DNA of 64,000 bases from Sipunculus nudus. Lineage: Eukaryota; Annelida; Sipuncula; Golfingiida; Sipunculidae. Below are positions 1 to 64,000 of this stretch, in pieces. A program made the position numbers and the translations under genes. How positions within the stretch are numbered: the first letter of the stretch is position 1; each line of letters starts with the position of its first letter. The notes under the pieces are model-generated. The model had not been told where the DNA came from. It made no database searches and was given only the letters and a program-made list of their open reading frames with translations. The stretch is taken from positions 44,712,714 through 44,776,713 of the forward strand of contig CM049320.1 in assembly GCA_026874595.1 (NCBI GenBank), in the 5' to 3' direction.

Positions 1-129
1 ACAATGTGCACATCTATACCCCTGTAATTTTAAATTTTCTAGATTTTTACTAAAACTCAAACAAAACAAAAAAATTATTTGCGTCTCAATAAAAGTAACT
101 TTTGCCATTTGTCATTGTGCAAGTAGGTC

Positions 130-2230
130 TTTTTGTTCTTCAGAGCAATATAATATTCCATGACCATGATATATTTAACATATTCAATAGCAACTTTACA
201 TGATGGTTTATTTTTCTTACTTCGACAAGTATAAATATAATATTCAACATATAAAACAAAACTTCCAGTTATATCCGAATAATATTATTCTAACACAGTT
301 AAATTGTACAGGTTGTTCAATAACATGGAGTGATTTAAACCAGTTGTGCAATTCTAACCTCAGAAACTTTACAAGTTTACAAAATGACAGGACCAGAACA
401 AATGTATAGAGGCTTCTACTTCCTCTTTACAAAAAGTATATTTTTCACAATCAGTGAGTAAACATCGACCTTGTGTTGAAAGACGTGTTGTTTTTCCATT
501 TTTCGTCATCTGTTTCCAGCTATTAGGAATTGTATCTAATAAACCTCTTTAAAATAGGTAGTTTATTTCCACATTTGTTGTCTGTTGGAGTTCTTTTAAA
601 GTATTAAATTTGTAGGCCTCCCCTTCTTCAACAATTATGTTTTTATATATTTTATATCTGAAGAATAGAATATAATTTTTTATTTAATAGAACTTTGTTA
701 TCTATTTTAATATGGGAGTTTATACCATTATGTCTGTCCAAGTACTTCTTCAATATTTTTTTGCTTCATGAAAATTATATTTGCACCAAATCTGATTTAC
801 TTCCTTTCAGAAGGGATCCTTTAGACATAAAATCTCATGCAAGTCTTCTACTTTTAAATTACATTTAAACATAAATTCTCCTGCAGGTAACTTATCAAGT
901 ATATGATTTTTCCAAGAGTAATTATTACTCTTCTTCAATAATCTATTTATCAAGCTTAATTTTAAGCATCAATTTTTGAGGGAAGATGTATCATCTTAAG
1001 GCCCCCTTTTTCGTATGGATGCAATTAGAGAGGTACGTTTTATTTTATCTGACCATATAAATTTATAAAAAAAATTCTGATTCTCCAATATAGTGTGGTG
1101 TAGGGGATGGTAAGACTGATAATAGGTATGTAATCTGGGAGAGCGCATGACATTTAAGAATAATTATTTTACCAACCAGTGTCATATATCGGGATGACCA
1201 GGTGGTATGACTTTTTTATCATTTCCAATTTCGGAAAGTAATTGTCAGGTATTAATTTATATAGTGAAGGTCTAAATAAGATTCCTAAGATATTTATTGG
1301 ACCTTCGGACCATTGAAGGCCCTGTTTAGTTATATATGTTTTAACCAATACTGTATTGGTTTGTGTTTTACTTAAAGGCATGACTGCAGTTTTATTAATA
1401 TTCATTTTAAGACCAGATGTACTCATAAACTGTTTCATGATTTTTACACAGTCTAAGATACTCTCCTTATCTGAAAGCAAAAGTACCGTATCATCTGCAT
1501 ACTGCAATATTTTATAATGGTATTTATCTATCTTAATCCTTTATAATATATTTTCTTCTCTTATTCTCCCTGCCAATATTTCTGTACAGATAACAAAAAG
1601 ATAAGGGGACCGGGGACAACCCTGTCTCACACCCCATGAAAACTCTGAAAAACTGTGAACACCATCCGTTACTATTACAAGTTTTCCCTCCTTGATACAT
1701 TATTTTTATAATATTTTCTCCAAAGCCATAATACTCTAAACTGTTCCATATAAAGGGCCATTCTAAGCAGTCAAACGCTTTTTCATGATCTACTATAGTT
1801 AAATATTCTTCTATGTTATGTTCAACTGCAATGTTAATTACTGATATGATTTTATTTATATTCTCTCCTTTATATTTGCTTTTAATAAAACCTGCTTTAT
1901 CATCATGTATTAACTTTGGCAAAATGGTTTTTATTCGTTGTCCTAAACATTTTGAAATCAATTTGTTATCTGTGTACAATAAAGTTATGGGTCTCAAATT
2001 TTTTATTTCAAGGGGTGATTTATTCTTGTTTGGTAAAAAATAATAACATCATGTCCTTGTGATATAGTTAAATTCCCTGATTTTAGACTATATGTTATAC
2101 AGGATGTGAGCTGTTATAAGAAAATGATTTTAAGTTTTCAGAAAATAAATTTTCATTTATATTTGTATCACAAAAAATCTCGTGACATTCAAGACCTAGT
2201 AGTAATAGTTAGTAAAATGTTGCTGAGTTA
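130..2230 (-). mobile_element. Decayed L1/Tx1-like LINE, reverse transcriptase part
   Basis: Minus-strand reading frames give a non-LTR reverse transcriptase broken into pieces. At 1533-1997 there is an N-terminal RT block (RPITLLYTDNKLISKCL, then KAGFIKSKY, then a divergent YLTIVDHEKAFD catalytic block). At 1169-1507 the YADD catalytic box is read at about 1490-1501, followed by GLKMNINKT. Lower coordinates (about 770-1015) still translate to the post-RT region typical of L1-like elements, with KGGLKM and W.N-type residues, and 2050-2200 translates to pre-RT sequence. Frameshifts and stops separate the blocks, so it is not active. The family call rests on motif order and similarity to L1/Tx1 RTs known to me; the exact ends are uncertain. 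Confidence 0.8.
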
Positions 2231-3300
2231 AACAAATAAAACAGTTAACTGGGTTGGATTTTAAGTAGGAAAATGAAAACACCAAAATGCAGCATCACAT
2301 TGCATGTAGTATAAATCAAACAGTATGGTGAAAAAAATAATTCTTATTCACTGGAATACATACACTGTGTTGCACTAAACCCCTTTGAACCCCTTTGATG
2401 ATCCATTGATGTTATTGTGGGTATTGATTAGCTTCATGGTTTGACAATCAGTTACACCAATGATTTCAAAAGTTTGTACCACAAGTGATGGGAGAGCAGA
2501 TTCTGAGTTTCTGGTGAGTAGTGAGTGAGTACATACTGGATATATGTTGGTCTTGCAACTTTCCTCATAAGTCAGGGATTAATTAATGTAATAAAATAAC
2601 ACATGTGGTGGCCTATCAGGGCGTAACATGTATAAAGGAATTAAATCAAGGATAGTTAATAGTGGCTTGCCAACATCTCTGTTGGGGTTGAATTTCCCTC
2701 TTTTTATGATTTGGAGACAAAGCTAAATCTGTATCAAAAGTCCAACCATGTCATTGGAAACGGGATGCTAAACCATTGCAGGGTCTAAGAAGCGGTGTCC
2801 TAATATTTTTAAGTCATTTAATCCTGAAATAAAGTACACATCCCTTGTGTATGTATGTGTCTATGGTTGCCGCAACTTGTATTTCAATATAATTTCTTGT
2901 GTTATATATCCCATGAATATTATATATATATATGTATGTATATATACTCGCTGATAGACCCGGTATACCGGGCTTAATCCCGGAGTTGGGGAGATTTATT
3001 GACTGAGATGTGAAATGTTGGCTCATTTTTTTATTAAAAAAGTTAACAGAAAATATAGGTTCCAGTGGGAAACTGTCTCCATAAGATATTAATAAACATT
3101 TTAGCACGACTGCAGGATAACTGACGCACCTCTCTGTGGCACAACACTTCTGTGATCAGAAAACGTTTCTATGTCCAACTGCTTGTATCTTAATTTTGCC
3201 ACTTACTTTTAAATTACATGAATCCTAAACATCATACCGTCCATCCGTATAAACTCATAACCTGATGGAGACAGTGCGTGAGTGATCCTGCAGTCGCTCC
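2231..3300. other. Stretch without recognisable gene
   Basis: AT-rich non-coding sequence with a short imperfect AT/TATG microsatellite near 2918-2946. No open frame here shows a recognisable domain. Confidence 0.4.
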
Positions 3301-3304
3301 AATA

Positions 3305-3570
3305 TTTTAAACATTTATTTTGTGGGGCTGTCCTCATGGCAAGAAATTTATACCCCGGTATGTTTACCTTGAAGACCTGGTCAGTGATGGTGTTTACATT
3401 GCGAACCGGAATGAGACGCGGGGGGCATTCAGGTTTTCGATGATATTTGACTGGATTCTATCGTTGGACGTATAAAGATTAGGTTGATGTGAGGAACACA
3501 TGAACGATTTTTAAATGTACGTTGCAAGGAAACTGTTCCTGAAGAAAGAAACAGATATATGCATACCTCG
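3305..3570. repeat. Dispersed repeat, copy A (partner at 41.36-41.64 kb)
   Basis: This stretch can be aligned by eye with 41355-41640. Shared blocks include ACATTTATTTTGTGG, GCAAGAAATT, ACCTGGTCAG.GAT, TTGCGAACC.GGAA, GATTGATGTGAGG-like and ATGCATACCTC. The copies have diverged strongly, so this is an old repeat of unknown class. Confidence 0.6.
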
Positions 3571-4127
3571 TAAGTAGCAGAAGCGGACCCAACGGGACTC
3601 CATGCAGAGGGTCCGTATCCCATTTTCAACCACCGCAACCTTTCTTTTATCGTAACAGACAAATTTTGAGGCCTGAAAACCAAGCCACCACCCAATCCCA
3701 CCCCACCCCAGCCCTGTTCCTGAAATTGGGACCTTGAATTAGCTTTTGTTATTAATCCTCCTGGGTTGAACTCTCCATTTTATAAAGCGGGAAACATGTG
3801 TTTATCTCTTTTACTGACCACGCACGGTGGGTCAAATCCCTCACTGAGAGCAAGCGTTATTCATATGAACAATAGTCCTCAGTGTTAGAGGTTAGGTGAC
3901 CACGATGCACGCATTCCGTTGATTGCCGAAGGCAGTTCGGCTGTTCTCGGAAAAAAACGGAAAAATCACTCAAAATTATATGTACATTAAAAATTATTTA
4001 TTTTCATATCGCCTATGTCACTGCGGGGATAATAAACTTTCAAATGATGTATGGCACAATATTGTACACAACGCGGTTTTAGACAACATCGCAAACAAAC
4101 CTGAACCGAATTCCTTTTAAAAGTATA

Positions 4128-4129
<2 letters not shown>

Positions 4130-4171
<42 letters not shown>
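4130..4171. repeat. (TA)n microsatellite
   Basis: Uninterrupted TA dinucleotide run of about 20 copies. Confidence 0.95.
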
Positions 4172-4173
<2 letters not shown>

Positions 4174-4424
4174 TGTTGGTATATTTTTTTACAATAAAAG
4201 TTCAAATAAATGTAGTTATGAAAATAATGTCCATATGTTACAGTTTTGATGTATGATTTAATGTATCTAACCGTTACTACTAGGTCTAGAATGTCACACA
4301 TCTAGGCAGCTGACTCTTAAAGATATCAGTTAAAGTATTTAAAGTATTGTCGGCTGCAGAGTGGCTGGAGTGTGGACTGTCTAGACAGTTCAGGGGTCTG
4401 ACACTCCAAAGCCAACGTTGTCGC

Positions 4425-4785
4425 CTGCTTAGACACTTCCATCATTATTAGGTCCATACACATTTACAAATGTGATCTTATAATCGTTAAGTAAGCAGTC
4501 TGTGATCACAAATCTTCCTTCTTTATCTATAACTTGCTTTCAATTTCACAAGAAATATTGTTCTAAATTAATTTTTGCTGAGCCCTTTCGTTTGTTGTAC
4601 CATCGATATATATGATTCCATGCCCCCATTCTGCTCTCCATTTATCTTCTGTTTCTTTACTACTGTGAGTTTCTTGCATGAAAACTATTCCTATATTTCT
4701 CTTTCTTTGTAGCCAATAAAAAATCGCTCTTCTCTTTGTAAAATGCCTAAACCCCGTACATTAATGGACATTTTGTTCACTGTTT
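4425..4785 (-). mobile_element. LINE endonuclease fragment
   Basis: The minus strand translates from about 4780 downward to the N-terminal apurinic-type endonuclease signature of L1-like ORF2. It reads SINVRGLG, then an R..F block, then IGIVFMQETHS followed by W...WGHGIIY. The frame then decays with stops. It may be the 5' part of the same LINE as the RT remnant at 130-2230, separated by decayed or inserted sequence. That link is inference. Confidence 0.7.
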
Positions 4786-5409
4786 ATTATGTATAAAAGA
4801 CGTTCCATGTGGACCCTGACCGCCGATCTGGATGGGCGATATTATGAGAAATCAGATTTCCCTTAAAGTTAAAAATTATTTACTAAAAAAATATAAAGTC
4901 TGAAGTTACAATTCTAACACTTCCCACAAACAAAAATTGTAAAAATACACAGTATAAAAAAAGTAAGCAAATGTAGAAAATAAGTCACTCCCTGTCACTA
5001 CGGCTTGGGCTTCTCAGCTTCCCCTAGCGACAGCCTGTCACCTCAAGCGTCGATTTTTGCTGAATTTAAGACGATGTGGTGACAGTACAAGCTATAGAGT
5101 TCATATTAATTCTAGTATGTGCAGAGTTGCACGCCATTTCTGACGCTACTGTTTAATTTTCATCCGTTTCTCGAACTGTCATTTTTCCGTGTTAAAACAA
5201 AAGTGACGGTATTCTGTTCGAGAAAATAATAATTATTATATCAAGGGTTGAATTACGTGTATTCGTGCAGCAGTTATTAATACCAGTGCTGGATTTACTC
5301 GAAAACCTTGTCTTTACGTCTGTCATGACGGCTAGGCAGCGGGAAATGGGGGGGGGGGGTTTCAAACGGCTGTGTGGTAAACTCGGAAGTCCGAAGTCGG
5401 ATGGATGGA
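4786..5409. other. Stretch without recognisable gene
   Basis: Non-coding, with a G12 tract at 5348-5359 just upstream of the next repeat. No recognisable feature otherwise. Confidence 0.4.
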
Positions 5410-7777
5410 TTTTTTTAGTTCAGCTGGCTTTCAGTCATGCTGTGCTATAGCGATGGGTCTTTGTCCGTCGTTCTTCCGTCTGTCCGACCGTTAGTCCGTA
5501 AGGCCTAGGATCATGAACCCTATGTAGTCTTAGAGGTTCTAAAAATATCTCCTTGCAAACCTGAAATTAGGTCACTGCGACCTATATTCTCCGAGTTACA
5601 GGGTGCGTTTGCGAATTAATTCTTATAGCCAAAATTTTCATCCTACACCTTCCATCTTTCACATATGGCTCACCTACTAACAGGGAAAGAACCATAATTA
5701 TTTTGAGGTCACAAGGTCATATGTCACGATCACAGGACCCACTTCTTTGAAAAGCTTTTATCCCAAACCTTCCATCTTTCACATATGGCTCACATTACAA
5801 GATGGAGAAGAATCCTATAGGTTTTGAGGTCACGAGGTCAAAGGTCGAGGTCACAGGATTCACTTCTTTAGGGAGGTTGTTGACACATTTCAAGCTAGAC
5901 TTTTCTTCCAAACCTTCCAGCATTGATATATCGCTTCTCTGCGAACAGTGGAAAAGACCTGTTGATTTTGAGGTCAAAGGTCAAGTTCACCACACCCACC
6001 TCTTATATGGAGTCATTTTAAGGCAAACTTTTCAACCTATACCTTCTATCTGTCTTATATGGCCTACCAATAGGGGAAGAACCATATTGATGTTGAGTTT
6101 AAAATGTCAGAGGTCAAGGTCACAGTACTTAATTGTCCCAAATGCTTTTGAACATATTTCAAGCTAAACTGTTAATTCCAAACCTCAAGTCTTTCACATA
6201 TGCCCCATCTATGCATCACTCAGTTTGATTCAAACTTCATATTTATGGGTCTTTTTGCTTGAAGAAATAAATTTTGATTTTAGGGTCAGCTGGTCAGGAG
6301 GTTAACGACTGGAGGTTAAAGTTATTCACACATTGGTTGCCAAGTGATTACTCCGGTTTTAAATGGTCAGTAGTAAATGGTTTGTTGTTACCCATTACTG
6401 TAGAAAGGATCCTATTGATATGTGGGCAAAAGGCCAAGGTCATTGGTCAGGGATGTTCCCCTATAAAAAAACTTACTTTGTAGATCATCTCTATTTTTCT
6501 TGTATATATTATTGCACGCCAACTGGTACATCTCACTGTGTGGCAGTAATTGTGAGCGACGCTTGTGATATATGATTCCCTTTGTATCAGCCCTTTAAAA
6601 GATGAGAACATCGTTAGTGCATAACAAAAACAATGTTGCCCGAGGTTGGTTGAGTATTGTATTATGGTTTAGCTATTGATTTATAAGATGATGGGAACAT
6701 TTTGCAGTTTATTTTATGGAATCATAGCAATAAACTTAGTTTCCTAGATATCTAAATAATTTTTTATACAAATCATCAGATATACCAGCAAGTGTTTGTT
6801 CTGATAATTTGTGGGTGTGCTGGATTTAGGATGGCTTTATTTGTTTTATAAGACTTCGAGTGATGCTTCCTGCTTTTCTTTTCTTTCATGTTTTGCAGTT
6901 TACCTACCCCGCTGACCCCACTAAAAAGCAAAGTAATAATTGAAAAAATATTGGTCTTACAATTTTTACATTAGCATGTCGAGAAATATGATATGAAAGC
7001 TCTCCAACCTGATCATGCCTTTTGAATTGTTTTGGACATTCATTAATGTAACATTCTTTGAAGAACTTGCCACAAGTTTGGTCTCTTATAAGAGGATGTG
7101 TGATATCAAATGTCAGACTTGTCAGAAATCCATTATGTCTTCTAGGTAGCCACCTTAGAAATTTTTTTGTCAGTGCAGTTTCTGTGATTTTTTTTTAATG
7201 TTTGGTCCCTTAAAGAGGATGTTTGTTTTCGGATTTCAGACCTGACTGAAATCCAAGTGTGGCCACCAGGTAGCCATTTTAAATTTCTTTTGAATATATT
7301 ATCTCAAGAACTGTCAAAGTGAATGCAGTGGGACATATATTAATGTAATCTTGCAAAGGATTGGGTCACAGAAATTGGGTAAAAAATATGACCATCTTTT
7401 ATGAAAGTTGGTTTGTTTTGCATTAAAATTCAAACAGAAGCATCCGTTTCTCAATAATTCTTGCATGGATTTTCTTGCTTTTTTGCTATATATGTTGACC
7501 TTATATTTGGCCTTTGTGGTCCTTTTTGACTGATTGGTATCAATTAAGCTACGGGATTAGTTCCTGTTAGCCCAACAACCATACACTTTGCTTCAGACCA
7601 TCAAGTCATCGTGTTATAATTGGACATATGTGACAAATATTTCTATAATCATAGAAATTTCAACAAAATTGGCATATAGGTTCTTCAGAATTTTGACTGC
7701 AAGTTGTGAATCTCAGCCCATGATATTGCAGGTCATGCTTTGCAGCTGAGCGTCATGGCCCATGGATCACTTGTTTT
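5410..7777. repeat. ~2.3-kb AGGTCA-rich dispersed repeat, copy 1
   Basis: First of three direct copies (others at 15239-17663 and 39058-41294). Each begins with a T-run followed by a block like AGCTCAGCTGACTTTCAGTC and ends with a block like GACCCATGGGTCACTTGTTTT. The first half holds several degenerate units of about 115-125 bp with the pattern CTTCCATCTTTCACATATGG, then AGGTCACAAGGTCAAAGGTC, then CACTTCTTT. A perfect DR1 (AGGTCAAAGGTCA) lies at 5971-5983. The T-run would be a poly(A) tail if the element is a minus-strand retroposon. No coding domain was recognised, and the open frames inside are incidental. Confidence 0.85.
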
Positions 7778-10700
7778 AAAAAAATCAATGATCGAAGCAT
7801 AATCAAAAAGCTACTACATCATTAGAAAGTACCATTTAATTTTATGTAATTGATAGAATAAGGTCTGCTCTATCATTATATGAAAAATCAAAGTTATCAA
7901 TCTTAAAGTTATAGGTTATTTGTGATCGGAAGTGCCCGGTTGTAGTCCAACGTGTAAAGCACGGAAGCCACGGTAATGGCTAATGCACTGGTCATCAAAT
8001 CGTCAGCAAATGTGTCAAGCATTTTAAATTATTAAAAAATGTAATAAGCGCCCCCCCCCCCCGGGTTTGGGAGATAATAGGTAAGGGATGAGCCATCCTA
8101 ACCTAACTTTTTTCCCTAGCCAATATAACATGGGGCAACGTAATGCTTTCATTACTCCCCGCCAAGCTTAAAAGTTACCGCCAGTTTCTCCGTTAGGCTT
8201 TATATCTTATTTAATAATAATATTAGTTGCACACAACAGAATCAGTGGTCAAGTGTGTCATAGATAACATCGACTGACTTTGTCCGTGAAGGCCGACCCT
8301 GCAGGTTGCCATGCTGATCGGGTGACCTGAATTCATTTACGCATGTGGATGTATTATGCAATGAAATATAAATACTTTGCTCGTATTTGCTCGTGTACAG
8401 GACGATAAATTTTATCCTTAAAAAATTTGGCAAAGAAGGGCGGCCGTCGTTTATGCGGGTACAAGTTTTTCAGTGTCCTCTGGGCCGCCGAGGATAATTT
8501 ACGGCAACAGCATTATTACATTATTACGTCGGTCAAAATGAACGCCGTGAATAACGGTGATCATATCCGTATGGTGGTAATATACTCTCAATAAAGAACA
8601 TTACAATGCTTTGTTTTTGTTTGAATTTAACGTTTATACATCAAATTTACATGCGTACATAGTTAAATAATTGATTATGCCCTCGCCGCATTGAAACAGG
8701 GATTTTAACGGAATCAATATATAAAAGCCCTTCTAACAGTAGAGCCAGTGATTTTCCGTGGTCGCGGACGGAATCGCGGAACTGATAGACCGAAACGGAA
8801 TTTCCAATCCTGAAAATATATAAGTTTTAATGTATTTTTTGCCAAGATGTCTTGGCAATTCACTTGAAACATGTATGCAGTGATATAATTGTCGATGCCG
8901 CTAACAGCGTGCAGGGCTTACCCATGTACTCAAGATCCCAGAGCCCTGGGTTTATTTGTGTGTACACAGCGCTCGCGCAAAGGATGCTGCGAACTTGACT
9001 ACTTGGCTAAATGCCATCCAGTAGCACGTAATATGCATATTGAAAAAAAAGGATGATTTTTTCATAAGGTGCCGTATTTACCGCGTAAAATGTTCACGAG
9101 TCCAGTGAATGCAGACGCTGTCAGCTGGCTTGCACACTGACATACAGAGAGACACGCACATGACACTTCAAATACAAGACAACCAGTAGCGCGTTATGAT
9201 AATAAATATGAAGTGGCCTTTCCTCAGCTGACGCGAAATTCAATGTTTGTCAAGTTTGTATCATTGGACTACGTCAAGAAATGAATGTATTATAACGGGT
9301 CAAGCAAGTTCAAGAAAGGGACAGTGTTTCCGCGGGATATAAATATGACAAATTTCCTCACAATTTTAAAACAAAACCCCGGAATTTGGTGCGTTTACGC
9401 ACTGAATTTAATATAATACGCTGGAGCCTGAGGGCAAGTATTTCAGCTTTTTTTTTTTTTTTTTTTAAACTTTGGCATGTAATATTATGCACAATGAAGG
9501 CCAAAAAGGACAAATATTAGCGATGCCATTCCATGTCACACATCGGCTCAGCTGGTATTTGCGCAAGGTGACTGACATAATCGGGGTACCGACGTCCCGT
9601 ATTATATTTTTTCATCTTTCAAATAAATACTGTTTTACATACCTTTATATGAACATTTTATATATTCTACTACCTTATTAGGCGGTGACTTTTATTAAAG
9701 AGTTCATTTATTAACATCCTTATTTTTCCTCTTCACCAGCAAAGGAAATCTCGAACTGCAGTCATTCGATACAATTCTCTAATACACCACAAATAAAATC
9801 GTCTGCAAATCGGTATCACTTGGATTAGTTATTATTTTTCAAAACTTCACACAACCATCGCTAAAAGATCGTTGTTTTTTCTGAATTGTCCTGCATGAAT
9901 GTGCTGTGAAGTCAAACACGTGAACACAAGCCGCAGTGTTAAAGTATAGATTCGTATTGACTTTGAAGTTGGCAGATGTGGGTTGGGGCTTATTAGGGTA
10001 TAAAAAATATTTGGAAAAATTATTTTGAGAGCGCCCGAGGCGCTTATTACGTCAAATACGGTATTTTACATAATTCTATCTCTTTTGTAACATTCATTAT
10101 GCTGTTATTTTATAATATATTGTGTTCATATTTCATTTCATTTTGTAAAACAAGACTGTAATAACTCATCAATATTTTACGCTGTTACCATATTTTAAGA
10201 TGTGTTGATAATATTTTATTCACGATACAAATGTCCCTATAGAATATACCCTGAAAATATCATAGCGGCATCAACAGAAAATTTGACAGAACCACAAAAC
10301 GTCCAGTACATGTTTCTTCGAGGTTGTTTCGCTATTTTGTTTGTTGTTCATGTATAAACTGAACAACCTCTTCCTGCTCCTTTGACTTTACAGTTTCATC
10401 AGGATTATGTATTTTTTTAAACTCTTTCAGAAACAATTTATATTACATTTGATGCCATATATTTTACATTTCATGGTCAGAGTGCACTCATTGATTTATA
10501 TTTTTTTTGTAAAATCAAAATGTCATATTTGATCTGTATGTTCCTGTTGCTAATGGGACCTTTTCAAATTCATGTTTTGAAAATTTGCCAAAATAGACAG
10601 AATAATATACATAATATTTTACAATGAATTGTTTGATAATGATTTCATCAGACGTATCCTGAAAATTTAAATAGAAAACACATACATTAACAACACCTTG

Positions 10701-10892
10701 ACAGAAAACAATACACAATGCATGTGTAAATAAAAATGATGCCGATCGTATCATTTTGCGATCATATAAAATAAATAGTTTCTGGGTTTTTTTTCAGAAC
10801 GATTCTATATTTTTTCGATTTTATGCTGTTCAGTTTAATATTCTGCAAATTAATGTTATGAAAATTTGCAGAACTACATGGCACAAACATAC

Positions 10893-10943
<51 letters not shown>

Positions 10944-12514
10944 ATGTGTCAATTGAAAAATCAACAACAAATTAATAAAATATCAACAAAACATTTGTTC
11001 AGTAAATGTTTTAAAATAAATTGTTTCAGAGCAAATGTTATAGACATAAAAAAAATCAGTTTTATAATATAACATGATACAAGCAACAATATATATTAAG
11101 TCCGGTGGGATGGGGCCCGAAAGCGTACGGTACTATTATATATAGAAAAACCGACTATATATATAATCCGGTGATTACAAGGCCTAAGAATAAGTATTAT
11201 GTAACTTTTGTTTCTATGGGTAAAAATATAAGAATAAAAAAAGTTGTATACATGGAATACTCAGATGCATGGATTTTTATAAAGGTCATTAATAACTCTA
11301 TAGCTAAAGGAGAATGGGAAAATAAATATTTGTAATTGAAATTTTTATCTTACCGGTAAATATTTAACTAGATTTATCGAAATGGTTTGGTTCCATAATT
11401 GCATGACGTCACCATTTTAATGTGGAATTTAGGTAATCTTAGCTAACAACAGTTTCAATAAAAATTCTTATATACGTAGCATCTTTAAGTCACCTCTAGA
11501 CAGGCTTTAATTTGAAGCTCTAAATGTCTTATGTGTTGTTTAATTTTTCATTTATTAGTTAATTTTAAATGAGTTTACACTCAACCATCTCCTATAACAA
11601 CAAAATTGGAATTTCTTTACGAGATCGTTGTAATTGTTGAACGGAGCACATTCTGTTAAGATGCCCTTATAATGCAGATATCGTTTGAGAGTGAAATTCG
11701 TTGCAAAATATTTTAAAATATTCTTAATTATTCATTTATCATTGTTGAAACGTTATCAGGAGTGTAATTATTAGAATATAAATATCAAGGTTGAAAAAGT
11801 TTGAAAGAAAGAGTTGTAAACTTGAAAAAGTTTTCATTTTTGTTTAAAAAACAACTATATGCTTAAACATTCAAACAGATAAGATTTTATAATCACACAT
11901 GTATTAGTATATTAGGCCTATATATTATTTGGACTGTTGTATCCCTTTGCTAAGGTATATTTTAACAAGTTTTTTAATAGAACTCTAACATATTGAAAGA
12001 CATTTCGTGTAAGTTATATGTCGTACATGTATGTTTGTTGATGTTCCAGTGATGTCCTACTGGGATATATTGAATTTTCATTTTTGTTAAAAACTATATT
12101 ACAGCGGTTTTAATACTGAATGACATCTTAATTGATAAATGTATATTTTATGCCGTATTATGGTTTATTAAATCATATTTTAGTATATATCATTTACTGT
12201 ACTATACACTTATAAAAAGCAGAATCATGGCTTGCATAAAAAAAAATTAAATTTATTCATACAACTATATTTATACTGAATCTGTATTTGGACAGTGGCT
12301 CTTTACTGATCATAAGTAAACCAGTGCGTGTCTCGGACTTCCGAGTTTTACACATTTGGATCACATCTCAGCACAAAATGATAGATTTAAAGTTTCCGTT
12401 TTCCGGCTTCCGAGTTTTACACACGATCCTGCCATGACACCTTCTGTTTTGAACAAGAAGAACCGCTTTATGTGAATCAGTGCCATAGAGATGTAAGAAG
12501 GTAATAAATGTAAC
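7778..12514. other. Long AT-rich stretch without recognisable gene
   Basis: Contains a C12 tract (8051-8062), a T-run near 9448-9467, a (TA)n microsatellite at 10895-10938 and a segment near 10030-10070 that resembles a repeat edge (GCGCTTATTACGTCAAATAC). An isolated 76-codon frame at 11105-11335 has no recognisable domain. Confidence 0.4.
10895..10938. repeat. (TA)n microsatellite
   Basis: About 21 TA units followed by TATTATAATATG. Confidence 0.95.
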
Positions 12515-12830
12515 TAGCAATTACCCGTGCTACGCACGGTTTTGGGCGAGCATTTAGTTCTGATGTCAAATAGTCTGTCATAGTTTCATGTCTTGGGTGT
12601 ACAATGTTACTGTCTCTTTGAATCCGACATTTGGTATATAAGTGTTCTGTCTCTGAGTTATTCTTGTGTCGGAGTCTGAATGACCACGACGAATACGTTC
12701 TTGTCCGAATGGTGGAATGTCTTCGGACAAACCCGGAGCATATGTATGTAAAAAATCACGGCAAACCGTAGTGTCAGAGGAGACATGTGTAAATTCACAC
12801 AAATCGCGTTACGCTATTAATATATAGATC
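12515..12830. repeat. Dispersed repeat ending in TTACGCTATTAATATATAGAT
   Basis: Starts near AATTACCCGTGCTACGCACG and ends with TTACGCTATTAATATATAGA. The 3' half shares TCTTCGGACAAACCC, GGAGA.A and the same final 20 bases with 13770-13856, so these are two members of one family. Class unknown. Confidence 0.6.
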
Positions 12831-13559
12831 CATTATATGCATGGTGTTATGGATAAAACTCTAATTGAAGCCGAGAGGTTGGCCGGAGAATTTTCGAAGA
12901 ATTTGATATGTTAAATAAAATCATTTTATATGAAAATATATATTATGCTGAACACCGCCATTTAAAGTTGCCCTCCGCGCCCGTGAATCCGCCAGTAAAG
13001 GAACCTGTTATAATGTTTTCCAGTGAGACAGTCACTGCGTTCAGTCAGTGTGTTAAACCCGGATCCCACTCCGGATCCCGGAACCCAAGAAAAATTTGTA
13101 ATTCTTAAACTCTTATGGTAATTTGTCCAGATATTTTAGCATAATCGTATCTAAAGACATATTTTATATTATGTTTGGTTAAAACATAAAAAAATAGTCT
13201 GTTTTGCAACAAAATTTGATAAAAAAAAAACACATACGGACCCTGGGGCACGGACCTCACGGATTACACGAACCCCGTTTTCTCGTTGTTTTACCATTTC
13301 TTTAGTACATACATGTATTTGACATCACGTTTAGCCATGACACATTTGTGATTTATTATTGTGCTAGTATCTGTATTTTTACATTTCTGTCTCAGTTTTT
13401 ATTCATAATTTTATATTTGCTATTTATTTCATTTGTGTAGCGTTTTAAAAAAGTATTATAATTTAAAACATTTACAAAATCATTATTTTGGAACCTGAAG
13501 TTGCTTGAAATGCAAGTAATCAACAATTCCTTTCGGTATTTATATTATTGCCAACTTTA

Positions 13560-13856
13560 AAATTGCATGGTTGTTATGAACGGAGCACGAAACCTGTTGT
13601 TATGTGGAAGTGCTCTGATATATCAGTCCCCCGGAGAAAAACTCTGTCCCGCCATCAAACACTCTGTGGCCATTGTGTTACCAGGCCCGAAGACACAAAG
13701 AAAAGAGGCGCCCACGGGGGAGCAAATATTAAAATTATTAATTATGCAGGTAATACGCAAATATTGCAAATAAAAGGGGGCCGAATCTCTTCGGACAAAC
13801 CCAGAGGAGATACGGAAAATCACAAAAATCGCCTTACGCTATTAATATATAGATTA
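13560..13856. repeat. Second member of the TATTAATATATAGAT repeat family
   Basis: Shares its 3' portion with the repeat at 12515-12830 (TCTTCGGACAAACCC and the terminal TTACGCTATTAATATATAGA). Open frames across it are incidental. Confidence 0.5.
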
Positions 13857-14619
13857 TGTTTGTGTAACAACATTTTAATCTTCGATGTTAAGCACATGTA
13901 ACACGACTATATAGGGCCTTAGCCTCTGATGTTAAATAATACCATACAGCGAATATTTGATCCGACCTTTAGAATGGGCGTTTCGTTATGACTCGCATCA
14001 TGACTCCAGGCCCGTCAGTTTATTTCAGAAGCCTATGTGTCATGGCTAAGCCCCCCCCCCCCCCCCCCCGGGGCCAGCATTTCAACAGCTTGATATTTTG
14101 CCGTTACTTTTTACACGATCCACTATTCCATTCTCCGCCAGAGGTCGCTACCGCCACGCCAACATGCCTAATCTACGAGTCTCCCGCCATATATTCCTTA
14201 AAAATAATCAATTATATCAGTAATACGTACAGCGCGTGTCTCTTTAAATGTTGTTTTTTTAATCACCCCATGACGCGGCCTTGACCTTCTTCGCCGAACT
14301 ACTTCCATGGGCAATGAGGCTGCGCTCTTGATACATCCTAGGTCAGAATCCGAATTCGGCCTAGGATTTCCGAGTGGTAGCGCCCTCAGGCGCCACCGTC
14401 ACAAGAATGAGTTCTCAATTCACGCATGCGCACTTCTCAAGCCACGTGCTTGGGTACTTAATCCTTTACAATGCTTAAAAATTGTTAACGAAACTTGGCA
14501 TATCACGTAGCCCACTTGTGTGAATAGTTCCTGGGTAACATAAGAATTACGTAATTCTTTTGCGGTTAGCGGGTAGTAGTCCCGTATGGGAACCAGTTCA
14601 CTGTTTATGTCAAGTTGGC
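13857..14619. other. Stretch without recognisable gene; locally GC-richer
   Basis: Contains a C19 tract (14051-14069). The GC-richer 14290-14460 has CACGCATGCGCAC (NRF1-like) and CCACGTGC (E-box-like) near 14420-14450. Such short motifs are weak evidence, so no promoter is claimed. Confidence 0.3.
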
Positions 14620-15238
14620 TCCTCTAGAACCTGTCCTTGTCATCATCATTGTATGCTGCCGTCATCCATGGTTTCGCTTTTTGTTTGGTTTGAAAGTCCC
14701 TCATTGTCAGGTTTTCAGCCGATCTAATGGTAGAATCCTTAAGCTGCTTCTTTCCGCTTCCAAGAACTTCATTTCTAAACGGTCTGAAGATTGTGGAACC
14801 GTACCAGAATATGCCGTGGTTTCGTTCCTCTCTTGCCTGTTCTGTGCGCCATTCCTATTGTGTACTTAATTATTCTTTGCTCATATCCCGAATTAGTATG
14901 TTCTGTACAATAACATTTGCAACAGTATTTTTACAATTTTCAACATGTCCAATTTCACCGACACCAATAATGCGCACATTCCACTCCCTAAGATATCGTT
15001 CTTGTTTGTTACAGACTTTCAACATACCCTGCTGCATCTTTTGTATCTCTATTTCTTTCTGTTTATTTATCTCTTACACTTCGTGCAATTCTGCTTTAAT
15101 CGCTTCATCCTTTTTTTTCAAGTCCCTGTTTACTAGCTTTAGTTCTTCATTTGTTGTCTGTAGTACATTCAATCCATTTTCTATCGACTTTACGTTTTCT
15201 TTCAGAGTATTATGTTCTGTGAATAGTCCATCAAGTTG
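14620..15238 (-). mobile_element. LINE ORF1 remnant, C-terminal half
   Basis: Read on the minus strand from 15238 downward this gives a coiled-coil-like stretch (LKENVKSIENGLNVLQTTNE, later AIKAELHEV), then RYLREWNVRIIGVGEI. With a frameshift it continues as IGMAHRTGKRGTKPRHILV and LKDSTIRSAENLTMRDFQ. This order (coiled coil, RRM-like core, AHRTG...RPI region) is characteristic of ORF1p from L1/Tx1-type LINEs. It is broken by stops and frameshifts. The N-terminal part lies at 17664-18014, displaced by an inserted repeat. Confidence 0.75.
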
Positions 15239-17663
15239 TTTTTTTTTTTTTTTTTTTTGCTCAGCTGACTTTCAGTCATGCTGGGCTATAGCGATGGGTC
15301 TTTGTCCGGCGTCCTTCCGTCTGTCCGTCCGGCCGTCCGGCCGGCCGTCTGTCCGTCCGTTAGCAAGGCACAAATCGTAACCATAGGGGCTAGGGCCATG
15401 AACCCTATGCAGTCTTAGAGGTTCTAAAAAGATCTCCTTGCAAACCTGAAATTAGGTCACTACGACCTATATTCTCGAAGTTATGGGGTGTGTTTGCACC
15501 CCCCAGAAATAATTCTTTTAGCCAAAATTTTCATCCTAAACCTTCCATCTTTCACATACAGCTCACCTACCAACAGGGGAAGAACCATAATTATTTTGAG
15601 GTCACAAGGTCAAAGGTCAAGGTCACAGAACCAACTTCTTTGAAAAGCCTCAGGATGCATTTTAAGCCAAACCTTTCATCCCAATTCTTTGATCTTTCAC
15701 ATATAGCTCATCACTAAGTGGGAGAAGAATCCTATAGATGTTGAGGTCACAAGGTCAAAGGTCAGGGTCACAGGATCCACTTCTTTGAAAAGGTTGTGGA
15801 CACATTTCAAGCTAGACCTTTCATTCCAAACCTTTCAGCACTGATATCGCTTCTCTGCCAACAGAGGAAAAGACCTGTTGATTTTGAGGTCAAAGGTCAA
15901 GTTCACAGCACCCTCTTCTTGCGTGGAGTCATTTTCAGCAAACTTTTCAATCTATACTTTCCATCCGTCATATATTGCTTACCTACCAATAGGAGAAGAA
16001 GCCTATTGATGTTGAGTTCAAAAGGTCAAAGGTCAAGGTCACAATATTGTTCTTAATGCTTGTGAACATATTTCAAGTGAAACTGTTCAACCCAAATCTC
16101 AGTCTTTCACATATGCCACATCTATGCATCACTGAATTTGATTCAAACTTCATATTTATGGGTCTTTTTGCATGAAGAAATAACTAATTGATTTTGAGGT
16201 CAGCTGGTCAGGAGGTTAAAGGTTGCAGGTCTAAGTTATTCACTCATTGGTTGCCAAGTAATTTCACCCGGCCAGATGAAAGTGGTTAGTAGTTACCCAT
16301 CATTTTGAAAGAATCCAGTTGATATGTGGGCAAAAGGCCAAGGTCATAGGTCAGGGATGTTCACAATAACTTATTTTGTAGACCATCTCTATTTTTCTTG
16401 TTTTCTTGTATATATTACCATATGGCACTCACAACTGGTACATCTCACTATGTGCCCATAATTGTCAGTGACACTTGTGATATATGACTCCCTTTTGTAT
16501 CAGCTCATGGAGTGATAAGGATATATCATTAGTGCATAACAAAAACACTGTTGCCGGAATGCTTTGGCCAGGCATTAAGACTATGAGAGTTAAGTGTTAA
16601 GTTAAGCTACTGATTTATAAAATGATGGGAACATTTTGCAGTTTATATCATGGAATCATAGCAATAAACTTAGTTTTCTAGATATCTGAATATTATTATA
16701 CAAACATCAGATATACCAGCAAGTGTTTGTTCTGATAATATGTGGGTCTGTACCTGGATTTAGGATGGCTTTATTTGATTGCAAGACTCTTAGTGATGCT
16801 TTCTGCATTTCTTTTCTTTTAGGTTTTGCAGTTTACCTACCCTGCTGACCCCATTGAATAGCAAGCTGATAATTAAAACAAATTGGACTTGCACTTTTTA
16901 CATTTGCATGTTCATAAATCTGATATGAGAGCTCTCCAGCCTGATCATTCTTTGAAGCAATTGCTACAAGTTTAGTGTCTTATTGGAGGATGTGTGACTT
17001 GTCAGAAAACCATTATGTCTGCCAGGTAGCCATTTTAGAAATCCTTTTGCCAGGATTTTCTGTGATTTTTTTATGATGTTTGGTCCCTTTTAGAGGATGT
17101 TTGTTGTTCAATTTCCGACCTGTCAGAAATCCAATATGGCCACCAGGACGCCATCTTTAAATTCCTTTAGAACATATTATCTCAAGAACTATTAAAGTGA
17201 ATGCAGTGGGATGTATAATAATGTAATCTTGCATTGGGTCAAAGATTTCTTAATAAATATGACCATCATTTATGAAAGCTCAGTACAGTTGGCTTGTATT
17301 GAATAAAATTAATATGGAAGCACCCGTTTCACAATAATTCTTTCATATAATGATTTCCTTGATCTTTTGCTATATTTTGATCTTATATGTGGCCTGTGTG
17401 GTATTCCTTTTGAGACTGACAGGTATCGAGCAAGCTGTGGGATTAGTTCCTGATAGCTCAACAACCATACATTTTGCCTCAGACCATCATTCACTATGTT
17501 TTAACCAGACATATATGATAAGAATTTATGGCAATGTAGAAAGTTTAAACAAAATTGGCATATAGGTTCTGCAACAATTTTACTAGAAGTTGTGAATTGC
17601 AGCCCATGATGTCGCGGGTCATGCTTGGCAGCTGAGCGTCATGACCCATGGGTCACTTGTTTT
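15239..17663. repeat. ~2.4-kb AGGTCA-rich dispersed repeat, copy 2, inserted in a LINE
   Basis: Same family as 5410-7777. Starts with about 18 T then GCTCAGCTGACTTTCAGTC and ends GACCCATGGGTCACTTGTTTT. Perfect AGGTCAAAGGTCA (DR1) motifs lie at 15607-15619, 15752-15764, 15887-15899 and 16023-16035; at least the first and last are followed by a further AGGTCA. It splits LINE ORF1, since coding remnants lie immediately on both sides in the same orientation. It therefore inserted after the LINE. Confidence 0.88.
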
Positions 17664-18014
17664 CAGATTATCATGCATGCCTTTAATTTCTTCTTTAATT
17701 TTTTTTTTGTAAGAGGCACTGATATTATTCATTTCTGACAATACCTGTTTCAGCTAAGCATGAATGTCAATGGCCGCCATTCTGCGTGTCCCCTCCTTTG
17801 ATTCACTTTCAGTTCCTCCTGTATTTTTACTGTCTTTGTTCACAAATTTATCCATATTACCGGCCTGCGGGATACTTTTCTTGCCTCCCTTGTTACCTCT
17901 TTGCATTTTACCACTTTTTTCCAGAGTATAGCATAGCCTTTGTGTTAATTGTGCTGCTGAGGAGAAACACGTACTCACTGGTGAACCATGTGACCGGAAG
18001 TCTCCTGTGAACAC
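17664..18014 (-). mobile_element. LINE ORF1 remnant, N-terminal half
   Basis: The minus-strand frame starting at 18014 reads a basic N-terminus (KMQRGNKGGKKSIPQ) and MDKFVNKDSKNTGGTESE. After one stop (near 17754) it reads LKQVLSEMNNISASYKKK and KEEIKGMHDN, a hydrophilic helical segment. This is followed, across the inserted 2.4-kb repeat, by the coiled coil at 15238. Assignment as ORF1p N-terminus rests on position, composition and continuity rather than a conserved domain. Confidence 0.6.
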
Positions 18015-19436
18015 ATTCTTAGCTTTCTGGTGACATTAATGTCAAAACTAGTCATTTTAAGCGTTTACAGAGTATATTTGCCTTGGTAATCAGCTTAAAA
18101 GAAAAATAAGGATGATTTTCTTCAAATTAAATACCAGAATGTAAGCTCACCTTAACTATTTACTTGTCACTGAATTGCTTACACTAAGTTACACTGCAAT
18201 CATACAAAAGGCTTTATATAGAATATCAAGAACAGTCAAAGGATAATTTGATTTTAACCAAAGAAGAAACAAAATGCGACACTCTTTACTAATTTTTATG
18301 TGATCCATACTACATTTTAAACGTATTAAGTATTAAAATCCACATGTATTACATTTATCACATTTGCATTGTGGAAACATAATTTGACTTCTTTATATTT
18401 ATAAACCTAAATTAGTATTACTGTTAGGTTCATACACAGAGGGTAAAATTAATATTTAATAATTCCAGTATCATTAAAGTGAACACTATGGGTTGAATTA
18501 ACAGTTCCTCTATGATTCACAAATATATATAAATTAGGACAGCCAAGGAATAAATAAGGATTCAAAGGTTTCTAATCTTGGCTGGCCCACTTTAAAATCT
18601 GACCAGATTTCAATCATGAATTCTCCAACAAATGATTGTAATCTGGACTGGCCAACATCGAAATTTTAATCTGGGCTGGTCAAATTTTAATCTGGACCAG
18701 AATCTTATCTGGGCCTCGACAGATATATAGGCCTATATGGGCTTGAGGGCTTTTGAATTGAGGGCTTTCCAAATTTTGCGTCATAAAGTGGAATCCCCTG
18801 TGCGTTTACCGCGTGCGTTCATCGCAAAATTAGAGCAGTGTTCAATATCTGCGATCAGCGGATTAGTACAGTCATTTTGTAACATGACCTCACACAAATT
18901 GCAACAAAAGCTATCCCTAGTTTTGTACCCCAGAAGGTATCCTTTTGAACATATAAAAAGTCCTAAGATATTCTCCTGGGGGAAAGTAGTAAAATTTTGG
19001 AATATCCAAAAGGCTGCCAGTAGAATCCATCAGGTTTAATTAATCAAAAGGGTATAACTATATGTAATACAACATTTTAAGGTTTTTTTGGGTCGCGGAA
19101 TACAATTCTGGTCTTTATTTGCTAATTTAAGGGCTCCCATATACTAACTGGTCTTTATTTGCACTGATATTGTAGTGATTAGATATTCAAAATGCAAAGG
19201 GATTGAGTTTAAACGGAATTGTTCTCGCACATGGTAGGGGTTGTTAGAAAGTATACTAAAACAGCCATGATTAGTCTGGTTTATGTCAAATGGCGAGACG
19301 CTTGCTTCAGAAACGCTCTAACAGGTTATTAGATGCAACTGTCAGACAAACTGCAGCACCTTCAGATACACGTGCAAAAAGGACTACTTAGCATGCACCC
19401 TGGCTTAGAACTGCGGGGGTTCTAGCTGCGTACAGG
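18015..19436. other. Stretch without recognisable gene
   Basis: AT-rich. A short region at 18575-18720 repeats a phrase like AATCTGGACTGGCCAA four or five times. A 100-codon frame at 18737-19039 has no recognisable domain. Confidence 0.4.
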
Positions 19437-19575
19437 GTTGCCAGCGATCAGGGAAAGTCAGGGAAAATATTATGTTTTTAAGGACAGGGAAAAGTCAGGG
19501 AATTTCATGAAAAGTAATGGAATTTTATTAAAAATTATGTAAATCAGGGAAAAGTCATGGAAATTTTTATGGCTA
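19437..19575. repeat. Dispersed GTCAGGGAAAA repeat
   Basis: Contains four imperfect copies of CAGGGAAAAGTCAGGGAA-type sequence within about 140 bp. Looks like a short interspersed repeat of unknown class. Confidence 0.45.
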
Positions 19576-19836
19576 TGGCGACTGTAGTTGATTATCAGGT
19601 AGGAAGTCTTTTTCCTCTCATGAGCCAGCATTCAATAACTTCATACTACATTTTCATTTTACTTTCAATTAAAGTTGTGTTGTGTCTGTAGGCATAATCT
19701 CATTTCCCTTTGATTTTTGTACTTACATGTAAATTGATGATGCATAGCATTGATACACAAAATGTATACATGTAATACCATGCAACCATTAATGAAAGAC
19801 CACCTGTTTCTTAGCAGTAATACATAACTTTTCACA

Positions 19837-20031
19837 AGCGGATCCAGGGGGGGGTCCAGGGGGTCCGGACCCCCCTTTTTCATCAGAAACAACGTTTTTT
19901 AAGGGCTTCAGACAAAATTTTGCCGCCTGCCCCCCCCCCCCCCTTTTTCAGACGTGAGGACCTTTTTTAAGGGTTTTCATTTGTCCTCCTTGGTTGGACC
20001 CCCCCCTTCCTAAATCCTGGATCCGCCCCTG
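19837..20031. repeat. Short inverted-repeat element (AGCGGATCCAGG ends)
   Basis: Begins AGCGGATCCAGGGGG and ends CCTGGATCCGCCCCT, so its ends are inverted repeats. The interior is rich in CCCCCC/GGGGGG and includes a C14 tract (19930-19943). About 195 bp, consistent with a small non-autonomous DNA element. No clear target duplication was seen. Confidence 0.6.
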
Positions 20032-20039
20032 CTAATATA

Positions 20040-23000
20040 TACTAACAAGACGACCAGAGGTCACGCGCTTGCCGGAAACACTCTAACCCAGATTGGAAGA
20101 CAGATAACCAGAACATGTCACATAGAAGACAAAGAGGAATAAAAAGAGCCATTGTTTGTAACGATTCGACCAATATTGACAAAGATACGATGGAAATAAT
20201 AATCTGACGTGTTTTCATGACTTTGACCTTGAACTTTGACCTATTTAAATACACATACAGCTTCAAGAAATCGTTCCAGTATAGGTTAGGTGAAAGTTGC
20301 AAAGTGATTCCTGGTAGACTGTGGCCTGTGGAATGCTATTATAATAGAGGTAAGAACAGCAAGAAGGCAACATTTAGGACAACTTGCAAACAGGCAGACA
20401 TATTGACAAAGTGACACAAAGTTGAGACCAGTTGACTTGACTAAGTTATGCAAGGGACAAAGGTGAAAAAAAATTAGCTTAAGTTTATGAAGATAGGACC
20501 AGAATTGACAAAGATAAGAGGAAAATAACATTTCGAAGTGTTTTGAAGTGACCGACATAATATCAAAGCGACACAAAGTAAAGACAAGAAACAATCTATC
20601 TTATGAAGAAGACATAGAGAAAAAGAAAATAAAATGTTGTTTATGAAATTTTGGTTTAAAGTTTTGGAGATATGGCCAAAATGGTAGATATGTTGTAGTG
20701 TTTCGTGTTCAGCGCCGTATACCGGCTATTGAAACTAAAACTGTAAAATCACTTTCGAGATATTAGTGTATGACATAAGATGCATCAGTTTCAAAAGAAT
20801 TCCTGCAAAACTGTGGCCTGTAGAATGCTATAAGTTAGACACAAGAACAAGCAAGAAGGCGAAATCGATGACAACTGAGTGACGGACAGACATACTGTCA
20901 AAGTGACACAAAACTGAGACCAGATGACTTGACCAAGTTTTTGAGAAGTCTCAGGGGAAGAAATTAAGCTATATTTTGTGTAATTCAGGTTTATAGTTTC
21001 GGAGATATTGTACAAAAATGATATGTTGATAAAGCTCAAGTGCAGCGCCCCCTAGCGGCCATATCCCGAAAATGAAAAACCTATTTTGAGATATTACTGT
21101 AAGACATAAGATTCACCAGTTTCAAAATGATTCCTGCAAACTGTGGCTTGTAGAATGCTAAATGAAATGACAAGCACCAGCAAGAAGGCGAAATTGAGTT
21201 CAACTGACAGATAGACAGACATACTGACAAAGTGATACAAATTTGAGAAAAGATGACAAGACCAAGTTATGAAGAAGACACAGAGGAAGATAACGAGCCT
21301 ACGTTTGTGAAAATAGAACCAATATTGACAAAGTTTTTCGACGTTTTTGCGATGACCTTGACCTTTACCTTTGACCTATATTGACCAAAAATAAAAGGCT
21401 TCCAAGACTTTTGACTTTCAATCATCCCTGAAAGATTCAGATCGATTGCTCAAAAATTGTGGCCAGGAGAGTACTGACAAACAAACTAGAGAACATAGGT
21501 CAAACGCTTGCCGGATATTGAAAATGAAATAGGTCAAGGTCAAATTATTCTTTTATGTAATGAAGAATGAACAGGAGACTAAAATGAGCAACTTTTTATT
21601 TGGATGCGACAATTTATGAACAAAAGTTGGAAGAAAATATGACATTTGGGCATGTTTGTGGCCTTGACATTTGACCTTTGACCCAATATCGAAAAAGTAC
21701 CAAATACGTCTGATGGTAATAGATATTTACCAGCAGTATCAGTTTCAGAGCGATTTCATGAAACTGGGGGCTGCGTCAGAGATAGAAATATTCGAACATT
21801 TCTAAGTTCGATAAGTTTTACCCTATATTAGGTCATCATGATTATGGCAGAATATGGCCAAATCTCCACAGGAATAAGGCCATCCTTTCTAGTTTTAGAT
21901 GCAATTATAAAATTAAAATATCATTTATAGCTTTGGAGACATGGCGCAATAATGATATATAACAGTGTTGTCAGTTCAGCGCCCCCTGGAGGTCATATAC
22001 CAAAAATGAAAAATCTTTTTCGAGGTTATACTGTCAAACATGAAATATATCAGTTTGAAAATGATTGTTGATACATTGAGGCATGTAAGGCGTCAAAAAG
22101 TGAAATATCACAAAAAACTCCTGAAGCGCCCCCTGTAGGTCATTTTGGAAAACATGAAATATAATCTTGTTACACTAACTGAACTCTACATGATGCAAAA
22201 ATCTAAATCCCTGTAGCTTTAAAAATGACAATGTTACAAAAGACATGGTAAATATGTGAAGAATATAACTTAAAATAGGTCACCGTGGTAACCGCAAAAT
22301 TAGGTCACGTGTATCCAGGAATAAGCGTATTGATTATAATTTCAGTTTCTGTGATAAAAATGTCCACATCGTTTATAGTTTTGAAGCTATTAGACAAAAA
22401 AAAACATACTTAGATCTATTTAAGCTGCAGCGCCCTCTGGTGGCTATATTTAAAAAAATGAAAAATTCGTTTCGAGATATTTCTATTTAACATATCACGT
22501 ATGAGTTTAAAAGTGATTACTTCAAAACTGGGGCCTCTAGGGCTCTAGGGGCCTCATTTATGAAATTTCGCAAAAATGTTGTACAGCGCCCCCTGGTGGC
22601 CATTTTCATAAATCTGCAGAAAATCGAGCAATTCTTAATAAACTCTACATATTGCAAAAAAACTAGACCTCCCTAGCTTTAAAAATGACAAAGTTACAAA
22701 AATATTTTTTTAAATTGAAATTTCAAGATTTTCCCCCAAAATGTGTTACCATGGTTACATAAGAAGGAGAAGAAAGCGCATTAAATGACAAATTAAAATA
22801 GCTATATTTTATGTGTTTACGAGCATTCTTGACAAAGTTATGAAGAAATAACCTATTATTAGGGGTGTCAACGACCCTGACCTTGACCTTTGACCGATTA
22901 TAACCCAAAACAATAGGCTTCTACACTGGTTGATTATGGTCTAACTGTATGAATATCAAAGCAATTTGTTCAAAATTGTGGCCTGTAGAGTGCGCACAAA

Positions 23001-23150
23001 CAGAAAGACAAACACCCAAACAGACTTACAAACTGATCAACATACTTGCCGAAATCTCTGAATCCGGCAAGCAACAAATTGATCAAAATACAGAGATTTC
23101 GGCAAGCAACAAACAGACATACGCAACTGACCAACATGCTTAAAAATAAA
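20040..23150. repeat. Degenerate repeat tract with recurring GTGGCCTGTAGAATGCTA and CAGCGCCCCCT blocks
   Basis: A ~3.1-kb non-coding tract built from repeated blocks. GTGGCCTGTRGAATGCTA-like blocks lie near 20322, 20812, 21142, 21460 and 22979. ACAAAGTGACACAAA-type blocks lie near 20406, 20898 and 21228. GACCTTGACCTTTGACC-type blocks lie near 20220, 21355 and 22875. CAGCGCCCCCT blocks lie between 21043 and 22601. Units are several hundred bases long and diverged. No protein domain was seen. Confidence 0.65.
21043..22601 (-). promoter_or_regulatory. Cluster of five CTCF-like motifs, all in one orientation
   Basis: Matches to the bilaterian CTCF core, read on the minus strand as GGCCACCAGGGGGCGCTG, occur at 22584-22601 (exact), 22428-22445 (GCCACCAGAGGGCGCTG), 21043-21060 (GGCCGCTAGGGGGCGCTG), 21977-21994 (GACCTCCAGGGGGCGCTG) and 22134-22151 (GACCTACAGGGGGCGCTT). 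They are parts of the surrounding repeat. Motif resemblance is visible in the sequence; binding is inference. Confidence 0.45.
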
Positions 23151-24189
23151 ACAAAAACATGTACTCAAGTACATGAGTCTGCACAGGTAACAAAGTACAA
23201 AGATGCAGTTACTTTGACCCACTGAAGTCATTTGTTGTTATTGTGTGATAAATTTATACACATAATAAATGCTTGATAACAGAGTGTATGGTTCTTAGAA
23301 TATTATTAATAATTAATTTTGAATTGTCAATTCCAAATTTCTAGTTTCATTTTTCTTTGCTTTTCAGTTACAATTTTTTCAAATAAAAATTTGGTTTGCA
23401 GTAGAATGACGTTTTTGAGAAGAAATTGAATTTGGTGGCTTAGTTTTTTTTTAATCCTTGAAAACCAGCTAAAAGTCTAAAAAACATATTATGACAGGGC
23501 ATTTTCAACATGTGGACCTTTTCTTTGGAATGAACTTTTTACTGACGAATTTAAAAGAAAAAAAGTATCTTTTTCGACCTTTAACTCTTGTGTCATAATA
23601 TATTTTAGTACTTTTGAAGAGCGCCACTGAATATATATTTTAATATGTATAAAAGTAGGCGCTATTTTAAATGAATAAGGTTTTAGTTTAAAAGTCAGAG
23701 ATATTTTGGAAACCCTGTGCGTAACTGACAACAGACACTTTGTGATAAGGATTGACAAGATGACGTCTAATTTAACATGTGATCATTACATATCGACATG
23801 ATTTTATTGATATGGTGATTAAAACAAGGGATCCGTGGGTCATAGTGCTCCGCTGAAGTTGATCTTAAAGGTAAAAATCAAAAATAAAAACTAATGAAGT
23901 TAACGTCTGAGAGGAAAAGGTAGTACAAGCTAGATATTGGTTGATATGATTGATTTGAACTGATAAGTAAGAAAATTGTTGCAAATAATCTGTGATTGAC
24001 ATCTTAATCAGTTGTTGACAGCTCAGCAGTTGACAAATTTGTTCAATTAAATCCTAATCATTTATTATACCATTTTTTTTTTCAATTTTATAAATTGTAT
24101 ACAGTTGCAATATAATTAACGTCCCCAGTCCACAGTACAAGGACTTGATGGTGGTGTAGGGGTTGGAGGCGCTGAATGGTCGAAATTTC
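23151..24189. other. Stretch without recognisable gene
   Basis: AT-rich. No recognisable feature. Confidence 0.4.
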
Positions 24190-24425
24190 AACATCTCTCG
24201 AAATTCTAAATATCATCATCATTTATTGCTCATTTTGCTCATATAACATCACATTATATATGCACACTGATGGATTTAATCTTATTCAAAAGGAAATTAG
24301 TTTCTTTAAAAGTGCCACAATAACACAACATGGCATCTTGTAGATTAAATTTGAGATAAAAAAAAAGCTTTTCAGTTTTGAATTTACAGTTCATACAATA
24401 ACAACTATTTCATTACACTTAATGT
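24190..24425 (-). mobile_element. Possible LINE 3' end
   Basis: On the minus strand this ends in ATGAGCAATAAATGATGATG followed by ATATTTAG. A tail of short ATG repeats after an AATAAA-like box is typical of CR1/L2/Jockey-type LINE 3' ends. No coding sequence remains, so the call is tentative. Confidence 0.3.
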
Positions 24426-25824
24426 ATATCGCTGTGGGGTGGGATGGGGAGTGATTTGAGAATATCGGTGCACCGATGACAGCGGGGGGGGGGGGGGGGT
24501 TCTAGACAATGCAGGTTGATCTAGCACAATGCAAGTGAATACAATAAAGTCATCCCCCCCCCCCCCCGAAAAAAAACATTACTAGCCTTGTTTGTGAGCT
24601 TTTATTTGCAAATTTCATATTTTAACAGATTAAATCCTCATGTGTATATGCTGTGAAAATAAACTCAGCAGTGCTTGCAGGAATAAAATGTTCCATGGTC
24701 AAAGTTGGGCAAATTTTAAGTTACTGATTTTACACTTTTGCTAATAATTTTTAGAATTTACAAAAAGTTTATCTCATTTCTTTCAAACAATTAAATTTTG
24801 ATTAAATAGTTGTATTCTTGAAAAAAAATCACCAACTTTAGCAGTTACCATGTTTAGACAGAACATATATTTATTGCTATTGTGATAAGGTAATTAATGT
24901 TTCGCTCCATAATTTTTACAAATTATGTAATATTGTAATATTAATGTAAATTTGTGGCCTGTTCATAGGAAATATAAAGCGGAAATTTATGAATGTTTAA
25001 AAATATGAACAAACACAGACAAGTGGTTTTGATATTAGGCAGTCATGAAGTGTAACAACAGGTTTCTGCAATGGGCCGATTTAGCATTAGCCCAATATTG
25101 GGCTTGGTAGGAGAAGTAAGAGAACTTATGGACATCAAACTGTATGTCAAATTTTGGATTTGTAGGTCTTATCGTTTCAAAACGTGCAAGTCTAATGGAC
25201 AGATAGACGGATAGTCAGCTGAACTAAAAATTGTAATGTATGTCAACAAAAGGTTTTTTGGAGATCTTTGGTTTTTAGACAGTTTGCTCATGTCATGATG
25301 TCCCTTTATTCACAGATTGTTGATTTTTTATATCTATACCATAGTGCCTTATAGTTCATGAAATACACTTTATTTTAAAAGTACTTGAACAAGAATAAGC
25401 ATGACAATAACCAAGAGATTATTCATACAACAGCGTTTGAACACTGATGTATGGTGAAATAAAAAGTATTTTCTACTTGTCAAATTTGACGATTTTCAAA
25501 CTTTCCCCCTAGACAATTGCTTAGGACTTTTTTTTCTGACATTAAGGCCATACTAAGGAATCAAAATCAGGTGAGTTAGCTTTTGTTGCAATTTGTGTGA
25601 GGTTGACCACTTATTTCGGGTAACATGCCTGTACTAGATCCTGATAATCGTTGCCAGAGGTATGTGACGTATTCAACTGAAAATATAGTGTCCAATATAG
25701 TTTAGACAGTTACGATGACCGGATGCGTTAATGTAATAAACGCTGATATGTGTCACCAGCTTATGGAAACGTAGGCCTAACCTGAGGCCTATATCTCTAA
25801 CTGACGGCTGTTCCGTCGCCCCCC
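24426..25824. other. Stretch without recognisable gene
   Basis: Contains a G16 tract (24484-24499) and a C14 tract (24554-24567) about 55 bp apart. Otherwise AT-rich with no recognisable feature. Confidence 0.4.
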
Positions 25825-26167
25825 ATATATGTTACAGTCAATGTGTAAAATCAGTCAATTTGTAAATTGACTGAAAATTTCAGTTAAATAAGATGAAAAA
25901 TTTTAAGTTTACTCAAAATTAGCATGGTATACCAGATTAGAATACATATATGTCATAATAATAATCCATTTTAAATAAATGACTTGTCTTATTAAGTCAA
26001 TCTGTAAAATAATTGGACTCATTTTTCAGTCAATTTGTAAAATGCCTGAAAATTTCAGTCATTTTGTTAAATGCCTGAGTTAGGTTAATCAGACAATTTG
26101 TTAATTGACTGAAAATTTCAGGCAATTAACAAACTGACTGATTTTACACATTAACTGTAACATATAT
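25825..26167. mobile_element. Non-autonomous inverted-repeat element (MITE)
   Basis: About 343 bp with inverted arms of about 57 bp. The left arm starts ATATATGTTACAGTCAATGT. The right arm ends ACATTAACTGTAACATATAT, its near-exact reverse complement. Both arms share GTGTAAAATCAGTCA and TTGACTGAAAATTTCA-type blocks. AT-rich interior with more TCAGTCAATTTGTAAA-type copies and no coding. The ends sit in alternating TA, so a TA target duplication is possible but cannot be proved. Confidence 0.75.
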
Positions 26168-26289
26168 AAAGCCGAGTGAAGTGTTTCTACACGATACGAT
26201 CGTAATATCTGGAAAAGAGACCTTTATTATCAGTTTCACGGACGTTGTGACATAACGGAGCCTGTGCGACTGTTCGCGATCATCATTTA

Positions 26290-26945
26290 CCTCTTTAACA
26301 CACAAAATGTTTACAAACCGATTTGGCCAAACCGGTTTGAATCGGTGTTGTGCGTTCTAACGGACACTTGCGCGTTGTGTACATTTCACATGTGGGGACA
26401 ATATGTCACAGCATGCACAAGCATTCACACTTGCGCTGTGACCGAGTTGCTACTTGAAAACTGTGTCCAAATCGGTCTAGAGCGTTCACACCACACATAA
26501 TCCCCTACCCCTTTCACATTGCAAATGCAAGCCGGTTTAATACCGATCTGAAAGCGTTTTAGAGCGTTCACACTCCAATCCTAAGCGCTTTCAAACCGTT
26601 TTTGCCAAAGCGTTTTGGATCAAACTCAGGAGGTGTTTCAAACCGTTTTGAATGCGAACCGTTTTATCCGATTTGCTAAAGTGTCGTGTGAACGCTCTAG
26701 AACGGATTGGACCCAGTGTAGCAGAAACTCGGTCACAGCGCAAGCATTGTTCCATCGTGAAATGTACACTTCATTCATTGGTGCTCTAATTAAAGATGCC
26801 CGTGTGAATGTTCTAAACCGAATTAGCCAAACCGCTTTGCCCGATTTGTGTTAAAAGGGTATTTAGCAAAGTGGATAAAACGATTCGCATTCAAAATGGT
26901 TTGAACCCACCTCCTGAGTTGGATTCAAGTCGTTCTGGCCAAACT
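26290..26945. mobile_element. Foldback (large imperfect palindrome) element
   Basis: Two nested inverted repeats are readable. About 26290-26500 pairs with 26689-26860; shared blocks read GTGTACATTTCAC, CTTGCGCTGTGACCGAGTT and TCTAGAGCGTTCACAC against their reverse complements. About 26605-26685 pairs with 26865-26940 (CTCAGGAGGTG..TTCAAACC and TTTTGAATGCGAA). Open frames here are incidental. Probably a foldback-type DNA element just upstream of allantoinase exon 1. Confidence 0.65.
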
Positions 26946-27533
26946 GTAGGAATTTTTGTGATTTAAACATCTAAATATCAGATTTTCAGAGATATTTGTG
27001 TCTTAAAAGATACCAAAATACAAAAAAAATAAAGGTGTAACCATATAATTGTAACTGTAAAGAAAATAGAAAACCATGTGAATATCATTGTACATAAATG
27101 TATTTGTAAATGTTACCTTTTACACAGGACTATGCAACTGTACTCTGATATAACTTTGAGAACTGGGTAATGTTCTAAATATGTGACATGTATTTTTCAG
27201 AATATATGCGCTATGAGTTCTACCATTCCCAGATCATTATGTACATACTAAACTCACAGTACATCTGATACACCCTTATCCGATCACATTGGGTTTCAGT
27301 TAATGGCTATGCATGTGTATGGTCCTTGGTTCATTAAAATTTACATTTGAGCTCGTTTTCATGATGGTTCAGTGGGGCTGTGTGAAACATGACTCTACAC
27401 ACAGACCATGATTTTTGACCTCTGCATTTCAAAGAATCACTATTTTAGATAAAGACCGTCTGTGACTGTATAAGCTTTATCACCTAATGAACATGTCAAA
27501 ATTTTATGAGTGAATTCATTTATTTTATGACAG
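26946..27533. other. Upstream flank of allantoinase exon 1
   Basis: No promoter recognised. It ends with a good splice acceptor (TTCATTTATTTTATGACAG, AG at 27532-27533). This suggests that a non-coding 5' exon lies further upstream. Confidence 0.4.
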
Positions 27534-27689
27534 ATCTTGGACAGACACACCAACATGGTGAAGATAATTAAAAGTAAGCGAGTAGTCTTGGCAACAGGAG
27601 AAGTTGCTCCAGCAACCTTAAAAATCGAAGGGGGGAAGATTGTACAGATCGACAGGGACCGCTACGAGGAACAGGTCAACGGGGCAGAG
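27534..27689 (+). CDS. ALLN: Allantoinase, first coding exon
   Basis: Allantoinase hydrolyses allantoin to allantoate in purine catabolism. The start codon is ATG at 27555, with an in-frame TGA at 27528 just upstream. The exon encodes 45 residues and ends in phase 0 at 27689 before GTAACA. The protein begins MVKIIKSKRVVLATG and continues TLKIEGGKIVQI, the N-terminal beta-strand sandwich motif (K.G.I..I) of the cyclic amidohydrolase family (allantoinase, dihydropyrimidinase, dihydroorotase). The stretch 27534-27554 would be 5' UTR if the acceptor at 27533 is used. Exon 2 at 46260 continues in frame. The family call is supported mainly by the joined protein, which matches known animal allantoinases through the next two exons. 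Confidence 0.88.
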
Positions 27690-27698
27690 GTAACACAC

Positions 27699-27701
<3 letters not shown>

Positions 27702-27748
<47 letters not shown>

Positions 27749-27790
27749 AGAGAGGGAGAGAAAGGAACAAGAGAGAGAGAGAGAGAGCGC
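27702..27790. repeat. GA-rich microsatellite at start of intron 1
   Basis: A (GA)n run, briefly interrupted, begins about 12 bp after the exon 1 splice donor and continues to about 27788. Confidence 0.95.
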
Positions 27791-28480
27791 AGTAATCCGC
27801 CTTACTTTCTGATAGTGAATCACCTGTTTAGCTGTTGTGCTCGGTCATTCAAGTTTAATACAAAGATGCAGAATACCCCACTTTTGGAACACCCAATATT
27901 CCTATAATATAAAGGCTCTGGCTTACCCTGTTTCCTGGTCTAGCCGCAGTGCAGGTGACCATGGCTGTATCTCTTAGTGCCAAGTCCGGTTTTGGTGCTG
28001 ACCTTTGTCGACTATAGGATGAAACTGATGAAGCCACTGCGACCATCGGCATCTTTATTTATGGCTTTGGATTAACTCTCTTTCAGTGGGTTTACCTCAG
28101 GATGGACAGAACAGTATGTTTTGGTTTAATCAGATAAGCCATTCTAAATTAGAATGTGCTATTTCGGTTCTCTAGTCATATTTACCAAAGGATTGTATTA
28201 TTCCAATCATATGTTGGAGAAAGCCTACCAGCGCTGTCAGTATACACATTTCTGATCAAGTTATGACACGAGCCGACAGTTTTGCCTATTCATTCTCTTA
28301 TCTTTCAAATCAAAATGAGACAAAGGGGCAACCGGCAGCTCTAAACATGGTGTCAGAGAACTAGATATTATAACCAAGGTAAGTGGTTTTAGCGAACCTG
28401 ATGTTATAAATTAGAGGTGCGCGGTTTCACATCATGTATTCATAGTTAACTTGAGCTATTAAGGCCCCGTTTTGAAAATC
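27791..28480. other. Intron 1 stretch without recognisable feature
   Basis: No coding domain or clear repeat structure seen. Confidence 0.35.
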
Positions 28481-28950
28481 CAGTGCCTTATAGTGATCAC
28501 CGTGTCCGCACGTCTGTCCTCCCGGCCGTTCGTCAGTGATGCTTTCTTTCACGCGCGATATCTCGACAACTATAAGGGCTCCAGGCCTGTCGAATTTCAG
28601 ACCTATCGGAATTCCAATATGGCCGCCTAAGCACAATCGGTGATTTTCTTTCGCGCGCGATATCTCAACATGTTGCTTGCTTGCATGAGCTTTCTCAATT
28701 TCACAGGGATGATTGGTACCTATGACCGCTCCAATCCTATCGAATAACAGACCCGTCGGAATCCAATAGGCAGCCACAGCGGAATCGGTGTTTTTTTTCG
28801 CGCGCGATAACTCAACAACAACATGCTTGATCTTTCTCAAATTCACAGGGATGATTGGTATACCTATGAGGGCTACATTCCCGTTAAATTACACAACCGC
28901 CGAAAATCCAATATGGCGGCCAGACAACAATCGGTGATTTTGTACTGCAG
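28481..28950. repeat. Three-unit dispersed repeat with CGCGCGATATCTC blocks
   Basis: Three degenerate units share TTTCNCGCGCGATATCTCNACAAC, then CTATGAGGGCTCCA-like, TCGAATTTCAGACC and AATCCAATATGGCCGCC blocks. A 139-codon minus-strand frame across it is a by-product of the repeats. Confidence 0.55.
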
Positions 28951-29788
28951 ACATTACTTACACATATTTTCTCTAATATGATTTGTACCAGTAGCATTTT
29001 TCCCCTCGTGCATATTGATAAAAATGTTTCTGCCTAGAAAAAATATGTTTCTAGGCTTTCATATTTTGAAACTATTATAAACTTAACTTTTTACCCATAT
29101 ATAAACTAGCCCACCACTACCGGAGCCCTCGGGGCCCTCGGAGCACCATTGTCCGATGTAGTGGTATACATGCTCTCGCAAAACTGACTCAAAAAGGACC
29201 AGGACGTTGGGTTTGTACTGGTTTATTCTTGGGTTGATTAACGTACCTGGTTAACCGTCAACTACAAAGACAGGAATACAGACCTAACCATTTGGTAACA
29301 CAATACGCTGATACATATTATATTGTCAGCCATGTTCAATATGTCATATAATATTCTCGTCACAAGGTTATAATCATGCAAACACACTACCACGGACAAA
29401 AGAAACATTCATCATTATGACAGTTACATGGGCTTTCTTAGTAAAATTTAGTGTCTGAGAAGTACTTAATATGACGAATAACGATAATTAGATTAATAGT
29501 GAAATATTCTAATATGGACTTAATGACACATCATTAGGCCAAAATGGTATCAGAAAACTGCCTTCGACTGGTACAAAAATACAAGAGATCATGTGAACTA
29601 ATTAGCTCTCGGGTTGAGTAATGTAGGCGTTAGTCATCTCTACATAACCTTTTACAGACATTCACCTTATGCGGGATACATGCAAGTTCGAAACGTGCTA
29701 CTGAACATGCGATCTTAACCAAATACAAATACAACAGGGCATACATACATTGAACAGGATTAGGCCTTCGTCCCCCTACCTCCCCCCT
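28951..29788. other. Intron 1 stretch without recognisable feature
   Basis: Non-coding. It ends in a C-rich run that leads into a C22 tract (29789-29810). Confidence 0.35.
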
Positions 29789-30428
29789 CCCCCCCCCCCC
29801 CCCCCCCCCCGGGACCGTCATTCTCGTATTTGAGGGGTAAAACTATGCACTATCTCAATAGTTATGGCGTTTCAGAAAATATATAAATCCACAGGTTTGA
29901 CATATTTGCAACTTGGCTGAGATCATTCCTGATACAATTGGTATGTCAAGTTTGAAGGATAAATATTAATTTTTTTTTTCTAAACTTCTGGGGGTCCAAT
30001 AAGAAATCGGTCGCATTGACCTTGATGATCAAGGTTAAGGTCACTAGAACTCGTTTGGGGAGTTGTGTATCAAATATGAGGCAAACATATGCAATACTTC
30101 ATAAGTCATAGCGTTCACAAGAAATCTCGCTTATTTGACCTTGGAGATTCTGGCCAAGGTCACCATTTTAGAAACAAGTTCCGTGTCAAACTTGAAAAGA
30201 AAATAAGCAATACCTCAAAAGTTATGGGGTTCACCTAAATTTTACATTTCGACGGAATTGACCTTGAAGATTTAGGTCACCAGTTTTCGAACTCTTCCCA
30301 GATTTTTTTATAGAAAAGATTTGTGTTTCAGTTATTAGGTCAAATAATTAAAAGTTATTGCGTTCACAAGAAATCCTTACAGAAGACAGACGATGGCACT
30401 GAAAACAAGTCCCCCCCCCCCCCCCCCC
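29789..30428 (+). repeat. GACCTTGA-type dispersed repeat bounded by poly-C tracts
   Basis: Starts with C22 (29789-29810) and ends with C18 (30411-30428). It has three or four degenerate units of about 120 bp with the order GTTATGGCGTTCA, then TTGACCTTGAAGAT, AAGGTCAC and AATATGCAATACTTC-like blocks. It shares its right end (GACGATGGCACTGAAAACAA) in inverted orientation with the repeat at 33281-33930. Class unknown. Confidence 0.65.
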
Positions 30429-31477
30429 GAAAGAAATAGAGAGATAATGTGTTCATGACATATTAACATTGATCATCCATGAGATGATCCTTGCATGAGG
30501 TGTAAATTTAATATGTGGAACATTGTAACAATATACGCTGGATTCAAAACCCATTCGGAGCATCTCGGCCGACTCCGTTGGCGTATTGCCTCGGATGTAT
30601 GTATGGCCCAATGATACACCACCAATTATGGAGGAGTTCGCCGGAAATCCACCGGGTTGCCATTTCTACTGACTCGTCTAAGAAAAGATCACGGTTTCCA
30701 ACAAGAACAGATTAATTTGACACAATAATGTGTATTTTATTGGCTTGATATGTTGCTATTACCAGGTTCCGAAAGCAATTTAACCAGAAAGTTCAGTTTA
30801 TAATAAATGCCTGATACATTGCCCACTCAGGGTGGACTTTCTTGCTTGAACTGCATCCTTGAGGGGTCCAGATAAGTATACATGGGATTTTCCCTAGACT
30901 GGCCCAGTCCATGAAATAGTTATTACTTAATTGTTGCTTTTGACAGAGAAATCAAACGTTTCCGCGTTGTATCGCACTTAGTTTCGGTACCGCCATCTTG
31001 CGGCAACTAATATAACTAATTTTCCACTATCTGACCCTCTTATTTCATGAACTGGTAATCTTGGCCGGTTCCCGGACGGTCAGCGCCACACTTCACAGCC
31101 TCGCTGAACTAAGGTCTTTTCCAGAGACGTCAGCAGTGGTCTTTCCCAGAATCTTTTTCAAAACCAACATGGTTCATTCAGTCATCGCCTATTCCGGGCT
31201 TCCAATCGGCTACTGATATTCCCATTTAATTCCTCTCAATATTTTTAGGCCGTCGCTTTTGTTGAATTCGGCGAGACTTTAACACACTACATAACCCTCA
31301 GCTTCATTGTTAACGTTTATCGGACCACCACTCTTGACAGTAGGCCTACAAACTCAGGCTCAGCCAATCAGCGCGAGTTATTCAGGTGTACGAGCGACGA
31401 GCGCAGTCATAATGTACGGGCTGACTGAAACGATCACGATTCGCGAGTCGCAATTTGACAGTCAATACACGGGTTCA
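30429..31477. other. Intron 1 stretch; GC-richer and CpG-containing at its 3' end
   Basis: From about 30950 to 31480 CpG becomes frequent. A CCAAT box sits at about 31365-31369 (CAGCCAATCAGCGCG), followed by a 26-codon frame from ATG at 31411 to 31488. It could be an old or alternative promoter with a first exon; see findings. No homology recognised. Confidence 0.3.
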
Positions 31478-31484
31478 GACAAAT

Positions 31485-32002
31485 CACAGGCATCCAAGTC
31501 TGCGGACGAGTCTGTATCCATTAAGCGACGAACAGGCAGATTTATCCCAGATTACTATTTCCATCATTATCAACCAATCAGGTGTTAGGTTCCAGGGGGG
31601 GAATCCTTACTGCTGACCAAGATACATGGGGATTTCCTGGTTTGTGGTAACAGCTGCTTAATGGATGCAGACTAGTTACAAAAGAGAGCTCATTACAAGG
31701 GGTACACAGTGTGTATTGGAATCGTTGATGCTTTTATAGAAAGAAGAACTGGCCATTTAACCACTGTAAGTTTCTTCCCTCGAAAATCTTTGAAATATTT
31801 GGAAATTTTCAATTGATTTCTTGTATTATCGCCTACCCGTCCGCAGACTTGGATGCCGGCCTTGTGTATCTATTATATAAACAAGTACCGGCAAACGATA
31901 TAACATGGTTTAAAGCTCATTAAACGGTAGGGGATTGTTGTTAAGGTAAATTGAACACTATTTAAACCAAGATCAACACAAATAGCGATTCAAGCGCCTG
32001 TG
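31485..32002. mobile_element. MITE with CACAGGC...GCGCCTGTG ends, copy with deleted left arm
   Basis: Near-identical over about 500 bp to the complete element at 59349-60005. The right arm is intact and ends GCGCCTGTG. On the left only CACAGG (31485-31490) remains before the interior begins (CATCCAAGTCTGCGG). A 7-bp target duplication GACAAAT flanks it at 31478-31484 and 32003-32009. No coding sequence. Confidence 0.9.
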
Positions 32003-32009
32003 GACAAAT

Positions 32010-33280
32010 GCTACCAGCTGTTCTTGTCATCTCGGCATAGGTAATTTTACTGGACCTGTCGGTACAAAATTCTTGCGTAAGTGTCTACAATAGGTCTATG
32101 CTCTTACATTTGGCCCATGGTCCGTCATATTCATTCAGCAGAGATATATCATAGAACACGAAAGTCCATGCATGGAATACCAAAATACATGATTTCAGTG
32201 CGAATGTTACCATGTAGGTCAAGCTGTGGGACGGCTGTTGCCGTTCTCATAGCAACGATGCCACTCACATGAGGCGTGACGACCTAAAATCCAAAAACGG
32301 GGTAATCTTCAGGTCCTCAAAAAACTTTGTGACGCCTTAATATGCAAAATCAGGGATTTACCATACGGACTTTACAGGGCTTTAGTGATAAGAGCTTGCA
32401 CTGAGTTAAGTCTACCAGTACATGGAATCACGTTTTATTTTAAGCATTTTATTAGTAAACGAAAAGACTAAAGCCCAGGCAGGGCTAGATTTTCCCATCT
32501 GTTTCTTCGATCAGTGTTTTCTTATAGCTGTAAAGGTGGAATATGTAAGGACTGGCAGTATCTGTACACAAAATACATTGTTTTGTGCTTGCGATGCGCA
32601 TCACTAATGTGCGGTTGACCTGCCATGGCCTTGACCTGTATGGAATACTTTCCTTGGCGGCCCCCTATGTACATCCTGGGCTAGAAGCCAATACACTCGA
32701 AATCATATGAAGTTTCTCCTGTTCGCATTGGGTACATCTGTTAGCCATAGATGGATTAGCCGTTATGGATCATATAATATGAAGTGCCTTGTCGTTTGAA
32801 TTTCCAATTATATTTAGATAGTTCTGTTTCTTTTTCATATTATTCGTATTTAAAGGACTTCTTGTTGTTTTGCATAGCGGCTTTTAAAAGTGTTTCCTGT
32901 GTTTCGGACTAACACAGGCACTGCAGTGAGCCACACATGAACTAACCTACGAGTTAATAAATGGACAAATGTACCGGGGGGGGGGGGGGGGTAGGTTCAA
33001 CACGGGTTTTCACTTATATGGTACGGTTTATACGTTTAAGTTTTATCCATTATGTCTTATACAGGTGAGCGGTACACAGAAACGAAGAGGCGGCTCCAAG
33101 AAATGCCCCACTGTAACAAACAAAATTAACAATTTGCAGTTATCCCGCACATAAGTACAACATATACATTTGTCCCTTATTTGTCAGTGTACTGTAATAA
33201 AAATCTCTGAGAACAGACCGGACTTTGTGCTGTTGAAATGCCAAATAACGGACCATCATACTGGAAATTAAATTATTGTC
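32010..33280. other. Intron 1 stretch without recognisable gene
   Basis: Contains a G16 tract (32976-32991). No recognisable domain in its short frames. Confidence 0.35.
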
Positions 33281-33930
33281 CCCCCCACCCCACCCCCCCA
33301 ACTCCGGAGGAGACATGTTGTTTTCAGTGCCATCGTCTGTTGTGATCCGCGCCGTTGTCGTCTATAGGATATCTTGTGAACGCGATAACATTTGTAGGGC
33401 CGCATATTTGTCTCAAAACTGTGACCTTGACCTTAATCTTCAAAGTCAAAAATGCCGAAAAAAAATTTTGTGAACCCCATAAATTTTGAAGTATTTCACA
33501 TTTTGTCCTCAAATTTTGTACACAAATTGTTCTTACCAAGTTCTTGGATGATTTCGAAAACTAGTGATCCTAACCAGTATCTTCATGGTCAAATAACCCG
33601 AATTATAGTTATTGTCTTGTAAACGTGATAACTTTTGAAAGGCTGCATATTTTCCCCCAAAACTTGAAAAACAAATTGTTTCTAACAAAGTCTCGAAAAA
33701 CAGGATAGAAAACAGGTGACCTTGAAAGGTCAAATCTGCCGAAATGTAACATTTTTGTGAACCCCATAACTATTTGTGCATATCATATTTTGTCGTCAAA
33801 TGTGGTACACGACTTGTTTCAACCAAGTTCTTGGACGAGTTCCTTGACCAGGATCTTCAAGATCAAATAAGCAGAAAAATAGTTAGCGTCTTGTGAACAC
33901 AAACACTTATAGTGTATTGCGTATTTTCCC
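33281..33930 (-). repeat. GACCTTGA-type dispersed repeat, inverted copy
   Basis: Reverse-orientation relative of 29789-30428. On the minus strand it ends CGATGGCACTGAAAACAACA and then a G-rich tract (C-rich on + at 33281-33299). Repeated units carry GGGGTTCACAAAAAT and AAGGTCAAGGTCAC-like blocks. Confidence 0.65.
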
Positions 33931-34017
33931 TCACAAAAGCAAGCCATTCTAGTTCTTTAGCTGATGACACCACATTTAAAATCGAATTAAAAGAGTGCAT
34001 ACACTTAACACGTCTGC

Positions 34018-34435
34018 TAACTAGATGGATGGAAAGTTAGTCCGGCTGACTGAACACGTCCGATGACTAGATAGATGCGAGGTTAGTCCAGCTGACTAAA
34101 CACGCCTACTGACTAGATGGTTGTGAGGTTAGTCCACCTGACTGAACACGTCTGCTGACTAGATGGATGCAAAGTTAGTTTGGCTGACTGAACTCGTCTG
34201 CTGGCTAAATGGATGTGAGGTTAGTCCACCTGACTGAACACGTCTGCTGACTAGATGAATATGAGGTTAGTCTGGCTGACTGAACATTTCCGCTGGCTAT
34301 AGAAGGATGTGAGGTCAGTCCACCTGACTGAACACGTCTGATGACTAGATGGATGTGAGGTTAGTCTGGCTGACTGAACACGTCTGCGGACTAGATGGAT
34401 GTGAGGTTAGTCCGGCTGACTGAACACGACTGGTC
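34018..34435. repeat. 46-bp minisatellite, about nine units
   Basis: Unit GACTAGATGGATGTGAGGTT + AGTCCGGCTGACTGAACACG + TCTGCT, about 46 bp, moderately diverged. It abuts the 41-bp array that follows. Confidence 0.9.
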
Positions 34436-34735
34436 GCTGTATTCGTGTTCGCTTGTCTTTTTTAATCCGGCCGCTCGCTCTACCCTTTTTCGTTTGTCTG
34501 TGTTAATCCGGCCGGTCACTGTCCTCGTTTTCGTTTGTCTGTGTTAATCCGGCCGGTCGCTGTCCTCGTTTTCGTTTGTCTGTGTTAATCCGGCCGGTCG
34601 CTGTCCTCGTTTTAGTTTGTCTGTGTTAATCCGGCCGGTCGCTGTCCTCGTTTTCGTTTGTCTGTGTAAATCCGGCCGGTCGCTGTCCTCGTTTTAGTTT
34701 GTCTGTGTTAATCCGGCCGGTCGCTGTCTTTGTGT
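34436..34735. repeat. 41-bp minisatellite, left block (about seven units)
   Basis: Unit CTGTCCTCGTTTTCGTTTGT + CTGTGTTAATCCGGCCGGTC + G. This left block uses GGCCGGTCG, whereas the main array at 35798-38337 mostly uses GGCCGCTCG or GGCCGCTTG. Confidence 0.92.
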
Positions 34736-35797
34736 TTTTTTCACTTAATCAGAACGGCTTGTTCGGTTAAAATATATTTATTGGTGCTGAACATTGAAAC
34801 AACAATTACTCAAAATACAATACAAATATAATTTTTTAGTATTTAGTATTTTTATTAGATCTTTTTTTTTACTTAAGGCGAAACTACCTCCCAAGTCCAA
34901 GGGAGAACTTAAGTATGAAATAAAGCAGTTCCATCCATACCGTCGAGCAGGTCGTTTTTTGCCAGCGATTTAGTTGAAACACTACTCACGGAAATGCCGG
35001 TAAATTCGTGCACGGCTGTCAGAAGCAGATTTCGCTCGATTTTTTTTTATTTTACTTTTATTGGAGGTTTATCGCCTCCATTTTTTTAATGCTAGCTAAA
35101 CTAACTATAGGCACATATGCAGAAAACTCCATTCCGGTTTGGGACTACATGACAGGGCGGTCTTACGCGGTTCTTCCCATTTTATATCCTGATGTTAACC
35201 AGGCCCGACGACTACTGCACCTGTGGGCCCAGGGTTGGTAGTCGTCCCCACTGCTTGGTCATACCACCGAGGAAACCCCGAAAGGCGCATTTCTGTGTGA
35301 GTTTACACGGCCGTTGGGCACGACCTTTCCATTAAGCATGTAGAGCGCTCACCCTTGTTGGGGCCGACCGTGAAAAAACTCACCGCCTCGGCTGAGATTT
35401 GAACTCACGATCTCCCGGCATTGAGTCCCATGCTCTACCCTTGAGCCACAGAAGCCGGTTCGCTGGACCCTTTTGAGACAGAGTGAATCTATGTCCTGCC
35501 CTGTTAAAGTTCCTATATACTCTTCTTAGAGTGGAAACCTTCCATGTTAAGTTTACTCACGGTTTCCTTCGACAGTTCGTTTTCATTACTCCATGAATCG
35601 AAGTCAAAATGTCCACCCATCTTGTAAAGCAGAAACCAGGAGTCCAGAAACACGGCTCAGAGAAAAAACACAAACTGCCAATGTAACACAAGACCCGGTC
35701 GGTTAGCAAACATACCGACACCCAACCGCCGGCAGACATGCACGGGCAAAGACTTGCGCGTTAGGGATCACCAGCCTGATTAAAGCACAATAACTGT
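34736..35797. other. Sequence interrupting the 41-bp array
   Basis: About 1.06 kb with no 41-bp units, containing a minus-strand tRNA-derived SINE near 35150-35460. The rest is unrecognised. It splits one minisatellite into two blocks. Confidence 0.5.
35150..35460 (-). mobile_element. tRNA-derived SINE
   Basis: The minus strand has a tRNA-like head at about 35456-35387. It reads GGCTTCTGTGGCTCAAGGGT with an A-box-like TGGCTCAAGGGTAGAGC (35431-35449), then a B-box-like GAGTTCAAATCT (35395-35406), about 30 bp apart as in pol III promoters. The anticodon stem does not pair well, so it is not a functional tRNA gene. A ~240-bp body follows toward lower coordinates; its family and 3' end are unclear. 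Confidence 0.6.
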
Positions 35798-38337
35798 TTT
35801 GTTATTGTTTACGTTAATCCGGCCGCTCGCTGTCAGGTGGTCGAATGTCTGTGTTAATCCGGCCCTCGCTGTCCCCGTATTCGTTTGTCTGTGTTTATCC
35901 AGCCGCTCTTTGTCCTCATGTTCGTTAGTCTGTGTTAATCCGGTCACTCGCTGTCTTCGTGGTTGTTTGTCTTTGTTAATCCGGCCGCTCGTTGTCCTCC
36001 TGTTCGTTTGTCTTTGTCAATCCATCCGCTTGTTGTCCTCCTGTTCGTTTGTCAGTGTTAATCCAGCCGCTCGTTGTCCTCATGTTCGTTTGTCTGTGTT
36101 AATCCATCCGCTCGTTGCCCTCGTGTTCGTTTGTCTGTGTTAATCCAGCCGCTCTTTGTCCTCGTGTTCGTTTGTCTGCGTTAATCCGGCCGCTCACTGT
36201 CCTCGTGTTCGTTTGTTTGTGTTAATCCGGTCGCTTGTTGTCCTCGTGTTCGTTTGTCTGTGTTGATCCGGCCGCTTGCTGTCCTCGTGTTCGTTTGTCT
36301 GTGTTAATCCGGCCGCTTGTTGTCCTCGTGTTTGTTTGTCTGTGTTAATCCATCCGCTCGTTGTCCTCCTGTTCGTTTGTGTGTGTTAATCCGGCCGCTC
36401 GTTGTCCTCTTGTTCGTTTGTCTGTGTTAATCCGGCCGCTTGTTGTCCTCGTGTTCGTTTGTCTGTGTTGATCCGGCCGCTTGCTGTCCTTCTATTCCTT
36501 TATCTGTGTTAATTCCGCCGCTCGTTGTCCTCGTGTTCGTTTGTCCGTTTTAAACCAGCAGCTCACTGTTCTTGTTTTCGCTTGTCTGTGTTAATACGGC
36601 CGCTTGTTGTCCTCGTGTTCGTTTGTCTTTGTTAATCCATCCGCTCGTTGCCCTCCTGTTCGTTTTTCAGTGTTAATCCAGCCGCTCGTTGTCCTCATGT
36701 TCGTTTGTCTGTGTTAATCCATCCGCTCGTTGCCCTCATGTTCGTTTGTCTGTGTTAATCCAGCCGCTCTTTGTCCTCCTGTTTGTTTGTCTGCGTTAAT
36801 CAGGCCGCTCGTTGTCCTCGAGTTCGTTTGTCTGTGTTAATCCGGTCGCTTGTTGTCCTCGTGTTCGTTTGTCTGTGTTGATCCGGCCGCTTGCTGTCCT
36901 CGTGTTCGTTTGTCTGTGTTAATCCGGCCGCTTGTTGTCCTCGTGTTTGTTTGTCTGTGTTAATCCATCCGCTCGTTGTCCTCCTGTTCGTTTGTCTGTG
37001 TTAATCCGGCCGCTCGTTGTCCTCTTGTTCGTTTGTCTGTGTTAATCCGGCCGCTTGTTGTCCTCGTGTTCGTTTGTCTGTGTTGATCCGGCCGCTTGCT
37101 GTCCTCCTATTCCTTTATCTGTGTTAATTCCGCCGCTCGTTGTCCTCGTGTTCGTTTGTCCGTTTTAAACCAGCAGCTCACTGTTCTTGTTTTCGCTTGT
37201 CTGTGTTAATACGGCCGCTTGTTGTCCTCGTGTTCGTTTGTCTTTGTTAATCCATCCGCTCGTTGCCCTCCTGTTCGTTTTTCAGTGTTAATCCAGCCGC
37301 TCGTTGTCCTCATGTTCGTTTGTCTGTGTTAATCCATCCGTTCGTTGCCCTCATGTTCGTTTGTCTGTGTTAATCCAGCCGCTCTTTGTCCTCCTGTTTG
37401 TTTGTCTGCGTTAATCAGGCCGCTCGTTGTCCTCGTGTTCGTTTGTCTGTGTTGATCCGGCCGTATGTTGTCCTCGTGTTCGTTTGTCTGTGTTGATCCG
37501 GCCGCTTGCTGTCCTCGTGTTCGTTTGTCTGTGTTAATCCGGCCGCTTGTTGTCCTCGTGCTCGTTTGTCTGTGTTAATCCATCCGCTCGTTGTCCTCCT
37601 GTTCGTTTATCTGTGTTAATTCCGCCGCTCGTTGTCCTTGTGTTCGTTTGTCCGTTTTAATCCAGCCGCTCTTTGTTCTTGTTTTCGCTTGTCTGTGTTA
37701 ATCCGGCCGCTTGTTGTCCTCGTGTTCGTTTGTCTTTGTTAATCCATCCGCTCGTTGTCCTCCTGTTCGTTTGTCTGTGTTAATCCGGCCGCTCGTTGTC
37801 CTCGTGTTCGTTTGTCTGTGTTAATCCGGCCGCTTGTTGTCCTCGTGTTCGTTTGTCTGTGTTGATCCGGCCGCTTGCTGTCCTCGTGTTCGTTTGTCTG
37901 TTAATCCAGCCGCTCGTTGTCCTCGTGTTCGTTTGTCTGTGTTAATCCGGCCGCTTGTTGTCCTCGTGTTCGTTTGTCTGTGTTGATCCGGCCGCTTGCT
38001 GTCCTCGTGTTCGTTTGTCTTTGTTAATCCATCCGCTCGTTGTCCTCCTGTTCGTTTGTCTGTGTTAATCCGGCCGCTCGTTGTCCTCCTGTTCGTTTGT
38101 CTGTGTTAATCCGGCCGCTTGTTGTCCTCCTGTTTGTTTGATTGTGTTGATCCGGCCGCTTGCTGTCCTCGTGTTCGTTTGTCTGTGTTAATCCAGCCGC
38201 TCGTTGTCCTCGTGTTGCTTGTCTGTGTTAATCCCGCCGCTCGTTGTCCTTGATCCGGTCACTCGCCGTCTTCGTGTTTGTTTGTCTTTGTTAATCCGGC
38301 CGCTCGTTGTCCTCGTGTTCGTTTGTCTGTGTTAGAT
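35798..38337. repeat. 41-bp minisatellite, main array (about 61 units) with higher-order structure
   Basis: Unit TTGTCCTCGTGTTCGTTTGT + CTGTGTTAATCCGGCCGCTC + G. Distinctive variants recur at 615 bp (15 x 41): TTGTCCGTTTTAAACCAGCA occurs at 36541 and again at 37156, each with the same neighbouring variants. A weaker third copy lies near 37648 (12 units on). The frame at 35799-36143 is a by-product. Confidence 0.95.
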
Positions 38338-38378
38338 TCTTTTTTCTAGTACTGTTGTCACGTGATTTTCGTCAAAAG

Positions 38379-38931
38379 TAGTGGTGGGCCGATCATCGAG
38401 TTTTATCGAAAGTCAGTCGGTTTGCTGCCACTTTCAAGCCCTCGATTACCAAAGGCAACTATCGATTACATCATAATCATGATAATGAGTCTTTGTTCCC
38501 AAATAACTTCTGTATGTAACTGAGTTTACCGTGCACGGTAGATGCGAGAACGGAGAACGTAATTAGCGGGGAGTTTTGTAACGAGATGTACATTGCACAA
38601 TATAGGCGGTAAGGCGTTCAAATGCTCCATAAATTCTCCGGGTCTATGCAGCAAGTAGATGTCCTGGATTGTGGTTTAATTCTTGATTATTATACATAAT
38701 TAAAATGAAACTTTTAAAAGCATATTTTACTTATAATAGGAAAATATAAAAAGGCAAAAACTTCTTTTCTTAAGGTAGAATTACTAAGACATGCGGGCTT
38801 GGTTAAGAAAGTACAGTTCACAGAAAACTGCATGTTTCTTTATATTTGCCTGAACCGATTATTAATCGATCATCGAACGGTTTGCTCAAACCGATGATCG
38901 ATTATGAAAAGGGAACCGACTCCCACCACCA
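38379..38931. mobile_element. hAT-like non-autonomous element
   Basis: 553 bp with short imperfect terminal inverted repeats (TAGTGGTGGGCCGATCATCG at the left; the right end reads TGGTGGTGGGAGTCGG on the minus strand). It is flanked by an exact 8-bp duplication GTCAAAAG (38371-38378 and 38932-38939). Subterminal copies of CGATCATCG and AACCGATGATCG are present. The 8-bp duplication and GTGGTGGG ends fit the hAT superfamily. No transposase coding. Confidence 0.82.
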
Positions 38932-39057
38932 GTCAAAAGATGTGGTGTTTTAATGGCCGACCTATGGAAACTACTAGCCGGCGAGCGCTTTCCGACCAAG
39001 ACATTATCTCTTCATAAAGGGGGGTTTTATTAAACGAGATGAGTAATGCTGGCTCAA

Positions 39058-41294
39058 TTTTTTTAGCTCAGCTGACTTTCAGTCATGCTGTGCTATAGCG
39101 ATGGGTCTTTGTCCGTGGTCCTTCCGCCTGGCGGTACGTCAGATTGTAATCGTAAGGGCTAGGATCATGAACCCTATGCATTCTTAGAGGTTCAAAAAAG
39201 ATCTTCTTGTAAACCTGAAATTAGGTCACTGCGACCTATATTCTCCGAGTTACGGGGTGCGTTTGCTTCCTGCAGAATTAATTCTTATAGCCACAATTTT
39301 TATCCCACATCTTCCATCTTTCACATATTCACCACCTACTAACAGGTGAAGAACCATAATCAATTTGAGGTCACAAGGTCAAAGGTCAAGATCACAGAAC
39401 CCACTTCTTTGAAAAGCTTGTGGATGCATTTTAAGCCAAACCTTTCATCCCAAACCTTTGATCTTCCTTATATGGCTCACATACCTAGTGGGAGAAGAAT
39501 CCTATAGGTTTTGAGGTCACAAGGTCAAAGGTCAAGGTCACAGGATCCACTTCTTTAAAGAGGTTGTGGACACATTTCAAGCTAGACATTTCCTCCAAAC
39601 CTTCCAGCGTTGACATATCGCTTCTCTGCCAACAGGGGGTAAGACCTGTTGACTTTGAGGTCATAGGTCAAGTTCACCACACCTACTTCTTATGTCTTTT
39701 ACATATGCCCCGTCTATGGATAACTCAATTTGATTCAAACTTCTTATTTATGGGTCTTTTTGCTTAAAGAAATAAATTATTGATTTTAAGGTCAGCTGGT
39801 CAGGAGGTTAAAGGTTGCAGATCAAAGTTATTCACACATTGTTTGCCAAGTGATTACTCAAGTTTTAAGTGGTTAGTAGTTTAAGTGGTTTGTAGTTACC
39901 CATCACTGTAGAAATAATCCAATTGATATGTGGACAAAAGGCCAAGGTCATAGGTCAGTGATGTTTCACTATGAACTTACTTTGTATACTATCTCTATTT
40001 TTCTTGTATATACCACTGCACTCCAACTGGTACATCTCATTGTATTGCCGTAATTGTGAGTGACACTTGTGATATATGATTTCCTTTGTATCAGCCATGT
40101 GAAAGATAAGAATATCATTAGTGCATAACAAAAACAATGTTGCCCGAGGCAGGCTTGACACTTAGAGTATTGTATTGAGGTTTAGCTACTGATTTATAAG
40201 ATGATTGGAACTTATTTTTTAGTTTATTCTGTGGAATCATAGCAATAAACTTAGTTTCCTAGATATCTTAATATTATTTAAACAAATCAATAGATATACC
40301 AGCACGTGTTTGTTCTGATAATTTGTGGGTCTGTACTTGGATTTAGGATGGCTATATTTGTTTTACAAGACTTCTGGTGATGCTTCCTGTATTTCCTTTC
40401 TTTCAGGTTGTGCAGTTTACCTACCCTGCTGACCCATCTAAAAAGCAAGGTTATAGTTAAAAAAATATTGGTCTTACGCTTTTTACATTTGCATGTCGAG
40501 AAATATGATATGAAAGCTCTCCAACTTGATCATGCCTTTTGAATTGTTTTGGACATTCGTTAATGTAACATTCTTTGGAGAAATTGCCACAAGTTTGGTC
40601 TCTTATTGGAGGATGTGTGATATCAAATGTCATACTTGTCAGAAATCCATTATGTCTGCTAGGTAGCCACCTTAGAAATCCTTTTGTCAGTGCAGTTGCT
40701 GTGATTTTTTTTAATGTTTGCTCCCTTTAAAAGGATGTTTGATGTCGGATATCAGACCTGACAGAAATCCAAATGTGGCCACCAGGTAGCCATTTTAAAT
40801 TCCTTTTGAACATATTATCTCAAGAACTGTTAAGGTGAATGCAGTGGGACATATATTAAGTAATCTTGCAAAGTATTGGATCAATGATTTCTTTAAAAAT
40901 AATAACATCATTTATGAAAGTTGGTTTGTATTGCATTAAAATTCAAACGGAAGCATCCGTTTCTCAATAATTCTTGCATGGATTTTCTTGATTTCTTGCT
41001 TTATGTGTTGACCTAATATTTTGCCTTTGTGGTGTTCTTTTTTAGACTGATGGGTATCAATTAAGCTATGGGATTAGTTCTGTTAGCTCAACAGCCATAC
41101 ATTTTGCTTCAGACCATTAAGTCACCGTGTTTTATCTGGACATATGTGATAAATATTTCTATAATCATAGAAAGTTTCAACTAAATTGGCAAATAGGTTC
41201 TTCAAAATTTTGATTGGAAGTTGTGAATCTCAGTCCATGATGTCGCTGGTCATGCTTGGCAGCTGAGCGTCATGACCCATGGGTCACTTGTTTT
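39058..41294. repeat. ~2.2-kb AGGTCA-rich dispersed repeat, copy 3
   Basis: Same family and orientation as 5410-7777 and 15239-17663. T-run, then AGCTCAGCTGACTTTCAGTC, and an end GACCCATGGGTCACTTGTTTT. Perfect DR1 motifs lie at 39376-39388 and 39522-39534. It lacks about 150 bp of the AGGTCA unit region near 39690 relative to copies 1 and 2. Confidence 0.87.
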
Positions 41295-41354
41295 ATTTTA
41301 AAATGTAAAAAAAATCAATGGGGTATTGTTTCAATAAGATAATTATGTACAAAT

Positions 41355-41640
41355 ATGTTAACATTTATTTTGTGGTGCTCGTAGCAAGAAATTGATAACT
41401 GAGTATGTTGAGCTGGGATACCTGGTCAGAGATACAGTTAACATTTGCGAACCAGGAACTGGCGCGGGAGCATTTAAATTTGCTAAGAAGTATGACCTTT
41501 TACATATATTATTTTATTGTGTTTGGCATATGAAGGATAGATTGATGTGAGGGAGATTTGAAAGATGAATTAAATGCTCGCTTTAGGCAAGGAAGCTGCC
41601 TTAAAAAAGAAAAGGGGAAAATGCATACCTCATTAGTAGA
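41355..41640. repeat. Dispersed repeat, copy B (partner at 3.3-3.57 kb)
   Basis: See 3305-3570. Shared ordered blocks from ACATTTATTTTGTGG to ATGCATACCTC, diverged. Confidence 0.6.
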
Positions 41641-44600
41641 TCTATGCATCGTCTTGGTGTGCAGTGAACTTCACCTGACACCTGTTGTAAATAGGTAGAC
41701 GGGATCAGTCTTTAAGTAAAACAGATTTATAATATTAAACATTGTGTTTATAGAGACAAAGATTAATGATGCATTTAACGTGGAAAATCACTCAAAGTAA
41801 GGTATAATATAATATATTTTCTATGGACTAAAAGATGTATTTAAGGTGGGAAACCTATTCGAGATTTAATTGTACATAAAGACAGATAATAAAGGCAAAT
41901 ATTGACTGAAGAGATAGGACCGATGACACGTTTTGACAGACGTTGATTGGATGATCGGATGATAGTATTAGTAGGCCTAACATAAATATGATGAAATATA
42001 TCTTCATTTTAAAGATGCAATCCTGCGCCGTCACTTCACGAAGAAACATCTATAAAGTTGCAAAGCGTAATATTAAAGATTGACTAAAATGTTTCATTAT
42101 CTATTGCCGGAGTGCAAATACAGTTCTGTCATTGTGACATACTGATCACAAGCTTTGCAAAAACTGATGGGCGTCGCTTGCTCGGACGGAGAAGGCCGGG
42201 TAGCATATAAACCTAATGGTTGAGAAAAAAAAACATAGCAAGGTACATGTATAAGCAATGAATGTATTTCCGAGGGCTACCAGAGGGTACCGATGCTAAT
42301 TATATGATAAAAACACGTTTATTTATTATTCAGTAACCATGATGCAAGTAAATTGCACCACGGTAACCGTCATGCACTACGGTAACCGTCATGCACCACG
42401 GTAACCGGTGTGCAGCAAGTGGATTTAAAAGTAAAATTAGATCAAAGGAAAAACACCGCATATGGGTTAGGTTTAATTCCTCCTTTTGACATATGACCAG
42501 TGTTATTTGTGTATACTGTTTATTACGTATCACGTTATTACGTGATTTCGGCCCCATCACTTGCCACTTTGTTCAAAGCTCATGCTATAATTAAGCGAGC
42601 GACCTGTTCAAGGAAGATACTAGGCTATTAGGGTTTATCATTAGTAACAACATATTTTTAGGCTGTGAGGCACTGGCAAAAATGTTTTTCCACTCTGGAT
42701 CTTGACTGAATTGCTTTATCAACGGGGTAAAACTTCGGCTCTGTGTGTATGGAGAGCTATCACTTACTGTGTACTAGCCGGAGTAAACCAAACTCAGTAT
42801 CAGACAGGGGCGTCCATACAGGTTCGATGTGTGTGTGTGTGTGCGGGGGGGGGGGGGGTTAATATAAATCTCCTCCCCTCCGCTTTCAGAGAATAGCATT
42901 TATATACTGGAAATAGTATTCTGTTTCGCCATCTAACCACTGGGATTTTGGACAAGATATATATGCATACATATACCTGCCCATATATAAGAATATTTCA
43001 ATTGTATATGTTATATCTTTCAATTATAATGTCCATAACATTTTATTTTGTAATGTTGTTTTACACAATTCTGCTAAATAATTGTAGTACAACTTGACAA
43101 ACACAGAAATTAGAAATTGGTGACTGAAACTATAATAACACAATAAATTTACTTAAGATACAGCTATTTTGCAGTATTTTAAAAAGGGTTTAGCATCACA
43201 GCATCTCAACATATAATTTAGTCATTGTGGGTTTAAGAAAAATGATAATTGCAAAAATTTTATAAATTGAAAAAGAAGGGTGCAAACAGATGTTTTTCTG
43301 TTTCCCACAGGTGTTACATGTAGGTGTCACCAGATGACTGAGACTTTGTATTTTAGGTATAGGGAGTATGACCAGTTAATTGTTTTGCAAGTTTTGTTTA
43401 TTTTTTTAGAGTATCATGTTTTGCCATTAGCGTGAGAAACTCAGGAAACTCAAATTAGTGTAAATTTCAAAGCAGTTTTGTAATCAGTAGGTGCCACCTG
43501 CATCTTTTGATGTTCTTTTCTATGAAGCATAGACTCGTGAGAACCGATCTTGTATGACGGTCTCCATAGTTACTGTGTCTAGTACACGACACCTTAAGGT
43601 CTTATGATCCTCAACTAACCTTGGTTTAATTAAGCTTTTGAATTCATATTAATATGATATATAAACATATTTGGAATCCTTAGAATATCCCCTGTTAGAT
43701 GAGAGATATATGAACATTGTAACTTTGTAACATTGTGATTAAACATTTTAAATAATTTATTTTTTATTTTTTTAACGCGATATATCTCACATTTGGCAAA
43801 CAGTTTGTATGTAACAATAGTATCACATGAAAGTACATATAAATATGTCCAGCCGCTTTTTTTTTATTGTGTGTTTATAATCTTTTTTTATATTGAATTT
43901 TCAATTAAAAAAAAATATGATCCAAACAATGCATTTTTTTAATGGTAGTTATCTGCTTAAGTAAAGCAAACAATGCATTTTTTTAATGGTAGTTATCTGC
44001 TTAAGTAAAGCAGATATAAAACTTATCTATATGCAAAGTTTGACAACTCTACATGTGGTTGTTTTTAGAAATATCACGCCGATGACCGTGCAGTCTGTTG
44101 AAAACAGTTGGGAAAAGTAATCTCGTTTTCAACGGGTAACAGCCTACAGGAATATCAGCGCAAGTGACAGTCATATATTTTCCTTATATATTTTGATCTG
44201 AATTGGTTTCGATAAAAAAAATTAAAAATTGAATAGTTTGTAATGGTGAAAAAGACGAAATTTTAACATGAAATGACATCTCAAGAACTGTCAAACAGAA
44301 GTAGACGCTGCTTGCTGCTCCGAGTTGCTGGTCATCGGTAATTAGGTCATGGGCCACCGATCCGAGACAAGCGTCAGGTGTGAAGTGACTGATTAGCAAC
44401 GATTATTCTAATCACTCTGAGCAAACATTCGAACTGCAAATGTATCCCCTGCTCACAATCATACTTGAACACTGTAGACACGAAATCACTAGCAGCGAGA
44501 CCTGCTAGTAAACCAATATAATCCCAGAATGACGAAACCTATACATTACCGAATATTGAATAGGCATATTTAGCATAAAATTAGATATATTTGTTGTTAA

Positions 44601-46209
44601 ACTTTCTTGAATGACACATCTTTATACTTTAAAACTGTATCCAGACTTTTAATATAGTTTTAAATTAAAAAAAAATCATCGAATCCCGATGTTGATTGAC
44701 AGCGTTCCCGAACAAGAACCCAACTGGCTTTTATGTATTATCCAGCTTTTGAATATATACAAATTACAAAGACATATTTAATATTTAGCATAAAATAAGA
44801 CAAGATAATAACATGGGTGAAATAGTTTTAAGCCCAAGCAAGGTAAAGTTTACTGGAATAACAATTTAGGGCAGTGACACGTACAGACCTAAACAAAATT
44901 CTACGATCTGCATAATAGTTCAGGGATAAGAGTACAGGGGAAGTGTTTGCAGTAATAAGTGTCAATAATAATCAAGTGCCGGTAATAAAGCTAAGTACAG
45001 TCCAGCACTGACCAGCGCCTCTTCACGCCTGTCAACCATCGATGTGCCGTGCACCGCATGTAAATAGTTAACCAATAAGCAATTGAATACCCTGTTGGTT
45101 TGCGCCGAGCTGACGGTTGTCCTGTATACACCCCACGTGGGATTGACATCTGAAATTTCAATTGATACAATATAACGCCAGAAAAGTGTTTATGTGACAA
45201 GATAGATATAAAAAACAACTATAAGGTCACGGTTTTGTCAAAAATGTCAATTTTATGATTTTTGACGATTATTATACCTTAACTGCGAACTTGCTTTGGG
45301 TAGCTTTCCCCCGGAATCGTCTCCGGGGGCTTGTCGGCGTTCGGTTTGATGTGTGTTGACAACGGACATCGTGGATGGGGATGATGATTGTGACGTCAGG
45401 AGTCTTACATAAGGCGTAAATCCAAGCTATCTTGAGAAGAGCTGGAGCGCTTCTTGAATGTTGCGTCACCTGAGCGTGCTTCAGCAGTCCAACAGGCTGG
45501 TCAGCTAACTTCTGTGAGTCCAGATGGGCGATCGCGTCAGTGGTTGTTGACAGCCTACGTTTGAGGAAGGCCACCTTATTGATGCTCATACTGTAAAGTA
45601 CTTCAGAGACAGTTATATTGTTTGCTGAAGGCAGGCATTCTTGTGATGGTGCGAGCTCATAGGAACAGGTAAGGGGACTTTGTCTTAATGCAAAGCTGTG
45701 ATGGTGCTAAGTTTCGCTAGAGAGTGCGTTTGTTCGGTATCTGGAGATTGTTAGGTAACTGGAGGGCTATAGTAGACTGCAGCTGAGACAACCGTTGATT
45801 CAGGGTTCCACAGAAACACTCGGTGTGCGACACGCAAATAGTGATATATGGAGGATGAACTATTATACCGCAATATGAACCAGTCGTGTGTACACATGGA
45901 TTACGCCAGGGACCACCAGAACCTGTAAACGTCACGTGAGAGCGAGAGGTCATGTGATCTGGAACATTTGGAACTGTGTCTATATTCGGAGGATTAGTTT
46001 TTTGATGATTAATGGTCACTGTGAACAATCGTGATTACTGCTTTATTTGTGTTTACGGCACCCCCCCCCCGAGATCTGTAAGTAACCCGTTTATTTTTTA
46101 ATATATTTTTTGTTATAATGCGACTGTCTTAAGAGTTTTCTTTGAGTGTGTTAATGTCTGTTATTTTGACTGACTGAAAAGAACTTGGAAGTTCACATCC
46201 CCGGTGGTG
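41641..46209. other. Intron 1 stretch without recognisable gene
   Basis: Contains three 20-bp units CACCACGGTAACCGTCATG-like at 42353-42409, a G14 tract (42845-42858), a perfect 44-bp tandem duplication (43923-44010) and a C10 tract (46061-46070). A 105-codon minus-strand frame at 45272-45589 has no recognised domain. Confidence 0.4.
43923..44010. repeat. Perfect 44-bp tandem duplication
   Basis: CAAACAATGCATTTTTTTAA begins at 43923 and again at 43967, and the following 24 bases are also identical. Two copies only, so it is recent. Confidence 0.95.
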
Positions 46210-46259
46210 TGATGGTAGATGACCTGGTTGTAATGTAGGTTTTTGTTGGTTCCCCCTAG

Positions 46260-46411
46260 GTTTTGGATGTAGGTGACCTGGTTGTGATGCCGGGTGTTGT
46301 GGATTGTCATGTACATGTCAATGAACCGGGAAGGACAGAGTGGGAGGGATTTCAGACAGCGACTAAAGCAGCCGCCGCGGGAGGAGTCACCACCATTGTT
46401 GACATGCCATT
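46260..46411 (+). CDS. ALLN: Allantoinase, second coding exon
   Basis: The acceptor is TTGGTTCCCCCTAG (AG at 46258-46259) and the donor is GTAAGTGT at 46412. The 152-bp exon encodes residues 46-95 plus two bases of codon 96. It reads [20 protein letters not shown], then [20 protein letters not shown], then [10 protein letters not shown] and the split Leu. HVH (residues 62 and 64) is the first metal-binding HxH of the amidohydrolase barrel, and [10 protein letters not shown] and the AAAAGGVTT block are diagnostic for allantoinase. The frame is continuous with exon 1 (phase 0) and with exon 3 (phase 2). The exon's last 11 bases and donor are the start of a 67-bp minisatellite that follows directly. 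Confidence 0.95.
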
Positions 46412-47313
46412 GTAAGTGTAATATCAGCTCATGTAATGACAACACAACAAGAGTCACTCTCTGTGTAGACATGTCATTGCAAGTGCAATATCAGACATTG
46501 TAAGTACAACACAGCAAGAGTAACTGTCAGCGTGGACATTCGATTGTAAGTGTAATATCAGACACTGTAAGGACAACACAACAAGAGTCACTCTCAGTGT
46601 AGACATGCCATTGTAAGTGTAATATCAGACACTTTAAGAGTCACTCTTAGTGTAGACATGCCATTGTAAGTGTTATATTAGCCCCTGTAAGGACAACACA
46701 ACAAGAGTCACTCTCATTGTAGACATGCCATTGTAAGTGTAATATCAGCCACTGTAAGGACAATACAACTAGAGTCACTCTCAGTGTAAGCATGCGATTG
46801 TAAGTGTAATATCAGCCCCTGTAAGGACAACCCAACAGAATCACTCTCAGTGTAGACATGCCATTGTAAGTGTAATATCAGCTACTGTAAGGACAACACA
46901 ACAAGAGTCACTCTCAGGGTAGACATGCCATTGTAAATGTAATATCAATCCCTGTAAGGACAACACAACAAGAGTAAATGTAAATGTAGACATTTGATTG
47001 TAAGTGTAATATCAGCCCTTGTAAGTACAACCCAACAGAGTCACTCTCAGTGTAGACATGCCATTGTAAGTGTAATGTCAGACACTGTAATGACAACACA
47101 ACCAGAGTGTACTCTCAGTGTAGATATGCCATTATAAGTGTAATATCAGCCCCTGAAAGGACAACACAACAAGAGTAACTGTAAGTGTAGTCTAGCAATT
47201 CTTAGTGTAATATCAGCTACTGTAAGGAAAATACAACAAGAGTAAGTGTCAGTGTAGACATGCCATTGGAAGTGTAATTTCAGACACTGTAAGGACAACA
47301 CTACAAGAATAAT
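46401..47313. repeat. 67-bp minisatellite starting inside allantoinase exon 2
   Basis: Unit GACATGCCATTGTAAGTGTA + ATATCAGCCCCTGTAAGGAC + AACACAACAAGAGTCACTCT + CAGTGTA. Starts are at 46401, 46468, 46535 and 46602, then continue with some shortened units, about 14 in all. The first 11 bases of the first unit are exon sequence (Asp-Met-Pro-Leu codons) and the next bases are the authentic splice donor, so most units carry a copy of that 5' splice site. The array resumes at 51562 after an inserted retroelement. Confidence 0.95.
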
Positions 47314-47314
47314 G

Positions 47315-47458
47315 TGATGTATTTACGGCACGATCCTCAATGGTATCAGCTGTAAATTTACGGATATCTCTCGTTCTCAGATATAGCCTCCTTCCGAAAT
47401 AATGGACTTGTAAGTTGGCTTGTTTTTCTTGACTTTTGCTAGTCAATATTTGACGACC
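47315..47458 (+). repeat. Left inverted repeat of the Gypsy-type insertion
   Basis: Begins TGATGTATTTACGGCACGAT and ends near GACTTTTGCTAGTCAATATT. It matches the reverse complement of 51421-51561 at roughly three in four positions by eye (for example TGATGTTTTAACGGTACGAT and GACTTTTGCTTGTCAATATC). Confidence 0.8.
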
Positions 47459-50400
47459 TGGCATCGAGCGAGTTACGGAGATACGCTTATACAACGCTTA
47501 TCACATCTGCCGCTATAGCGAACCAGCTAATTTTTACTGACACGCGCAGCATGGATTTTGATACTTTTTCAGAGCCACAAAATTTGCCATCGGTCTGGGT
47601 CTGCGAGACTACATTCCTATCTCATGATCCGGGTACGAGAGTCTGTACTCACCAGAGTAAACAAACAATATGGTAGCTCGGATGGCACTTTGCCGACGTT
47701 GTCTGGCAAGATTGGTCAACATATAGTCAACGTTTATAAATCTGCTTCGTCCTAAACGATATTATGGACGAAATGGACACTAAACGCCGCGTTATACGTC
47801 CTTCTGGGGAAGGTGAAGAAACATTCAACCTCATTCGTTGTCTTGTTGCACCCGGCGCCAAAGGCGACTCATGAGTTAATGAACTGTGTACATTACTCGA
47901 GAAACACTTCGAACCAAAACCAAACATTACGCTTCAACGTTTCCTGTTATATTCCTGTCAACGTAAACCTAACCAGTCGGTTACCGATGAAAGACTTAGC
48001 TTGACTGTGTGATTTTGACAGTACCCCCGAGGGTGTGTCTTTGACGCCTCACTTAGTATTAGAGGAAAACCTCCGTGATAGACTGGTTTGTCGCATTCAT
48101 AGCTATCATACAGCGCCGATTGTTACATGAACAAAACCTAATATTCCATAAAGCACTTGACATTGCTCTTTCAGTGGAGTTAGCTCGAGAAAACACAACC
48201 AAATTGGAACTTGCCACAGGCCCAGGGGTCCAACCAAAACCTAATGTAAACAAACTGTCACACAAAGCAAGGCCCTAGAAACCAGCAAAGAAGCTGTCTC
48301 AGTGTTTCCGATGTGGCAAAAACAACTAGTCACAAGCAGAATGCAGAATTAAAGACCCTATATGTCGTTTTTGGTCCAAGAAAGGCCACATTGAAGTGAT
48401 TTGTTTTGCTAATTAAAAGGCAAACAAGTCAGTCAGACAATCACAACCTAAACACCTTGTCCTTCAGGGGGAGGATGAGCAGGAAGAGCCTGAACCAACC
48501 ACAGGATCAGTGTATGGACTGTTTATTGTACATGGCATACGTACGCAGCCACTGGTGACCTGTCTTACAGTTGAAGGTAGGCCATAGAAAATTGAAATAG
48601 GCACAGGAGCTGCTGTCTCTATTATAAGTGGAAGAACTGGCTAACCGCTTAGGCCAGCCAGTCAGTCAAAGAAAACCATAGATAAACTGCGTACGTACAC
48701 AGGAGAAGAACTTTCAGTTACATGAGTACTTGTTGTCAAAGTGGAATCACATGGGAAACTGGACTCCCTCTGATGATTGCGCCAGGCGATGGACCTAGGG
48801 TCCTTGGTCGTAACTGGATCAGTCAGATCAAGCTCAACGGGCAGGAGATACATCAACTGTGTAACATTACTAAAACACCCACAAAATCATTACAGAATGT
48901 TTTAGATAAACACGGTGACCTCTTTACGGAGTCGCAGGAAGCTATAAGGGTGTTTCAGCACGCATATATGTGGGAGATGGAGCCACTCCACAGTTCTTCA
49001 AAGCTAGACCAGTGCCTTAAGCCATGGAGGGTCTGGTGGATAATTAACTTGATAGACTGTTAACCCAGAATATCATTGAACCAGTGCAGTACTTTGACAG
49101 GGCTGCACCAGCTGTTCCTATGGTCAAAGGTGACAAAACCGAATGCCTGTGTGGCGATTACAAAGTTACAGTCATCCGGGTAGCAAAGCTGGACCGTTAT
49201 CGAATACCAGAGATTGCGGATGTTTGTGTCCAGTTGGGAAACGGTTCAATCTATAGCAAGTTAGACCTTAAACATTATATGAACAGATTGAACTTGCTCC
49301 TGAAAGCAGAAAATTTGTTACAGTAAACACTTACCGCGGACTCTTTACATACAAACGTCTGACCTATGAGGTTTTCTCTGCACCAGGGATTTTTTCAGCG
49401 AGTGGTAGACTCTCTTATCAAAGACATCCCAGACACCATGGGATACCTAGACGATATACTGTTAACTGGTGTCACAGATGAGGAACACTTGCGTACTATG
49501 AATGCACTTATGGAGCGTCTCGAGGAAGCAAAGTGCCGGTTATGGAAGTAAAAATGTAAGTTTTTTTGCAAACAGAGGTCGAGTATCTAGGACATACATT
49601 AGATGCTGTCGGAATCCGTCCAGCAGGGAAAGCCGTCACCGTCATACAAGAGGCCCCAGCACCTACCAACGTGTCTGAACTTTGGGTATACCTTGGCTTG
49701 ATTAACCACTACGCTCGATTCTTGCCGGACTTGCAGAATTGCTGGCACCATTACACGCTTTGATGAAAGGAGATGCAGAGTGGAGATGGGGAAAGCGTGA
49801 GAAGGCCACCTTCCGTAAGACAAAAGAACTGTTGAACTCGCCACGTTAAATGGAACATTTTGCCCCCGCAAACCAACTGGTATTCACATGTGATGCCTTA
49901 CCATACGGTGTCGGTGCCATACTATCTCTCACAGTGAAACCTATAGCCTGTCCCTCCCGTAAGCTATCACCAGCTGGGAAGAACTATTCTACACTTGATA
50001 AGATAGGCCTGGTAGTCATAGTAGGCCTTAAGAACTTTCATCAGTATCTGTGGGACCGACCATTCGTGACAGGCCATAAGCTGATGATCGGTATCTTCGG
50101 AGGGCTCACAGATGGCCTCACCTAGACTATGAGAAGTGCACTCACTTTGTCAGCATATGAATATACCATAAAGCGCCGCCCTGAGCATTCCATACCGCAC
50201 ACCGATGACCTGAGTAGGCTCCACTGCACGAGAATACGACTCTACAGGTTCCTTACCAGGGGACACAATCCTTGTGATGGATCATTCAGACAGATCTCCT
50301 GTTAATGCTAAGGATGTTTAACTGGGAACTGAGAGGGACCCTCTGTTGTCACAAGTGATGAAAATTGTACAAGCGGGGTTCCCCAGGAAAGTGAATGATG

Positions 50401-51420
50401 AGGCCCTCCTTCCATTCTGTAATTCGAACTGAGTGTACAGGATGAATGTTTGATGTGGGGTGGCTGTGTAATCATACCACCAAACAGTCGTGCCACATTT
50501 CTCGAAGACCTCCACAGTACCCGCCCAGGCATGGTCCGCAAGAAGGCACTGGCAAGAAGCATCATGCGGTGGCTCTATGGATGCAGAAATAGAACAAACA
50601 GTAAAACGCTGTGACGAATGTCAACTGAGTCGTCACCAACCTGCTCGGGCTCTGCTACAGCCCTGGCCATTCCCAGAACGCCCCTGGTCACGAATCCACA
50701 TATATTACGCCGGTCCGTTACAGGGGAAAATGTTCCTGATCAGTGACGACGCCCACACAAAGTGGATTGGGGCACACATAAAATGTGGTTCTACTGCCTT
50801 AGTAACCGTTAACAAGCTGCGCTTAGCATTTAGCACACATGGTACTCCGGATATCATAGTGTCGGACAATGCAACCGCATTTACGAGCAGTGAATTTCAG
50901 TACTTCTGCCAAGCAAACGGCATAAAACACATAACCAGTGCACCCCACCATCCTTCCACCAATGGACTAGATGAACGTTCTGTCTGTACGGTTAAAGTAG
51001 GCCTTACACGGTTGGGGAAGGGAAGCTGGGGATGAACCTCGCACGCCATTTGTTCACCTGTCGTATCACTCTGCACCCAACTACCGGAGTGTCGCCCCCG
51101 GAATTGTTCTGGGTCGAATGCCGAAGTCGCGATTGCATCTAGTACAACCAGGCCTTGCTAGGAGAGTGCAAGACAAACAGTCATAACAGAAATAACATTA
51201 TGCCAAAAGTGACACTCGTTATGCATTCCATGATCCATATAAAAAGTTATATAACATGCAACAGTATAAATCACAATTTACAAGGACTCCGTGAACATTT
51301 CATAAATGGTGATTATTTAGTATTACAAAGATTCTGACGTTGTTTCATCCTGTTCATTCAATTACATATCACCTGATTTGGACTGAAGAAGGGGAGGATA
51401 GTCAGGAAGAGCCAAAATCA

Positions 51421-51561
51421 GGTCAGATATTGACAAGCAAAAGTCAAGACAAACAATGCTGGCACACATCCGTTAATCCAGAACAAGCCTAAATTTGAGA
51501 GCGGGAGAAACAATGTAAATTTAGAGATTATACCAATGGGGATCGTACCGTTAAAACATCA
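51421..51561 (-). repeat. Right inverted repeat of the Gypsy-type insertion
   Basis: Reverse-complement partner of 47315-47458. A purine-rich GAAGAAGGGGAGGA lies just before it (about 51384-51397), where the polypurine tract before a 3' LTR would be expected. Confidence 0.8.
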
Positions 51562-52208
51562 TATTTTATTATCAATGTGTAGACATACCATTGTAAATGT
51601 AATATCAGCCCCTGTAAGGACAACACAACAAGAGTAATTATCAGTGTAGACATGCCATTGTAAGTTTAATATCAGTCCCCGTAAGAACAACACAACAAGA
51701 GGAAATGTCAGTGTAGGCATGCCAGTGTAAGTGTCATATCAGCCCCTGTAAGGAAAACACAACAACAGACACTATCAGTGTAGACATGCCATTGAAAGTG
51801 TAATATCAGAGTAACTGTAAGTACATGTACAAAAATGTTCACTACAAATTCAAACCTATTACTGGTCCTTAACAATGAAACTATTGTCACTTTGGACATG
51901 CCTCCATAAGTACACTGTCTTTTAGTGAGTATACAATGTTTGTACTTGGCGGTTAACCATTAAACAAAAGTTACAACCAGTGTTTACATGCCACTACAAG
52001 TACACTGTCTGTAAGTGAGTACCCTTGACACAAGATTCAATGCCAGTATAGACATGTCACAATAATTACAATATATGCAGTGGCCATTAACCATGAAACA
52101 TGAGTCACTATCAGTGTAGACATGTTACTGTATATACAATGTCTGTAAGTAACCATGAACAATTAAACAGCAGTTTCTACTAGTGAAGACATGTTATTGT
52201 ATGTCACC
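51562..52208. repeat. 67-bp minisatellite, continued, becoming degenerate
   Basis: Units with GACATACCATTGTAAATGTA (51582), GACATGCCATTGTAAG (about 51649), then more diverged ones near 51715, 51784, 51895, 51990, 52055, 52120 and 52187. Same orientation as the block at 46401-47313. Confidence 0.85.
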
Positions 52209-52989
52209 CGATAAGAATTACCCTTACCGGTGCCCTAGGAAAAAGGCTGCCTTTATTAAGTGAGAGACCGCGTTGTCTTTGGGTTAACGTGGTAAAGTAG
52301 AGATGGTGTGGTTTATGATGGCACACTCATCATATATGCATTCAGGTACACAATAAAACACACGGCAGTGGCTAATCAACAAGGAATATATTTATTAAAA
52401 TAAAATTACAGAATTCAAAACCACCTTTTAGATGGGCGTTTTCAGCCTGTTACGCCTTACACCACATAAAATAAACTGGTGGTACACTAAATAAAATGCT
52501 AGTAAAACACAGAGTCCGCTTGAACAGTATCTCCTGAACTGGAAATACTGGACACCGACTGGCGGCACAGGATCCCGACTGGCGGCATTCTACTCCGACT
52601 GTTGGCACGGGACCCCGGTACTGGACCGCGAATGGTGACACTGAAGACTTCCAGACTGTCCAAACACTGAGTATGCGGCCCTCTTAAATGCATCTTTACC
52701 CTGGAGGCACATCTACTAGTATATTCATAAGACTTATACAAAGCCTGGGACTGCTTTGTTACTAAGGCTCATTTATATTCATTAGCACGCTGAATACTAT
52801 ATAGGCTGAAAACAATTTCCCTTCTATAATGGCATATCTCAAAGCGTCGCACTCCTAGACCGGTCTAAATTCCACTATTGTCTCACAATACAATGACGCT
52901 GACCGGATCCCTGGCCTATTTGCAACACATACTAAGATACAGCTAACCCGAGAAATAAAAGTGAAACATGAATAAACAAACGATACGAT
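52209..52989. other. Unidentified insert in the minisatellite
   Basis: About 780 bp without the 67-bp unit. It has three short units CCGACTGGCGGCACAGGAT-like at 52553-52620. No domain or clear terminal repeat recognised. Confidence 0.35.
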
Positions 52990-53210
52990 TCATTTCATGA
53001 CACTTTATATACTAAGTCTGTAAATGTCCAGGAAACAAGATTCACTACCAGTGTAGGCATACATAGAGTAACATGTCCGTAGGTGACCATCTATGATGAA
53101 ACGCGAATCACTGCCGGATTAGAAGGTTATTGTAAGTACAATGTGTCTAAGTGAAAATGAACCATGAAACAAGTGTAGACATACATGTCACTGTAAGTAC
53201 AAATAAGTTC
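52990..53210. repeat. Oldest visible units of the 67-bp minisatellite
   Basis: Diverged units with CACTACCAGTGTAGGCATAC, AAGTACAATGTGTCTAAGTG and GTAGACATACATGTCACTGT. The array therefore stretches to within 400 bp of exon 3. Confidence 0.5.
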
Positions 53211-53426
53211 TTATATATATAAATATATATATATGTATATATATATTAAATTATATATTTAATTATCTAACATTATTGCATATTATTTATTTAATATATA
53301 TAAAAGAATTAACATTTTGATGGATTTCAGTACATACATATACATATACACAAACAAATATTCAAATATATTCATAAGTTTATTTAGAAGTATGTAACAT
53401 ATAAATGTGCAACTGTCCATTTTCGT

Positions 53427-53467
<41 letters not shown>

Positions 53468-53600
53468 AACATACACACATACATAATTTTATTAAGCCTG
53501 ACATAACAAATTGTTATGAATCCATATACTTGTTCATTATGCTTAATTTGTTCAGCTTTTTCTTAATGTAAGTTGTTATAAATATATTCATGTAACATCT
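53211..53600. repeat. AT-rich low-complexity tract
   Basis: TA-rich runs at 53212-53250 and 53433-53465 in AT-rich sequence up to the exon 3 acceptor. Confidence 0.8.
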
Positions 53601-53612
53601 GATTTATTTCAG

Positions 53613-53730
53613 AAACTCTGTCCCTTCCACCACATCAGTTGAAGCCTTGAACATTAAAATCCACCATGTCAACAAGCTCAGCATGTATGTTGATGTGGCA
53701 CTGTGGGGAGGTGTTGTTCCGGGAAATCAA
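53613..53730 (+). CDS. ALLN: Allantoinase, third coding exon
   Basis: Acceptor TGATTTATTTCAG (AG at 53611-53612), donor GTAAGTATG at 53731. The 118-bp exon completes Leu96 and encodes residues 97-135. It reads NSVPSTTSVEALNIKIHHVN then KLSMYVDVALWGGVVPGNQ, ending in phase 0. Joined to exon 2 it gives the DMPLNS.P.TT block and the VDVA.WGGV.PGN block, both hallmarks of allantoinase. The carboxylated lysine, later metal ligands and C-terminus lie in further exons, which I could not find in the remaining 10 kb. The window thus holds about 135 of the usual 450-480 residues. Confidence 0.95.
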
Positions 53731-54150
53731 GTAAGTATGATGCAAACAGTAACAATGTCTAAAACAGATACATTAATATGCTGGATATTGAGTCAAATAT
53801 AAATATGGAAGTATAAATGAATATAAATTTATTGATGAAGTGTTTAAGGGGCCAATACATTGTGCTTTTAGTTACTAAAATAAAAATCCAGGTCATTCAT
53901 GGTGACAAGAGGAAAGACTACATATGACTTAAGTAAGGAAAAAGCATGAGACGATAAAGGCTGTCTTTGTAAAGAATTGCTATTTGGCAAAGGGACAGTC
54001 ATTCAAATGTCATTCACTTGTGCTGGGTCTCCACTCTATTAACGAGGAAGTATTGAGAATTTAATGCTTGGTCCATGCAAGATCTTCCTTACAGGACAGA
54101 CAAGGAAAACTCCAGCACTACAGATCTTTTGTCTAACCCTGCATGTCAGT
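53731..54150. other. Intron 3 start without recognisable feature
   Basis: Non-coding. Ends where the LINE's 3' T-run (poly(A) on the minus strand) starts near 54152. Confidence 0.4.
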
Positions 54151-54151
54151 T

Positions 54152-57100
54152 CTTTTTTTTTATAATATCTTTATTTCAACAAAAATATACCAAGAATAAC
54201 AAATATAGTATTATTACATTGCATTGTCATGTTCACAATCGATTGTCATCATCTTTCTTAGTTGGTCCCCATTTAAAAAAATAAAGCTGTAATCTATCCT
54301 TCTTTTTTGCTACTCTATGTTCAATATATTTAACATAATCTACCTTTGACTGATATGCTTTCAAGCTCAATTTACCTGCGTCCCTGTTCATATAAACTTA
54401 TTGCTTATATATATTAATCAAAGTACTAATGAGACAGCGGTTGTCACTTTCAACGATATAAACATATACAATAACCAACTCTGAGATATCCGGCATCGTT
54501 ACATTAAACGTCTTTGTCCATTCCATGATCTGAAAATACAAGTTTTTAGCATGTTAACAACTACAAAATAGATGATTAATAGTTTCTGGTTCGGTGAAAC
54601 AATATGAACATAATCTGGTCTCAATCAATGTCCATGAATACAGTTTATTATTTACACCTATATAGTTGTGAATTACTTTGAACTGGAACTCACGAGAATA
54701 AGTATCATAACAATTTATATGTATATTATTACATATTTCTGTCCAGTCTACTCCATCAGATTTACTCACAAAGATTTTTTGCCGATGGTTCTTCACATAA
54801 ATGGTATAGCAGCATTTTATATACCTGATTTGATTTAAGAAGTTGTAGGTTTGTCAACTTACCGTTACATACAATGTAGTCAGAACACCTATATTTGTCA
54901 ACTAAACCTTGTGTAACATTATTAGCAGTAAGAGAAAACCATTTCAGTGGAATTGTACATAATAGAGAATTATGTAACATGACACAGCTGTTATATTTGT
55001 CTTCTGGTAATATGTCATTAGGTTGTTTTAAACAAACCATTTCCATCGACTAAATCTTCTATATGATTTATATCAACCTTGCCCAGCTGGCTAAAGTTTA
55101 CGGACTGGTTATTTATTCTAATTAGTTTATTTCGCCAGAGAGGTTGGACTAGAACTTCGTCTGGAGTTTCCGGGGAACAGCTTGCAAACTGAGACCATAT
55201 ATGAAACGCATTCTTATAGAAAGATAACTTGTATGACACTAGACTGTTAACATCCAATTTAGTCCCCACGTTCAACATATGGACTCCAATTTTCAATAAA
55301 CGATAAAGTGGAATGATTTTCCATTTTCTGATTTTACCATCTAGTAAATTTTTAATCCATATGATTCGTTGAGTTTTATATTTTAATTCGAAATCTGGTA
55401 ATGAAATTCCTCCAATACTATAGTCCCCAACTAATGACATATTTCACTTTTGGCCGCCGCCTATTCCTGATAAAGTTGGTAATAAGTTCTTTGATTTTTT
55501 GGATATTCTTCACTGGAGGATCAATTATATTGCTAAAATAATATATTTGTGACATCCCTAATGACTGGACAATTTCTTTTCTTCTATAAATCGTTAATCT
55601 CCTACATTTCCACAAGTTCAGCGTATTACTAAGTTTACCTATCACCTTTCCGTAATTTAGTTTTACAGAAAGGTCTCTATTATAGGTGTAATGTATGCCT
55701 AATACTTTAATTGCTTTCTTTTTTAAGTTGGTCCATGAGAACTCTCCAATCTTTTCAGATGAATATCTGCTTGAACCGATCCATGCAATTTCTCATTTAC
55801 TTTTATTTAATTCTAATGTAGAGTAAGTTGAAAACTCGGCCATAATGGAAAGCAAATATTCGAGTGAGTGGGTATCTTTTAAGAAATAGCTGGCATCGTC
55901 AGCAAAAAGGTACTGTTTTATGACATTATTATTAATGCTTATTCCCTTAATATTATCAATATCTCTAACTTTGGCGGACTAAATTTCTATAGCAAACAAA
56001 AAAAAGATAAGGAGCCAGGGGGTCACCTTGTCGGGCTGACCTCAGTAGTTTGAAATACCCTGTTGATCTCCCAAAATCCATCACACAACGTTCGGCATTT
56101 GTATACAAGATTCTTACCCATTTTATAAAAGTTTTAGGAAAAACAAAACGCTCAAGAACTGTAAATAGAAATGTATAATCCAAACTATCGAAGGCAGCCG
56201 CAATTCTGCAGCGAAAAAGATGCCTTTCATGTTTTCTGAATTCGTGTATTCCAATATATCTGATATAAGCCTGTTCGCCTCTGCTATTGACCTTCTAGGT
56301 ACAAACGCATACTGATCGGTATCAATCAATTTAAACAAGATCGGCTTAATACGCGATACAAGAATTTTACAAATAACTTTTTTTTCAGTATTTATAAGGC
56401 TTATTGGTCTCCACCCGCTCAACAGTCGGTTATCCTTGCCCTGTTTCTCTATGAGGGTGATGATAGCCTGATTCTGGCTCGGACTCAGTGACCCACATTC
56501 AAAAGATTCATTAAAACTATTTAAAATATCTTTACCCAGAATATAAAAAAATGCTTTTATAAATTCTTTTGGAAGCCCCTCATTACCGGGTATTTTTCCA
56601 TCGGGAATATCTTTTATTGCTTTATGGTGTTCTGCTATTGTTCTAGGAGATTATAGTAAAGTCTTTTCAGTCTCACTTAAAGTTTGAATATTTACATTTT
56701 GAAGATAATTTCTACAATTTTCTTCGGTAACATTACTTTTCCTTTTATACTTATCTGAAAAGTGAGTTTTAATTTCCATAAGAATGCTAGTTGCATCTGT
56801 TATTTCTTCATCATTTATTAATAGCGTTCTGATATGACTTATATTTTTGGGTTTTTTTTTCTCCAGATTTAGAAAATAACTGGTATTTCTTTCGCCCTCC
56901 TCGTACCATTGTATACGAGATCTTATTATTATACCCTCAGTGATTTTTTCATACATTGGTCAAGTTTACTTTTATATTCCCTGTAAAGTTTACAATTCAT
57001 AGTATCGTCTGATAACGTGTTTTAAATAGATTTTACTTTTCTAACTCTTGACGATCTTTACGAAATTTCCGCGCTTTCAATTTTGAGTATGCAGTGGTAA

Positions 57101-57985
57101 TTTCCCTAATTTTGGACTTCAGGTACTCCCAGAGTTTAACATAATTTTTTACTGCAGGAAATATATCTTTCGATGTAGTATATTTCGATCGCAACTCCTC
57201 CACATACTGGGAATCGTCAAGCAATGACGTATTAAGGCCCATATTTTGCGTTTGAAAATCTATTTATCTCCACTAGAATGACAGAGTGATCCGAGGACAG
57301 CCCTGGTAAAATATCGGAGTTAATAACATAAGATTTTAGTTCATTTGACAACAGAAAATAATCAAGTTTTCTTTGGATAAATGGAACAAGAGTTCTCCAG
57401 GTGTAGTTGTTACAATTCGGATGATGTGTTCTCCAAATATCAGTTATGTCATTTTCTGCTATAAGTTCTTCTATTAATGAGATTGTTAGCATTTTTGGTG
57501 TGTATTTCCCCCCTGGGCGTCAGCATTTGAAAGTGCACAGTTAAAATCCCCACCTATTATAATAGAAAAGGATTCGTAATCTGAAAAGGCTCTTATTTCT
57601 GTGATTATACATTTCATAAATCCAATCTGTTCATTTTCTTTATTAGGCATATAAATATTAATAATTAAAAATGGTGGTCCATATAATTCACAGTGAATAA
57701 GTATATATCTACCTTGAGTATCACATTTCGTTGTAAAACATTTAAATTTACCTGATTTCCAATCAAGACCATTACCCCTCGACTGTCGGTGCTACCGTGT
57801 GAAAAATAAGAAACTCCATGCCACTGATTCCGCCATGCATGTTCAGTGAATTTATCGCAATGCGCTTCTTGAAGAAAACATATACTTTCATTTCCCCCAT
57901 GTTTTGAAAACCAATTCAGGATTATCCTTCTTTTCCTACAATTCCTAAGTCCTCTGACATTGTGAGAATATACAGCTTAATTTTC
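54152..57985 (-). mobile_element. Decayed L1/Tx1-like LINE, ORF2 nearly complete in order
   Basis: Read on the minus strand from about 57975, the endonuclease begins NVRGLRNCRKRRIILNWF, then ICFLQEAHCDK and GVSYFSHGS. The EN C-terminus lies at 57232-57492 (RKLDYFLLS, SDHSVI). A linker at 56651-56956 contains RIQWYEEGERNTSYFLNLEK. The RT lies at 55965-56422, with GWRPISLINTEKKVICKIL, a frameshift, then RQGDPLAPYLFF; the FADD box is at about 55895-55906. Post-RT parts lie at 55418-55645, 55018-55440 and 54554-54796, ending in a Cys-rich CSYCFTEPETINHLFCSC. The T-run at 54152 marks the poly(A) end. Stops and frameshifts make it inactive. Confidence 0.88.
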
Positions 57986-58243
57986 AACTCTGACAGGATA
58001 AAATTTGCAATTTAGTAACAAAATCTTTCTGCATCATTCGATCCATAGCAATGCAGTGTGATTACTCTTGTGTTCTATACAGCAAATTCCCATTGAATAT
58101 TGTAGCAGCACAGAATAAAACACAGGCATTAATAACGTCTCAGATAAACCCTCAATGTGAACCTGAACAACATGTAAACAGATAATTGAAAATAAAGTGA
58201 AGTTCATATAGTCAGGCGCTTTAATACCGCGGGTAATTCACTC

Positions 58244-58244
<1 letters not shown>

Positions 58245-58273
<29 letters not shown>
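58245..58273. repeat. C29 homopolymer tract
   Basis: 29 consecutive C, the longest of twelve G/C homopolymers of at least 10 bases in the window. Confidence 0.9.
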
Positions 58274-58274
<1 letters not shown>

Positions 58275-59341
58275 TTGAAAAGCAAAATCACATACACAGC
58301 GTTTGAAGTCATGGTCTAATTCCGTCTGTATGGATCGTGACCCCGGCCAAGCCTTGGATTGTTCATGCCATGTCATGAGATCTCTGCGTGGGCGGTAAGT
58401 TTTTAACGGACCAGGTGTTCCTTTGGACTGTTCTTGTATTTAATCACTCGGGGGACATGTCAGTTCTTGTTTCCCAGGGTCTGAGTATCATATGATGCCG
58501 CAGATGGAGTACACCGACTTTAGTGTCATAAATCAGATCAATCGGTAGCCTTTTCAGTATGCTTTCTGACAACTCCTATCATGAGCAAGAAAATCCCGTT
58601 TTAACTCAGATATTGGTAAATCCCTCCGCAGTTTTGATGAATTCTGACCGTATAAATACAAACATGGCCTGCACGGGTTACTGGAGTCTGCTTACTTCTA
58701 CGAAATACAGTGTAGGTTGCTTTCATATCCTGGGGAAATTGTGATTAGACAGTGTATTCTTGCATAATTAAAAGAAATAAAACAACACTTTAACTGAAAG
58801 AGAATTTAAAACTCTGAACATTCAAATAACCATACTGCACTATTTCTACTGAAGTTTAGCATCGAGTTAGAGAATTCAAAATATCTAAGCAGATAGCATT
58901 ACTGCTGCTTAAAGTCACCATCAAGTAGGCACGGCCTAAATCAAAACTGGCAGCTTGGGGTCAGCCCCAGTGCTGACCTTAGCATGTGTTCATTGAACTA
59001 TACCTCGCTGGAAAGAGAGCAAGCTCTTCCCCATCCACAGGTTTTTTAGCCCAAGCAGGGTACACTGGGCGGAGTCACTGGCTGCCTGTAATTGGCTGTT
59101 AGCCAGTATTCATTTGATTGGCACCTGGGCCTGAGGAATGTTACAACAGGAAATGACTCGTTACCATAGAGACGAAGTTTGAAGTTTGGTCATTCATACC
59201 CTAATATGAAGATTATGGGCTGTTTACCATGATAAGAATGCAACACGGTGGAAGGCCACGGCGATACATTCTGAATATGTATTGTTTCACGACCAATCCA
59301 ATATATATGCCTCCAGAGTAGCGTTGTCACGGCTAAAGGAG
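58274..59341. other. Stretch without recognisable gene
   Basis: No coding domain or repeat structure recognised. Confidence 0.4.
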
Positions 59342-59348
59342 CCCACAT

Positions 59349-60005
59349 CACAGGCGCTTGAATAGCTGTTTGTGTTGATCTTGGTTTAAATAGTGTTCAA
59401 TTTACCTTAACAACAATCCCCTACCGTTTAATGAGCTTTAAACCATGTTATATCGTTGGCCGGTACTTGTTTATATAATAGATACACAAGGCCGGCTTCC
59501 AAGTCTGCGGACGAGTCTGTATCCATTAAGCGACGAACAGACAGATTTATCCCAGATTACTATTTCCATCATTATCAACCAATCAGGTGTTAGGTTCCAG
59601 GGGGGAATCCTTACTGCTGACCAAGACACATGGGGAATTCCTTGTTTGGGGTAACAGCTGCTTAATGGATCCAGACTAGTTACAAATAAGAGCTCATTAC
59701 ACGTGGTACACTGTGTGTATTGGAATTGTTGATGCTTTTATAGAAAGAAGAACTGGCCATTTAACCACTGTAAGTTTCTTCCCTCGAAAATCTTTGAAAT
59801 ATTTGGGAATTTCCATTGATTTCTTGTATCATCGCCAACTCGTCCGCAGACTTGGATGCCGGCCTTGTGTATCTATTATATAAACAAGTATCGGCAAATG
59901 ATATAACATGGTTTAAAGCTCATTAAACGGTAGGGGATTGTTGTTAAGGTAAATTGAACACTATTTAAACCAAGATCAACACAAATAGCGATAGAAGCGC
60001 CTGTG
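59349..60005. mobile_element. MITE with ~165-bp terminal inverted repeats, complete copy
   Basis: 657 bp, starting CACAGGCGCTTGAATAGCTG and ending GCGCCTGTG. The left ~165 bp is the reverse complement of the right ~165 bp (shared TTAACAACAATCCCCTACCG, CAAGTCTGCGGACGAG). A 7-bp target duplication CCCACAT flanks it at 59342-59348 and 60006-60012. The interior has no transposase. The second copy is at 31485-32002. The superfamily cannot be named from ends alone. Confidence 0.92.
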
Positions 60006-60095
60006 CCCACATTGAGGGGAAAGACAAGATTTTCTTTTATAATTGTTTCCTTAACATGTGACCCTTAACGGGCCGATGTCTCCTCGTTTTGCATT

Positions 60096-60795
60096 TTGCT
60101 ATCAGAATAAATGCACAATACACCAAGCTGTCAGAATAAATGCACAATACGCCAAGCTGTCAGAATAAATGCACAATACGCCAAGCTGTCAGAATAAATG
60201 CACAATACGCCAAGCTGTCAGAATAAATGCACAATACGTCAAGCTGTCAGAATAAAAACACAATACGCCAAGCTGTCAGAATAAATGCACAATACGCCAA
60301 GCTGTCAGAATAAATGCACAATACGTCAAGCTGTCAGAATAAAAGCACAATACGTCAAGCTGTCAGAATAAATGCACAATACGCCAAGCTGTCAGAATAA
60401 ATGCACAATACGCCAAGCTGTCAGAATAAATGCACAATATGCCAAGCTGTCAGAATAAAAGCGCAACACGCCAAGCTGTCAGAATAAATGCACAAAACGC
60501 CAAGCTGTCAGAATAAATGCACCATACGCCAAGCTGTCAGAATAAATGCACGATACGCCAAGCTGTCAGAATAAATGCACAATATGCCAAGCTGTCAGAA
60601 TAATAGCGCAACACGCCAAGCTGTCAGAATAAATGCACAAAACGCCAAGCTGTCAGAATAAATGCACAATACGCCAAGCTGTCAGAATAAATGCACGATA
60701 CGCCAAGCTGTCAGAATAAATGCACAATATGCCAAGCTGTCAGAATAAAAGTGCAACACGCCAAGCTGCCAGAATAAATACACAATACATCAAGC
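60096..60795. repeat. 29-bp minisatellite, about 24 units, with 145-bp higher order
   Basis: Unit GCCAAGCTGTCAGAATAAAT + GCACAATAC. The variant ATATGCCAAGCTGTCAGAAT followed by AAAAGCGCAACAC recurs with unit starts at 60441, 60586 and 60731, exactly 145 bp (5 units) apart. Confidence 0.95.
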
Positions 60796-62099
60796 GTGGA
60801 CAGATCATTCTGCGATGAATGCGTGACAGCGTCAGATCAGGCCAAACAATGGTGAATTGCTGAGGTTTCATCGAGCACCAAGGTGGTTCCCAAAAATAGG
60901 TTTCTGAAATATTTCAAGGGAGTAAGATATATAAAATTTGTGTGTGTTGCTTAGTCTTGTAACAGCAGATTACACCTCACCATTCGATGCCAGCTGGAGA
61001 AGTTTTGAATTTTGTGATATAAAGGTATGAAGATCTGCTTGGTATGGTGATGGTTGCATTATAAAAATGTGCAGATAATCAAAGCATGTCAGTCAAGGGC
61101 ATGCTAACACAGGGAGTAATATGTGTATGTCTTCAGATACATACTTTTGTGATTTGTGCCATTCGGGCACTGCGCTATATTCCTACATCCATTGAACAAA
61201 CTACAGTAAAAAATACTCATCTGGTGTAGTGTCAAACGTGGAGCGTCCGGAACCAAATCCGCATTAAGATTCAGGATTTACACGCTCTGCCAAGGGCTGA
61301 ATTCTGGCCAGGGAAACTCCAGCGAAGATCTTTCCGAGAACACTAAGGAGTGATACTCAACCCTGTTTTGATTCATGACTTTGCATTAAATAGATTTATT
61401 CATGTAAATACTTTATAAAAGAAATATTTGGCACATGGAACAGGAATTGTTTCAGTGGCTGCGGTCAGCTTTGTTCTCGTATCATTCCTCATGTCCTGAT
61501 CAACAGGCTAATATTTTCTTCACAGAAGGAGTATATGGAGCCGTGTTACGAGAAGTTCTTTCCCATGCGCAGGCCAGTCAGCCTCCCGACATTATTTGCT
61601 GCTTCATTATCATCAGTGTATTGGTAGACTTCTTGCCTTGTGCAAGAAGCATCAATCTTCGGCTGTATTTGATGGAACCTTAGTAGAGAGTGTCTGTTCG
61701 TGATAATGGGTGCCTCCTCCATGATAATTGGCAGAGGATACGACTTTATTGTTTTTTTTAGCCAGACAAAACAACTCTGTAGTACACCTCCGGCGGTTAG
61801 CCTCATCCATGGAATGCGCGATATCAGTCTGTAGATATGAATCAAGAGTTAATCTATATATTATTAATCTATATATCAATATCCAGTGCCGGAGCCCTCT
61901 GTCAATGGCTCCTTCTATTTCAGCTGCAATTAGCTATCACCCTCCGGCTGTCCAATACCAAGTAACTTCTCTCTCGCGAAGCTTGGCACCATTACAACAC
62001 AGCATCGAGACGAAGTCCCGTGTCTGTTACTGGGAGCTATTCATATGGCTCAGAATACGACTTCCCCCAGGCTGACTGTTTGTACATACTGATGCTATG
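60796..62099. other. Stretch with one unrecognised 82-codon frame
   Basis: The frame at 61435-61683 (+) starts at ATG with MEQELFQWLRSALFSYHSSC and has no recognised domain. Its 5' half looks compositionally protein-like, but there is no other support. At 61700-61730 a single-unit fragment of the CTCCTCCATGATAA repeat (see 63372-63920) occurs. Confidence 0.25.
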
Positions 62100-62900
62100 G
62101 CCCAACAAGGCTCTCCGGAGAAAAGTAGACCGGCCCGTCCGGTCTGTTCGCAGCTTCGATCAGGAACGCCCATCCTCTCACCGCGGCTACTGGCTTCCCT
62201 CCTATCCTCTCGATAACCCCGCTCTCTCCTTTTTCCCGGTACCTGACGTCACAAGCACCGCAGTCTCCTCCACCAATCAGCAGTACAATCCACTTGCTTC
62301 GCTGTCACAAGCATCAAAATTAGAGTAGACACGCCCCAAGGAGTTATACGTGGGAAATAACTACCCTAAAGCATTACAGAGGTTGACATAGACAGCTGGC
62401 ATCAACCTTGCTGCAGTCTTGCAGCGCTGACATATATAGTAAACAATACAAGCGCTGCAGCCTCTGGCGGGGAGAGTCTATACTATCTAAGTTTGTACGG
62501 ATCCGTACAGACCCTCAGACACGTATATGCCTTGTGAAGCGTGAAGACACCAAACAAAACCCAAATATTATAATTGTTACAGATGCTTAGACTCCGTTGG
62601 GACCAAAACTTTTGCTGGATGATCAGCATTAATGAAGTATGGGCACTTACTCTGGATGAAGTCAGACATTGCTTCATCTCCGTCTGGCCGATGGCGCTTT
62701 CCGGTTGGAACAACCAATAGGAAATTAGCATCATTGACAACACGCGATGTATGATGGGAAGGATGCTTATGTAAATTTGGTCTATCCTAGTGCACGGCAC
62801 TGGCATTCCTGGGAAAATCCCCCCTGAATTCATCTTTTGCATAGATTGCCCACCTAATTTGCATGGGATTCCTTTTCCGGCGGTGTCCAGTTGGCATGCA
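62100..62900. promoter_or_regulatory. Possible promoter region
   Basis: GC-richer than its surroundings. It has a full CRE (TGACGTCA, 62244-62251), CCAAT boxes (62273-62277 and 62710-62714), an ETS-like CCGGAA on the minus strand near 62700 and an octamer ATTTGCAT near 62856-62863. A minus-strand ATG at 62669 is followed 19 nt later by a consensus donor (GTAAGTGC from 62650), which could be a tiny first coding exon. All are short motifs; no downstream exon was recognised. Confidence 0.25.
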
Positions 62901-63371
62901 ACAACTGAACCCCGGCAGTTCAAAGGATAAAAAAACATTTACAGGCGCACATAAAGGTGATATATCGATTTAATTTGATACATAAAAAGTTTATTTCTAT
63001 ATATAAATACAAGATTGTTTCTCTATCGCAAAACAAGCAGTGATAATTCATGTTACAGGTCCCTCCATGTACGGCAAGGTGAACTCTCACCGCTAGACGG
63101 TCGGACATATCACAGATAAATGGAGTCCGTACGTGGCGGACTAGCATCAACCAAACGCCGTTGCTAAGAAAACAGGTTACAGCTCGAAAAAGAAACGAAC
63201 ACAAAAGGCGCCAGCGTTCTGCACTGGTCGCTAAATCTTTCTGAGATGCCGATATCAAATAGACCAGCTGCTACTCCTAACTTACATAAAATAAATATAA
63301 TCTGCCATATAATTACCCGATCACAATCCACATACATAAATAAAAAGTGACAGTCCTCTGGTGACACTCCA

Positions 63372-63920
63372 TGAGAATGGATGCCTGCACCATGATAACG
63401 GTTGCCTGCACCATGATAACGGTTGCCTCCTCCATGGTAACGGGCGACTCCTCCATGATAACGGGCGACTCCTCCATGATAACGGGCGACTCCTCCATGA
63501 TAACGGTTGCCTCCTCCATGATAACGGTTGCCTCCTCCATGATAACGGGCGACTCCTCCATGATAACGGGCGACTCCTCCATGATAACGGTTGCCTCCTC
63601 CATGATAACGGTTGCCTCCTCCATGGTAACGGTTGCCTCCTCCATGGTAACGGTTGCCTCCTCCATGGTAACGGTTGCCTCCTCCATGGTAACGGTTGCC
63701 TCCTCCATGATAACGGGCGACTCCTCCATGATAACGGGCGACTCCTCCATGATAACGGGCGACTCCTCCATGATAACGGTTGCCTCCTCCATGATAATGG
63801 TTGCCTCCTCCATGATTACGGTTGCGTCCTCCATGATAATGAGCGCCTCCTCCATGATAATGGGCGCCTCCCCCATGATAACGGTTGTCTCCTACATGAA
63901 AATGGATGACCCCTCCATGT
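63372..63920. repeat. 21-bp minisatellite, about 25 units
   Basis: Unit CTCCTCCATGATAACGGTTG + C, with a second main variant where GGTTGC is GGGCGAC. Because 21 is a multiple of 3, long frames stay open on both strands (63361-63909 +, 63371-63985 +, 63313-63876 -) with seven-residue repeats such as MEEATVI and MEESPVI. These are the longest frames in the window but are probably not genes. Confidence 0.93.
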
Positions 63921-64000
63921 TATTCCATGATAAACCTTCTCTTTGTGTCAGCAAACACCATGAAAGCCACAGGTTTAAAAGATAAAGATTACTGACTTCG

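What the first reader, a model, noticed from the sequence alone, without database searches (positions are those of the whole stretch)
46390..53210. Minisatellite born from the exon 2/intron 2 junction of allantoinase, multiplying the splice donor
The 67-bp unit begins with the last 11 bases of exon 2 and the authentic donor (GACATGCCATT|GTAAGTGTA). About 14 tandem units follow directly, and more lie after an inserted retroelement out to about 53.2 kb. Many units keep a consensus-like GTAAGTG, and each also has an acceptor-like AATATCAG a few bases on. Units near the exon are homogeneous and distant ones are degenerate. The array could provide decoy donors; read-through past the true donor meets TAA at once (TTG TAA). 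How the cell selects the correct donor is an open question.
Basis: partly seen in the sequence, partly recalled or inferred. Interest (0 to 1): 0.75.

Follow-up and report, generated by a model that had tools for sequence, protein, structure and literature searches.

The report
Splice-junction minisatellite in an allantoinase gene
A short repeat that begins inside a coding exon and copies the cell's cut-here signal many times along the next intron is real, but it is one of several such arrays in this animal's genome and belongs to a kind already described in amphioxus under the name mirages.

Summary
A 67-bp array starts with the last 11 exonic bases and the donor at 46411/46412, runs 46397-47312, resumes after a retroelement at 51578-51832, and continues in degenerate form to about 53.2 kb. 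No other place with it was found in the genome. The junction is sound: exons 2 and 3 join in frame through the conserved DMPLNS. Of 17 downstream units, 10 keep GTAAGT, and 9 pair with U1 at least as well as the real donor.

It is not unique as a kind. Of six donors checked in this gene, a second is duplicated too. In 114 donors of two other families, 6 recur just downstream, against 41 of 684 intronic and 1 of 444 exonic windows. A myosin-XVIII-like intron holds 22 further exact donor copies. A myosin acceptor is repeated about six times. Such arrays are known in amphioxus as "mirages", reported not to disturb splicing (PMC3087553, PMC3902484; passages).

Best reading: a neutral mirage; the exon-adjacent donor is chosen by exon context. 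What may be new is how common they are, in an unnamed and probably non-cephalochordate genome.

The parts
46260..46411 (+).
   Evidence: TIGR03178 exon match; exon 2+3 peptide matches TIGR03178 positions 41-128, E 2.1e-41, 142 bits for this part of the protein; PDB allantoinases; frame
46412..46417 (+). Authentic donor GTAAGT; exon-side context ATT is weak
   Evidence: U1 duplex -7.3 kcal/mol; score 6.66 on a donor matrix fitted to 114 donors of this genome, above 19% of them
46397..47312 (+). Proximal 67-bp array, 14 units including the junction unit, starting inside the exon
47311..51565 (+). Inserted Ty3/gypsy-like retroelement, degenerate, with terminal inverted repeats (47311-47454 against 51422-51565); no long terminal direct repeats were listed; it splits the array
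   Evidence: the repeat finder; the left-end query also matches the right end on the other strand, 75%; gag/pol-like content is my own reading, not searched
51578..51832 (+). Array continued: 4 more units
51833..52204 (+). Degenerate array, about five units with anchors 66-90 bp apart
   Evidence: alignment score 64, shuffle maximum 18 in 300; anchors, spacing
52205..53009 (.). Second, unidentified insertion inside the degenerate array
   Evidence: interruption of similarity; limits set by eye
53010..53201 (+). Last degenerate array remnants, including ATTGTAAGTAC at 53129
   Evidence: score 26.5, shuffle maximum 24.5 in 300
53613..53730 (+). Exon 3, which rejoins the frame as DMP-L-NS

Best explanation
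This is a junction-spanning minisatellite, the kind called a mirage. A 67-bp stretch, made of the last 11-15 exonic bases, the donor and about 52 intronic bases, was duplicated in tandem. It then expanded inside the intron by slippage or unequal exchange, drifted, and was later split by two insertions. The exon copy is held in place by the protein. The downstream copies are unselected passengers. Splicing most likely keeps using the exon-adjacent donor because that site pairs with the upstream acceptor and exonic signals across the 152-nt exon (exon definition, recalled knowledge). Transcripts from a downstream copy would carry TAA immediately after the leucine codon and should be removed. Shown here: the anatomy, the junction origin, no second place found for the family, near-equal strength of many copies, and recurrence of the same kind of array elsewhere in the genome. 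Inferred: the expansion mechanism, neutrality, and donor choice.
For: The array is continuous with the exon and shares its last 11 bases exactly in 9 of 17 downstream units. No other place with the family was found in G000. The protein motif at the junction is conserved and the join is in frame. The donor is not better conserved across units than other parts of the unit: 22 of 62 six-column windows are at least as conserved, so there is no sign of selection to keep or remove decoys. Nine of 17 units pair with U1 at least as well as the real donor. Genome sample: donor-spanning windows recur downstream in 6 of 114, intronic windows in 41 of 684 (Fisher p 1.0) and exonic windows in 1 of 444 (donor against exon p 0.0004), so duplications across a donor are tolerated about as well as intronic ones. 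Published amphioxus mirages are reported not to disturb splicing (PMC3087553; PMC3902484; passages).
Against: No RNA evidence for this organism. The 41 intronic control hits come from only 14 of 114 regions, so the rate comparison has little power and its windows are not independent. At a stricter threshold the donor count falls to 3 of 114 against 37 of 684 (p 0.25), which would leave room for mild selection against donor copies. Two of the six donor hits are uncertain: L092 (donor assignment) and L108 (3 exonic bases only). Exonic and donor columns match the consensus somewhat more often than the rest (91-92% against 84%), although window ranking does not make this exceptional.
Confidence: 0.85

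Rival explanations
1. The downstream donors are used: a fraction of transcripts extend exon 2 into the array and are degraded because of the TAA, so array length tunes allantoinase output.
For: Nine of 17 units equal or exceed the real donor in U1 pairing, and the real donor scores above only 19% of 114 sampled donors. [quoted passage not shown] 1995, title seen in reference lists only).
Against: Amphioxus mirages are reported not to yield aberrant mRNAs (PMC3902484). No sign that units keep donors better than other columns.
Confidence: 0.12
2. The array arose independently in the intron, and its likeness to the exon end is chance or later gene conversion.
For: Degenerate distal units share features with each other that the exon-adjacent units lack, for example GTAAGTACAATGTC (my reading).
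Against: The 11-base exact exonic match is in register at the array edge, repeated in 9 of 17 units, and the exact 18-mer was found nowhere else in 1.43 Gb. The same arrangement recurs at other junctions.
Confidence: 0.03
3. The array is kept for a function in splicing, such as a U1 sponge, recursive splicing steps, or protection of a long intron.
For: Each unit holds a donor-like and an AG-ending element close together.
Against: The AG element of the first unit lacks a pyrimidine tract. No excess conservation of donors. Rate across donors is close to the intronic background in the sample.
Confidence: 0.05

Closest known systems
Amphioxus 'mirages' (Adh, globins BflGb6 and BflGb9, troponin C, PGBD5)
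   [quoted passage not shown] units of 10-160 bp; several genes per genome (PMC3087553, PMC3902484; passages read)
   Different: This array has about 18 clear units plus degenerate ones over 6.8 kb including insertions, against 6 and 3 in the two BflGb6 haplotypes (Adh counts not seen). The host is an unnamed 1.43 Gb genome, probably not a cephalochordate. Splicing and length polymorphism were examined there and not here.
Minisatellite with multiple splice donors in a human interferon-induced transcript (6-16/IFI6, gene name recalled)
   Same: A minisatellite that multiplies splice donors (title of Turri, Cuin and Porter 1995, NAR 23:1854, seen only in reference lists; paper not held)
   Different: There the donors are said to be provided to the transcript; here use is unknown.
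Intron gain by tandem duplication of proto-splice sites (Rogers type)
   Same: Tandem duplication around a splice site; the amphioxus globin paper proposes mirages as a route (PMC3087553); a potato case is reported (PMC4974935, search listing only)
   Different: No new intron is seen here; copies lie inside an existing intron.
Variable internal tandem repeats at exon-intron boundaries of human segmental duplicates
   Same: Minisatellites at exon-intron boundaries that can change gene structure (PMC2812944, passages read)
   Different: Those cases concern recent paralogues, with novel introns or with the repeat retained in the exon.

Membership tests
Mirage (junction-spanning minisatellite) | Tandem array whose unit includes exonic bases and the splice site, starting at the exon edge | tested here: met
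Mirage (junction-spanning minisatellite) | Occurs at both donor and acceptor boundaries and in several genes of the genome | tested here: met
   Donors: allantoinase, 2 of 6 checked, and L083. Acceptors: L026, L066/L131
Mirage (junction-spanning minisatellite) | Regular splicing is undisturbed | not testable with these tools
   no RNA data
Mirage (junction-spanning minisatellite) | Copy number unstable between haplotypes | not testable with these tools
   one assembly only
Mirage (junction-spanning minisatellite) | Host is a cephalochordate (the only hosts named in the passages read) | tested here: inconclusive
   Genome 1.43 Gb; best PDB match of a muscle myosin exon is 3i5f (squid, recalled) with scallop entries (recalled) close behind, but vertebrate Myosin-6 is only 1.1 bits lower; a bacterial protein at 38% identity to a Spirochaetia MAG and 35% to Cetobacterium; no hemocyanin match, uninformative because nothing rang in the controls either
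Donor-providing minisatellite (human 6-16 type) | Several copies of the donor are used in transcripts | not testable with these tools
   no RNA data
Intron gain by tandem duplication | A duplicated AGGT pair bounds a newly gained intron | not tested
   age of this intron was not compared in relatives

The most novel reading that the evidence does not exclude
In this genome, junction-spanning arrays are common and nearly neutral: 3 to 6 of 114 sampled donors (by strictness) have a local copy of themselves, with exonic flank, in the next 400 intronic bases, close to the intronic background. The spliceosome here would then routinely pass over exact copies of its own site, showing that the donor sequence and its nearest flank do not decide the site. 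This would be a widespread mirage landscape outside cephalochordates and a ready natural experiment on splice-site choice and intron growth.
Probability: 0.5. Interest if true: 0.6.

Novelty: new member of a known kind. Interest (0 to 1): 0.45.

Why it matters
Arrays of exact donor (and acceptor) copies beside the authentic site ask, in a natural gene, what singles out a splice site when local sequence cannot. If they are as frequent as sampled here, one genome holds many independent cases with different copy numbers, spacings and decay, so that rules of site choice and the growth of introns by junction duplication could be tested statistically rather than with single minigenes.

Tried and rejected
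Selection on decoy donors: tested by column conservation in the unit; donor windows are not exceptional. Higher-order repeat of three units: lag-3 identity 0.834 against a mean of 0.815, permutation p 0.066, so not claimed, although TRF lists a 200-bp period at 46637-47308. A second, upstream duplication at the 5' end of exon 2 (46215-46246 against 46269-46300): 42 of 5000 random placements score as high, weak. Array family elsewhere in the genome: none found. Organism: tried through a myosin match in the PDB, a bacterial contig gene and a molluscan hemocyanin model; only a suspicion of a bivalve mollusc remains. A first null for the exon 5' copy was spoiled by tandem arrays and overlap and was redone. 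The exon 2/3 join printed was in the wrong frame and was redone correctly. U1 energies and matrix scores disagree on a few units (u16 and u17), so both are given. Not followed: the unlocated exons of the gene and the second insertion.

Sample limits: of the 63 TCP-1 matches listed I used 49, dropping 11 rows on contigs that look bacterial and 3 others (two of C11, one of C3:73093755). Of 75 myosin matches listed (65 of 198 candidates were scored) I used the first 71. 114 of 120 donors and 115 of 120 acceptors were assigned. Donors were assigned by a matrix, which favours strong sites. Some sampled regions overlap. The first donor count (6 of 114 against 26 of 456 at threshold 14) was repeated with more control windows and a spanning rule, which is the one quoted.

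Papers: PMC3087553, PMC3902484, PMC2572611, PMC3618361, PMC2812944 and PMC4039745 were seen as passages only; PMC4974935 as search listing only; Turri 1995 and Canestro 2002 were not held. No report of such arrays in bivalves was noticed in the listings of searches, which cover open-licence papers and show only the first rows in some cases.

Full report
What is there. The window lies at G000:C15:44712714-44776713 of a 1.43 Gb genome. Tandem Repeats Finder reports period 67 at 46397-46638, 46636-47308 and 51568-51809. A profile of the unit finds 14 units at 46397-47312 and 4 at 51578-51832. The first unit starts inside the exon: its first four bases and GACATGCCATT are exonic, followed by the donor GTAAGTG at 46412. 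The alignment of all 18 units is. Of the 17 that follow the junction, 9 keep the 11 exonic bases, 9 keep GTAAGTG and 10 keep GTAAGT. Further degenerate array lies at 51833-52204 (score 64; the maximum of 300 shuffles is 18) and 53010-53201 (26.5; maximum 24.5 of 300).

The gene. TIGR03178 (allantoinase) matches this exon and others on the same contig up to 44884428, so the gene is over 125 kb long if these belong together. The exon 2 plus exon 3 peptide matches TIGR03178 at positions 41-128 with E 2.1e-41, and PDB allantoinases (3hm7, E 2.1e-25), where the residues at the junction align as DMPLNS. The acceptor TTTCAG|AAACTCTG completes TT|A AAC TCT, L-N-S, and the whole join is open. The five other exon regions that I examined (exon 3 in the window, and the four) have open frames and flanking AG/GT; two later exons also join in frame. 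The first exon and the part between HMM positions 179 and 228 were not located.

Origin. The 18-mer GACATGCCATTGTAAGTG occurs six times in the genome, all here. A two-unit query finds 11 matches, all here (the tool warns that common words are skipped and only the best candidates are scored). Together with the conserved protein motif, this makes the exon the source. Decay is not a smooth gradient: within the 18 units, identity to consensus does not fall with distance (Spearman -0.14, p 0.57). The step comes after 51.83 kb.

Decoy strength. U1 pairing energy is -7.3 kcal/mol for the real donor. Eight downstream units are identical and one is -8.3. A donor matrix fitted to 114 donors of this genome gives the real donor 6.66, above 19% of them; nine downstream units equal it. 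The real donor is thus not marked out by its own strength. The donor columns are not exceptionally conserved among units (22 of 62 six-column windows do as well), so I see no selection for or against decoys. The AATATCAG element has 7 of 15 pyrimidines before it, against 12 and 10 for the true acceptors.

It is not alone. Of six donors of the same gene put to the same test, two recur just downstream (score 27.5 each) and four do not (6.5-7). The second is the exon at C15:44853468-44853611, which ends ...TTCAGTTTG|GTAAGTCC. It is followed by a 49-bp duplicate (TRF: 2.0 copies, 91% matches) that carries its last 18 or so exonic bases and a GC in place of GT. I then sampled 120 exon matches of two unrelated families, TCP-1 and myosin heads. 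For 114 assigned donors, a 30-base window across the junction recurs in the next 400 bases in 6. For intronic windows it is 41 of 684, and for exonic windows 1 of 444. Fisher p is 1.0 for donor against intron and 0.0004 for donor against exon (threshold 14). At threshold 12 the counts are 7, 45 and 4; at 16 they are 3, 37 and 1 (donor against intron p 0.25). The intronic hits come from 14 of 114 regions, so the windows are not independent. Of the six, L083 is firm. L107 and L094 are convincing by reading, though the exact donor of L107 has two candidates and neither was joined to its next exon. L072 is short (11 exonic bases). L092 has an uncertain donor. L108 shares three exonic bases. At acceptors, 2 of 115 reach 14 (L026 and L032), against 11 of 453 controls. 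A further acceptor case, L066/L131, lies in the sampled DNA but its exon was not among the 71 myosin rows used.

Two clear cases. L083/L129: a myosin-XVIII-like exon (name recalled) ends ACTGACAG|GTCAGT. A 36-bp unit (95% matches) fills most of the 1138-bp intron, with 22 further CTGACAG|GTCAGT. Joining to the next exon gives SILTGDKLSAIFTLLEAFG in frame. L066/L131: the acceptor TTACAG|ATGAAGGATGAGAGGAACTACCACAT of a myosin exon is preceded by about five copies in an 82-bp array, each with AG and exon start. Here the copies come before the true site.

What is known. Amphioxus 'mirages' are minisatellite-like tandem repeats that span exon-intron boundaries at either end of an intron. [quoted passage not shown] PMC3902484, passage). 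A human case with multiple donors is known by title. The present array meets the structural definition. Splicing and length instability could not be tested.

How it most likely works. The array is a passenger. The exon-adjacent donor is used because it is the one that lies at exon distance from the upstream acceptor and exonic signals (inference from exon definition, recalled). Any use of a copy adds TAA at once and should be degraded (inference). The similar donor and intronic rates suggest that evolution in this genome hardly notices such copies; with 114 donors this is an estimate, not a proof.

Host. A muscle myosin exon matches squid and scallop structures slightly better than vertebrate ones (organism names recalled; the margin over Myosin-6 is 1.1 bits), and one bacterial contig gene resembles a Spirochaetia MAG at 38% identity, with Cetobacterium at 35%. 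I suspect a bivalve mollusc. If so, mirages are not confined to cephalochordates; this is not shown.

Verdict. Real, correctly read as born from the junction, already of a known kind, and interesting mainly because such arrays seem common here.

Noticed in passing
L007:993-1090 (C15:44853592-44853689): A second donor of the same gene is spanned by a 49-bp tandem duplication (91%); the copy has GC instead of GT. The nearest decoy of the 67-bp array (46479) also has GC; two cases only.
   Followed up: yes
L083 and L129 (C7:52357806-52358805, minus strand): A myosin-XVIII-like exon end is repeated in a 36-bp array that fills most of a 1138-bp intron, with 22 further exact donor copies.
   Followed up: yes
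L066:723-1199 and L131 (C9): An acceptor and the first exonic bases of a myosin exon are repeated about six times in an 82-bp array; decoy acceptors precede the true one.
   Followed up: partly
L026:252-414 (C1): A TCP-1 exon acceptor is spanned by a 60-bp array of 2.8 copies.
   Followed up: partly
window 47311-51565: A degenerate gypsy-like retroelement with terminal inverted repeats of about 145 bp (two aligned stretches) and no long terminal direct repeats listed; related ends at two places on C5 and one on C2 at 72-77% identity. Whether those copies also have opposite arms is unknown: the 3-kb pieces scanned are shorter than the element.
   Followed up: partly
window 52205-53009: A second insertion in the degenerate array, unidentified.
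   Followed up: no
window 46215-46246 and 46269-46300: The 5' end of exon 2 has a partial copy just upstream in intron 1; 42 of 5000 random placements score as high.
   Followed up: partly
window 34003-38334, 60098-60795, 63367-63919: Other minisatellites with 41-46, 29 and 21 bp units, up to about 60 copies; the region is rich in arrays.
   Followed up: no
G000, several contigs between C61 and C99, and C118: Contigs that look bacterial, with near-identical copies of the same genes on many of them, perhaps several strains of one associate; one gene is 38% identical to a Spirochaetia MAG. C118 carries two adjacent allantoinase matches over the family cut-off.
   Followed up: partly
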